NCBI RefSeq assembly: GCF_005930495.1
Contig: NZ_SJEX01000043.1
Span: 1 to 42,249 of the forward strand
Direction: 5' to 3'
Length of the DNA: 42,249 nucleotides
Origin: Modestobacter excelsi
Lineage (GTDB): Bacteria; Actinomycetota; Actinomycetes; Mycobacteriales; Geodermatophilaceae
Numbering within the stretch: position 1 is the first letter of the stretch; each line of letters begins with the position of its first letter. A program made the position numbers and the translations under genes. The notes under the pieces are model-generated. The model did not search any database and was not told the origin of the DNA. It saw nothing but the letters and a program-made list of their open reading frames with translations. Of the stretch, positions 1 to 42,249 are shown in pieces.

Positions 1-2
1 CG

Positions 3-38
3 GTCGCGCTGGGCGCGGCGGCCGGGCGGGTGGCGTGA
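3..38 (+). CDS. possible C-terminal end of a CDS cut by the contig edge
   Basis: The frame opening at base 3 encodes eleven residues (VALGAAAGRVA) and ends in TGA at 36-38. The small, hydrophobic, Ala/Gly/Val-rich composition would suit the tail of a membrane protein or transporter. Nothing upstream is available to test it and eleven codons are too few to identify a family, so this is only a possibility. Confidence 0.25.
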   Translation, partial: VALGAAAGRVA

Positions 39-325
39 CGGCGCGGGCGGTCAGCGCCGTCGTGCTGGGCAGGGATGTGCTGGCTGGAAGTCATACGTGG
101 TTCCTCAACAGTCCGGTGGCTCCCGTTCATCCACCGGGCGCGGGGCACCCGTCAGGGGCCGCTTCGCACATCCGGGTCGGACGTCGGGTCGCCGGCGCGC
201 CTCCGTGGCGCAGCCTCGCGCCGACGTCGAGTCCACCTGCTCTCGGAGTGAGCAGGGGGCGGCGCCGGTGATCCCCACTCTGCCAGAGACGGTCGCGCTG
301 CGCGGGGACGTCGAGGAGGTGCTCG
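39..325. other. gap without a recognisable gene
   Basis: About 290 bases between the possible partial CDS and the stop of the GlxA-type regulator. Frames are open on both strands, as expected at this G+C, but none gives a protein I recognise or a start with a convincing ribosome binding site. I see no strong hairpin. Confidence 0.5.
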
Positions 326-1324
326 TCACATCGGGGTGGCCACCGCGCCGGTCGGTGCGGACCCGCGGAAGGTGCGCCGGTAGGTCAGCGGCGCCACGCC
401 GATGGCGGCGTGCAGGTGCTGGCGCAGCGACGCGGTGGTGCCGAACCCCGCCTCGTCGGCCACCCGCTCGACCGGGGTGTCGGTCGACTCCAGCAGGTGC
501 CGGGCCAGCGCCACCCGCTGCTGCGTCAGCCACCGCTGCGGGCTCAGCCCGGTCTCCTGGCGGAACCGGCGGGTGAACGTGCGCACGCTCATCCGGGCGT
601 GCCCGGCCAGCTCGGCGAGGGTCAGCGGCTCGCCCAGCCGGGTCATCGCCCAGGCCCGGGTGTCCGCCGTCCCGGTCCCGTCGGGGTCGGGCAGCGGCCG
701 CTCGATGAACTGCGACTGGCCGCCGTCCCGCCACGGCGAGGCCACCCGCCGGCGGGCGACGCTGTTGGCCACCTCGCTGCCGTGGTCCCGGCGCACCACG
801 TGCAGCAGCAGGTCGATGCCGGCGGCGTTACCGGCCGAGGTGAGCACGTCGCCGTCGTCGACGAAGAGCACGTCGGGGTCGAGGCGGACCTGCGGGAAGA
901 AGCCGGAGAACGCGGCGGCGTGCATCCAGTGCGTGGTGGCCGGGCGACCGTCGAGCAGCCCGGCGGCCGCGAGCACGAACGCCCCGGTGCAGATGGAGAC
1001 GATCCGGGCGTGCGAGGCCGCGCGGGTCAGCGCGTCGGTCAGGACGGGGGAGAGGACGCCGTCCGACTGCGGTCCGCCGTAGACGCCCGGAACGACGACG
1101 GTGTCGGCGGTCTCCAGCAGGCGGAGGTCGTGGTCGGGCAGCACCGCGTAGCCGGCGCTGGTGCGCACCGGGCCGCCGTCCACCGTGGCGACCCGGACCC
1201 GGTACAGCGGCCGCCCCTCGGCGTCGACGGCGCCGCCGAGGAAGGCGTGCGGCAGGCCGAGTTCGAAGGCGACGGTCGTGTCCATCGCGAGGACGGCGAC
1301 CTCGTGCACGGCGGAATCGGACAT
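326..1324 (-). CDS. GlxA-family AraC-type transcriptional regulator (DJ-1/PfpI plus AraC HTH)
   Basis: A 332-residue regulator in the usual size range of the GlxA family. Residues 8-180 form a DJ-1/PfpI (class I amidotransferase-like) domain with the nucleophile elbow SICTGAF around Cys112 and a following TTHW motif (130-133). Residues about 220-320 are a two-helix AraC domain (LAELAGHARMSVRTFTRRF, then the second helix near VADEAGFGTTASLRQHL). In this family the first domain is thought to sense a small molecule and the second to bind DNA. It is divergent from an MFS transporter across 72 bp, so it probably controls that gene. The start is the ATG at 1324 (MSDSAVHEV); another ATG 18 bases upstream gives MCNDPAMSDS and cannot be excluded. 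The ligand is unknown. Confidence 0.9.
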   Translation of the reverse strand: MSDSAVHEVAVLAMDTTVAFELGLPHAFLGGAVDAEGRPLYRVRVATVDGGPVRTSAGYAVLPDHDLRLLETADTVVVPGVYGGPQSDGVLSPVLTDALTRAASHARIVSICTGAFVLAAAGLLDGRPATTHWMHAAAFSGFFPQVRLDPDVLFVDDGDVLTSAGNAAGIDLLLHVVRRDHGSEVANSVARRRVASPWRDGGQSQFIERPLPDPDGTGTADTRAWAMTRLGEPLTLAELAGHARMSVRTFTRRFRQETGLSPQRWLTQQRVALARHLLESTDTPVERVADEAGFGTTASLRQHLHAAIGVAPLTYRRTFRGSAPTGAVATPM

Positions 1325-1362
1325 GGCCGGATCGTTGCACATGCTGGCTCTCGGGCCACTGG

Positions 1363-1397
1363 TTGCAGGCGCGCGTCGCCCGGCAGGATCTGCCGGG
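1363..1397 (+). promoter_or_regulatory. candidate promoter and operator for the MFS gene
   Basis: TTGCAG (1363-1368), a 17-base spacer and GGATCT (1386-1391) resemble a housekeeping promoter that would give a leaderless transcript from the GTG at 1397. The -10 sits in the middle of a perfect 8-bp inverted repeat, CCCGGCAG-GAT-CTGCCGGG (1379-1397), a natural place for a regulator such as the divergent GlxA-type protein. Sequence inspection only. Confidence 0.4.
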
Positions 1398-2713
1398 TGA
1401 CCACCGCGCTGCCGACCCGCACCTCCCGGATCCACCCCGCGTGGTGGGTCGCCGCGGTGACCTTCCTGGCGCTGATCGGCGCGGCCGCGTTCCGCGCGGT
1501 GCCGGGCGTGCTCATCGACCCGCTGCACGAGGAGTTCGGCTGGTCGCTGTCGACCATCTCGCTGGCCGTCGCGATCAACCTGGCGCTGTACGGGCTCACC
1601 GCGCCGTTCGCCGCGGCGCTGATGGAGCGGTTCGGCATCCGCCGGGTCGTGGTCGCCGCGCTGCTGGTGGTCGCCGTCGGCAGCGGGCTGACCGTCTTCA
1701 TGACGGCGAGCTGGCAGCTGGTGCTCTGCTGGGGCGTGCTGGTCGGGCTGGGCACCGGCTCGATGGCGATGTCGCTGGTCGCGACGGTGACCGGGCGCTG
1801 GTTCGTGGCCCGCCGGGGGCTGGTGTCCGGTGTGCTGACCGCGGCCGGGGCGACCGGGCAGCTGGTCTTCCTGCCCCTGGTGGCCGCCGTCTCCACCCGC
1901 TGGGGCTGGCGCCCCGCGGCGCTGGGCACCGCGGCCGCCGCGCTCGCGGTCGCCCCGTTCGTGGCCTGGCTGCTGCGCGACCGCCCCCGCGACGTCGGGG
2001 TCGCGCCCTACGGCGGCACGCCCGCGGACGACGTCGAGCCGGCCCGCGGCAACCCGGCCCGCACCGCGCTGCGCGGGCTGGCCGACGCCGTCCGCACCCG
2101 GGTGTTCTGGCTGCTCGCCGGCGGGTTCATGATCTGCGGGGCATCGACGAACGGGCTGGTGCAGCCGCACTTCATCCCCGCCGCGCACGACCACGGCATG
2201 CCGGTGACCACCGCAGCCGGGCTGCTGGCGATCGTCGGGGTCTTCGACGTCGCCGGCACGATCTTCTCCGGCTGGCTCACCGACCGCGCCGACCCGCGGC
2301 TGCTGCTGCTGGCCTACTACGGCCTGCGCGGGATGTCGCTGTTCCTGCTGCCGCAGCTGTTCGGCACCGACATCCAGGCCTCGATGATCGCCTTCATCGT
2401 CTTCTACGGCCTGGACTGGGTGGCCACGGTGCCCCCGACGCTGGCGCTGTGCCGGCAGTACTTCGGTGCCCGGGCGCCCGTCGTCTTCGGCTGGGTGTTC
2501 GCCTCGCACCAGGTGGGGGCCGCCCTGGCTGCGTTCGGTGCCGGCGTCATCCGCGACGTCACCGGCTCCTACGACGGCGCCTGGTACGGCGCAGCTGCGC
2601 TCTGCGTGGTCGCCGCGACCCTGTCGATCTCGATCCGCCGCCGGCCGTCGTCCCCGGGGACCACCCTCCCGGTCGAGCCGGTCCCCGCCGCCGCCGACCA
2701 GGCCCACGGCTAG
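1397..2713 (+). CDS. MFS transporter
   Basis: A 438-residue major facilitator with about 12 hydrophobic segments in two halves separated by a polar loop near residues 195-230 (DRPRDVGVAPYGG onward). The loop after the second helix carries the usual acidic/basic signature (ERFGIRR), matching MFS motif A. The overall pattern resembles the oxalate/formate antiporter-like or monocarboxylate branch of the superfamily, which usually moves small organic acids; the substrate here is not evident. The GTG at 1397 is chosen because it follows directly on the promoter-like and palindromic sequence, and the protein then begins just before the first membrane helix. The gene is divergent from the GlxA-type regulator and convergent with the aldehyde dehydrogenase. 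Confidence 0.88.
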   Translation: MTTALPTRTSRIHPAWWVAAVTFLALIGAAAFRAVPGVLIDPLHEEFGWSLSTISLAVAINLALYGLTAPFAAALMERFGIRRVVVAALLVVAVGSGLTVFMTASWQLVLCWGVLVGLGTGSMAMSLVATVTGRWFVARRGLVSGVLTAAGATGQLVFLPLVAAVSTRWGWRPAALGTAAAALAVAPFVAWLLRDRPRDVGVAPYGGTPADDVEPARGNPARTALRGLADAVRTRVFWLLAGGFMICGASTNGLVQPHFIPAAHDHGMPVTTAAGLLAIVGVFDVAGTIFSGWLTDRADPRLLLLAYYGLRGMSLFLLPQLFGTDIQASMIAFIVFYGLDWVATVPPTLALCRQYFGARAPVVFGWVFASHQVGAALAAFGAGVIRDVTGSYDGAWYGAAALCVVAATLSISIRRRPSSPGTTLPVEPVPAAADQAHG

Positions 2714-2796
2714 ATCCCGCTCTCGGCGCCGGGGCCGCAGGGGGGCTACGCCGGGACGGCGGACGACGTCACACCGACGGCGACCTCGTCGTCGTC

Positions 2797-2821
2797 CCGG
2801 CCATGGTGGCCGCATGGCCGG
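2797..2821. terminator. inverted repeat between convergent MFS and aldehyde dehydrogenase genes
   Basis: CCGGCCAT (2797-2804) and ATGGCCGG (2814-2821) form a perfect 8-bp stem with a 9-nt loop that touches the dehydrogenase stop codon. Its position between converging genes suggests a two-way terminator. There is no U tract, which is common for such sites in high-GC actinobacteria. Confidence 0.4.
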
Positions 2822-4336
2822 TCACCGGTGCCGGCCGTGGACGACGCCCATGACACGGGCCAGCGCGTCAGCGGCGGCGGGCGGGCGGCCGAAGCTCATC
2901 AGGTTCACCGGCAGGGCCACGCGCTGGCGGGTGATCGCCTTCGCCCGGGTGAACTCGCGCAACCCGTCCGCGCCGTGGACCCGGCCGAAGCCGCTGTCGC
3001 CGACGCCGCCGAAGGGCAGCGCGGGCACCGAGGCGAAGGTCAGCACCGAGTTGATCGACGTCATGCCGCTGCGCATCCGGCGGGCCAGGTCCACCGCCCG
3101 CGCGGTCGAGCCGCTGAACACCGAGCCGCCCAGGCCGAGCGAGATGGCGTTGGCGCGCCGCAGGCCCTCCTCGGCGTCGGCCACCCTCGCGATGGTGAGC
3201 GTCGGCCCGAAGGTCTCCTCCTGGACCGCCGCGGAGCTCTCCGGCACGTCGAGCAGCACGGTCGGGGCGATGTAGCCGCCCTCGACGGTGCCCCCGGTGG
3301 CGACCCGGCCGCCCGCCGCACGGGCGTCGTCCAGGTGCCGACGGACGACGTCGCTCTGGCTCGCCATGGTCATCGGGCCGTAGGTCGCCGCGTCGTCCGA
3401 CCCCGGACGCAGGTCGGCCACCCGCCTGGTGACCTCGGCGACGAACCGGTCGTAGACGGCGCTGGTGGCGTAGACCCGCTCGATGCCGATGCAGGTCTGC
3501 CCGGCGTTGCTCATCCCGCCCCACACCGCGGCGTCCGCGGCGGCGACCACGTCGGCGTCGTCGTCGACGATCATCGCGTCCTTGCCCCCGCACTCCATGA
3601 GCACCGGGGTGAGCGTCTCGGCGCAGGTGGCCATCACCTCCCGCCCGGTCGCGGCCGAGCCGGTGAAGGCCAGCTTGCCGACGCCGGCCCGGCACAGCGC
3701 CGCACCGGTCTCACCGGAGCCGGTGACCAACTGGAAGGCGTCGGCCACGTCGGGGACGGCGGCCCGCCAGGCTGCGGCCAGCCACGCGCCGACGGCCGGG
3801 GTGTACTCGCTGGGCTTGAACACGACGGCGTTGCCCGCGGCCAGCGCGTAGGCGATCGAGCCCATCGGCGTGAAGACCGGGTAGTTCCACGGGCCGATCA
3901 CCCCGACGACGCCGAGCGGCTGGTACTCCACGGAGGCGGCGTGGTTGGCGGCGAGCAGGCCGGGGTTGACCCGGCGCGGGCCGAGCGTCTTCCGCGCGTG
4001 CGCGCCGGCCCAGGCGAGGTGGTCGACGGCGAGGGTGATCTCGAGGATGGCGTCGGCGTGCGGCTTGCCGTTCTCCCGGTGCACCAGGTCGGCGAGCTCG
4101 TGCATCCGGCGGGCCAGGTACCCGCGGTAGGCGGCGAGCCGCAGCCGCCGTTCGGCGAAGCCGAGGGCGGCCCACCGCTCGGCGGCGACCCGGGCCCGCT
4201 CGACGGTCTCCCGGACGGCGTCCGCGTCGTGCACCGGGAAGACCCCGACGACGGCGCCGGTGGCCGGGTCCGTGGACTCGAAGGTGCCCCTCCCGGTGGT
4301 GGCCGGGACGCTGTCCAACTCCTCGCTGAGCGGCAT
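2822..4336 (-). CDS. NAD(P)-dependent aldehyde dehydrogenase family protein
   Basis: A 504-residue enzyme of normal ALDH length that should oxidise an aldehyde to a carboxylic acid with NAD(P)+. The core signatures are present in order: GPWNYP with the oxyanion Asn151, the cofactor lysine in FKPSE (Lys174), FTGSAATG (224-231), the general base Glu248 in MECGGK (ECGGK in place of the usual ELGGK), the catalytic Cys282 in NAGQTC, and a C-terminal LPFGGVGDSGFG motif. The sequence style is like the coniferyl/benzaldehyde or succinate-semialdehyde branch, but the substrate cannot be assigned. The frame is open further upstream, but the ATG at 4336 fits the family N-terminus. It lies divergent from the phosphatase gene with a palindrome at its own promoter. 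Confidence 0.92.
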   Translation of the reverse strand: MPLSEELDSVPATTGRGTFESTDPATGAVVGVFPVHDADAVRETVERARVAAERWAALGFAERRLRLAAYRGYLARRMHELADLVHRENGKPHADAILEITLAVDHLAWAGAHARKTLGPRRVNPGLLAANHAASVEYQPLGVVGVIGPWNYPVFTPMGSIAYALAAGNAVVFKPSEYTPAVGAWLAAAWRAAVPDVADAFQLVTGSGETGAALCRAGVGKLAFTGSAATGREVMATCAETLTPVLMECGGKDAMIVDDDADVVAAADAAVWGGMSNAGQTCIGIERVYATSAVYDRFVAEVTRRVADLRPGSDDAATYGPMTMASQSDVVRRHLDDARAAGGRVATGGTVEGGYIAPTVLLDVPESSAAVQEETFGPTLTIARVADAEEGLRRANAISLGLGGSVFSGSTARAVDLARRMRSGMTSINSVLTFASVPALPFGGVGDSGFGRVHGADGLREFTRAKAITRQRVALPVNLMSFGRPPAAADALARVMGVVHGRHR

Positions 4337-4344
4337 GGCACGGC

Positions 4345-4360
4345 AGGTTACCGGCCGGTA
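4345..4360 (-). promoter_or_regulatory. candidate -10 element and overlapping palindromic operator of the aldehyde dehydrogenase
   Basis: On the minus strand TAACCT (4350-4345) lies 8 nt before the ATG, the arrangement typical of leaderless actinobacterial promoters (TANNNT). It overlaps the perfect 12-bp palindrome TACCGGCCGGTA at 4349-4360, a plausible binding site for a dimeric repressor. No convincing -35 is seen. Confidence 0.35.
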
Positions 4361-4475
4361 GTGCGTTCCGCCCGCATGACTCCTCGGTGCAACTCGGTGG
4401 TGCCCCGCCGATCCGGTGCGACCGATGTCCTCTCGCGATGTGCGCCCGGCGGTCGGGCGCGGGAGGCGGAGGCAC

Positions 4476-5408
4476 GTGGGGCAGGCTGGGACAGCGCGCG
4501 GTGAGATCGACTTCGCCGCGGTGTTCGGTGCACTGCCGACGTCGTTCCTGGTCATGACGCCCGACCTGGTCATCGTCGAGGCGAACGCGGCCTACCTGGC
4601 CACCACCGGGCGCACCCGCGCCGAGCTCGTCGGCCGGCCGGTCTTCGAGGCGTTCCCGGGCAACCCGTCCGACAGCGAGGCCGACGGCGGGGTCAGCAAG
4701 GTCCAGGCGTTCTTCGAGCGCGCCCGGGACACCCGGCGGCCGGACACCATGCCGGTCCAGGAGTACGACATCCCCGACGGCACGGGGGGCTACAGCAAGC
4801 GGTTCTGGAGCCTGATCAGCACGCCGGTCCTGGACGCCGAGGGCCGCTGCGCCTACGTGGTCCAGCGCGCCGAGGACATCACCGACTACGTGGTCCAGCA
4901 GCGCCGCGCCGGCGTCGTCGACCCCACCGACCTCGAGCGGCGCGTCCTGGAGGTCGAGTCCGACCTGTACGCCCGCAGCCTCGAGCTCGCCGACGCCCGG
5001 GCCGCCCAGGCCGCCAGCGCCGGGCGGCTCACCGCGCTCGCCGGGGTCGCACTGCGGCTGGCGGGCGCCGAGACCGTCGCCGACCTGGTCTCGGTGGTCA
5101 CCGAGGGTGGGCTGGCCGTGGTGGGCGCACCCGGCGGTGCCGTGGCGGTCCGGGACGGCGACGCGCTGCGGTCGGTGGTCTCCGCGGAGCTCGGCGGCCC
5201 GCGGACCCAGCAGACCTACGGGCTGCAGCCCTCGGCGGGCCGCTGCCGGTCAGCGTCGCCGCGCGCACCGGCCGCCCGGTGCTGCTGCCCGACCCCGCGG
5301 CATCGCTCGCCTTCGCCCCCGAGATGGCCGGCGTCGTCGAGGCCACCGGCGGGGTGGCCTACGCCAGCCTGCCGCTGCGCACCCGGACCCGGGACCTGGG
5401 CGTGCTGA
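4476..5408 (+). CDS. N-terminal fragment as read: PAS domain plus half of a GAF domain
   Basis: If the frameshift is real, this 310-codon frame is what is translated. Residues 1 to about 255 are genuine (PAS, linker, start of the first GAF). The last 55 or so residues are out of frame and become Pro/Arg/Ser/Cys-rich, unlike anything before them. It would lack the phosphatase domain. The PAS core includes SFLVMTPDLVIVEANAAY and a C-terminal RFWSLISTPVLDAEGR strand pair. Confidence 0.6.
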   Translation: MGQAGTARGEIDFAAVFGALPTSFLVMTPDLVIVEANAAYLATTGRTRAELVGRPVFEAFPGNPSDSEADGGVSKVQAFFERARDTRRPDTMPVQEYDIPDGTGGYSKRFWSLISTPVLDAEGRCAYVVQRAEDITDYVVQQRRAGVVDPTDLERRVLEVESDLYARSLELADARAAQAASAGRLTALAGVALRLAGAETVADLVSVVTEGGLAVVGAPGGAVAVRDGDALRSVVSAELGGPRTQQTYGLQPSAGRCRSASPRAPAARCCCPTPRHRSPSPPRWPASSRPPAGWPTPACRCAPGPGTWAC

Positions 5409-6853
5409 CCGTCGTCTGGGACGAGCCGCAGGCCTTCGTCCCCGCGGAGGTTGAGGTGCTGGTCGCGTTCGCCGCGCAGTGCAGCCAGGCGCTCGACCGC
5501 ATCCAGACCCGCGAGGCGGAGCTCCGCAGCGCCCGGCAGCTGACCGCGCTCGCCGAGCTGGCCCTGGCGCTGGGGCGCGCGGAGTCGGTTCACGAGCTGA
5601 CGGCGACCGTGGTGGACCGCGGTCTCGCGGTGCTCGGTGCCCAGGGCGGCGCCGTGGCGGTCACCGACCCCGACGACCCGACGACCCTCCGGCTGGTCAT
5701 CACCGAGGGGCTGGGCGCGGTCGCGCAGCAGGCCTACGCGGTGCTGGCGCTCGACGGACCGATGCCGGTCAGCATCGCCGCCCGCACCCGCCGTCCCGTG
5801 GTGGTCCACGACGCCGCGGAGTCACTCGCCCTGACCCCGGACATGGAGCAGGTCATGCCCGACACGGGGTGCCAGGCCTGGTTCGCGCTCCCGCTGGAGA
5901 CCGGCGGCCGGCTGGTCGGCGCCCTGGTGGTCGGCTGGGCGGAGCCGCAGGTGTTCGGCGCGGCCGACTCGGAGGTCGTGGTCGCCTTCGCCGCCCAGGC
6001 CGCCCTGGCGCTGGACCGGCTGCAGACCCGGGTGGCCGAGCGGACCGCGCTGACCGCGCTGGCCGGCACGGTGGAGGCGCTGCAGCCCAGCCTGCTGCCC
6101 GAGCCGCCGGAGCCCGACCACCTGGAGGTGTCCGTCCGGTACCTCCCCGCCGCGCGGCAGGCCCAGGTCGGCGGCGACTGGTACGACAGCTTCCTGCTCT
6201 CCGACGGGCGCACCGTGCTGGTCATCGGCGACGTGACCGGCCACGACAGCCACGCGGCCGCCGCGATGGCCCAGGTGCGCAACGTGCTCCGCGGGGTCGC
6301 CCACCACAGCGGCGGCACGCCGGCGGAGGTGCTCACCGGGCTGGACGCCGCCATGCGGGACCTCGACATCGGCACGCTGGCCACCGCGGTGCTCGCGACC
6401 GTCGAGCAGACCGCCGCCGACGCCGCCCGCGGGGCCCGGGTGCTGCGCTGGTCCAACGCCGGGCACCCGCCACCGCTGCTGGTGCAGCCCGACGGCAGCA
6501 TCGAGGTGCTGGAGCGCCCGGCGGACCTGCTGCTCGGCGTCGACCCGGAGCGCTCCCGGCACGACCACGCGCGGGAGCTGGTGCCGGGCTCGACCGTGCT
6601 GCTCTACACCGACGGGCTCATCGAGCGCCGCGGCGTCCCGCTCGACGACGGCGTGCGGTGGCTCGGCGACCTGCTCAGCGAGCTCCGCCACCTCGACCTC
6701 GAGGAGCTGTGCGACCGGGTGCTGGGTGAGCTCGCCGGCCCGGTCGACGACGACGTCGCGCTGCTCGCGATCCGGGCGCACCCGGAGGACCGGCCGCGCC
6801 CGCCGTCGGCCGGCCCCGGGCGGCTGCCGGCGGAGCACAGCGCGCTGCGCTGA
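5279..6853 (+). CDS. C-terminal fragment as read: GAF domain(s) and SpoIIE-family PP2C phosphatase
   Basis: This frame carries the second half of GAF copy 1, all of GAF copy 2 and the PP2C domain. Phosphatase signatures are the metal-binding VGGDWYDSF, the IGDVTGHD loop, SNAGHPPPLL, the LLYTDGLIERR strand and the terminal DDDVALLAIRA. All metal-ligand aspartates expected for SpoIIE/RsbU/RsbP-type enzymes appear present, so the catalytic domain looks functional. The GTG at 5279 is the first start codon in this frame but lies inside a domain, so it is unlikely to be a natural start; coding sense really begins near 5241. Confidence 0.7.
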   Translation: MLLPDPAASLAFAPEMAGVVEATGGVAYASLPLRTRTRDLGVLTVVWDEPQAFVPAEVEVLVAFAAQCSQALDRIQTREAELRSARQLTALAELALALGRAESVHELTATVVDRGLAVLGAQGGAVAVTDPDDPTTLRLVITEGLGAVAQQAYAVLALDGPMPVSIAARTRRPVVVHDAAESLALTPDMEQVMPDTGCQAWFALPLETGGRLVGALVVGWAEPQVFGAADSEVVVAFAAQAALALDRLQTRVAERTALTALAGTVEALQPSLLPEPPEPDHLEVSVRYLPAARQAQVGGDWYDSFLLSDGRTVLVIGDVTGHDSHAAAAMAQVRNVLRGVAHHSGGTPAEVLTGLDAAMRDLDIGTLATAVLATVEQTAADAARGARVLRWSNAGHPPPLLVQPDGSIEVLERPADLLLGVDPERSRHDHARELVPGSTVLLYTDGLIERRGVPLDDGVRWLGDLLSELRHLDLEELCDRVLGELAGPVDDDVALLAIRAHPEDRPRPPSAGPGRLPAEHSALR

Positions 6854-6985
6854 CCCCGCTGCCCACCCGAGGCGGTCGGACCAGGCCGCCGTCGGCGCGT
6901 GCGTGCCGCCAGCGAGGACGGCGGGCAGCGGCTCGCGGTGGACGTGCACCCCGACTGACGCCGGCCGGTCGGGCATGCTGCGCAG

Positions 6986-9931
6986 GTGCCTGACCCCGCC
7001 GAGCTGCGCCGCCGGGTGCTGGCCGCCTGGACCGACTCCCCGGCCCGCTTCCGGGAGGACGCGAACGCCGAGGAGGACCTGGTCCTCGGCGGCTACCGCG
7101 ACCGGCTGCTCGTCGAGCTCGCGCAGAACGCCGCGGACGCGGCCGCCCGGGCCGGCGTCCCCGGTTCGCTGCGGCTGCACCTGGACGGCGAGGTCCTCCG
7201 CGCGGCCAACACCGGCGCCCCGCTGGACGACGAGGGCGTCCAGGCGCTGGCCAGCCTGCGGGCCAGCGCGAAGCGGGACGCCGCCGCCGTCGGCCGGTTC
7301 GGCGTCGGGTTCTCCGCCGTCCTGGCCGTCAGCGACGAGCCGGCCGTCGTCTCCACCGACCGCTCGGTCCGGTTCAGCGCCGAGCGGACCCGGGCCGCCG
7401 TCGCCGCCGTGCCCGCCCTCGCCGAGGAGGTGGCCCGCCGGGGCGGCGCCGTCCCGGTCCTCCGGCTGCCGTTCGCCGCCGACGGCGCCCCGCCGGACGG
7501 GTTCGCCACCGAGGTCGTCCTGCCGCTGCGGCCCGGCACGGCCGGTCAGGTCCGCACCGCGCTGGCCGGCCTGGACGCCGAGCTGCTGCTCGCCCTCCCG
7601 GCGCTCAGCCGCATCGACGTCGTCCTCGACGGCTCGGTCCGCACCCTCCGTTCACTTTCGGCGCGGAAAGCGGAGGTGGTGCTCACCGATGGGGACCGGA
7701 CGACGACCTGGCGGGTCGTCCAGCGCTCCGGCGAGCTGCCCGAGGAGCTGTTCGCCGACCGGCCGGTGGAGGAGCGCGACCGCCGCGGCTACACCGTCAC
7801 CTGGGCCGTCCCGGTCCAGGACGGGGTCCCGGTCCCGCTGGCCGGCCGGCAGGTGGTGCACGCCCCGACACCCAGCGACGAGCCGCTCTCGCTGCCCGCC
7901 CGGCTGATCGCGCCGTTCCCGCTCGGCCCCGACCGGCGGCACGTCGCGCCCGGCCCGGTCACCGACGCGCTGGTGCAGGTGGCCGCCGACGGCTGTGCCG
8001 AACTCCTCGCGGAGCTGCCGGCCGACCCGGTCCTGCTCCGGCTCGTGCCCCGCACCGGCCTCGCCGCCGCCGAGCTGGACGCCGTGCTGTGCCGCGCCGT
8101 CCTCGGTCGGCTCCGCGACTCCCCCTGGCTGCCGCCCGCCGACCCGGAGGAGGCCCCGCTCCTCCCGGACCGCGCGGTCGCCCTCGACGACCCGACCGAC
8201 GACCGGGTCGCCGCGCTCGTCGGGGTGCTGCCCGGCCTGCTGCCGGCTGCGTGGTCTCGGCGGTCGGACGCGGCGGTGCTCAGCGCGCTCGGCGTCCGCC
8301 GCGCCGGGCTGGCCGAGGTCGTAGAGGCGGTCCGGGGCGTGCAGCGGCCCGGCTCCTGGTGGGCCGGGCTCTACGCCGCCCTGGAGACCGCCGACCGGGA
8401 CGAGCTCGCGGCCCTCCCGGTGCCGCTGGCCGACGGCCGGACGGCGCAGAGCCCGGCCGGTGTGCTGCTCACCGACGACTCGCTGCCCGCCGACCGGCTC
8501 GCCCCGCTCGGCCTGCGCATCGCCGACCCGGCGGCGGCGGCCGGGCCGGCGCACCGGGTGCTGGAGCGGCTCGGCGCACGCCCGGCGACCGCGGCCGCCG
8601 TGCTCGCCGATCCCGACGTGCGGGCCGCGGTGGAGGCCTCGCTGGACGAGGCCGACGACGGCGCGGACGTCGAGCCGCTGGCCCTCGCCGTGCTCACCCT
8701 GGTCGCCGCCGCCGGGACGGCGCCCGGTGAGCTGCCGTGGCTGGCCGAGCTGGCGCTGCCCGACGACGACGGCGGCTGGGCGCCGGCGGGGGAGCTGGTG
8801 CGCCCCGGCTCCCCGCTCTCCGACGTCCTCGCGCCTGCCGCGCTCGGCGCGCTGGACCCCGAGTTCGCCGTCGGTCAGGACGTCGCCGCGCTGCGGGCCG
8901 TCGGGGTGCTCGACACCTTCGCGCTGGCCACCGCCGAGGACCCCGACGACCTCGACGTCGACCGCGTCGAGGAGTGGGTGGACGCCGTCCTGGACCGGCT
9001 GCCCGCCGACGCCCCGCCGCCGGTCTGGCCACCGCTGACCGCGGTGCGCGACCTGGAACTGGTCCGCGACTGGGACCGGGCGCTGCCGCTGCTGGCCGGG
9101 CTGCCGGCCGCCGCGCGGGCCGACGTCGACCTCGGCGGCACCGTGGTCCCCGGCTACCTGCGCTGGTGGCTGCGCACGTCACCGGTGCTGCACGGCACCC
9201 GGCCCGACCGGCTGCGCTCCCCGGACAGCGCGGAGCTGCGGGGGCTGTACGAACCGGTGCCGGAGCTGCCGGCCGAGGTCCTGGCGCTGCTGCGGCCGCC
9301 GGCGACGGTGGCCGACGTGCTGGCCGACGTCGACGACGCCCTCGACCTGCTCGACCGGCTGGGCGACCCCGCGCGGACGGTCGGCCCGGCCGTGCTGCGC
9401 ACCGTCTACGCCGACCTGGCCGCCGCGCTGGCCGACGTGGACGTCGAGCCCCCACGCCGGGTCCGGGTCGCGCCCGACCGGGTCAGCGACGAGGCGGTGG
9501 TCCTGGACGCGCCCTGGTTGCAGCCGCTGGTCCCCGCCGCCGTCGTCCCGGTGGGCGGGGCGCCCGGCCCGGTCGCCGACCTGCTCGACCTGCCGCTGGC
9601 CGGCGAGCAGGCCGGCCGCGCCCGGGTGACCAGCCGAGCCGCGCGCACCGTGCGGTGGGCCGAGGTGCCCGGGGCCGGGCTCGCCGCGGCGCGGCTCGGC
9701 GTGCCGGAGCTGACCGGGTCGGTCGCCGTCCACCCGACGCTCACCGTGACCGGCGGCCGGACCGTCTCCTGGTGGCCCGGTGAACCGGACGCGGTGGACG
9801 GCTCGCCCGCGGCGCTGGGCCGGGCGCTGGCCTGGCGGTCCGGGGTGTGGCCGCTGCGGCAGGCGCTCGCCGAGGCGTTCGCCCACCCGCAGCGGGCAGC
9901 CGAGCTGGCCGCCGAGGACGCCGTCGGCTGA
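6986..9931 (+). CDS. large sacsin/Hsp90-type (GHKL) ATP-binding protein
   Basis: A 981-residue cytosolic protein. The N-terminus holds a GHKL ATPase of the sacsin/Hsp90 type: the N-box ELAQNAADA (Glu44 and Asn48), NTGAPLD (75-81, the ADP-binding Asp/Gly loop) and the glycine-rich lid GRFGVGFSAVL (103-113). The remaining 800 or so residues are very rich in Ala, Leu, Asp and Pro and show no second recognisable domain. Bacterial proteins of this layout are usually annotated only as sacsin N-terminal ATP-binding-like proteins, with no established client or pathway. The GTG at 6986 is used because the protein then starts shortly before the ATPase fold; a CATGCT element 8 nt upstream would suit a leaderless start. 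It stands alone between the phosphatase and the esterase. Confidence 0.85.
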   Translation: MPDPAELRRRVLAAWTDSPARFREDANAEEDLVLGGYRDRLLVELAQNAADAAARAGVPGSLRLHLDGEVLRAANTGAPLDDEGVQALASLRASAKRDAAAVGRFGVGFSAVLAVSDEPAVVSTDRSVRFSAERTRAAVAAVPALAEEVARRGGAVPVLRLPFAADGAPPDGFATEVVLPLRPGTAGQVRTALAGLDAELLLALPALSRIDVVLDGSVRTLRSLSARKAEVVLTDGDRTTTWRVVQRSGELPEELFADRPVEERDRRGYTVTWAVPVQDGVPVPLAGRQVVHAPTPSDEPLSLPARLIAPFPLGPDRRHVAPGPVTDALVQVAADGCAELLAELPADPVLLRLVPRTGLAAAELDAVLCRAVLGRLRDSPWLPPADPEEAPLLPDRAVALDDPTDDRVAALVGVLPGLLPAAWSRRSDAAVLSALGVRRAGLAEVVEAVRGVQRPGSWWAGLYAALETADRDELAALPVPLADGRTAQSPAGVLLTDDSLPADRLAPLGLRIADPAAAAGPAHRVLERLGARPATAAAVLADPDVRAAVEASLDEADDGADVEPLALAVLTLVAAAGTAPGELPWLAELALPDDDGGWAPAGELVRPGSPLSDVLAPAALGALDPEFAVGQDVAALRAVGVLDTFALATAEDPDDLDVDRVEEWVDAVLDRLPADAPPPVWPPLTAVRDLELVRDWDRALPLLAGLPAAARADVDLGGTVVPGYLRWWLRTSPVLHGTRPDRLRSPDSAELRGLYEPVPELPAEVLALLRPPATVADVLADVDDALDLLDRLGDPARTVGPAVLRTVYADLAAALADVDVEPPRRVRVAPDRVSDEAVVLDAPWLQPLVPAAVVPVGGAPGPVADLLDLPLAGEQAGRARVTSRAARTVRWAEVPGAGLAAARLGVPELTGSVAVHPTLTVTGGRTVSWWPGEPDAVDGSPAALGRALAWRSGVWPLRQALAEAFAHPQRAAELAAEDAVG

Positions 9932-10046
9932 GCGACCCGGCTCCTGGCACCCCCTGTGGTGCACGTCACACCAGCGTGTGAGACTCCCTCAGCCGGTACA
10001 CGGCCGGCGCACAGCTCCCGGACGAACGCGAGGGGTGGCACGGCGG

Positions 10047-11654
10047 ATGAGGCGTGGAGCCGGCTGGACGGCACGGACGCTGGCAACGGCGGCGGCACTC
10101 GCACTCGGCGTGGGGATGGTGGTGGCGCCCGCCGCGAGCGCCACGCCCCCGGGCGGCGGGACCGGAGGGGCGCCACCACCCGTCGGCTGCGCGGAGCTGA
10201 GCACCGCCCGGCTGGGCCTGCCGGACACCACCGTCACCTCGGCCGTGGCCGACCCGGGTGACGCCACCACGCCGGCGTCCTGCCGGGTGACGCTGACGGT
10301 CACCCACCCGCCGGCCGGGGACGCGGTGACCGTCTGGGTGCACCTGCCCACGGACACCTGGAACGGCCGGTTCCAGGCGGTGGGCGGCGGCGGGTTCCGC
10401 GGCGGCTCACCGGACTCGCTGCTGACCCCGCTGCGCGACGGCTACGCCACCGCGGCCACCGACGCCGGCCACCCGGGTGCCACGGCCGACTTCGCGCTGA
10501 ACCCCGACCGGACGCTGAACTGGGCGGCGATCGAGGACTTCGGCTACCGCGGCGTGCGCGACATGACCGTCACCGCCAAGGCGGTCATCGCCGCGTTCTA
10601 CGGAACCGGTCCCCAGTACTCCTACTGGAACGGCTGCTCCACCGGCGGCCGGCAGGGCCTGATGGAGGCGCAGCGCTACCCCGACGACTACGACGGCGTG
10701 CTGGCCGGTGCTCCCGTCATCAACTACTCGCGTCTGCAGATCGCCCAGATGTGGGGCCAGGTCGTGATGCTCGAGGAGGCCAACCCGGTCGCCCCCTGCA
10801 AGTTCGATGCTGCGCTCCGGGCGACCATCGCGGCCTGCGACACCGTCGGGGACGGCGTGATCGACGGCGTGATCGGCGACCCGCTGGGCTGCTCCTTCGA
10901 CCTGGGCACGCTGGTCGGCACCGCGACACCGTGCGGCGACATCACCGCGGCCGACGTCGAGGTGATGCGCCGGATCGCCCAGGGCCCGCGCACGCAGGAC
11001 GGGCAGTTCCTCTGGTACGGCCAGGCGCCGGGCACCCCGTACGCCGGGCTCAACGACACCGAGGTGGTCGACGGCCAGCTGGTGGGCAAGCCCTTCCAGT
11101 ACGACCTCTGGTGGATCGGCCTGTTCCTCGCCCAGGACCCGGGCTGGGACTGGCGGACGCTGACCTACGCCGGCTACGAGGCGTTCTTCCAGCAGTCGAT
11201 CGAGATGTACTCGGCGGTGTTCTCCGCTGACGACCCGGACCTGTCGGCGTTCGCCGACTCCGGCGGCAAGGCGCTGCTGTGGCACGGCGCGGCGGACTTC
11301 GGCGTCCCGTTCCAGGGCACGGTCGACTACGTCGAGCGGGTCCAGGACACGATGGGGCCGGGGCGGACCGACCAGTTCCTCCGGCTGTTCCTCGCCCCGG
11401 GCGTCGGTCACTGCGGCGGCGGCGCGGGTCCGCAGCCGGTCGGCCAGTTCGAGGCGCTGGTCGACTGGGTGGAGCGCGGGCACGCGCCGCGGACCCTCGA
11501 CGCGGAGGCGGTCGACGCCTCGGGGGCGGTCGTGCAGACCCGCCCGCTGTGCGCCTACCCGGAGGTCGCGCGGCTGGTGGGGCACGGCGACCCCGCTGAC
11601 GCCGGCAGCTACCGCTGCGTCCGCGGCACGGAACTGGAGCCCGCCACCCGCTGA
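10047..11654 (+). CDS. secreted tannase/feruloyl esterase family protein
   Basis: A 535-residue secreted alpha/beta hydrolase of the tannase/feruloyl esterase family, which cleaves ester bonds of gallate or ferulate and related plant phenolics. A signal peptide covers residues 1-32 (positive start, hydrophobic core, cleavage near ASA-TPP). The CS-D-HC signature of the family is complete: Cys197-Ser198 in GCSTGG, Asp417 in HGAADFGVP and His455-Cys456 in GVGHCGG, the two cysteines being the expected disulfide that links nucleophile and histidine. Substrate cannot be decided between tannin and feruloyl esters. The ATG at 10047 starts the signal peptide; a GTG 12 bases upstream is an alternative. 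It is an isolated gene followed by a hairpin. Confidence 0.9.
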   Translation: MRRGAGWTARTLATAAALALGVGMVVAPAASATPPGGGTGGAPPPVGCAELSTARLGLPDTTVTSAVADPGDATTPASCRVTLTVTHPPAGDAVTVWVHLPTDTWNGRFQAVGGGGFRGGSPDSLLTPLRDGYATAATDAGHPGATADFALNPDRTLNWAAIEDFGYRGVRDMTVTAKAVIAAFYGTGPQYSYWNGCSTGGRQGLMEAQRYPDDYDGVLAGAPVINYSRLQIAQMWGQVVMLEEANPVAPCKFDAALRATIAACDTVGDGVIDGVIGDPLGCSFDLGTLVGTATPCGDITAADVEVMRRIAQGPRTQDGQFLWYGQAPGTPYAGLNDTEVVDGQLVGKPFQYDLWWIGLFLAQDPGWDWRTLTYAGYEAFFQQSIEMYSAVFSADDPDLSAFADSGGKALLWHGAADFGVPFQGTVDYVERVQDTMGPGRTDQFLRLFLAPGVGHCGGGAGPQPVGQFEALVDWVERGHAPRTLDAEAVDASGAVVQTRPLCAYPEVARLVGHGDPADAGSYRCVRGTELEPATR

Positions 11655-11670
11655 CCCGGTCGCTCCCGGC

Positions 11671-11702
11671 GGGTGGCCGGCCGGCATGCCGACCAGCCAC
11701 CC
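11671..11702 (+). terminator. hairpin just after the tannase-like gene
   Basis: GGGTGGCCGG (11671-11680) pairs with CCAGCCACCC (11693-11702) with one mismatch, and the loop contains the 10-bp palindrome CGGCATGCCG. It begins 17 bases after the stop codon and is followed by a run of nine C rather than U, so a terminator role is inferred from position and stem strength. Confidence 0.45.
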
Positions 11703-11749
11703 CCCCCCGGCCCCGTCCAGAGGCTCGCCCTGAGCATGGTGCGTTGCTG

Positions 11750-11812
11750 GAACGGCCCCCTTCCCGGGACCCGCCCTGAGCTTGCGAAGGGTGGGGAGGA
11801 AGGGGGTCCTTC
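11750..11812. repeat. palindromic intergenic element, copy 1
   Basis: GAACGGCCCCCTTC (11750-11763) and GAAGGGGGTCCTTC (11799-11812) pair at 12 of 14 positions, and inside them CCCGCCCT pairs with AGGGTGGG (one wobble). Read on the minus strand it begins CTGAYGAAGGACCC and has a core like CGCARGCTC, both shared with the element at 14624-14697. It lies between convergent genes, and the stop of the minus-strand gene lies two bases beyond its edge. Probably a dispersed repeat that also acts as a two-way terminator. Confidence 0.5.
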
Positions 11813-11813
11813 G

Positions 11814-12194
11814 TCAGAACCAGCGCGGGGCTGCCTGCGCGCCGGGGGCGTGGCCGTGCCGGCTGTCCGCGCGCGGACCGTGACCGCCGGACCGGCCCGC
11901 GGACCGCGGCGCCTGCTCGTTCGCCCGCCACGCGGTGAACAGCGAGACCCAGTGCCCGGCGGTCAGCGCGGAGGCCCGGGACATCGGGGAGAGCCCCTCC
12001 GCGTGCAGCCAGCGCACCCCGGCGGTGCCGGGGAGCTGGCTGCGCAGGACCGCACCCAACGCGGGCTGCCTGGTCGCCCCGGGGGCGGAGAGGACCGCGT
12101 GCGCCAGCCGGTCGAAGTCGGTCCGGTCGTCCTCGGCGAGCTGGGCGCGGGCGGCGACGGCGGCGGCGTCGAGGGCAGGGGTGGGTCGTGACAT
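11814..12194 (-). CDS. hypothetical protein, 126 residues
   Basis: I do not recognise the family. The protein is soluble, with no signal peptide or membrane segment. An Ala-rich helical N-terminus contains EDDRTDFDRLAHAVLSAPG, followed by a stretch about residues 50-95 that looks folded (RWLHAEGLSPMSRASALT, then AGHWVSLFTAWRANEQ) and a Gly/Arg/His/Pro-rich, probably disordered tail. The start is well supported: GGAGG lies 7 nt before the ATG at 12194. Codon use is typical of its neighbours. It converges with the tannase-like gene, and its stop codon is next to a palindromic repeat. Confidence 0.7.
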   Translation of the reverse strand: MSRPTPALDAAAVAARAQLAEDDRTDFDRLAHAVLSAPGATRQPALGAVLRSQLPGTAGVRWLHAEGLSPMSRASALTAGHWVSLFTAWRANEQAPRSAGRSGGHGPRADSRHGHAPGAQAAPRWF

Positions 12195-12407
12195 GGGGTA
12201 CCTCCAGCAGGGGTGAGGGCGCCCGCGACGTCCGGCGGGCACGCCGGGGAACGGGGGGAGAGCGGTCACGGCCGGTCGCGAGGGGACCGGCGGACGGCGG
12301 GCCGGGGGCCCGCAGGTCAGCTCAGGAGGTGCGCAGCCGCAGCCGCAGCGAGGTGTCGCCCATGAGCAGGACGGTAACGGCGGCCCGGCGTGGCCGTCGA
12401 CTGGTTT

Positions 12408-12728
12408 TCAGGACGCGCGCTCGTCGACGCCGCGCTCCTGCGCCGACCGGGCCTTCTCGGCCTGGCGGGCCTGGTGCGCGGCGTACCGGGCGGCGTCCTT
12501 CTCCCGCTTGCCGGCGTCCCGGTCCCACTTCTGCTTGCGCTTGCGCGCCCGGACCAGCTCGCGGGCCTCGAAGTCCGGGTGCTCGTCCCAGCTGCTCGCC
12601 AGCTGGACGACGACCACGCCGATCCCCCCGAAGATCAGCACGCAGGCGCCCAGGATCGGGTCGACGAGGAACGCCAGCACGGAGAGGAGGGCCCAGAGAG
12701 CTCCGGCGACGACGGTCCGCTTCGACAT
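12408..12728 (-). CDS. small two-helix membrane protein with a charged tail
   Basis: A 106-residue protein of unknown function. Residues about 6-46 form two adjacent hydrophobic helices (ending in LIFGGIGVVVVQLA), after which the chain becomes extremely charged, with long Lys/Arg/Glu/Ala-rich helices (RARKRKQKWDRDAGKREKD). The helices presumably anchor a cytoplasmic coiled, basic tail. GATACT seven bases before the ATG at 12728 resembles a leaderless -10 element. The 213 bases downstream, to the next gene on this strand, hold no convincing gene. Confidence 0.7.
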   Translation of the reverse strand: MSKRTVVAGALWALLSVLAFLVDPILGACVLIFGGIGVVVVQLASSWDEHPDFEARELVRARKRKQKWDRDAGKREKDAARYAAHQARQAEKARSAQERGVDERAS

Positions 12729-12817
12729 GACCGCCAGTATCCGCGCCCTTCCTGTGCTGGCGGGATCCCGGCCGTGGACGACGTCCGCCGGAGGTGGGCG
12801 TCGGCATGCGCGGGCGC

Positions 12818-13121
12818 ATGTCCGACCCCTCCGACCCCCCCGTTCCGCGCCGACCACGTCGGCAGCCTGCTCCGCCCCCCGGCGCTGCTCGACGCGCGCG
12901 CCCGGCTCGCCGCCGGGGGATCGACGCCGCGGAGCTCCGCAGCATCGAGGACGCCCGCTCGGGGACCTTCCAGCCGCTGCGCTTCCTGCCGCTGGACCAG
13001 CCGGCCCTCTCCCCGCAGTGCGGCTTCAGCTCGACGGTGGAGGGCAACGCGCTGACCCGCGACGAGCAGGTCGCCGAGCTCGCGCTGGTCGTGGAGATGG
13101 CGCAGGCGGTCTGGGGGCTGA
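12818..13121 (+). pseudogene. remnant of a cobalamin-independent methionine synthase-like gene (MetE C-terminal/YxjG family)
   Basis: The remnant reads MSDPSDPP, then FRADHVGSLLRPPALLDAR in another frame, then GIDAAELRSIEDA back in the first frame, then RSGTFQPLRFLP, then LDQPALSPQCGFSSTVEGN and a C-terminal ELALVVEMAQAVWG. These are the N- and C-terminal blocks of the YxjG/MetE-like family (normally about 370 residues, methyl transfer to a thiol, zinc-dependent; SPQCGF holds a zinc cysteine). Roughly 200 residues are missing between IEDA and RSGTF, and about 35 between RFLP and LDQ. One-base differences in homopolymers explain the rest: C7 at 12834-12840, G5 at 12915-12919 and G5 at 13113-13117 (one G fewer would give VWG-stop at 13121). 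Confidence 0.75.
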
Positions 13122-13150
13122 ACGCGCCGGTGACTTCCAGGTGGCTGCCC

Positions 13151-13175
13151 CGGCGTGGCGCGGGCCGCCACGCCG
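13151..13175. promoter_or_regulatory. perfect 10-bp inverted repeat upstream of the STAS gene
   Basis: CGGCGTGGCG (13151-13160), loop CGGGC, CGCCACGCCG (13166-13175). It lies between the MetE-like remnant and a promoter-like sequence 8 bases further on. It may be the old terminator of the remnant or an operator for the STAS gene. Confidence 0.45.
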
Positions 13176-13182
13176 AAGACCC

Positions 13183-13211
13183 TTGTGCACGACCGATGTC
13201 GTCTCTAACGT
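13183..13211 (+). promoter_or_regulatory. candidate promoter of the STAS gene
   Basis: TTGTGC (13183-13188), a spacer of exactly 17 bases and TAACGT (13206-13211, TANNNT). Transcription would start near 13218 and leave a leader of about 95 nt before the ATG at 13315. Confidence 0.4.
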
Positions 13212-13314
13212 CTTCTCCGCGGTTCAACCACCAGCCGCGACCGGGCACCCCATGCCCGGCGCACGAGGCTGGTGGCAGGTGCCGCCGGTCACGACGGCCC
13301 CACTGGAGGTCTCC

Positions 13315-13665
13315 ATGACCGCGTCGATCGACATCGACCCCACCCGCATCGACGTCCGCGCCGCGACCAGCTCGTCCGGCACAGTCGTCCGGGTCAGCGG
13401 CGAGGTCGACTCCACCACCGCCCCGGGCCTGCGCAACTGCCTGCTCGAGGTCGTGGCCCGACCGGGCTCCACGGCCGTCGAGGTCGACCTGCAGGGCGTC
13501 ACCTTCCTGGACTCGGCGGGGCTCTCCGCGCTGGCGACCGCGCACCGGGCCGCCGAGGCCGCCGGGCGGGTGCTGCAGATGCGCTGCGGCACCACGCGCG
13601 CCGTCGTCCGCCCGCTGCAGATCACCGGCCTGTGGAGCATCTTCACCGTCGTCGACGCCGGCTGA
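13315..13665 (+). CDS. STAS-domain anti-sigma factor antagonist
   Basis: A 116-residue single-domain STAS protein of the SpoIIAA/RsbV type. In partner switching the unphosphorylated form binds an anti-sigma kinase and frees its sigma factor; PP2C phosphatases reactivate the phosphorylated form. The phospho-acceptor is expected at Ser67 in FLDSAGLSAL, which is intact, and VVRVSGEVDSTTAPGLRN gives the typical first strand and helix. GGAGG precedes the ATG at 13315 by 7 nt, a strong start. Two PP2C phosphatase genes are in the window (4476-6853 and 22069-24333); no anti-sigma kinase or sigma factor is next to it, so the partners are unknown. Confidence 0.9.
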   Translation: MTASIDIDPTRIDVRAATSSSGTVVRVSGEVDSTTAPGLRNCLLEVVARPGSTAVEVDLQGVTFLDSAGLSALATAHRAAEAAGRVLQMRCGTTRAVVRPLQITGLWSIFTVVDAG

Positions 13666-13692
13666 GGGCGCCGGTCCGTCCAGGATGGCCGG

Positions 13693-14628
13693 ATGGCCGA
13701 CGGCGTTCCTCCCCAGCTCCACCCCTCCCTCGCGGCGCTGCTGCCCGGGCTGTCGAGCGCGCCGGCGCGTGAGGTCGGCCTCGACGCTGCCCGCCGCAGG
13801 TTCAGCGAGCTGCTGACCGCGGGCCTCGCCCGCGCGCCCGAGGTCGACGTCGACGACGTCCTGCTGGACGGGCTCGCCGCCCGGGTCTACCGGCCCGCCG
13901 CCGGCGGGGGCGCCACCGTCGTCTTCCTACACGGTGGCGGCTGGACGCTGGGCAGCGTCGACGACTACGACGGGCTGGCTCGCCGACTGGCCGACGGCCT
14001 GTCCGCGGTGGTGCTCGCCGTGGAGCACCGCCGCGCTCCCGAGCACCCGTTCCCCGCCGCCGTGGACGACGCCGTCGCCGGCACCCGGTGGGCGATCGAG
14101 CACGCCGCGGACCTGGGTGGGGACCCGGCCCGGGTCGCGGTCGCCGGGGACAGCGGCGGCGGCAACCTGGCCGCGGTCGTCTGCCAGCAGCTCCGCGACG
14201 CCGGCGGTCCGCAACCGGTGGCGCAGCTGCTGCTGTACCCGAACGTCTCCCGCGGCGCCGACCAGCCCTCGGTGCAGGCTTTCGGGCACCTGCCGTTCCT
14301 CACCCTGTCCGACATGGGCTGGTACACCCGCAACTACGTGCCGCGGGGCACCGACCTGGGCGACCCCCGGATCAGCCCGGCGGAGGGGGACCTCGCCGGC
14401 CTGCCGCCGGCACTGGTCGTCACCGCCGGGGCCGACCCGCTGCACGACTCCGGGCGGGCCTACGCCGAGGCGCTCACCGCGGCCGGCACCCGCGTCGAGT
14501 GGCTGGACCTGCCGGACATGCCGCACGGCTTCGCCCACCTGGTCGCGCTCGCGCCGGCCGCGGAGGGGGCGCTGGCGCAGGTCCTCGCCCGCGCCGCCGT
14601 CCTGCTGGACCCGGCCGCGGCCGGATGA
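13693..14628 (+). CDS. alpha/beta hydrolase, HSL-family esterase
   Basis: A 311-residue cytosolic esterase of the hormone-sensitive lipase family, which hydrolyses short or medium acyl esters. Motifs are complete: oxyanion-hole HGGG (80-83), the nucleophile elbow GDSGGG with Ser154, Asp248 in GADPLHD and His278 in MPHGF. HRRAPEHPFPAAVDD, the characteristic segment after the HGGG block, is present. It lies 27 bases after the STAS gene. CAGGAT followed by GGCCGG directly before the ATG may be a -10 element for a leaderless transcript, so it may be transcribed separately. The stop codon is inside a palindromic repeat. Confidence 0.92.
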   Translation: MADGVPPQLHPSLAALLPGLSSAPAREVGLDAARRRFSELLTAGLARAPEVDVDDVLLDGLAARVYRPAAGGGATVVFLHGGGWTLGSVDDYDGLARRLADGLSAVVLAVEHRRAPEHPFPAAVDDAVAGTRWAIEHAADLGGDPARVAVAGDSGGGNLAAVVCQQLRDAGGPQPVAQLLLYPNVSRGADQPSVQAFGHLPFLTLSDMGWYTRNYVPRGTDLGDPRISPAEGDLAGLPPALVVTAGADPLHDSGRAYAEALTAAGTRVEWLDLPDMPHGFAHLVALAPAAEGALAQVLARAAVLLDPAAAG

Positions 14629-14697
14629 GCAGTTCGGGCCTGCTGCAGGGGCCCGGCACGAGCCTGCGAGTGACGGGGGGCAGCAGGGTCCTTCATC
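14624..14697. repeat. palindromic intergenic element, copy 2
   Basis: The ends GATGA/TCATC pair, and CCTGCTGC on the left pairs with GCAGCAGG on the right around a loop of about 50 bases. On the minus strand it starts CTGATGAAGGACCC and contains CGCAGGCTC, matching copy 1 at 11750-11812 (CTGACGAAGGACCC, CGCAAGCTC). It fills the whole gap between converging genes, and the stop codons of both lie in its ends. Probably a dispersed repeat serving as a two-way terminator. Confidence 0.5.
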
Positions 14698-15559
14698 AGG
14701 TCGAGGGGTCTCGGTCGGGGAAACGCGCCCGGGCCAGGGCGTAGACCCCGAACGCGGCGAAGCCGACCGCGACCGCGGTGAGCAGCCACTGCCCGGTCGG
14801 GACGCCGGCGATCGCGTGCATCGCGCCGTCCAGCCCGGTCGCCGTCGACACGTCCTCCGTCGCCGCGGCGTAGACCAGCAGGCCGCCGGAGACGGCGAAC
14901 GCGACGCCCTTGGCCACGTAGCCCACCGAGCCGATCCGCTCGATGAGCGGCTCCCACCGGTCCGGAGCGGCGGCCAGGTCGACGTCCTTCATGAACCCGC
15001 CGGTCAGCCCGCGCACCAGCGTGTACGTGCCGACCGCGGCCACCACGACGCCGACGCCGACCACGGCGACCGCGCCGCCGGGGATCTCCAGGGCGTCGTC
15101 GGTCAGCTCCCGGAACCGGTCGGCGGCGTCGTAGTCGGCACCGACGGCGAAGAAGAGCGCGGTGACCCCGAGGACGGCGTAGACCGCGCCCTTCGCGGTG
15201 CACTTGGCGCAGACGACGGCCGTGCGCAGCCGCCGGGCCGGGCGGAGCAGGCCGGCCCACACGCGCAGCACCTCCCCGGCCTGCCACAGCGCCAGCGCCA
15301 GCATGCCCAGCCCGATCACCCAGAGGAGCACCCGGCCGCCGGGGGAACCGGAGACCGTCTGCAGCGCACCGGTCTGGTCGGCGTCCTCGGCGCGCGGACC
15401 GACGGCCCAGGCCACCCGGAAGGCGAGCCAGCCGATCAGGACGTGCAGGACGCCGTAGGCCACCAGCCCCACCCGGGCCAGGTGGGTCAGCACCGGGTGG
15501 TCGGTCACCTCGCGGGCGCGGGCGACGGCGTCGTGCACCCGTTGCAGGACGGCGGTCAC
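14696..15559 (-). CDS. DUF1206 family membrane protein
   Basis: A 287-residue integral membrane protein with about six transmembrane helices in three two-helix units, the internal repeat expected for DUF1206. Repeat signatures are LARVGLVAYGVLHVLIGW, CTAKGAVYAVLGVTALF and IGSVGYVAKGVAFAVSG, each followed by a GLDGA-like or DQTGAL-like loop. The function of the family is unknown. The start used is the GTG at 15559; the N-terminal amphipathic segment then precedes the first helix by about 20 residues. The gene follows a paralogue on the same strand by 40 nt, so the two are probably co-transcribed after a tandem duplication. Confidence 0.88.
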   Translation of the reverse strand: MTAVLQRVHDAVARAREVTDHPVLTHLARVGLVAYGVLHVLIGWLAFRVAWAVGPRAEDADQTGALQTVSGSPGGRVLLWVIGLGMLALALWQAGEVLRVWAGLLRPARRLRTAVVCAKCTAKGAVYAVLGVTALFFAVGADYDAADRFRELTDDALEIPGGAVAVVGVGVVVAAVGTYTLVRGLTGGFMKDVDLAAAPDRWEPLIERIGSVGYVAKGVAFAVSGGLLVYAAATEDVSTATGLDGAMHAIAGVPTGQWLLTAVAVGFAAFGVYALARARFPDRDPST

Positions 15560-15599
15560 CCCGCGATCGTGCCCGAGCCCGGGCGCGCCCGCTCGGCGG

Positions 15600-16436
15600 T
15601 CACGTGCGCTCGGGGTAGCGGGCCCGGAAGAGGCAGAAGACGCCGAACGCCGCGATGCCGAGCGCGACCACGGTGAGCAGTGCCTTGCCGAAGGGGGCGT
15701 CCAGCAGCGTGCGCATGGCGCCGTCCAGGCCGCTGGCCTTCGCCGGGTCGAAGGTGATCGCCGCCCAGCCGATCAGCCCGCCGACCAGGGCGAGCGCGAC
15801 CCCCTTCGCCGGGTACCCGACCAGGCCGAGCCGCTCGATCACCTGCCGCTGCCCGGCGGTGGCCTGCGCGGTGTCGATCTCCTTCATGAAGTGCTTCGTG
15901 ACGCCCTTGCGCACGTGGTAGACGCCCACGCCGATGACCACCAGCGCGGCGACGCCGACCAGGAACCGGCCGGCCGGCCAGCTGAACACCCCGGCGACGG
16001 CCGACTGCTGCTGCTGCCCGCTCGACTGCCCGCCGCCGGTGGCGAACCTGATCGCGGTGACGGCGAGGAAGACGTAGACGACCGCCTTCGCGACCGACTT
16101 GACGATCTTCCCGGTGGCCTTCTTCTTCGCGTCGCCGGAGCCGCGCAGCCGCGGGGTCCAGCGCAGCACCTCGGCGAGCTGCCACAGGGCCAGGGCGATG
16201 AGCCCGACGGCCAGCACCCACAGCAGCCCCTTGCCGAACGGCTTGGAGGCCAGCGTGGCCATGGCCCCGGACTGGTCGGCGGTGCCGCCGCCCCCGCCCC
16301 AGGCCAGCTGCAGGGCCAGCCAGGCCACCAGCAGGTGGACGATGCCCAGGGCGATCAGCCCGACGCGGGCCAGGTTCTCCAGCGCGTCGCTGTTGCCCGC
16401 CCGGTCGGCGCTGGACGAGATGCCCGGTCTGGTCAC
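15600..16436 (-). CDS. DUF1206 family membrane protein (paralogue)
   Basis: A 278-residue membrane protein homologous along its length to the next gene downstream. The three repeat units begin LARVGLIALGIVHLLVAW, VAKAVVYVFLAVTAI and LGLVGYPAKGVALALVGG, with a KASGLDGAMRTLLDAPFGK loop near the end. The start is GTG at 16436 (VTRPGISSS), supported by AAGGGA six nt upstream; a GTG 51 bases further upstream is in frame but lacks that site. A low-complexity SSGQQQQS loop after the fourth helix region sets it apart from the paralogue. Function unknown. Confidence 0.88.
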   Translation of the reverse strand: MTRPGISSSADRAGNSDALENLARVGLIALGIVHLLVAWLALQLAWGGGGGTADQSGAMATLASKPFGKGLLWVLAVGLIALALWQLAEVLRWTPRLRGSGDAKKKATGKIVKSVAKAVVYVFLAVTAIRFATGGGQSSGQQQQSAVAGVFSWPAGRFLVGVAALVVIGVGVYHVRKGVTKHFMKEIDTAQATAGQRQVIERLGLVGYPAKGVALALVGGLIGWAAITFDPAKASGLDGAMRTLLDAPFGKALLTVVALGIAAFGVFCLFRARYPERT

Positions 16437-16694
16437 GGTGGGTCCCTTCGGTCGCGGGAGCGGACGGCGCCCGGATCCGGTGCTCACGTTCCCGTGGCCG
16501 CTCAGATTGGCACAACCGCAGGTCGGATGCGCGCCGGACAGGCGCGGCGTCAGCCGACCGGGTGCCGGGCGCGGGCGGAGCAGTGGACGCCGGACGACCC
16601 GGTGCCCCGAACCGGTCCGGGCCCGCGGCCGGGGTTCCTCGCGGGCGGACGGTGCGCCTGGGTGGTGCGGTCCCCGGTGGGGGAGACTGGGGGC

Positions 16695-17330
16695 GTGACG
16701 AACGCCGTGACCACCGGCCGGCTGGCCGGAGCCCCCGCCGCCCCGCCCACGCCGCAGCAGGCCCGGTCGACCTGGCCGCGGATGGCCGCCCTCGGTGCCG
16801 CCCTGCTGGTGCTCGGTGTGCTGGCGCTGACCTGGTCCGGGACCGGGCCGCGGCTGCTGCTGGCGGCGCTCGGCCTGTTCGCCGTCGTCCGCGGCATCGT
16901 GCTGCTCCGCAGCGCCCGCGCCGGTGAGGTCGAGCGGTCCGGCGCGGTCCTCGGCGCCGGTGCCGTCTGGGTCGGCCTCGTCCTCGCCGCGCTGGCGCTG
17001 GTGTCCGCCACCACGGCCGGCTGGGCCCTCGTCGCCGCCGTCGTGCTGCTGCCGCCGGTGCTGGCCGCCGCGGTGGCCGCCCGCCGCGCCGCACTGGCCG
17101 CCGCCGCGGTGGTCGCCGCCGCCCTCGCGCTCGGGCTGCTCGCCGGCGCCGACGCCCTGCTGTCCACCGGGCGGGTCGTCGTCGGCGTGGTCGTGGCGGC
17201 GCTCGGGTTGGCCAACCTGGTCGGTGCCGCCGGCATGGCCCGGATCGCCCGCCGTCCGGCGCCCGCCCCCGTGTCGGCCGGGTGCGGTGGCTGCGCCTGC
17301 GGCGCCGGCGGCTGCGGCGCGCTCGGCTGA
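16695..17330 (+). CDS. hypothetical multi-pass membrane protein with a Cys/Gly-rich tail
   Basis: A 211-residue protein made almost entirely of Ala/Leu/Val-rich helices, probably six, in residues about 28-185. A short basic segment (ARIARRPAPAPVS) then leads into an unusual C-terminus, GCGGCACGAGGCGALG, with four cysteines in 13 residues that could bind a metal or form disulfides. I do not recognise a family; the helical region has no charged motif that suggests a transport substrate. The GTG at 16695 follows a purine-rich stretch (GGGGGAGACTGGGGGC). It is divergent from the DUF1206 pair and lies 143 bases before the zinc finger microprotein on the same strand. Confidence 0.75.
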   Translation: MTNAVTTGRLAGAPAAPPTPQQARSTWPRMAALGAALLVLGVLALTWSGTGPRLLLAALGLFAVVRGIVLLRSARAGEVERSGAVLGAGAVWVGLVLAALALVSATTAGWALVAAVVLLPPVLAAAVAARRAALAAAAVVAAALALGLLAGADALLSTGRVVVGVVVAALGLANLVGAAGMARIARRPAPAPVSAGCGGCACGAGGCGALG

Positions 17331-17473
17331 TCCCCGGGCGCGTCCCCCAGTCGTTCCCCGCCGGACACCTCCCCGTCATGCGACCGATCTAGCGTCGTGC
17401 GCACGGTGGGTCGGTGACCCCGACCCGCCGGCGCAGCGGCCGCGACCGTCGGCCGGGCACGGAGGAGGGGGAC

Positions 17474-17575
17474 ATGCGCACCATCGAACGCACGGTGTGG
17501 ACCTGCGACAACTGCAGGCACGCCAACGCCGCTGACCGCAAGCGGTGCACCGACTGCGGCACCACCCGGCACTGA
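17474..17575 (+). CDS. 33-residue RanBP2-type zinc finger microprotein
   Basis: This tiny gene encodes one zinc finger and little else. The core, WTCDNCRHANAADRKRC followed by TDCG, fits the RanBP2-type consensus W-x-C-x2-C-x3-N-x6-C-x2-C exactly (Trp9, Cys11, Cys14, Asn18, Cys25, Cys28). In eukaryotes such fingers bind single-stranded RNA or ubiquitin; in bacteria their role is mostly unknown. The start is strongly supported by GGAGGAGG about 8 nt before the ATG at 17474. The codons are high-GC like the neighbours, and the stop is followed by a non-coding stretch containing tandem repeats. It sits between the Cys-tailed membrane protein and the catalase-like/macro-SIR2 genes on the same strand. 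Confidence 0.75.
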   Translation: MRTIERTVWTCDNCRHANAADRKRCTDCGTTRH

Positions 17576-17607
17576 GGACCGAGGCCCGCGACCGCGCGCG
17601 ACGAGGC

Positions 17608-17652
17608 GCCGGTACGTGGGCTGCCGGTACGTGGGCTGCCGGTACGTGGGCG
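17608..17652 (+). repeat. three tandem copies of a 15-bp unit
   Basis: GCCGGTACGTGGGCT at 17608-17622 and 17623-17637, and a third copy at 17638-17652 that differs in the last base. The repeats lie 44 bases upstream of the catalase-like gene. The period (about 1.4 helical turns) and location make them possible binding sites, but they could also be a neutral slippage product. Confidence 0.7.
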
Positions 17653-17675
17653 CCCGCAGGAGTGACCGGACCTCC

Positions 17676-17691
17676 GCGGGGTAACCCCCGC
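17676..17691 (+). promoter_or_regulatory. stem-loop covering the ribosome binding region of the catalase-like gene
   Basis: GCGGGG (17676-17681), loop TAAC, CCCCGC (17686-17691). It ends 4 bases before the ATG at 17696 and takes the place where a Shine-Dalgarno site would be. It could lower translation initiation. Sequence observation only. Confidence 0.35.
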
Positions 17692-17695
17692 AGAC

Positions 17696-18382
17696 ATGGC
17701 AGACCTCGTGGACGCCGCCGGCCGGCTGGTCGCCGTCCCCATCGCCGCGCTGACCCGGGTCCGCGGCGCCAAGCCGATGCACCCCCGGGGGACCCTGTTC
17801 ACCGCGGTGCTGCAGCGGACCGGGCTGGCCGGCGGCATCCCCTGGCTGGACGCCACCGGCCGCGACGACGTCCTGGTCCGGATCTCCCGCGGCGCCGGGC
17901 TGCCCCCTGCGCTGCCCGACCTGCTCGGCTTCGCGCTCCGGGTGCCGGGTGAGCGCCCGGTCGACCTGCTGCTCTCCTCGACCGGCCGCGGGCGGTGGAC
18001 CCGGCGGGTGCCGGTGCTGCGCCGCGACGCGGCGACCGGCTACGGCTCGATCATGGCCTACCGCAGCGCCGCCGGGCCGGTGTGGCTGGCCGCCGATCCC
18101 ACCGGCGGCCCGCTGCCCACCGCCCGCGACCGGCTGGCCGCGGCCGCGCCCGGCCGGGTCGTCGTCCTGTCCGCGGCCGTCGGCCGGGGCCCGTGGGCGC
18201 GCTTCGGCACCGTGACGCTGGGGGAGCCGAGCACGCCGCCGGACCCGGAGCAGCCCTTCGACGCGGTCCAGCACCCGCCACCGGGGCTGGTCGCCGACGG
18301 CCCGCTCGCCCGGTTCCGCCGCCCCGCGTACGCCGCGGCCCGCGCCGCCCGTGGCGTCGCGCTGGAGACCGGCCCGCGGTGA
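17696..18382 (+). CDS. catalase-like (heme-domain-like) family protein
   Basis: A 228-residue protein that resembles the short actinobacterial proteins of the catalase-like superfamily, sometimes labelled phosphodiesterase in databases without evidence. Matching features are the early KPMHPRGTLFTAVLQ block, DVLVRISRGAGLPPALPDLL, the DLLLSSTGRGR stretch, YGSIMAYRS and a C-terminal FRRPAYAAARAARG. It is far shorter than true catalases (about 480 residues or more), so peroxide dismutation should not be assumed; a partial heme pocket or a purely structural fold is possible. Its TGA overlaps the GTG of the macro-SIR2 gene by four bases, so the two are translationally coupled. No clear Shine-Dalgarno precedes the ATG. 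Confidence 0.8.
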   Translation: MADLVDAAGRLVAVPIAALTRVRGAKPMHPRGTLFTAVLQRTGLAGGIPWLDATGRDDVLVRISRGAGLPPALPDLLGFALRVPGERPVDLLLSSTGRGRWTRRVPVLRRDAATGYGSIMAYRSAAGPVWLAADPTGGPLPTARDRLAAAAPGRVVVLSAAVGRGPWARFGTVTLGEPSTPPDPEQPFDAVQHPPPGLVADGPLARFRRPAYAAARAARGVALETGPR

Positions 18383-19938
18383 GCGGTCACGTCTTCGTCG
18401 TCGGCGCGGACCTGACCCGGCTGTCCTGCGACGACGTCGTCGTCCCCACCGACCGGTCCCGGCGGGTGACCGCGAGCTGGGTGCCGCTGCTGCCCGCGGA
18501 CGCCGTCGCGGCGCAGGACGAGGACGGGGCGTGCGTGACCGGCACCTGGTACGGCGCGGAACGGGTGCACGAGGTGCCCGGTTGCGGCGACCGGCGCGCC
18601 TGGCTGGTCGACACCGTGGACCCCGATGGCTCCCGGGACGGCGAGCGGGGGCTCAGCTGGCTGCTCGACGGCGCCCGCGAGGTGCTGGCCGCGGTCGCCC
18701 GGCGTGAGGTCCCGGCACCGGCGCACGGGCGGGCCCGCCGCCTGGTCGGGCTCCCGGCGCTGGGCACCGGCTGGGGTGGCGCCGCCGGGCAGCGGGGGGC
18801 CCTGCTCCAGCAGCTGCTGCCGGTGCTCCGCCAGGCCGCCGCCGAGCACGGCTACGACATCGCGCTGGTGCTCCGCCGGCCCAGCGACCTGGCCGCCGCC
18901 CAGCGGGTCCGGCGCGGTGACGGCGGCGGCTGGCGGCTGCCCGAGGCGCTGGCCGCGCTCGCGGAGGACCTGGGCCGGCGGGCCCGCGAGGGGGAGCTGG
19001 CCGTCTTCCTCGGGGCCGGCGTCAGCGCCGCGGCCGGCCTGCCCACCTGGGAGCAGCTGCTCGCGGAGCTCGCCGTCCGCGCCGGCCTGGACGAGGGGTC
19101 GCGCGCCGGGCTGTCCGGCCTCCCGCCGCAGGACGCCGCCGCCCTGCTCGCCCGGGTGCTCGGCCGCGACGAGCTGACCGCCTACGTGCAGGAGCGCTTC
19201 GGCCCGGGCTCGTACTCGCTGGCGCACGCGCTGGTCGCCGCGCTGCCGGTGCGCGAGTTCGTGACCACCAACTACGACCCGCTGGTGGAGCTGGCCGCCG
19301 CCGACATCGGCCGGCCGATGCGGGTGCTGCCCTTCGAGGAGGCCGCGCCGGGCGCGCCCTGGCTGCTCAAGCTGCACGGCGACGCCGCCCACCCGGACAG
19401 CGTCGTGCTGACCCGCGAGCAGTACCTGGAGTTCGGTGACCACCGCAGCGCCCTGGCCGGGGTCCTGCAGTCGCTGCTGCTCACCCGGCACGTCCTCTTC
19501 GTCGGCACCTCGATGCTGGACGACGACCTGATCCGGATCGCCCACCAGGTGCGCACCGTGCTGCACGTGCCCGACCCCGCGGAGCGGCGGCGCAGCGGCA
19601 CCGTGCTGGCACTGCAGGAGGACCCGGTGCGCGCCCGGCTGTGGGAGCGGGACGTCGAGACGGTGGCGATGACCGGTGCGGCGGGGGCCGCTGACGCCTC
19701 CCCGGCCGAGGCGGCCCGCCGGCTCGAGGTGCTGCTGGACCTGCTCGGCTGCCTGTCCAGCCGGCCGACCGGCTACCTGCTGGACCCGGCCTACCGCGGG
19801 CTGCTCGACGAGGAGGAGGCCGCGCTGGCCGACGCCCTGGCCGACGCCGGGGCGGCGCTCGGCGGCGGGGCGGGGCAGAGCTGGGCGGGCCAGGAGGTGC
19901 TCCGGCTGCTGCGCGAGCTGGGTCAGGGCGACGGCTGA
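18379..19938 (+). CDS. macro-like and SIR2-like two-domain protein
   Basis: A 519-residue protein. Residues about 4-180 read as a divergent macro domain: GADLTRLSCDDVVVPTD (first strand and helix, VVPTD in place of the usual VNAAN), AWLVDTVDP, then LVGLPALGTGWGG (the phosphate-binding loop) and DIALVLRRPSDLAAAQRV. Residues about 195-470 form a SIR2-like domain of the NADase type: FLGAGVSAAAGLPTW (nucleotide loop, 210-224), TTNYD with Asn298, KLHGD with His333 (the pair needed for NAD cleavage in ThsA-type SIR2 proteins), and FVGTSMLDDDL. No zinc-binding cysteines typical of protein deacetylases are seen. Macro folds usually bind ADP-ribose and this SIR2 class cleaves NAD in defence systems, so one chain may make or sense ADP-ribose. 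The defence role is inference. Confidence 0.88.
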   Translation: MSGHVFVVGADLTRLSCDDVVVPTDRSRRVTASWVPLLPADAVAAQDEDGACVTGTWYGAERVHEVPGCGDRRAWLVDTVDPDGSRDGERGLSWLLDGAREVLAAVARREVPAPAHGRARRLVGLPALGTGWGGAAGQRGALLQQLLPVLRQAAAEHGYDIALVLRRPSDLAAAQRVRRGDGGGWRLPEALAALAEDLGRRAREGELAVFLGAGVSAAAGLPTWEQLLAELAVRAGLDEGSRAGLSGLPPQDAAALLARVLGRDELTAYVQERFGPGSYSLAHALVAALPVREFVTTNYDPLVELAAADIGRPMRVLPFEEAAPGAPWLLKLHGDAAHPDSVVLTREQYLEFGDHRSALAGVLQSLLLTRHVLFVGTSMLDDDLIRIAHQVRTVLHVPDPAERRRSGTVLALQEDPVRARLWERDVETVAMTGAAGAADASPAEAARRLEVLLDLLGCLSSRPTGYLLDPAYRGLLDEEEAALADALADAGAALGGGAGQSWAGQEVLRLLRELGQGDG

Positions 19939-19975
19939 CCGTTTCCCGCTCCGCTCGCCGGGCAGTGCACCCCCC

Positions 19976-21250
19976 ATGCGCCGGCCCCGGTTCGACCAGT
20001 CCCTGCCCATGCTCGCCAAGGGCTACGCCTGGCTGCCCGACCGGCGGCGCACCGCGGGGCGGGACACCGTGCAGACCCGGCTGCTGGGGGTGCGCCGGAT
20101 GCTGGGGGTCGAGGGCCCGGCCGGTGCGCGGTTCCCCTACGACGAGGACCACGTCCGGCGCAGCGGCGCCCTGCCCGAGCCGGTGGTCAGCACCCTGTTC
20201 GGCCACGGCGCGGTGCACACGCTGGACGGCGAGCCGCACCGGGTGCGCAAGGCGATGTTCGTCCACCTGCTGATGGACGACGGGACCGCCGACCTCGTGG
20301 ACCGGGTCGGCGCGGCCTGGGACGACGCCGTGCCGCGCTGGGCCGCCCAGCCGCAGGTGGTGCTCATGGACGAGGCGGCCCGGGTGCTCACCCGGGGCGT
20401 GTGCGACTGGGCCGGCGTCCCGGTGTCCGACGAGGAGCTGCCGGCCCTCGCCGGTGACCTGACCACCCTCGTCGACGGCTTCGCCACCGGCGCCCCGCGG
20501 CACTGGCGGGCCCGGCGGGTGCGGCAGCGGCGGGAGGCCTGGCTGGCCGGCATCGTCGACGCGGTGCGCGCCGGCGAGCGGACCCCGCCGGCCGGCTCCG
20601 TCCTCGACGTCGTCGCCACCCACCGCGACTCCGAGGGCGAGCTGCTCGAGCCGCGGGTGGCCGCCGTCGAGGTGCTCAACGTCATCCGGCCCACCGTCGC
20701 GGTCAGCTGGTTCCTCGGCTTCGCCGCGCACGCGCTGCACCGCTGGCCGACCGGCCGGGAACGGCTGCGGACCGGAGGCGCCTACGCCACCGCGTTCGCG
20801 CACGAGGTGCGCCGCTACTACCCGTTCGCGCCGTTCATCGGTGGCCGCGCCCCCCGGGAGGTGGAGTGGGACGGCGAGCGGGTGCCGGCCGGCTCGATGG
20901 TGCTGCTGGACCTGTTCGGTCAGGCCCACGACCCGGAGCTGTTCCCCGAGCCCTACGCCTTCCGTCCCGAGCGGTTCCTGACCGAGGACGGCGACCGGGT
21001 CCGCGACATCGGTCCGTGGGAGCTGGTGCCGCAGGGCGCCGGCGACCCGCGCACCGGGCACCGCTGCCCGGGGGAGGACGTCACGGTGGCGCTGCTGGCC
21101 TCGCTGGCCGTCCGGCTGGCCCGCCTGGGGTACCGGCTGCCCGACCAGGACCTGACCATCTCGCTGCGCCGGATCCCGGCCCGGCCGGCCAGCGGGGTGG
21201 TGCTCAGCGACGTGCGGCCGGGTGACCGGCAGGGCCACGCAGGCTGGTGA
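19976..21250 (+). CDS. CYP152-family cytochrome P450 (fatty acid peroxygenase/decarboxylase type)
   Basis: A 424-residue soluble P450 of the CYP152 peroxygenase family (P450 BSbeta, SPalpha, OleT), which uses hydrogen peroxide to hydroxylate or decarboxylate fatty acids without a redox partner. Signatures: NVIRPTVAVSW with the carboxylate-binding Arg238-Pro239, EVRRYYPF with ExxR (277-280), LDLFGQAHDPELF, FRPERF and the heme loop PQGAGDPRTGHRCPG with Cys364. The pocket reads LFGHGAVHTLDG, placing Phe75 and His81 where OleT has Phe79 and His85, rather than the Gln85 of the hydroxylating BSbeta. Terminal alkene formation is therefore possible. The gene begins 37 bases after the macro-SIR2 stop, so it is probably in the same transcript. 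Confidence 0.93.
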   Translation: MRRPRFDQSLPMLAKGYAWLPDRRRTAGRDTVQTRLLGVRRMLGVEGPAGARFPYDEDHVRRSGALPEPVVSTLFGHGAVHTLDGEPHRVRKAMFVHLLMDDGTADLVDRVGAAWDDAVPRWAAQPQVVLMDEAARVLTRGVCDWAGVPVSDEELPALAGDLTTLVDGFATGAPRHWRARRVRQRREAWLAGIVDAVRAGERTPPAGSVLDVVATHRDSEGELLEPRVAAVEVLNVIRPTVAVSWFLGFAAHALHRWPTGRERLRTGGAYATAFAHEVRRYYPFAPFIGGRAPREVEWDGERVPAGSMVLLDLFGQAHDPELFPEPYAFRPERFLTEDGDRVRDIGPWELVPQGAGDPRTGHRCPGEDVTVALLASLAVRLARLGYRLPDQDLTISLRRIPARPASGVVLSDVRPGDRQGHAGW

Positions 21251-21268
21251 CGGAACGGCGCGGTCGCG

Positions 21269-21274
21269 TACCGT
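21269..21274 (+). promoter_or_regulatory. candidate leaderless -10 element of the rsbQ-like gene
   Basis: TACCGT (TANNNT) ends 6 bases before the ATG at 21281, which has no Shine-Dalgarno site. This spacing would place the transcript start at the start codon. It suggests that the phosphatase module can be transcribed independently of the P450 upstream. Confidence 0.4.
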
Positions 21275-21280
21275 CCGAGC

Positions 21281-22072
21281 ATGAACGTCCGCGCACGGAA
21301 CGACGTCCGTGTGAGTGGTGCGGTCGGTGCCCGCCCCATCGTGTTCGCGCACGGCTACGGCTGTGACCAGAACATGTGGCGGTTCATCACCCCCGACTTC
21401 GCGGTCGACCACCAGGTGGTCACCTTCGACCACGTCGGCTTCGGGAACTCCGACCTGTCGGCCTACGACCCGGACCGGTACGAGTCCCTGCACGGGTACG
21501 CCGCCGACGTCGTCGAGGTGATGCGCGACCTGGAGCTGACCGACGCCGTCTTCGTCGGCCACTCGGTCAGCGCCATGATCGGCGTGCTGGCCCACGCCCG
21601 GGCGCCGGAGGTGTTCGGCGCGATGGTGATGGTGGGCCCCAGCGCCCGGTACGTCGACGACGGCGACTACCGCGGCGGGTTCACCCGCGAGCAGATCAGG
21701 GACCTGCTGGACAACCTCGACGCCAACCACCTCGGCTGGTCCACCACGATGGCCCCGGTCATCATGGGCAACCCGGACCGGCCGGAGCTGACCGAGGAGC
21801 TGACCAACAGCTTCTGCCGCACCGACCCCGACGTCGCGCGCCAGTTCGCCCGGGTCTCCTTCCTCTCCGACAACCGCGCCGACCTGCCCGGCGTCGACGT
21901 GCCGAGCCTGGTGCTGCAGTGCTCCGAGGACGTCATCGCCCCCGAGTCGGCCGGTCGCTACGTGGCCGAGCACCTCCCGGACGCCCGCTTCACCCAGCTG
22001 GCGGCCACCGGGCACTGCCCGCACCTCAGCGCCCCGGAGGAGACCACCGCCGCCATCCGGGCGTGGCTGTGA
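21281..22072 (+). CDS. rsbQ: RsbQ-like alpha/beta hydrolase
   Basis: A 263-residue hydrolase very similar in sequence pattern to Bacillus subtilis RsbQ, which is required with the phosphatase RsbP for the energy-stress activation of sigma-B. The start RNDVRVSG, then FAHGYGCDQNMW, FDHVGFGNSDLSAYD, the nucleophile elbow FVGHSVSAM (Ser95), LQCSEDVIAP (Asp217) and ATGHCPHLS (His245) reproduce the RsbQ triad Ser96-Asp219-His247. In B. subtilis a small hydrophobic ligand is thought to be processed in the pocket and passed to the PAS domain of RsbP. Here the stop overlaps the GTG of a PAS-containing PP2C phosphatase, the same gene pairing. The ATG at 21281 agrees with the RsbQ N-terminus. Confidence 0.92.
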   Translation: MNVRARNDVRVSGAVGARPIVFAHGYGCDQNMWRFITPDFAVDHQVVTFDHVGFGNSDLSAYDPDRYESLHGYAADVVEVMRDLELTDAVFVGHSVSAMIGVLAHARAPEVFGAMVMVGPSARYVDDGDYRGGFTREQIRDLLDNLDANHLGWSTTMAPVIMGNPDRPELTEELTNSFCRTDPDVARQFARVSFLSDNRADLPGVDVPSLVLQCSEDVIAPESAGRYVAEHLPDARFTQLAATGHCPHLSAPEETTAAIRAWL

Positions 22073-24333
22073 CGCCGACGCCCACGACGGACCGGCGGCG
22101 CGACGACGACGCCCGCGGCCGGCTCCAGCAGTTGCTGGAGGACGACCCGGCCGACCTGTTCGAGAACGCGCCCTGCGGGTACCTGTCGACGCTGCCGGAC
22201 GGGACGATCATCAAGGTCAACCGGACGCTGTGCAGCTGGATCGGGTACTCCTCCGAGGAGGTGCTGCGCGGCCGGCTGCGCGACCTGCTCAGCGTCGGCG
22301 GCCAGGTGTTCCACGACACCCACCTGACGCCCCTGCTGCGGATGCAGGGGGCCGTGCGCGAGGTGGCGCTCGACGTCGTCCGGGCCGACGGGTCGTTGCT
22401 GCCCTGCCTGGTGAACGCGGTGGAGGTGAAGGGGCCCGAGGGAGAGCCGGTGCTGGTCCGGGTCACCCTCTTCGAGGCGACCGCCCGCCGCCGGTACGAG
22501 CGCGAGACCCTCGCCGCACGGCGGGCAGCCGAGGCGTCCGAGGCGCGCTCGCGCACCCTGCAGCAGTTCACGTCCGAGCTCGCGGCCGCGGTCACCACCG
22601 CGGACGCGGCGGGTGTGGTCGTGCACCGCAGCCGCCGGGCGGCCCAGGCCGCCGGGGCCGCGCTGTGGTTGCTGGGCACCGGTGCCCAGCCGGGGGACGA
22701 GCCGGCCGTCGAGCTCGCCGCCACCGAGGGCATGACGCCCGAGCTGCTGCACCAGCTCAGCGGGGCCGCTCCCGGCCGGGTGCTGCCGGTGCTCGGCTCC
22801 GGGGTGCGCACCGTGCCGGTCGGTGACGCGCTGCGCGCGGCGTGGCCGGAGCTGGCCGCGGCCGCCGACGGGTCCGGCTGCACCGACCTCGTCGTCGTCC
22901 CGGTGATCGCCGACGGCGACCACCTCGGCGCGCTGGTGCTCGCCCGCGCCCGGGTGGACGAGAGCGAGCTGATCTCGCTGACCGAACCGGGGGAGCACCA
23001 CGCGCTCTCGGAGGCCGATGCCGACCTGCTCGCCACGCTGGGTCGCCAGGCGGGGCAGGCCCTGGAGCGGGCCCGGCTGCACGAGGAGACCGCCCGCCAG
23101 GCCGGGCGGTCGGCGTTCCTGCTGGACGCCGCCCGGTTGCTGGCCGGCGCCACCGGCGTGACCGAGACCGTCGAGCGGCTCGCGGAGATGGTGGTGCCGC
23201 GGCTGGCGGACATGTGCCTGCTCGACCTCGTCCTGGAGCACGGGATGAGCCGGGTGGTCGCCCGGCACGGCGACCCCGCGCGGCAGGAGCACGTCGAGGA
23301 GCTGCGCGCCTGGGCGCCGCCGTTCCGCGAGCTGCCCGAACCGGCCCGCGCCGCCATGGCGGAGGGACGCACCCGCTGGTACCCCTCCCTGCCCGACGAG
23401 TGGCTGACCGCCGTGGTCCGGGACCCGGCTGAGCTCGCCGCGGTCCGGGCCCTGGAACTGGCCAGCGTGATCAGCGTGCCGCTGGTGGCCGAGGGCAGGT
23501 CGCTGGGCGTGATGACGCTGTCGGCCGACCGGCGGCGCACGCCGTTCACCGCCGCCGACGTCGAGCTGGCCGAGCAGCTCGCGCTGCAGGTGGCGCTGAT
23601 GATGGCCAAGGCCCAGCGGTACGAGCTCGAGGCCCGGACCTCGCACACCCTGCAGGCCACCCTGCTGCCGCCGTCCCCGCCGCCGGTCCCGGGGGTGTCG
23701 GTGGCAGTCCGGTACCTGGCCGCGACGCACGGGGTGGAGATCGGCGGCGACTTCTACGACGTCGCGCCGCTGCCCGGCGGCCACGTGGCCATCGCCGTCG
23801 GGGACGTCGTCGGGCACGACATCACCGCCGCGGCGACGATGGGGCAGCTGCGCAGCGTCTACCGGGCGCTGCTGGTGGAGGGCCCGGCGCCGACCGCGGT
23901 CATCGACCGGCTGCAGGCCAGCTGGCCGCTGCTCGGGCTGCAGCGGATGGCCACCGCGCTGTTCGCCACGCTCGACCTGCCCACCGGCGTGCTGCACGTC
24001 GCCTCGGCCGGCCACCCGCCGCCGCTGCTGGTGGCCGACGGCCGCGCGGAGTTCCTGCCGGTGGTGCCCAGCCGGATGCTGGGTGCCCCGCCGGCGCCCG
24101 CCGTCGAGTGGACCGGGGTGCTGCCGCCGGGGGCGACGCTGGTGCTGTTCACCGACGGGCTCGTGGAGAGCCGCACCGAGGACCTCGACGCCGGCCTGGC
24201 CCGGCTGCAGGCCGCCGCGAACCGACGGGTGACGACCGACCCGGACGAGCTCTGCGACCGGCTGCTCGGCGACCTGGCCGGCACCCACCGCGCCGACGAC
24301 ATCGCGCTGCTCGCCCTCACCCGCGACCCCTGA
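22069..24333 (+). CDS. RsbP-like PAS-GAF-GAF-PP2C serine phosphatase
   Basis: A 754-residue sensor phosphatase. A PAS domain covers about 28-138 (FENAPCGYLSTLPDG, GTIIKVNRTLCSWIGYS, DVVRADGSLLP), a short coiled coil about 140-165, two GAF-like domains about 165-345 and 355-520, and a SpoIIE-type PP2C domain from about 540 to the end (EIGGDFYDV, VGDVVGHD, ASAGHPPPLLV, LFTDGLVESR, ADDIALLAL). Such enzymes dephosphorylate a STAS anti-sigma antagonist and so release a sigma factor; the STAS protein at 13315 is one possible target. B. subtilis RsbP has only PAS and PP2C, so the two GAF domains are an elaboration. The GTGA overlap with the RsbQ-like gene implies co-translation and a functional pair. 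Confidence 0.92.
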   Translation: MTPTPTTDRRRDDDARGRLQQLLEDDPADLFENAPCGYLSTLPDGTIIKVNRTLCSWIGYSSEEVLRGRLRDLLSVGGQVFHDTHLTPLLRMQGAVREVALDVVRADGSLLPCLVNAVEVKGPEGEPVLVRVTLFEATARRRYERETLAARRAAEASEARSRTLQQFTSELAAAVTTADAAGVVVHRSRRAAQAAGAALWLLGTGAQPGDEPAVELAATEGMTPELLHQLSGAAPGRVLPVLGSGVRTVPVGDALRAAWPELAAAADGSGCTDLVVVPVIADGDHLGALVLARARVDESELISLTEPGEHHALSEADADLLATLGRQAGQALERARLHEETARQAGRSAFLLDAARLLAGATGVTETVERLAEMVVPRLADMCLLDLVLEHGMSRVVARHGDPARQEHVEELRAWAPPFRELPEPARAAMAEGRTRWYPSLPDEWLTAVVRDPAELAAVRALELASVISVPLVAEGRSLGVMTLSADRRRTPFTAADVELAEQLALQVALMMAKAQRYELEARTSHTLQATLLPPSPPPVPGVSVAVRYLAATHGVEIGGDFYDVAPLPGGHVAIAVGDVVGHDITAAATMGQLRSVYRALLVEGPAPTAVIDRLQASWPLLGLQRMATALFATLDLPTGVLHVASAGHPPPLLVADGRAEFLPVVPSRMLGAPPAPAVEWTGVLPPGATLVLFTDGLVESRTEDLDAGLARLQAAANRRVTTDPDELCDRLLGDLAGTHRADDIALLALTRDP

Positions 24334-24380
24334 GCCGGGACCCGCGTCAGGGGCCCGTCCTCGGGCAGCGGCACCGGCAC

Positions 24381-24430
24381 AGGAAGCTCTGCACCCGGTC
24401 CCGGGCGCGGAACCGGGTGCAGAGCTTCCT
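24381..24430. terminator. strong two-way terminator with a perfect 19-bp stem
   Basis: AGGAAGCTCTGCACCCGGT (24381-24399) and its exact complement ACCGGGTGCAGAGCTTCCT (24412-24430) enclose a 12-nt loop. It lies between the converging RsbP-like and HelD-like genes, and its right arm overlaps the TAG stop of the HelD-like gene. The outer AAGCTCT/AGAGCTT part is A/T-richer than the surroundings. Confidence 0.75.
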
Positions 24431-26744
24431 ATGCCTCGTCGGTGAGGCGGTGCAGCTCGGTGGGCAGCTCGCCGGGGGAGAGCACCGTGAGCCGCTGGGT
24501 CGGGCGGGTCAGCGCGACGTAGAGGTCGCTGTGCCCGCGGACGCCCTCGTCGAGCAGGCCCTGCGGGTCGACCAGGAGCACCGAGTCGAACTCCAGCCCC
24601 TTGGCGTCGGCCGGCACCAGCACCACCGGGCCGGCCGAGGAGTCCGCGGCCGGGCCGGCGGAGACGGCCGGGAACGCCCCGGCCAGGCAGTCGACGACGG
24701 CGGGCACCCGGCTCGGCGGCACGATCACCGCGACCGTCCCGCCGGCCGCGACGAGCCCGGCGGTCAGCTCGGCGGCCCGGGGGAGCAGCCGGTCTTCGCT
24801 CACCTGCTCGGCGACCGGCGGCACCCCGGTGCTGCGCACCGAGCGGGGGGCGGCGGTGGCGGCGTCCCCGGCGGCCAGGACGTCGGCGGCGACCGCCATG
24901 ATCTCGGCCGGCGTCCGGTAGTTGACGGTGAGCTGGGCCAGCCGCCACTGCTCGCCGACGTGCGGCCGGAGCACCGAGCCCCAGTCGGTCGCGCCGGCCA
25001 GGCTGCCGGTCTGCGCCAGGTCGCCGACGACGGTCATCGAGCGGGTGGGGCACTTGCGGGCCAGCAGCCGCCAGGTCATCGCCGAGAGCTCCTGCGCCTC
25101 GTCGACGACGACGTGGCCGAAGACCCAGGTGCGGTCGGTGGCGGCCCGCTCCGCGGCGGTCCGGGTGTCCAGGTCGGCGTCCCGCTCGGCCAGCTGCTCG
25201 GCGTCCAGCAGGTCGCCGGCGGTGAGCTCCTCGCCCTCCTCGTCGTCCTCCAGGTCCGTGGACCGGGACCCGTGCAGCAGGTCCAGGGTCTCCTGCGCCT
25301 CCTCCTGGGCCCGGCGGCGGCGGCGGGCCTCCCGCATCCGCTCGGCGCTGTCGTCGTGGCCGAGCAGCTCATCGGCCTCCTCCAGCAGCGGGACGTCGGC
25401 CGGGGTCCACGGGGCGTCCGCGGCGCGCTCCAGCAGCGCCCGGTCCTCGTCGGTCCAGCCCTTGGTGGCCCGGCGGACCCGCGCCGGGTCGGCCAGCAGC
25501 TCGCGCAGCAGCCCCTCGGCGGTGAGCACCGGCCACAGCTCGTCGACCAGCGCCCGGACGGCGGGATCGCCGACGATCTCCGACTGCAGCGCCTCGACGT
25601 CCCGGCGGTCCAGCAGGTCGGCCCCGCCGCGCACGTCGCCGCCGATCCGGTCGGCGTAGCGCTGGGCGACCAGCTCGGCGAGGGCCCAGACGAACGCCGG
25701 TCGGCCCAGGTTGTGCTGCCGCGAGGCGCGCCGGGCGGTGGTGCGGCAGCGGGTGAGGTCGACCGGGCGCAGCGGGATCCGGACGCCGTCGATCACCAGC
25801 TCGCGCACGCCGCGCGGCACCGTCTCCCGGTCCCGGACGGCGGCCTTGAGCACGTCGACCATCGCCAGCCGGCCCTTCACCTCGGCGACCTCGGGCGCCT
25901 CGGTGCCGCGCGCGTCCAGCCCGGGCCGCAGCTGGCCCAGCCCGGCGAGCAGCACGCCGGTCTCGCCGAGGGCCGGCAGGACGTCGGCGATGTACCGCAG
26001 GAAGGTCGGGGTGGGGCCGACGACGAGCAGCCCGCTGCGGGCCAGCCGGTCGCGGTGCGTGTAGAGCAGGTAGGCGGCGCGGTGCAGGGCGACCGCCGTC
26101 TTCCCGGTGCCCGGGCCGCCCTGGACGACGAGCACGCCGCGGGCGTCGCTGCGGATGATCGCGTCCTGCTCGGCCTGGATCGTGGCCACGATGTCGGTCA
26201 TCCGGCCGGTGCGCTCGGCGGTCAGCGCGGCCATCAGCGCGGCCTCGCCGGTGAGCGGCGGGCCGTCGGTCTCGGTGGCGTCGACGGTCAGCACCTCGTC
26301 GTGGACGGCGGTGACCTCGCGGGTGCGGGTTCGGATGTGCCGGCGGCGGACCACGCCCTCGGGCCGGAACGGCGTCGCGGTGTAGAACGGCCGGGAGGCC
26401 GGTGCCCGCCAGTCGACCAGCGCCGGGTCACCGGCCGGGTCGTCGGCGGGGAGCCCGACCCGGCCGATGTAGAACGGCTGCGGGGAGACCTCGCGGTCCA
26501 GCCGGCCGATGACCAGCCCGTGGTCGGCGGCGTCCAGCGCGGTGATCCGCTGGCCCTGGAACCGGGCGGCCGCCTCCCGCTCACCCAGGGACTGCGGGTT
26601 GATGATCGGCATCGCCAGCGCCTGCCGGAACCGGGTCACGGCCAGCTCGCGGGCGGCGTCCAGCCGGCGGTACAGATCGGTGACGGCGACCTGTTCGGCG
26701 GCGAGGTCGGGGTCGGGGGCGACGTCCTGGGACGAGCTCGACAA
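24429..26744 (-). CDS. HelD-like RNA polymerase-associated UvrD/Rep-family ATPase
   Basis: A protein of about 771 residues of the HelD family, superfamily 1 helicase-like ATPases that bind RNA polymerase and help remove it from DNA or recycle it; actinobacterial members can affect rifampicin tolerance. An N-terminal helical arm (DLYRRLDAARELAVTRF) is followed by YIGRVGLPADD and DWRAPASRPFYTATP, typical HelD segments; then Walker A GGPGTGKT (about 209-216), the HelD-type VVVDEAQELSAMTWRLLARK (motif II), VVGDLAQ (motif III), VNYRTPAEIM (motif IV) and DLYVALTRPTQRL (motif VI). An acidic insert near the middle (EDDEEGEEL) is notable. Start: the frame is open upstream, but the TTG at 26744 has GAGGAG nine nt before it; another TTG 48 bases upstream is possible. 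Divergent from the AlaX-like gene. Confidence 0.88.
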   Translation of the reverse strand: MSSSSQDVAPDPDLAAEQVAVTDLYRRLDAARELAVTRFRQALAMPIINPQSLGEREAAARFQGQRITALDAADHGLVIGRLDREVSPQPFYIGRVGLPADDPAGDPALVDWRAPASRPFYTATPFRPEGVVRRRHIRTRTREVTAVHDEVLTVDATETDGPPLTGEAALMAALTAERTGRMTDIVATIQAEQDAIIRSDARGVLVVQGGPGTGKTAVALHRAAYLLYTHRDRLARSGLLVVGPTPTFLRYIADVLPALGETGVLLAGLGQLRPGLDARGTEAPEVAEVKGRLAMVDVLKAAVRDRETVPRGVRELVIDGVRIPLRPVDLTRCRTTARRASRQHNLGRPAFVWALAELVAQRYADRIGGDVRGGADLLDRRDVEALQSEIVGDPAVRALVDELWPVLTAEGLLRELLADPARVRRATKGWTDEDRALLERAADAPWTPADVPLLEEADELLGHDDSAERMREARRRRRAQEEAQETLDLLHGSRSTDLEDDEEGEELTAGDLLDAEQLAERDADLDTRTAAERAATDRTWVFGHVVVDEAQELSAMTWRLLARKCPTRSMTVVGDLAQTGSLAGATDWGSVLRPHVGEQWRLAQLTVNYRTPAEIMAVAADVLAAGDAATAAPRSVRSTGVPPVAEQVSEDRLLPRAAELTAGLVAAGGTVAVIVPPSRVPAVVDCLAGAFPAVSAGPAADSSAGPVVLVPADAKGLEFDSVLLVDPQGLLDEGVRGHSDLYVALTRPTQRLTVLSPGELPTELHRLTDEA

Positions 26745-26825
26745 CGGGGGTTGCTCCTCGGATGGCGTGCGGTACGTCGTGGCGACCTGCAACCGTACGT
26801 GTTCCGGCGTCCTTCCCGGCTCCTC

Positions 26826-26871
26826 CCCGGCCACAGGGGCAGAAGTGGCCACTCCTGCCCCTGTGGCCGGG
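26826..26871. repeat. 46-bp near-perfect palindrome in a divergent intergenic region
   Basis: CCCGGCCACAGGGGCAG, one mismatched pair and the central AGTGGCCACT form a palindrome in which 22 of 23 base pairs match and there is no true loop. It is centred between the starts of the HelD-like (26744) and AlaX-like (26884) genes, and its right edge is 12 bases before the AlaX ATG. It may be an operator shared by both genes or a mobile/repetitive element. Confidence 0.7.
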
Positions 26872-26883
26872 CAGGATGCCGGC

Positions 26884-27618
26884 ATGGCCACCGCGCACAT
26901 CGGGCACACCCACCGCCTCGACCTGGCCGACGCCACGGTCCGCGAGTGGGACGCCACGGTCCTCGCCGCCGACCCCGAGCAGGGGATCGTGCTGGACCGC
27001 TCGGCGTTCTACCCGGGCGGTGGGGGTCAGCCGCCGGACGAGGGCGTGCTGCTGTGGGGCGGCGTCCGCACCCGGATCGCCGGCACCCGCACCGGCGACG
27101 AGCTGTACCTCATCCCGGTCGAGGGCGACCCGCTGCCACCGGTGGGGACGGCGGTGCGCGGCGCGCTGGACGACGAGCGGCGGACCGCCCTGATGCGCAC
27201 CCACTCCGGGCTGCACGTGCTCACCGGCGTCGTGTTCCGCGACTACGGGGCGCTGGTCACCGGCGGCAACATGGAGCCGCTGACCGCCCGGATGGACTTC
27301 GACCTGGCCGAGGTGCCCGCCGACTTCAAGGACCGGGTCGCCGAGGCGGTCAACGCCGAGCTCGCCGCCGACCGCCCGATCCGGGTGCAGGTGCTGCCGC
27401 GCGAGGAGGCGTTCGCGATCCCGGACATCATCCGGACCGCGACGAACCTGCTGCCCCCGGACCTGGAGGAGGTGCGGATCGTGGACATCGTCGGGCTGGA
27501 CACCCAGGCCGACGGCGGCACGCACGTCGCCTCGACGGCGATGGTCGGCCGGGTCGAGGTCGTGAAGATGGAGAACAAGGGCCGCGGCTTCCGCCGGCTG
27601 CGGGTCCGCATCATCTGA
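26884..27618 (+). CDS. AlaX-type alanyl-tRNA editing protein
   Basis: A 244-residue free-standing homologue of the alanyl-tRNA synthetase editing domain; AlaX proteins remove serine or glycine wrongly attached to tRNA-Ala. The N-terminal beta-barrel region contains RSAFYPGGGGQPPD, a family signature. The first zinc motif HSGLH (His107, His111) is present, and the second is DGGTH (Asp210 to His214), with Asp where many family members have Cys. Such variants exist in the family as far as I recall, so activity is not excluded. Length fits AlaX-M with a C-terminal extension (FRRLRVRII). CAGGAT plus GCCGG immediately before the ATG resembles the promoter-start motif seen at three other genes here. 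Confidence 0.88.
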   Translation: MATAHIGHTHRLDLADATVREWDATVLAADPEQGIVLDRSAFYPGGGGQPPDEGVLLWGGVRTRIAGTRTGDELYLIPVEGDPLPPVGTAVRGALDDERRTALMRTHSGLHVLTGVVFRDYGALVTGGNMEPLTARMDFDLAEVPADFKDRVAEAVNAELAADRPIRVQVLPREEAFAIPDIIRTATNLLPPDLEEVRIVDIVGLDTQADGGTHVASTAMVGRVEVVKMENKGRGFRRLRVRII

Positions 27619-27643
27619 CCCGGCCCGCAGCCGCCGCTCTCCC

Positions 27644-28267
27644 TCAGACGAGCTCGGGGACCCGCAGGTGGGCGATGGACAGGTCGAAGCCGGCGACCTC
27701 GGTGATCTCCATGCCGGCGGCCTGGGAGAACTCCGCCCGCAGCGCCTGACCGCGCTCGTTCGCCGCGTCCATGGCGGCCCGGCTCTCGTAGGTGACCGCC
27801 GTCGCGACCCGGCCGGACGCCGGGTCGGTCAGCATGCTCACGCTGCAGAAGCCTGGCACCTGCTCGACCTGCGGCAGGATCCGTGTCCGCATGACGTCGC
27901 GGGCGTCGTCCATCGGCCCGGCGTCGCGGCGGCCCCAGATGACCCGGGTACAGGCCCCGGCGTCCGCCGGACGGACGCGGTGGACGAGGGCCATCTCCCA
28001 CTCGGCGACCTCGGGCTGGTCGCCGTCGAGCACCTCCGCGGCCCGGGCCCGGCTGTCCCGGACCCCCTCGGCGCTGTCGCGCATCGCCTGCTCGGACTCC
28101 CACGCCGTCGTCACGATGCACCGGCCGGAGTCCCGGTCGGTGAGCATCGACAGCCCGATGCAGCCGTCCATCTGCTCCACCGTGGGCATCACCTGGTCAC
28201 GGACGTAGCGGATCCCCTCGTCGATCTTCGCGGGGCTGCCGTGCACGGTGGTGGTTCGGGCGTACAT
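27644..28267 (-). CDS. protein with two ABM (antibiotic biosynthesis monooxygenase-like) domains, copy 1
   Basis: A 207-residue protein built from two ferredoxin-like ABM domains: residues 1-100 (MYARTTTVHGSPAKIDEGIR, GCIGLSMLTDRDSGRC, TAWESEQAM) and 108-207 (RVIWGRRDAGPM, GFCSVSMLTDPASGR, VTYESRAAM). Such dimeric alpha-beta barrel proteins range from quinone-forming monooxygenases to heme-degrading enzymes and scaffolds without catalysis, so the reaction is open. No signal peptide. AGGAG lies 8 nt before the ATG at 28267. It is clearly paralogous, with identical length, to the gene at 31685-32308. It converges with the AlaX-like gene, with only 25 bases between the stops. Confidence 0.85.
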   Translation of the reverse strand: MYARTTTVHGSPAKIDEGIRYVRDQVMPTVEQMDGCIGLSMLTDRDSGRCIVTTAWESEQAMRDSAEGVRDSRARAAEVLDGDQPEVAEWEMALVHRVRPADAGACTRVIWGRRDAGPMDDARDVMRTRILPQVEQVPGFCSVSMLTDPASGRVATAVTYESRAAMDAANERGQALRAEFSQAAGMEITEVAGFDLSIAHLRVPELV

Positions 28268-28395
28268 GGCCACCACTCCTCTCCGGGTGGGCAGGACCCC
28301 GGCGGCCCCGCCGCATCGACCAGCGTCCTCGCCGCGCCCGGTCGGCGGAAGACCGACGCCGCGACGTCCTCGGCCGAGCAGGTCGCGGCGCCCGG

Positions 28396-28827
28396 TCAGT
28401 CCGAGGGGAGCCGGGACGTCGTCCCGGGATCCTGCGCGCCGTCGAAGTACTGGTCGAGGACCTGGGGGAAGACCGGGTCGTCGGAGACGGCGGCGAACAG
28501 GGTCATCGACGACTGCAGCTTCTGGGCGTCGATCCCGCCGAGCACGCGGACCGGGTCGGTGGTCCCCAGCCCGGTCAGCGCGCGGGCGGACTCCCGCAGC
28601 CGGGCGCCGAGCACCGGGTGGGCCAGGTAGGCGCGCGCCTCGGCCGCTCCGCTGATCGCGTAGTGCTGCGCCGTCGCGCTGCGGCCGAGGCCGGCGACCT
28701 GCGGGAAGACGAACCACATCCAGTGGCTGCGTTTGGCCCCGGCGCGCAGTTCGGCGAGCGCCTGGGCGTACGTGCCGCCGGCGTCCTGGGCGTCGACGAA
28801 GCGCTGCAGGTCGAACGGGTCGCTCAC
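28396..28827 (-). CDS. DUF1810 family protein
   Basis: A 143-residue cytosolic protein of the DUF1810 family, whose function is not known to me. The characteristic blocks are present: DPFDLQRFVDAQD at the start, then ELRAGAKRSHWMWFVFPQVAG, a helix ending AYLAHPVLGARLRES, and KLQSSMTLFAAVSDDPVF with a final FDGAQDPGTTSRL. Length is normal for the family. The GTG at 28827 is chosen because the protein then begins exactly at the conserved DPFDL segment; CAGGCTGGCCGG stands directly before it. The 128 bases between this gene and the ABM protein downstream hold nothing recognisable. Confidence 0.88.
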   Translation of the reverse strand: MSDPFDLQRFVDAQDAGGTYAQALAELRAGAKRSHWMWFVFPQVAGLGRSATAQHYAISGAAEARAYLAHPVLGARLRESARALTGLGTTDPVRVLGGIDAQKLQSSMTLFAAVSDDPVFPQVLDQYFDGAQDPGTTSRLPSD

Positions 28828-28879
28828 CCGGCCAGCCTGCCTCCCGCGCGGGCCGGTCGCACGGCGGCCCGCCGCCCGA

Positions 28880-29077
28880 TCACGCCGGCTCCCGCCACCT
28901 CGGGAACACGGTGGGGCCGCCGGCCGGCAGCGACACCGGCTCGCGCTGGACGAAGCCGTGCCGGGCGTAGAGCGCGCGGTTGCGCTCGCCGGAGGCCTCG
29001 AGGTGGGCCGGGGTGCCGGTGCGGTCGCACTCCTCGAGCACCGCCCGGGGGCGGTCCGCGGCGGTGGCGCGTCGCAC
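28880..29077 (-). pseudogene. internally deleted GNAT acetyltransferase
   Basis: The frame starts with VRRATAADRP, the usual opening of an actinobacterial GNAT protein, and passes at once into RAVLEECDRTGTPAHLEAS, then ERNRALYARHGF and a C-terminal LPAGGPTVFPRWREP, the end of the same kind of protein. Members of this group are about 200 residues long; here only 65 codons remain, and the acetyl-CoA binding loop (R/Q-x-x-G-x-G/A) is missing. The reading frame is kept across the junction. The GTG at 29077 has GGAG six nt upstream. A short functional protein seems unlikely. The deletion could be genomic or a library/assembly artefact. Confidence 0.6.
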
Positions 29078-29161
29078 CCCTGCTCCGGTGGCCTCGGCCA
29101 TGGCGGCACGATGATCCGGCAGCCACGGCCGGGGAAGCCCCGGCGCGCCCAGCCCCGCGTG

Positions 29162-29182
29162 GCCGTTGCCCACGGCAACGGC
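29162..29182. promoter_or_regulatory. inverted repeat upstream of the acyl-CoA dehydrogenase operon
   Basis: GCCGTTGCC-CAC-GGCAACGGC, 9-bp perfect arms with a 3-base spacer, about 100 bases before the ATG at 29285. The compact symmetric form is typical of TetR-family operators, and acyl-CoA dehydrogenase operons are often controlled by such repressors. No regulator gene is adjacent. Confidence 0.4.
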
Positions 29183-29284
29183 GGCCGGACCGAGCCGGGA
29201 CGCCCGGTCCACCCTGTGCGGCCGGCGACGGCGGCGCCCTGTACAACCGACCCGACGGCACCACACCGACGTGGGGAGCACCGC

Positions 29285-30448
29285 ATGGGCAGCAACTCGT
29301 TGACGCTGGCGCCCGCGCCGCGCTCGGCGGCGGCGGAGCAGGTGCGCGAGGAGGTCCGCGCGTTCCTGGCCGAGGAGCTCGCCGCGGGCAGCTTCACCAC
29401 CTCCGTGGACACCTGGCTGTCCGGCGTCGACCCGGCCTTCTCCCGCAAGCTCGGTGAGCGGGGCTGGCTGGGGATGACCTGGCCGGAGGAGTACGGCGGG
29501 CACGAACGGACGGCGATGGAGCGCTACGCCGTCACCGAGGAGCTGCTCGCCGCCGGCGCCCCGGTCGCCGCGCACTGGATCGCCGACCGGCAGTCCGGGC
29601 CGAACCTGCTCCGCTACGGCACCGAGGCGCAGCGGACCGAGATCCTGCCGCGGATCGCCGCCGGCGAGTGCTTCTTCGTCATCGGGATGAGCGAGCCGGA
29701 CAGCGGCTCCGACCTGGCCTCCATCCGCACCCGGGCCACCCGCAACGGCGACGGCGACTGGGTGGTCAACGGCGCCAAGGTCTGGACGTCGAACGCGCAC
29801 ACCAGCCACTACGCGATCACCCTGGTCCGCACCTCGCCCGCCGACCCGGCCAACCGGCACGCCGGCCTCTCGCAGCTGCTGGTCGACCTCTCGCTGCCCG
29901 GGATCACGGTCAACCCGATCCGCATCCTGGACGGCGGGCACCACTTCAACGAGGTGGTGTTCGACGACGTCGTGGTCCCCGGCGACATGCTGCTGGGCGA
30001 GGAGGGCAACGGCTGGCACCAGGTGACCGCCGAACTCGCGTTCGAGCGGTCCGGGCCGGAGCGGTTCCTGTCCACCTACCCGCTCGTCGCCGAGTTCGCC
30101 CGCCGGGTGGCCGCCGACCCCGACCCGGCCGGCCTGGCGGCACTGGGCAGGCTCTCGGCCCGGTTGCTGGCGCTGCGCCAGATGTCGCTGCGGATCGCCG
30201 CCGCGCTGGACCGCGGTGAGCTGCCGGACATCCCGGCCGCGCTGGTCAAGGACGTCGGGACGACGTTCGAGGCCGACGTGATCGACGAGGTGCGCCGCGC
30301 GGTCGACGTGGTGGCCTCGCTGGACTCGCCCGACCCGCTGGGCCGGGCGCTGGCCGAGGCCCAGCTGCACGCGCCCGGGTACACGCTGCGGGGCGGGACC
30401 AACGAGATCCTGCGCGGGATCGTGGCGCGGGGGCTGGGACTCCGATGA
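29285..30448 (+). CDS. acyl-CoA dehydrogenase family protein, subunit 1 of a pair
   Basis: A 387-residue flavoprotein that should introduce a double bond alpha-beta to an acyl-CoA carbonyl. Recognisable parts are the N-terminal helical domain ending GWLGMTWPEEYGG, the FAD/substrate loop GMSEPDSGSDLASIRT, WVVNGAKVWTSNA, FNEVVFDDVVVP and a C-terminal helical domain with AFERSGPERFL and LRGGTNEILRGIVARGLGL. GGGGAG precedes the ATG at 29285 by 7 nt. The ATG of a second, shorter family member overlaps its stop. Such adjacent pairs form alpha2-beta2 heterotetramers in mycobacteria, for example in sterol side-chain oxidation; the substrate here cannot be assigned. Confidence 0.92.
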   Translation: MGSNSLTLAPAPRSAAAEQVREEVRAFLAEELAAGSFTTSVDTWLSGVDPAFSRKLGERGWLGMTWPEEYGGHERTAMERYAVTEELLAAGAPVAAHWIADRQSGPNLLRYGTEAQRTEILPRIAAGECFFVIGMSEPDSGSDLASIRTRATRNGDGDWVVNGAKVWTSNAHTSHYAITLVRTSPADPANRHAGLSQLLVDLSLPGITVNPIRILDGGHHFNEVVFDDVVVPGDMLLGEEGNGWHQVTAELAFERSGPERFLSTYPLVAEFARRVAADPDPAGLAALGRLSARLLALRQMSLRIAAALDRGELPDIPAALVKDVGTTFEADVIDEVRRAVDVVASLDSPDPLGRALAEAQLHAPGYTLRGGTNEILRGIVARGLGLR

Positions 30449-31506
30449 GCGACGTGGACCTGGTCGTCGAGACCGTCCGGGACATCCTGTCCGCGCACGA
30501 GCCGTTCGTGCTCACCGCGGACCGGCCCTGGGACGCCGGGCTGTGGGCCGCGCTGGCCGAGGCCGGGCTGACCGGCGTCGGGCTGCCCGAGGAGGCCGGC
30601 GGTTCCGGCGGCGAGCTCGCCGACGCCGTGGCCATTGTCGCGACATTGGCCCAGGGGGCCGCGGCGGTGCCGGTGGCCGAGCAGCTGCTCGTCGCCGCCC
30701 CCGCCGTCCTGGCCGCCGACCTCGACCTGCCCGCCCCCGACGAGCCGCTGTCGATCGCGGTCGACGGCGCGGTCACCGCCGAGCCGCGGGACGACGGCGA
30801 CGGGCCCGGCAGCTGGACCCTCACCGGGACGGCGACCGACGTCGCGTGGGCCGGGGTCGCCCAGCACCTGGTCGTGCTGGCGACCAGCCCGGTCGGGCCG
30901 GTGCTCGCGCTGGTCGACGTCACCGGCCGGGAGACGACGCACGCGGCCAACCTGGCCGGGGAGCCCCGTGGCTCGCTGGTGTTCGACGGCGTCACCTGCG
31001 CGGGGGCGCTGCTCACCGACCGGCAGGCCACCGAGCTGCGCGCCCGGTACGCCCTGGCCCGCGCGGTGCAGCTGTCCGCGGCGCTGGAGCAGGTGCTCGC
31101 CTGGACGGTGCAGTACGCGGGGGAGCGGGTGCAGTTCGGCCGCCCGCTGGGCAGGTTCCAGGCGATCCAGATGGAGCTGGCCGAGATGGCCGGGGAGGTG
31201 ACCGCCGTCGCCGCGCTGGTCGACGCGGCGGTGCAGGCCACCGAGCGCGGTGAGTCGCTGGTGGCGGCCGCCGCCGCGGCCAAGGTCCGCGCCGGGGCCG
31301 CCGTCGAGGTGGTCGCCCGGCTCGCGCACCAGGTGCACGGCGCGATCGGGTTCACGCAGGAGCACCGGCTGCACCACCTCACCCGGCGGTGCTGGTCGTG
31401 GCGGGACGAGGCCGGCACCGAGCTCGCCTGGTCGCGGGTGCTCGGCGAGCGGCTGCTGGCCGACGGCCCCGACGGGCTCTGGCCGGCGCTCACCCGGGTC
31501 GTGTGA
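30445..31506 (+). CDS. acyl-CoA dehydrogenase family protein, subunit 2 of a pair
   Basis: A 353-residue partner of the preceding gene, coupled by an ATGA overlap. It has the acyl-CoA dehydrogenase C-terminal helical domain (VQFGRPLGRFQAIQMELAEM, then AHQVHGAIGFTQEHRLHHL), but the N-terminal and middle domains are degenerate: GLPEEAGGSGGELADAV is present, and no MSEPxxGSD loop is seen. In heteromeric enzymes of this kind one subunit supplies the catalytic base while the other completes the FAD site, so loss of motifs is expected. Length is slightly short for the family. Probably non-functional alone. Confidence 0.9.
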   Translation: MSDVDLVVETVRDILSAHEPFVLTADRPWDAGLWAALAEAGLTGVGLPEEAGGSGGELADAVAIVATLAQGAAAVPVAEQLLVAAPAVLAADLDLPAPDEPLSIAVDGAVTAEPRDDGDGPGSWTLTGTATDVAWAGVAQHLVVLATSPVGPVLALVDVTGRETTHAANLAGEPRGSLVFDGVTCAGALLTDRQATELRARYALARAVQLSAALEQVLAWTVQYAGERVQFGRPLGRFQAIQMELAEMAGEVTAVAALVDAAVQATERGESLVAAAAAAKVRAGAAVEVVARLAHQVHGAIGFTQEHRLHHLTRRCWSWRDEAGTELAWSRVLGERLLADGPDGLWPALTRVV

Positions 31507-31537
31507 GGAAGGACCTCCGTGCCCCCCCACGGGGGCC

Positions 31538-31597
31538 GTGATCCGGCTGTACCGGGCGGCGGACCGGGCCGCGGTCCACGACGTCCCGACGTCCTGA
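31538..31597 (+). pseudogene. 19-codon stub of a GNAT acetyltransferase gene
   Basis: A GTG start gives VIRLYRAADRAAVHDV, the typical first strand and helix of a GNAT N-acetyltransferase, then PTS and a stop. The rest of the gene is gone. The remaining 87 bases to the next gene hold only GC-rich sequence with small hairpins (such as GTGAGG/CCTCAC at 31671-31688 next to the ABM stop). The fragment is short, so the family call is tentative. Confidence 0.4.
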
Positions 31598-31684
31598 CCG
31601 CCCGCGCTCTCGGGCGCGAGCCCCCCGCGCTCTCGCACGCGAAGGCACCCCGCTCTCGGCGCGGGGAGTGGTGAGGGGTGCTCC

Positions 31685-32308
31685 TCACACGGTCTCGGGG
31701 ATGCGGAGGCGGGCGATGACGAGGTCGAGCTCGGCGACGTCGGTGATCCGGCCGCCCATCGACCGGGAGTACTCGCCCTGCAGCTCGTCGGCCCGCTGGC
31801 CGGCGGCCGTCATGGCGTCCCGGTCGACGTAGTTCACCGCCGCCACGGCCCGGCCGGTCAGCCGGTCGACCATCAGGCTGACGCTGGAGAAGCCGGGCAG
31901 CTCCTCGATCCGTGGCAGGAGCGTCATCCGGAAGGTCGCGATGTCCTCGTCGACGGCAGCCGGGTCGCGCAGCGCGCTCCAGGTCACCCGGCAGCAGGCG
32001 TGGCCGCCGGCCTGCCGGGCCCGGTGCATGATGACGACCTCCCACTGCGCGACCAGGGGCACTGCGCCGAGCAGCTTGCCCACCTGGGCGCGGTTGGGGC
32101 GCATGGCCTGCTCGCTGGCCTTGAGCGCCGCCTCGGTCTCCCAGCCGGTGGTGACGATGCAACGGCCCGAGCTCGGCCCGACCAGCATCGACATGCCGGT
32201 GCAGCCGTCCAGCCCGGTCGTCGCGGGCAGCCACTCGTCCTGCACGAACCTGATCGCCTCGTCGAGCGCTCGTGGGTTCCCGCGCAGCGTGGCGGTTCGG
32301 GCGTACAT
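31685..32308 (-). CDS. protein with two ABM (antibiotic biosynthesis monooxygenase-like) domains, copy 2
   Basis: A 207-residue paralogue of the gene at 27644-28267, with the same two-domain layout: MYARTATLRGNPRALDEAIR, GCTGMSMLVGPSSGRC and TGWETEAAL in the first domain; RVTWSALRDP, GFSSVSLMVDRLTGRA and VNYVDRDAM in the second; and the same ending (LRIPETV against LRVPELV). The copies lie on the same strand at either side of the acyl-CoA dehydrogenase pair. GGGGAG precedes the ATG at 32308 (MYART). The long frame upstream of that ATG has no support. The enzymatic role is unknown. Confidence 0.85.
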   Translation of the reverse strand: MYARTATLRGNPRALDEAIRFVQDEWLPATTGLDGCTGMSMLVGPSSGRCIVTTGWETEAALKASEQAMRPNRAQVGKLLGAVPLVAQWEVVIMHRARQAGGHACCRVTWSALRDPAAVDEDIATFRMTLLPRIEELPGFSSVSLMVDRLTGRAVAAVNYVDRDAMTAAGQRADELQGEYSRSMGGRITDVAELDLVIARLRIPETV

Positions 32309-32503
32309 CGGCGACTCCCCTCGGCCGGCGGTGCCCGGGCAGCACTGCCGCAGGAGCGACTCTGCCCGTCCGCTCACCGTCGCGGGAACCGCCCTGCGAG
32401 ACTGATCCGTTCCGCATACGGCGGTTCGCGACTGTCCGAGGTCGCGGTGCGACAACAGGGGCCAGGGCGGGGCCGCCCGCCGAGGACGGCCCCGCGTCCG
32501 TGG

Positions 32504-33823
32504 TCAGCCGAGCAGCACCTCCCGCACGACCTCGTGCAGGTGGGTGTTCGGGTAGTAGCCGACGAGGTCCTCGCTCTGCGGACCCATGGCGGTCACGACG
32601 GTCGGCACGCCGGTGTGCGCGGTCGTCGTCCAGTCCAGTGCGAAGTCCTTGTCGCTGCCGGCGACGGCGAACGGACCGTCCTCGCCGGAGATCGCCTCGC
32701 CGGCGGCCGGCGTCTCCTGGGGCAGGGTGCCGCCGGGGCCGCTCTCGTCGGCCGGGTCGACGTCCTCGATGGTCAGCCCGCCGGTCTCGTGGTCACCGGT
32801 GACGATGAGCAGCGTGTCCGGGTGCTCCTCGACGTAGTCCCGGGCGACCTGGACGGCGGCCTCGAGCGCGCGGAGTGCCTGCAGCATCCGCGTGCCGTTG
32901 TTGTCGTGCGCCATCTCGTCGACCCCCTCCTCCTCGATGAGCAGGAAGAAGCCGTCCTCGTCCTGGGACAGCACGTCGAGGGCCTTGGTGGCCATGTCGG
33001 CCAGCGGGACGACGGGCGCGTACTCGTCACCCTCGCCCTCCGGCCGCATCTGGAACATCTCCTCGTTGGCGAACAGCCCGAGGAGGTGGTCGGAGTCGGC
33101 CGCGGCGAACTCGGCGGCGGTGCTCACGTACTCGTACCCCAGCCCCTCGGCCTGGGCGACCAGGTCGCCCTGGGTGCTGCGGGAGACCTCCGGGTCCTCG
33201 GTGTCGCCGGTGCGCGGCGGGTAGGTGCCCTCGTCGCCGGCGGGCAGCCACCAGTCCTCCCCGCCGCCGAGGATCACCTGCGGCTTGGTCACCTGCAGGT
33301 ACTGGCGGGCGATGTCGTCCTGCGCGCTGCGGTTCACCGAGTTGCTGAAGAACGCGGCGGGGGTGGCGTCGGTGACCTGCGCCGTCGTCACCAGCCCGGT
33401 GGCCAGGCCGGCCTGCTGGGCCTCGCCGCCGATGGTGGGCAGCGGGTTGCCGTCGACGTCGACGCTGACCGCGCCGTTGTAGGTCTTCACGCCGGTCGCC
33501 CAGGCACTCGCGCCGGCCGCGGAGTCGGTGACGGTGTCCTCCGGGTCCCGCGGGTCCGTCGTCTGCAGGCCGGTGACGCCGAGGGTGTTCATCACCAGCT
33601 CGCCGTCGAAGCCCGCCTGGTCCAGCCGGCCGGCCTCGCGCTGGGCTGCCGCCATCCCGTCGCCGTTGATGAAGATGACGCTCTGCGGGTGGTGGCCGTG
33701 ACCGTTCCCGCCGGCGGAGGCCGCGGAGGGCAGCAGGACGACGACGCCCCCGCCGACGAGCGTGGCGGCGAGGCAGAGCGGCAGGGTGCGGCGCTGCAGG
33801 CGCCGCGTTCTGGTGGTGGACAT
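32504..33823 (-). CDS. secreted alkaline phosphatase, PhoA type
   Basis: A 439-residue exported phosphomonoesterase. The signal peptide is residues 1-37 (basic start RTRRLQRR, hydrophobic core, cleavage near ASA-GGN). Metal and catalytic motifs: FINGDGM (Asp55), VTDSAAGASAWATG with the phosphorylated Ser101, LIEEEGVDEMAHDNN (Asp and His ligands), VTGDHETGGL (Asp-His pair) and TTAHTGVPTVV (late zinc His). Together these match the E. coli PhoA/Bacillus PhoB fold and a two-zinc, one-magnesium site. Role: phosphate release from organic esters outside the membrane. GGGAG lies 5 nt before the ATG at 33823. I do not see the GTTCACC-type direct repeats of a PHO box upstream. Confidence 0.93.
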   Translation of the reverse strand: MSTTRTRRLQRRTLPLCLAATLVGGGVVVLLPSAASAGGNGHGHHPQSVIFINGDGMAAAQREAGRLDQAGFDGELVMNTLGVTGLQTTDPRDPEDTVTDSAAGASAWATGVKTYNGAVSVDVDGNPLPTIGGEAQQAGLATGLVTTAQVTDATPAAFFSNSVNRSAQDDIARQYLQVTKPQVILGGGEDWWLPAGDEGTYPPRTGDTEDPEVSRSTQGDLVAQAEGLGYEYVSTAAEFAAADSDHLLGLFANEEMFQMRPEGEGDEYAPVVPLADMATKALDVLSQDEDGFFLLIEEEGVDEMAHDNNGTRMLQALRALEAAVQVARDYVEEHPDTLLIVTGDHETGGLTIEDVDPADESGPGGTLPQETPAAGEAISGEDGPFAVAGSDKDFALDWTTTAHTGVPTVVTAMGPQSEDLVGYYPNTHLHEVVREVLLG

Positions 33824-33950
33824 GACTCTCCCTGGTGCGGGCGGGTGCCTGCGGTCGGTGTGGTCGAGCTGAGAGCAGCCTGCGAGGCAACTGTGACCTG
33901 CGCCACTCCAGACGTCGATGAGTTCGGCCACGCCGCACGGTCCCGACCCC

Positions 33951-34538
33951 ATGACGACGACGACACCGCTGGACCTGTCCTCCTCGGTCGCCGAGGTCGC
34001 CCGCGTGGTGACGGCGGTGGCCGACGACCAGCTCACCGCGCCGACGCCGTGCGCCGACACCTCGGTGGCCGCGCTGCTGGACCACCTGCACGGACTGGCC
34101 GTCGGGCTGCGGCTGGCGGCGGAGAGGAAGCCGACCGGGGCACCGAGCGCCTCCGCCGACGCGCTGCCGGCGGACTGGCGCACCCGCATCCCGCGCGAGC
34201 TGGACGAGCTGGCCGACGCGTGGCGCGACCCGGCGGCCTGGGAGGGCACCGCCGAGCCCGGTGGCATCGCGCTGCCGGCGGCCTGGGCGGGGCGGGTGGC
34301 GCTCAACGAGGTGCTGGTGCACGGCTGGGACCTCGCCGTGGCCACCGGCCGGCCCTACGCGCCCGACCCGGCCGCGGTGCGCGCCTGCATCGCATACGGG
34401 CGCGAGTTCGCCGCCGCGGTGCCCCAGGGCCGGGACTCCATCTACGGGCCAGAGGTCCCGGTGCCCGCGGACGCGCCGGAGCTGGACCAGCTGCTCGGGC
34501 TCACCGGGCGCGACCCGGCCTGGACGCCGTCGACCTGA
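33951..34538 (+). CDS. TIGR03086-type protein (mycothiol maleylpyruvate isomerase-like, DinB fold)
   Basis: A 195-residue protein of the actinobacterial group related to the N-terminal metal-binding domain of mycothiol-dependent maleylpyruvate isomerase. Typical parts are LDLSSSVAEVARVVTAVADDQL, PTPCADTSVAALLDHLHGLA (with the first His ligand), WAGRVALNEVLVHGWDLAVATGR (second His) and a C-terminal DQLLGLTGRDPAW. Many such proteins have no proven activity; a mycothiol S-transferase role is inferred from the fold. The ATG at 33951 is preferred over one 33 bases upstream because the family begins at LDLSS. Divergent from the phosphatase. The last 97 bases overlap the convergent DUF6308 gene. Confidence 0.87.
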   Translation: MTTTTPLDLSSSVAEVARVVTAVADDQLTAPTPCADTSVAALLDHLHGLAVGLRLAAERKPTGAPSASADALPADWRTRIPRELDELADAWRDPAAWEGTAEPGGIALPAAWAGRVALNEVLVHGWDLAVATGRPYAPDPAAVRACIAYGREFAAAVPQGRDSIYGPEVPVPADAPELDQLLGLTGRDPAWTPST

Positions 34539-35278
34539 CCCCACTCCCCGGTCTCCCGGCCGAGTGCGACCGCGGCGGGCAGCCGGAGCGTGGCGGTGAG
34601 CCAGAGCAGCAGGTCGTGCAACCGCAGCCGGGTCAGCCGGTGCCCGAGCAGGTCGGCGACGACGTCCTCCAGCGCGCCGAAGGCCTCGACGTTGGTCCGC
34701 AGCTCCCGGTGCACGACGGCGGCGACCCCGCTGTCGCCCTCCACCAGGTGCGGCACCAGCTGCAGCCAGGTGGTGCGGGTGACCATCGGCACCAGCGCGG
34801 GCCGGCGGTGGTGCAGCGCGGCCACGACGTAGCGCCCGTGCGGGCCGGGCGGCTCGCCCAGGGTCCGCAGCGCTGCGCCGACGGTGCCGGGCTCGCCGAG
34901 CACGGAGACCTCGTCGTCCGGCAGGTCCCAGAACGGCCGGCCGGCGGCCCGGGTGGCCATCGCCCCGGCCGCCGCCTCGACGTCGTCCAGTGCCCGGCGC
35001 ACCGTCGCCCAGCCGTCCGGGTCCAGCCGGCCGTGCACGCCCTCGGCGACGAGCACGTCGTCGTCCCCGAGCGGGCCGGCCGGCACCGGCCGGCGGTCGA
35101 AGCGCTCGAAGCCGAACGCCGGCACCAGCACCCACCGCCCCTCCCGCTCGATGGGGGAGCGGTAGCGCAGCGGCCGCCGCCCCCGGGCGTACCCGAGGAC
35201 GGCGGCGAGCGCCGTGTCCCACGGCACCGGGTCGGGTCCTGCGCTGGGGAGGGCGAACGCCGGCCGGTCGGGGGACAT
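34442..35278 (-). CDS. DUF6308-like protein, possibly with a read-through tail
   Basis: A 278-residue cytosolic protein resembling the actinobacterial DUF6308 family (function unknown): WDTALAAVLGYARGRRPLRY near the start, FGFERFDRRPVP, DPDGWATVRRALDDVE, FWDLPDDEVSVLGEPGTVGAALRTLGEPP and LRLHDLLLWLTATLRLP. After about residue 238 the chain becomes Ser/Gly-rich (SPSSWSSSGASAGTGTSGP) and is the antisense of the isomerase-like gene, which looks like translation past a lost stop codon. The start is 8 bases after the EthD stop, so the two are co-transcribed. Confidence 0.78.
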   Translation of the reverse strand: MSPDRPAFALPSAGPDPVPWDTALAAVLGYARGRRPLRYRSPIEREGRWVLVPAFGFERFDRRPVPAGPLGDDDVLVAEGVHGRLDPDGWATVRRALDDVEAAAGAMATRAAGRPFWDLPDDEVSVLGEPGTVGAALRTLGEPPGPHGRYVVAALHHRRPALVPMVTRTTWLQLVPHLVEGDSGVAAVVHRELRTNVEAFGALEDVVADLLGHRLTRLRLHDLLLWLTATLRLPAAVALGRETGEWGQVDGVQAGSRPVSPSSWSSSGASAGTGTSGP

Positions 35279-35286
35279 GGGACGGG

Positions 35287-35607
35287 TCAGCCCGCGGGGC
35301 TGACGTCCTCGACGTCGAAGCTGGACATGGTCGCCCCACCGGTGGCGAAGGTGCCGACGTCGGCGCCCGCGGCCCGGCCGGCCTCGGAGCTCATGCCGGC
35401 GCCCATCGCCTCGGCGGAGGCGAAGTCCAGCTCGGCGACCAGGTAGGGGGCCGGTGTGCTGGGGTCCAGCGAGGCGGCGTGACCGATGGAGAACCGCTGC
35501 AGACCGGGGATGGCCTGGGCGAGCCCGAGGTGCACGTCGCGGTAGTGCCGGTCGAACTCGGCCGGGTCGGTGGGCTGGCCGTACTGGACGATCAGTCGGT
35601 GCACCAT
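35287..35607 (-). CDS. EthD family protein
   Basis: A 106-residue dimeric alpha-beta barrel protein of the EthD family, named after a protein needed for ether degradation but mostly of unknown activity. Signature parts are LIVQYGQPTDPAEFDRHYRD, VHLGLAQAIPGLQRFSIG, YLVAELDFASAEAM and the ending ATGGATMSSFDVED. The start is strong: GGAGGAG about 6 nt before the ATG at 35607. It lies between the hydroquinone reductase-type gene (68 bases upstream) and DUF6308 (8 bases downstream) on the same strand. Confidence 0.9.
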   Translation of the reverse strand: MVHRLIVQYGQPTDPAEFDRHYRDVHLGLAQAIPGLQRFSIGHAASLDPSTPAPYLVAELDFASAEAMGAGMSSEAGRAAGADVGTFATGGATMSSFDVEDVSPAG

Positions 35608-35675
35608 GGGGCTCCTCCGGGTGTGGCCGGGCTCCGCTGCCCGGCGCGCTGTTCAGCCAACCAGAACGGGGTGGC

Positions 35676-36716
35676 TCACCGGTGGCCGATGCCGCCGGGG
35701 CCGTGCTCGGCTGGTACCTCCTCGCCGGCGGCCACCGGGCCGGGCGGCGTGCCGTCGCCGAACGGGCTGCCGCCGAGGTCCTCGCGGCCGTGCGGGGTCA
35801 GCCAGCCCGACGTGTCCGGGCCCAGCGGGATGACCTGGGTCGGGTTGATGTCGGCGTGCACGACGTAGTAGTGCTCCTTGATCTGAGGGAAGTCGGTGGT
35901 GTCGCCGAAGCCCGGGGTCTGGAACAGGTCGCGCGCGTAGGCCCACAGCGCCGGCATCTCGGTCAGCTTCTGCCGGTTGGCCTTGAAGTGGCCGTGGTAG
36001 ACGGCATCGAACCGGGCCAGCGTGGTGAACAGCCGGACGTCGGCCTCGGTGATGCTGCCGCCCATCAGGAACCGCCGGCTCGACAGCCGCTCCTCCAGCC
36101 AGTCCAGCGCCGTCCAGAGCCGGTCGTACGCCGTGTCGTAGGCACCCTGGGACCCGGCGAACCCGCAGCGGTAGACCCCGTTGTTGACCTCGGTGTAGAC
36201 CCGCTGCATGACCTCGTCCATCTCCTGCCGGAGGTGCTCGGGGTAGAGGTCCGGGGCGCCGGCGCGGTGGAACGTGGTCCACTCCGTGGAGAAGTCCAGC
36301 GTCATCTGCAGGAAGTCGTTGGTCACGACGGCCTTGGTGGGCAGGTCGACCATCGCCGGCACGGTGATCCCGCGCGGGTACCCGGGGTCACGGGCGAGGA
36401 ACGCCTCCTGCAGCCGCTCGTAGCCCAGCACCGGGTCACGGCCGCCGGGGTCGAGGTCGAAGGTCCAGCTCCGCTCGTCGTGCGTCGGGCCGCAGATGCC
36501 CATCGAGATCACCGGCTCCAGCCCGAGCAGCCGCCGGACGATCGCGGCGCGGTTGGCCCACGGGCAGGCCCGGGCGATCACCAGCCGGTAGCGGTCGGCC
36601 TCCACCGGCCAGCCGCTCGAGCCGTCGGCGGTGATCCGGTCGGTGATGTAGTTCGAGTCGCGCTGGTACTCCTGGCCCGCCTCGACGTAGCCGCTGCCGC
36701 TCTGTTCGGTGCTCAC
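35676..36716 (-). CDS. glutathionyl-hydroquinone reductase-type (Xi-class GST) protein
   Basis: A 346-residue thioredoxin-fold enzyme of the YqjG/ECM4 family, which reduces glutathionyl- or related thiol-conjugated hydroquinones through a Cys-thiolate. The catalytic Cys51 lies in RACPWANR. Further markers are TVPAMVDLPTKAVVTND, VYTEVNNGVYRCGFAGSQ, GGSITEADVRLFTTLARFD, YHGHFKANRQ and HYYVVHADINPTQVIPLGP. Actinobacteria generally use mycothiol, so the natural thiol may not be glutathione. A Gly/Pro-rich tail of about 35 residues follows the conserved end. Start: GTG at 36716, with AAGG upstream. Probably the first gene of a small operon with EthD and DUF6308. Confidence 0.92.
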   Translation of the reverse strand: MSTEQSGSGYVEAGQEYQRDSNYITDRITADGSSGWPVEADRYRLVIARACPWANRAAIVRRLLGLEPVISMGICGPTHDERSWTFDLDPGGRDPVLGYERLQEAFLARDPGYPRGITVPAMVDLPTKAVVTNDFLQMTLDFSTEWTTFHRAGAPDLYPEHLRQEMDEVMQRVYTEVNNGVYRCGFAGSQGAYDTAYDRLWTALDWLEERLSSRRFLMGGSITEADVRLFTTLARFDAVYHGHFKANRQKLTEMPALWAYARDLFQTPGFGDTTDFPQIKEHYYVVHADINPTQVIPLGPDTSGWLTPHGREDLGGSPFGDGTPPGPVAAGEEVPAEHGPGGIGHR

Positions 36717-36883
36717 CTGCCCAGCCTTCCGGACGGGGCGACGGCGCGCCGGGTGACCGGTGCGTGAGCGGTTGTCAGCCCAGGGTCGCCTCCGTCACCG
36801 AGCGCGTGTCGCCGGGATGACGTGCCTTCCTGCCCGGCCGTCCGGCTCGGACGCTGGAGTCCCCACGGATCCGGGAGGTCACC

Positions 36884-37142
36884 ATGGCCCGCAGCGACAT
36901 CGATGCCCTGAACCAGACCTTCGAGCAGGGACTGGAGAAGGGCGACGCCGAGATCGTGGCGTCCGTCTACGCCCCGGACGCCCGGCTCCTCCCGCCGGGC
37001 AGCGACGTGGTCGAGGGCCCGGCCATCCGCGACTTCTGGCAGGCGCGATCGACTCCGGCATGAGCGGGGGGCTGGAGACCGCTCGTGGCGGATGGGCCTG
37101 GACATCTGGAACTCCAGCGACCCGGCGGCGTCCCCGGCGTGA
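36884..37142 (+). pseudogene. internally deleted and frameshifted SnoaL-like (NTF2-fold) gene
   Basis: GGGAGG six nt upstream of the ATG at 36884 gives a good start for DIDALNQTFEQGLEKGD, then VYAPDARLLPPGSDVVEG and IRDFWQA, a classic SnoaL-like/DUF4440 N-terminal half. The frame then ends at 37063. In the next frame IDSGMSGGLET continues the same protein, and after a gap WRMGLDIWNSSDPAASPA with a stop at 37142 supplies the C-terminus. So one base is missing near 37041 (CAGGCGCG where CAGGGCGCG is expected), and about 40 codons of the middle strands are deleted. The intact family member would be about 125 residues. Confidence 0.65.
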
Positions 37143-37168
37143 CGCCAGGGGTCGCCTAGCCTGGGTGC

Positions 37169-37438
37169 ATGGCCGCCAACCCCGCCCGCCCTGCCTGGTT
37201 CGCCAACGTCGGGGTGCAGCTGCTGGCCGGGGCCGCGGCGGTCTACAACGTCGTGCAGCTGGTCCTCAAGCTGGTCGACGGCCGGTACGGGGAGGCCTTC
37301 CTCAGCTTCGCCTGGACGGTGCTGTTCGGCTACGTGGTCCTGGAGTCGCTGCGCTTCCGAAGACTGCAGAAGCAGGAGGAGGCCGCGTCCGGGGAGGGCC
37401 CGTCGGAGCCGTCGCGCCCGGCCGAACCGACCGACTGA
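37169..37438 (+). CDS. small two-helix membrane protein
   Basis: An 89-residue protein of unknown function. Residues about 12-34 and 43-61 are hydrophobic helices separated by KLVDGRYGEAF; a basic segment (RFRRLQKQ) and an acidic Pro/Ser tail follow, so the C-terminus is probably cytoplasmic. TAGCCT (37157-37162) ends six bases before the ATG, consistent with a leaderless promoter. No enzymatic motif is visible. It follows the SnoaL-like remnant and precedes the secreted nuclease. Confidence 0.72.
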   Translation: MAANPARPAWFANVGVQLLAGAAAVYNVVQLVLKLVDGRYGEAFLSFAWTVLFGYVVLESLRFRRLQKQEEAASGEGPSEPSRPAEPTD

Positions 37439-37577
37439 CCGGGCGGGGGCGACGCGCCACCTGGTCACAACTCGCCTCGACTCGTCACGGGGTGCTCACT
37501 TGGAGTCAGTGAGCCGTCTCCAGCACCTCCGCAGGCTGGACCGGCTGCCGACCGAGTCACCCTCGAGAGGACCGTTC

Positions 37578-39527
37578 GTGCCCCTTCCTCCAGGTACCGC
37601 CCGCACCGCCGTCCGGCGTGGAGCACTCAGCGCCGCGGCGGTGTCCGCCGCCGTCCTCGCCGCCGTCGCCGTCCCGGCGGTGGCGGTCGCCGCACCGCCG
37701 GACTGCAGCGCATCGGCGACGCACGAGATCGGGGCCGTCCAGGGCACCGGCGCGACCAGCTCGGTGGCCGGTGCGACGGTCACCGTCCGCGGCGTCGTCG
37801 TCGGGGATGTGCCCGGGCTGTCCGGCTTCTACCTGCAGGACGCCGACGGGGACGGCGACGCCGCGACCTCCGACGGCGTCTTCGTCGTCAGCCCGGTCGC
37901 GGTCGACCTCGGGGACACCGTCGCCGTCACCGGCCAGGCGCTGGAGTTCAGCGGCCAGACCCAGATCACCTCGCGCACCGACGTCGCCGTCTGCGCCGAG
38001 GGCACTGCGGCCGACCTGCCCGCGGCCGCGCCGCTGGACCTGCCCGCCGACGACGCCGCCCGCGAGCGGCTCGAGGGCATGCGGGTCGAGCCCGTCGACC
38101 CGCTCACCGTCAGCGAGGTCTTCGACCTCACCAGCTTCGGCGAGCTGACCCTCTCCGCGGGCGGGGTCACCCTGCAGCCGACCGAGGTCGCCCGCCCGGG
38201 CACCCCCGAGGCCGCCGCCGTGGTGCGCGACAACGCCCTGCGCAGCATCACCCTCGATGACGCGCGGAGCGCCCGGACCAGCACCACGGCCCGGCCCTAC
38301 CTGAGCCCCGGCACCCCGGTGCGGGTCGGTGACCAGGTGACCTTCACCGAGCCGGTCGTGCTCGGCTACGGCTTCGGCACCTCCCGGCTGCAGCCGGCCG
38401 ACGGCACCGCGGACGGCGTCTTCGCGCCGCAGAACACCCGCACCCCGGCGCCGCAGGCGGTGGGCGGCGACGTCCAGCTGGCCACGTTCAACGTGCTCAA
38501 CTACTTCCTGACCTTCGACCAGGAGATCGGCCGCGGCGCGGAGAACCAGGCCGAGCTGGAGCGGCAGGCGGCCAAGGAGGTCGCCGCGATCACCGCGCTG
38601 GACGCCGACGTGGTGACCCTGCTGGAGATCGAGGACACCGACTCCACCGGCCTGACCCAGGGCAACGCCGACACCGCACTGGCCGACCTGGTGCGCCGGC
38701 TCAACACCGCCGCCCGCGCCCCGGTGTGGAGCTACGTCCCGCTGCCCGAGGAGCTGTACGCCGTCCAGCGGGACGTGATCCGCAACGGGATCATCTACCG
38801 CAACGACGTCGTCGCGCCGGTGGGGGCGCCCGTCGGCCTCGTCGACGAGGGGGTGTGGACCAACGCCCGCGAGCCGCAGGCGCAGACCTTCGTCAAGGAC
38901 GGCGACACCTTCACCGTGGTGGCCAACCACCTCAAGTCCAAGAGCCCCGGTGCTCCCACCGGGGACAACGTGGACACCGGGGACGGGCAGGGGCAGTGGA
39001 ACGGCGACCGCGTCCGCCAGGCGCAGTCGGTCGCCGCGTTCGCCGAGCGGCTGCGCAGCCAGACCGGTGACCCGGACGTGGTGCTGATGGGCGACTTCAA
39101 CGCCTACACCCAGGAGGACCCGATCGAGGCGTTGCGGGAGGCCGGCTACACCGACCTGGGCTCGGCGTTCGACGAGGGCCGGTACAGCTACGTGTTCGAC
39201 GCGATGTCCGGCTCGCTGGACCACGCGCTGGCCACCGCCGAGCTGACCGCCAAGGTGACCGACGTCGCGCACTGGGACATCAACTCGGTGGAGTCCTCCG
39301 CCTACCAGTACACCGGCGACCCGGCCCTCTACGCGGCGGACCCGTACCGGTCCAGCGACCACGACCCGCTGGTCATCGGCCTGGACCTGACCGAGCGCTG
39401 CTCCGGCCTGGTGCCCACGCTCCGTGGCACGGCCGGGGACGACGTCCTCGTCGGTGGCCTCGGCGCCGACGCCCTCGACCAGGGACGCGGCACCGGCCGG
39501 AGCGAGCAGGACGGCGCCGGGTCCTGA
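37578..39527 (+). CDS. secreted ExeM/NucH-type endonuclease (OB-fold plus EEP domain)
   Basis: A 649-residue exported nuclease. Residues 1-39 form a signal peptide with an Ala/Val core. An OB-fold domain similar to the YhcR/NucH nucleic-acid-binding domain spans about 50-140 (GVVVGDVPGLSGFYLQDADG, VAVTGQALEFSGQTQ). From about residue 297 an endonuclease/exonuclease/phosphatase domain has VQLATFNVLNY, VVTLLEIED, VVANHLKSKSPG, VLMGDFNAY and SSDHDPLVIG, giving the Asn, Glu, Asp and His residues of the metal site. It should degrade extracellular DNA. The end, LRGTAGDDVLVGGLGADALD, is the beginning of an RTX-type glycine repeat that stops early. GAGAGGA lies before the GTG at 37578. Confidence 0.9.
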   Translation: MPLPPGTARTAVRRGALSAAAVSAAVLAAVAVPAVAVAAPPDCSASATHEIGAVQGTGATSSVAGATVTVRGVVVGDVPGLSGFYLQDADGDGDAATSDGVFVVSPVAVDLGDTVAVTGQALEFSGQTQITSRTDVAVCAEGTAADLPAAAPLDLPADDAARERLEGMRVEPVDPLTVSEVFDLTSFGELTLSAGGVTLQPTEVARPGTPEAAAVVRDNALRSITLDDARSARTSTTARPYLSPGTPVRVGDQVTFTEPVVLGYGFGTSRLQPADGTADGVFAPQNTRTPAPQAVGGDVQLATFNVLNYFLTFDQEIGRGAENQAELERQAAKEVAAITALDADVVTLLEIEDTDSTGLTQGNADTALADLVRRLNTAARAPVWSYVPLPEELYAVQRDVIRNGIIYRNDVVAPVGAPVGLVDEGVWTNAREPQAQTFVKDGDTFTVVANHLKSKSPGAPTGDNVDTGDGQGQWNGDRVRQAQSVAAFAERLRSQTGDPDVVLMGDFNAYTQEDPIEALREAGYTDLGSAFDEGRYSYVFDAMSGSLDHALATAELTAKVTDVAHWDINSVESSAYQYTGDPALYAADPYRSSDHDPLVIGLDLTERCSGLVPTLRGTAGDDVLVGGLGADALDQGRGTGRSEQDGAGS

Positions 39528-39543
39528 CCGCACGCTGAGCACG

Positions 39544-39577
39544 ACGGCGGCGTCCCGTACCAGCGGGGCGCCGCCGT
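39544..39577. terminator. two-way terminator between the nuclease and FNT transporter genes
   Basis: ACGGCGGCGTCCC (39544-39556) pairs with GGGGCGCCGCCGT (39565-39577) over 13 bp with one T-G wobble, around an 8-nt loop. It lies 17 bases after the nuclease stop and 9 bases from the stop of the convergent transporter gene. Confidence 0.6.
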
Positions 39578-39585
39578 TCGTCGTC

Positions 39586-40434
39586 TCAGGCGCGCTCCGC
39601 GTCCGGGGCCGGGGTCGTCGCGGCCTGGTCGGGCTGGTCCTTGAGGAACAGGTACCAGTAGGACGTCGACACGAACACGACCGCGCCGACCAGGTTCCCG
39701 ACCCCGGCGAACAGCCAGTTGAGCAGCACGTCGCCCCAGCCGAGGTCCGGGACGCCGGCGAAGATCGCCGCGGGCAGGAAGAACATGTTGGCCACCACGT
39801 GGTCGAACCCCATCGCCACGAACGCCATGATCGGGAAGAAGATCGCCAGGATCTTGCCCGACACGGACTTGGACGCCAGCGACATCCACACCGCCAGGCA
39901 GACCAGCCAGTTGCAGCCGATGCCGCGCAGGAACACCTGCCAGTGCGACTCACCCGTGGCCTTGGCCTCGGCGATGGCGGCCAGCCGCTCGAAGGTGAGC
40001 CCCGGGCTGCCGCTGGCCCCGGCGTGCCCGATCACCCCGGTCTGCACGGCGAGGAAGTAGGCGACGACGAGCGCGCCGATCAGGTTGCCGATCAGCACCA
40101 GCGTCAGGTTCCGGACGACGTCACCGATGCTGATCTTCCCGCGCATGGCGCTGAGCGGGACCAGCATCATGTTGCCCGTGGCCAGGTCGGAGCCGGCGAT
40201 CAGCACGAGCACCAGACCCAGGGTGAAGGCGGCGCCCATGAAGAGGGTCGGCAGCGTGCCCCAGGTGGCGGGGTCGAGGCCCGAGGAGACGGTGATCGCC
40301 ACCAGGGCGCCGAAGGAGATGTAGGCCCCGGCCAGGAAGGAGCTGACCAGGACCCGGTCCCAGCTGCGGTGGGTCTTCTTCGCGCCCGTGGCCACGGCGG
40401 CCTCAGCCATCTCCTGCGGTTCACGGTCGGACAT
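39586..40434 (-). CDS. formate/nitrite transporter (FNT) family protein
   Basis: A 282-residue channel-like transporter with six transmembrane helices and the internal two-fold repeat of FNT proteins, which move formate, nitrite or other small monovalent anions. Family markers include LAGAYISFGALVAI, IAGSDLATGNMMLVP (the first half-helix loop), NLIGALVVAYF, RGIGCNWLVCLAVWMS (second half), AFVAMGFDHVVANMFFLP and VGNLVGAVVFV. The Lys/His central residue that sets selectivity cannot be assigned safely by eye; GFDH carries a likely pore histidine. GGAGG lies 6 nt before the ATG at 40434. About 100 bases upstream is a 38-bp hairpin-forming palindrome. Confidence 0.92.
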   Translation of the reverse strand: MSDREPQEMAEAAVATGAKKTHRSWDRVLVSSFLAGAYISFGALVAITVSSGLDPATWGTLPTLFMGAAFTLGLVLVLIAGSDLATGNMMLVPLSAMRGKISIGDVVRNLTLVLIGNLIGALVVAYFLAVQTGVIGHAGASGSPGLTFERLAAIAEAKATGESHWQVFLRGIGCNWLVCLAVWMSLASKSVSGKILAIFFPIMAFVAMGFDHVVANMFFLPAAIFAGVPDLGWGDVLLNWLFAGVGNLVGAVVFVSTSYWYLFLKDQPDQAATTPAPDAERA

Positions 40435-40536
40435 GTGCGCCTCCGGGGGAGTACGGCGGCGGCCGGGCTGGGCCGCGAGGGTCAGCGTCCCCGGCCGCGC
40501 GCCCTCCCGCCACGTGAGCAGGAGGCCATCCCGCAC

Positions 40537-40574
40537 GCTTGTGCTCTGCTCACTCTGGTGAGCAGAGCACAAGC
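40537..40574. repeat. 38-bp perfect inverted repeat upstream of the FNT gene
   Basis: GCTTGTGCTCTGCTCAC (40537-40553), loop TCTG, GTGAGCAGAGCACAAGC (40558-40574): 17 matched pairs. It is less GC-rich than its surroundings. It could be a terminator after the sortase operon, an operator of the transporter, or a small repeat. The remaining gap on either side (40435-40671) shows no gene. Confidence 0.7.
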
Positions 40575-40671
40575 CGGCGCGGAGGACCCCTGACGCTGCC
40601 GGCGGGCCGGCGCCGGGCGGGGCGCAGAATGGTTTCCGGTGCCAACGACGTCACCGCGAGCTGGAGGTGCC

Positions 40672-40887
40672 GTGCCCGGGATCCACGAACCGTTCGACCG
40701 CAGCGGCACGGAGGTCGGCGCCGATGGGGTACGCCGGTACACCGGCCTGCACCGCAACGTCGTCGCCAAGCCCGCTGCGCCAGCAGACGGAGTGGACCGC
40801 CGTCCCGCGCTGACGCCCTCCTGGCCCGGCGCGCACCGGGTGCGGAGCCCCCGGTGCCCGGGGCCTCAGGCCACCAGGGAGGCGTAG
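40672..40887 (+). CDS. possible small protein or gene remnant
   Basis: GGAGG four nt before a GTG at 40672 opens a 71-codon frame that begins PGIHEPFDRSGTEVGADGVR and RYTGLHRNVVAKP, which reads like real protein, then turns into Arg/Pro-rich sequence and runs 22 bases into the convergent sortase gene. I recognise no family. Given the other gutted genes in this window it may be an N-terminal remnant; it may also be chance. Confidence 0.25.
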   Translation: MPGIHEPFDRSGTEVGADGVRRYTGLHRNVVAKPAAPADGVDRRPALTPSWPGAHRVRSPRCPGPQATREA

Positions 40888-41552
40888 ACGACGACGTTGT
40901 CCCGGTAGCTGTCGGCGTCGGGATCGAAGTCGCCGCCGCAGGTGATCAGCCGCAGCCCGGCCTCGTCGATGTCGCCGTAGACCGACCCGGCCGGGAACTC
41001 GTCCTTGGCGTACCGGGCCACCCGGTCGACGGCAAAGGTCGCGGTGCTGCCGTCGGCGCGGTCGACCAGCACCAGGTCACCGGGGCGCAACCTGTGCAGA
41101 CCCCGGAAGACGCCGGGCTCACCGTCCCAGTCGACGTGCCCGGCCAGCACCGCCGGGCCGAGCTCCCCGGGCGTCGGGCTGCGGTCGAACCAGCCGGCCG
41201 GGTAGGCACCGGGTGGCACCTCCATCGACCCGTCCTCGTCGAACCCCAGCTCCATCACCCGGCTGCTCACACGGAGCTCCGGGATGGTGACCCGCACCGG
41301 CGCGCTGCGCGGCAGCGTCACCGGCTCGACCGGCGCGGGCACCGCCACCCGCGCCCCGGCGCGCAGCGGCGCCGGCTCGAGCGCGTCGACGTCCACGGTG
41401 CCCAGAGCGCCGGCGACGGTGACCGGGCTGGTCCCGCCGGCCGGCAGCAGGCACACCGCGGCCACCCCGACCGCGGACAAGAGCACCGCCGTTGCCGTCC
41501 AGGCGCGCGCGGCGACCGGACGGCGGGCCGCGGGGTGAGGGCGCCGGGACAC
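40866..41552 (-). CDS. class E/F sortase
   Basis: A 228-residue membrane-anchored transpeptidase. An N-terminal helix (about 17-38) anchors it, and the sortase barrel follows from about residue 85. Catalytic residues are His139 in LAGHVDW, Cys205 in LITCGGDFD and Arg217 in SYRDNVVVY; VTIPELRVSS and AGSVYGDIDEAGLRL are typical class E/F elements. Sortases attach surface proteins to the cell wall at LPxTG- or LAxTG-like signals. The start used is the GTG at 41552, four bases after the excalibur stop, giving an operon with that protein; longer versions overlapping the upstream gene are possible but unsupported. Confidence 0.88.
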   Translation of the reverse strand: MSRRPHPAARRPVAARAWTATAVLLSAVGVAAVCLLPAGGTSPVTVAGALGTVDVDALEPAPLRAGARVAVPAPVEPVTLPRSAPVRVTIPELRVSSRVMELGFDEDGSMEVPPGAYPAGWFDRSPTPGELGPAVLAGHVDWDGEPGVFRGLHRLRPGDLVLVDRADGSTATFAVDRVARYAKDEFPAGSVYGDIDEAGLRLITCGGDFDPDADSYRDNVVVYASLVA

Positions 41553-41556
41553 CGGG

Positions 41557-41949
41557 TCAGGCGCGGGACGCCCGGCGCGCGGCGAGCGCGGCACCACCGG
41601 CGGCGGTGAAGGCCAGCCCGCCGACGACGTAGGGCAGCGGGCTGCCGCTCGTGCTCGAGACCCGGCCGGCCGAGCTCCCGTCACCCGCGGCGACCCCGCC
41701 GGTGGGTCGCACGGCGACCTGGCCCGCGGTCGTCGCGACGGCGGTGTAGCCGTAGGCCTCGCAGGCCACGCCGTTGCTGTTGGAATCCAGGCCGTTCGGG
41801 TCGGCCGCGTCGGCGTCGAGGACCACCTGGGCGGCCGCCTGGTTCGGGAAGTCGGCGCAGTCCAGGTCCACGGCCGAGGCGGTGCCGGTGAGGGGCAGCG
41901 AGACGGCGGCGGTCAGGACGACGACGGCGACGGCGCGCGGCAGGCGCAT
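41557..41949 (-). CDS. secreted excalibur-like calcium-binding protein with a C-terminal membrane anchor
   Basis: A 130-residue exported protein. Signal peptide 1-26 (cleavage near ASA-VD). Residues 28-66 form an excalibur-type motif: DLDCADFPNQAAAQVVLDAD, then DSNSNGVACEA, with Cys31 and Cys63 and the Asp/Asn-rich calcium loop. A Ser/Thr/Gly linker leads to a hydrophobic segment and ARRASRA, the layout of a cell-wall sorting signal, though no LPxTG is present; SGSPLPYVVGG is the nearest stretch. It sits immediately upstream of a sortase gene, a recurring actinobacterial pairing. GAGGAG precedes the ATG at 41949 by 6 nt. Confidence 0.85.
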   Translation of the reverse strand: MRLPRAVAVVVLTAAVSLPLTGTASAVDLDCADFPNQAAAQVVLDADAADPNGLDSNSNGVACEAYGYTAVATTAGQVAVRPTGGVAAGDGSSAGRVSSTSGSPLPYVVGGLAFTAAGGAALAARRASRA

Positions 41950-42064
41950 GGGTGCTCCTCGAGGACGGCGGGGGATCCCGGGATTACACCGAGACGCGAC
42001 CGTCTGGTACAGGAGTGACCGGCGTGTCGAACGAGGACTGCGACCGTGTCGTGACCTGACGCAG

Positions 42065-42223
42065 TCAGCCGTTGTTGCCGTTCCCGCGGCCGCCCCCGCC
42101 GCGCCACGGGTTCCCGTTGTCGTCCCCGTTGCCGGGGAGGTCGTCGGTGGGCAACTGCTGCTCCGGCTCGGTCTCCACCGGGGTGGACTCGTCGGCGCCG
42201 GGGTCCTCCGCGGTCGGGGTGGG
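42065..42223 (-). CDS. C-terminal end of a CDS cut by the contig edge
   Basis: The minus-strand frame from the contig edge ends in TGA at 42065-42067 and encodes 52 residues: an acidic, Pro/Thr-rich part (PTPTAEDPGADESTPVETEP) followed by DDNGNPWRGGGGRGNGNNG. Such disordered tails are usual at the C-terminus of actinobacterial cell-envelope proteins such as penicillin-binding proteins or serine/threonine kinases, but the domain that would decide lies outside the window. It is upstream of and co-directional with the excalibur-sortase pair, 115 bases away. Confidence 0.6.
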   Translation of the reverse strand, partial: PTPTAEDPGADESTPVETEPEQQLPTDDLPGNGDDNGNPWRGGGGRGNGNNG

Positions 42224-42224
42224 C

Positions 42225-42249
42225 CTGACTCTTATACACATCTGACGCT
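42225..42249. other. Nextera (Tn5) sequencing adapter left at the contig end
   Basis: The last 25 bases match the Illumina Nextera read-2 adapter, including the 19-base Tn5 mosaic end, at 24 of 25 positions; the only difference is A for T at 42228. CTCTTATACACATCTGACG is exact. They are a library artefact, strikingly AT-rich beside the native sequence, and should be trimmed. Confidence 0.95.

Follow-up and report, generated by a model that had tools for sequence, protein, structure and literature searches.

Macro-SIR2 fusion in the window

A macro domain and a SIR2 domain are joined in one 519-residue chain in the DNA analysed here, which comes from a soil actinobacterium, and this fusion is a real, recurrent architecture and a new variant of SIR2 NADase effector. 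The explanation that we favour, with moderate confidence, is that a SIR2 enzyme like ThsA, DSR2 and KomC cleaves NAD+ here under the control of a macro domain at its N-terminus, which would be the ligand sensor. Distant kin often lie in predicted ADP-ribose conflict systems centred on an ADP-ribosylglycohydrolase (ARG), and the window's own lineage has a stand-alone clade. This explanation is supported by the predicted folds, the invariant NADase residues, the ARG linkage of distant members and the patchy presence at a fixed site. From these we infer NAD cleavage, ligand binding, gating of the enzyme and a role in defence, so the fusion may be an NAD-cutting defence protein.

The window is the whole stretch of 42,249 nucleotides, contig C117 of a 5.26-Mb genome, and its nearest loci are from Modestobacter and other Geodermatophilaceae. 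The fusion belongs to a clade (the window clade) of which 47 named loci were surveyed, 46 of them labelled Geodermatophilaceae or its genera and one a Frankiales MAG; its genome has a single copy, on C117. Both reading frames and their GTGA overlap (18379-18382) sit at the positions given by the sequence-only reading from which this work started. The features are as follows.

14696..16487, minus strand: two DUF1206 genes, upstream edge of the conserved locus
17696..18382, plus strand: catalase-like protein, 228 aa, with distant catalase resemblance, upstream of the fusion
18379..19938, plus strand: macro-SIR2 fusion, 519 aa, with macro fold (1-185), SIR2 fold (about 186-464) and short helical C-terminal end (465-519)
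18379..18933, plus strand: macro-domain part, residues 1-185, predicted model matching YmdB and the O. iheyensis macrodomain, macroH2A1.1 profile E 2.2e-8
18934..19770, plus strand: SIR2 part, residues about 186-464, Asn298/His333 equivalent to ThsA Asn112/His152
19976..21250, plus strand: cytochrome P450-like protein, PF00067 E 1.2e-13, downstream of the fusion

Domain folds and conserved residues

The macro and SIR2 domains that had been read from motifs in the 519-aa protein are borne out by the predicted structure and by profile matches: residues 1-185 take a macro fold, and the SIR2 part takes a fold of the ThsA/DSR2 type. Pfam did not list a macro domain in any of 33 fusion members, so the macro assignment rests on the predicted structure and one profile. 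The glycine loop of the macro part is GTGWGG (residues 129-134), in which Gly129 and Gly131 are invariant in alignments of 33 and 13 sequences. Hydrolytic macro domains have a usual hydrolase loop for reference. This loop was not apparent in the fusion while the glycine loop is kept, which fits ligand binding over hydrolysis. Residue D11, which we take to be the adenine-binding Asp of the macro domain, is not kept in all distant members (exceptions in L118 and L114), a point against the explanation that we favour.

The best relatives of the SIR2 part are the phage-defence NADases ThsA, KomC and DSR2. Asn298 and His333 align with ThsA Asn112 and His152 and are invariant in 33/33 and 13/13 aligned sequences. 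Mutation of N112/H152 abolished NAD cleavage by ThsA, and H152A also disturbed the oligomer (PMC7272460, in part). Weaker SIR2 profile matches included human FAM118B and, with a wider profile, sirtuin-7 (E 0.00025), so SIR2 resemblance alone leaves the function unfixed. Compared with four relatives, the fusion showed dN/dS of 0.27-0.33, meaning purifying selection.

A self-contained enzyme that modifies and removes would use the same two domains differently: SIR2 would ADP-ribosylate a target or the protein itself, and the macro domain would read or remove the mark, as in SirTM-macro systems. In those systems the two domains are encoded by separate genes, and the sirtuin is of another class than that of the fusion. 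Such an enzyme is rather unlikely here. Two points speak for it: the 33 and 13 aligned sequences all retain the fusion, and known two-gene systems pair a macro gene with a sirtuin gene (PMC9503650, in part), so that they resemble the fusion in having the same two domain types side by side. PMC9503650 uses 'macro-sirtuin' for these coupled two-gene systems. Against it, the SIR2 part best matches SIR2_2 of Pfam and NADase structures, Pfam listed no family of classical sirtuins among the 33 members, and no macro catalytic loop can be recognised.

The fusion also varies among loci. In alignment A1 (L024-L059) there is a nearly fixed C-terminal tail, D/N-D-R-x-Q-x-x-R-x-G, after a variable linker. 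The tail is present in 24 of 25 window-clade rows outside the window's genus (exception L034) and in none of the five from the genus group, which are the window, L021, L022, L023 and L025. Its role may be that of a tag for docking or turnover. At L023 (7953-8000) and L067 (from 7911) the fusion N-terminus is extended by short VVGGH-type repeats with the GTGA overlap retained. The L021 fusion has a 14-residue repeat insertion after window residue 395, behind the SIR2 helices, which the window copy does not have, and the fusion match of G007 is split similarly to L021. In the Blastococcus loci L064 and L066, and in G894 and G976, the fusion gene is apparently broken or split, by decay or assembly errors.

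Comparison with known SIR2 and macro effectors

The fusion is like ThsA of Thoeris in its SIR2 domain with catalytic Asn and His. However, ThsA carries a C-terminal SLOG domain after SIR2, whereas the fusion has an N-terminal macro domain and only about 55 residues after SIR2, which ends near residue 464 of 519 against near 284 of 473 in BcThsA. The fusion has no room for SLOG and no adjacent TIR protein ThsB, and membership in Thoeris was rejected. The two reported types of ThsA effector are SIR2-SLOG and TM-macro (PMC11204291, in part). The fusion resembles the TM-macro type in that the macro domain is the ligand-binding part of the effector, but the effector of that type is a transmembrane segment and that of the fusion is a SIR2 enzyme (PMC11204291, in part). 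Macro-SIR2 is the combination missing beside these two types in the part of that paper covered, and it predicts an NADase gated by ADP-ribose or a derivative.

The NCBIfam Dsr2 model gave the fusion 12.5 bits against a cut-off of 1400. DSR2 chains have about 1000 residues with a long C-terminal sensor after SIR2, and the fusion at 519 aa does not fit this description. We know of no macro domain in KomC or DSR2. No paper naming a macro-SIR2 fusion was retrieved by a full-text literature search, which had most subscription journals outside its reach and leaves priority unsettled.

Distant relatives and ARG neighbourhoods

Full-length fusions beyond the window clade are about 33-48% identical and are distributed in several phyla. 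L068 (Acidobacteria), L069 (Myxococcota) and L070 were found in an initial scan, and overlapping searches of 396, 394 and 397 genomes (phylum, class and order) added further fusions. All full-length matches outside the window clade make 29 distant loci, 26 from the genome searches together with L068, L069 and L070.

Pfam domains around the fusions of L118, L112, L113, L114, L140 and L143 included ADP_ribosyl_GH joined to a phosphatase domain, along with ARPP-1, NUDIX, HD, NERD, REase-ARP, TY-Chap and VWA; none of these was detected by Pfam in the neighbours at L070 and L068. Neighbours of these kinds make the distant fusions similar to the ARG-centric systems of PMC9503650 (in part), from which the window copy differs by having no ARG and accessory neighbours. 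ARG-centric conflict systems were predicted by a search that targeted ARG enzymes with no ART or sirtuin coupled to them in the genome (PMC9503650, in part).

Probes made from neighbour genes matched ARG at 13, Nudix at 13, NERD at 10 and ARPP-1 at 9 of the 29 distant loci. All 13 ARG loci have Nudix, 10 also NERD and 9 also ARPP-1. Each of the four was found at 0/26 SIR2-only controls and 0/47 window-clade loci. As 16 of the 29 distant loci gave no ARG match, the link is frequent but not general. In clade B, seven members from the window's family, ARG genes adjoin the fusion in 7/7 loci. In the FastTree phylogeny the ARG-linked members are on several branches (L145; L139; L113; L112; L138 and L140; clade B), and the window clade stands apart; supports were read for clades A and B, and both are 1.0.

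The controls are loci from the three genome searches that match the SIR2 part only, 19 tested first and 7 added later, and not random loci. One further match, in G900, covers only profile positions 118-201 and lies near genes for ARG (69% to the probe) and Nudix. It is cut off by the contig, which makes it a cut-off relative and not a SIR2-only protein. Counted conservatively as a control, it gives ARG at 13/29 against 1/27 loci (Fisher p 0.0004). Against the first 19 controls, 13/29 gives p 0.0005, or p 0.011 with the seven-member clade B counted once. The ARG probes were taken from L112 and L118, both among the 29 loci; without these two, ARG is at 11/27 (p 0.0012 against the first 19 controls). 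The 13 ARG-positive loci include 7 from one clade of the window's family and a match in L163 that is a 59-residue piece. Flanks are short at L068, L069 and L070 and at the controls L152, L174, L178 and L214.

Two minor observations belong to these loci. The G900 relative (L218, 1731-3798 and to the contig end) lies beside ARG and Nudix on a contig of 5.2 kb. Large proteins of 1660 and 1674 aa are beside the fusion in L070 (3612-8594, no Pfam family) and L143 (11018-16042, with a HerA-type ATPase domain).

Proposed function in ARG-centric loci

By analogy with ThsA, in which cADPR isomers act via SLOG, binding of an ADP-ribose-type ligand to the macro domain would release the SIR2 NADase, and sensor and effector would be combined in one chain. 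In ARG-centric loci, ADP-ribose species freed during attack might switch on NAD+ depletion; in clade B and the other linked loci, the ligand could be the product of the glycohydrolase. The window clade, separate and stand-alone at a fixed locus, would most likely retain this biochemistry.

More tentatively, macro-SIR2 could form a class not described before, sensor and NADase effector in a single chain, that recurs in actinobacterial ARG-centric systems, in which the macro domain reads ADP-ribose freed as the glycohydrolase strips modified host molecules, and SIR2 then depletes NAD+. We hold this wider reading as possible though somewhat doubtful. If it is true, ARG-centric systems, which were sought as sirtuin-free clusters, would gain a suicide arm, and the window clade would represent a variant now independent of them. 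The recurrent ARG, ARPP-1 and Nudix neighbours would point to a testable effector for systems so far predicted only to undo viral ADP-ribosylation.

ARG and TIR genes in the window's genome

The link to ADP-ribose biology suggested earlier for this protein gains from the neighbourhoods of distant relatives, and not from the window copy, which has no such neighbours. By tblastn, probes for ARG, ARPP-1, Nudix, NERD, HD, metallophosphatase, TY-Chap and VWA had no match in the window, and the sole probe match was HATPase at 7094-7354. No TIR was found on the window contig; TIR_2 matches were only on contigs C32, C107 and C92, and ThsB_TIR had none in the genome. The missing ARG, ARPP-1, Nudix, NERD or TIR neighbours of the window copy, together with the 47 window-clade loci and the 16 distant loci without ARG, weigh against the sensor-controlled NADase that we prefer.

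A separate ARG-centric cluster (HD, ARG, ARPP-1, Nudix, NERD) is present in the window's genome on contig C124 (L160), at about 6.3-18.3 kb. Its proteins are identical to those of the clade B cluster L118 at 74% (NERD), 71% (ARG), 69% (HD), 52% (ARPP-1) and 47% (Nudix). No macro-SIR2 gene was found at this cluster. With the cluster on C124 and the single fusion on C117, the two may act in trans. Away from the fusion locus, ARPP-1 occurred in 5/12 fusion-bearing and 0/8 fusion-lacking genomes; with p 0.055 and related genomes, this co-occurrence carries no weight.

Conserved chromosomal spot of the window clade

The DUF1206 match is present in 44 of the 47 window-clade loci, the remaining three being too short, and the P450-like match in 43 of the 47, about 2-3 kb off in L054 and L055. 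In all nine genomes of the genus that lack the fusion and are at least 90% complete, DUF1206 and P450-like genes share a contig and are separated by 1.2 to 2.1 kb (at the fusion-less site of G003 the P450 match is partial). The fusion has thus long resided at one spot, lost or gained patchily. A partnership with the P450-like gene was rejected: all nine of these genomes keep its match at the site, so this gene can do without the fusion.

Carriage by phages or plasmids was also rejected: 36 pattern stretches in viral contigs gave no confirmed relative of the fusion, and of 216 matching plasmid records none covered 80% of the query, the 20 listed covering the SIR2 part only. Apparent vertical inheritance at one locus without viral or plasmid carriage is atypical for a mobile defence gene.

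The same data bear on a house-keeping or stress regulator of NAD/ADP-ribose in Geodermatophilaceae with no defence role, whose partner would be pointed to by the P450-like neighbour or by the C-terminal tail. The conserved synteny, the purifying selection and the absence of mobile context among the loci seen agree with such a regulator. We still consider it improbable, because several close relatives have the flanking genes but no fusion between them, and because clade B of the same family is beside ARG genes at every locus.

Catalase-like neighbour

The gene upstream of the fusion had been called catalase-like and joined with it into one unit. A distant resemblance to catalase is suggested, and the two-gene unit is not supported. 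No Pfam or NCBIfam family matched this protein, and the quality of its predicted structure is low (pLDDT 53.9), but catalases (E about 1e-3) or chanoclavine synthase make up its nine best PDB matches, and a profile of 18 relatives matched 3e4w (E 6.8e-6) and a catalase (E 0.04).

The catalase-like gene was matched in 25 of 59 genomes searched, including the window's own. It adjoins the fusion in 5/47 window-clade loci (L021, L022, L023, L025 and L067), the upstream flanks of L041, L060 and L061 being too short to judge. The 4-base stop/start overlap is found in the window, L021, L022, L023 and L067 and is absent from L025. A fusion match is present in 10 of the genus's 22 other genomes (partial in G011 and G022), and the two genes are adjacent in 8 of the 10; G022 has them on separate contigs, and G011 (70% complete) gave no match to the catalase-like gene. 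In other genera, the three genomes carrying both genes (G023, G026 and G033) all have them on different contigs. The gene is present without a fusion match in G013, G016, G019 and G021 of the genus. In G013, G016 and G021 the P450-like gene comes directly after it, the fusion being absent, and in G019 (70% complete) it adjoins a hydrolase gene.

A macro-SIR2 and catalase-like two-gene unit in redox stress or defence, as was first proposed, is therefore very improbable. The overlap and the adjacency within the genus are in its favour, but the survey showed no general pairing among the 47 loci, each gene occurs without the other, and the two were on separate contigs in all three genomes of other genera with both; on these neighbourhoods the unit was rejected. 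The two genes pair up in one genus (for L021 the label gives the family only), and the catalase-like gene probably lies outside the fusion's system as an incidental neighbour.

A 33-aa zinc-ribbon-like mini-protein, scoring below Pfam cut-offs, is encoded at 17474-17575 of the window. Of the 5 window-clade loci with the catalase-like gene, 4 have the mini-protein beside it, and in many other window-clade loci the mini-protein is located kilobases downstream of the fusion.
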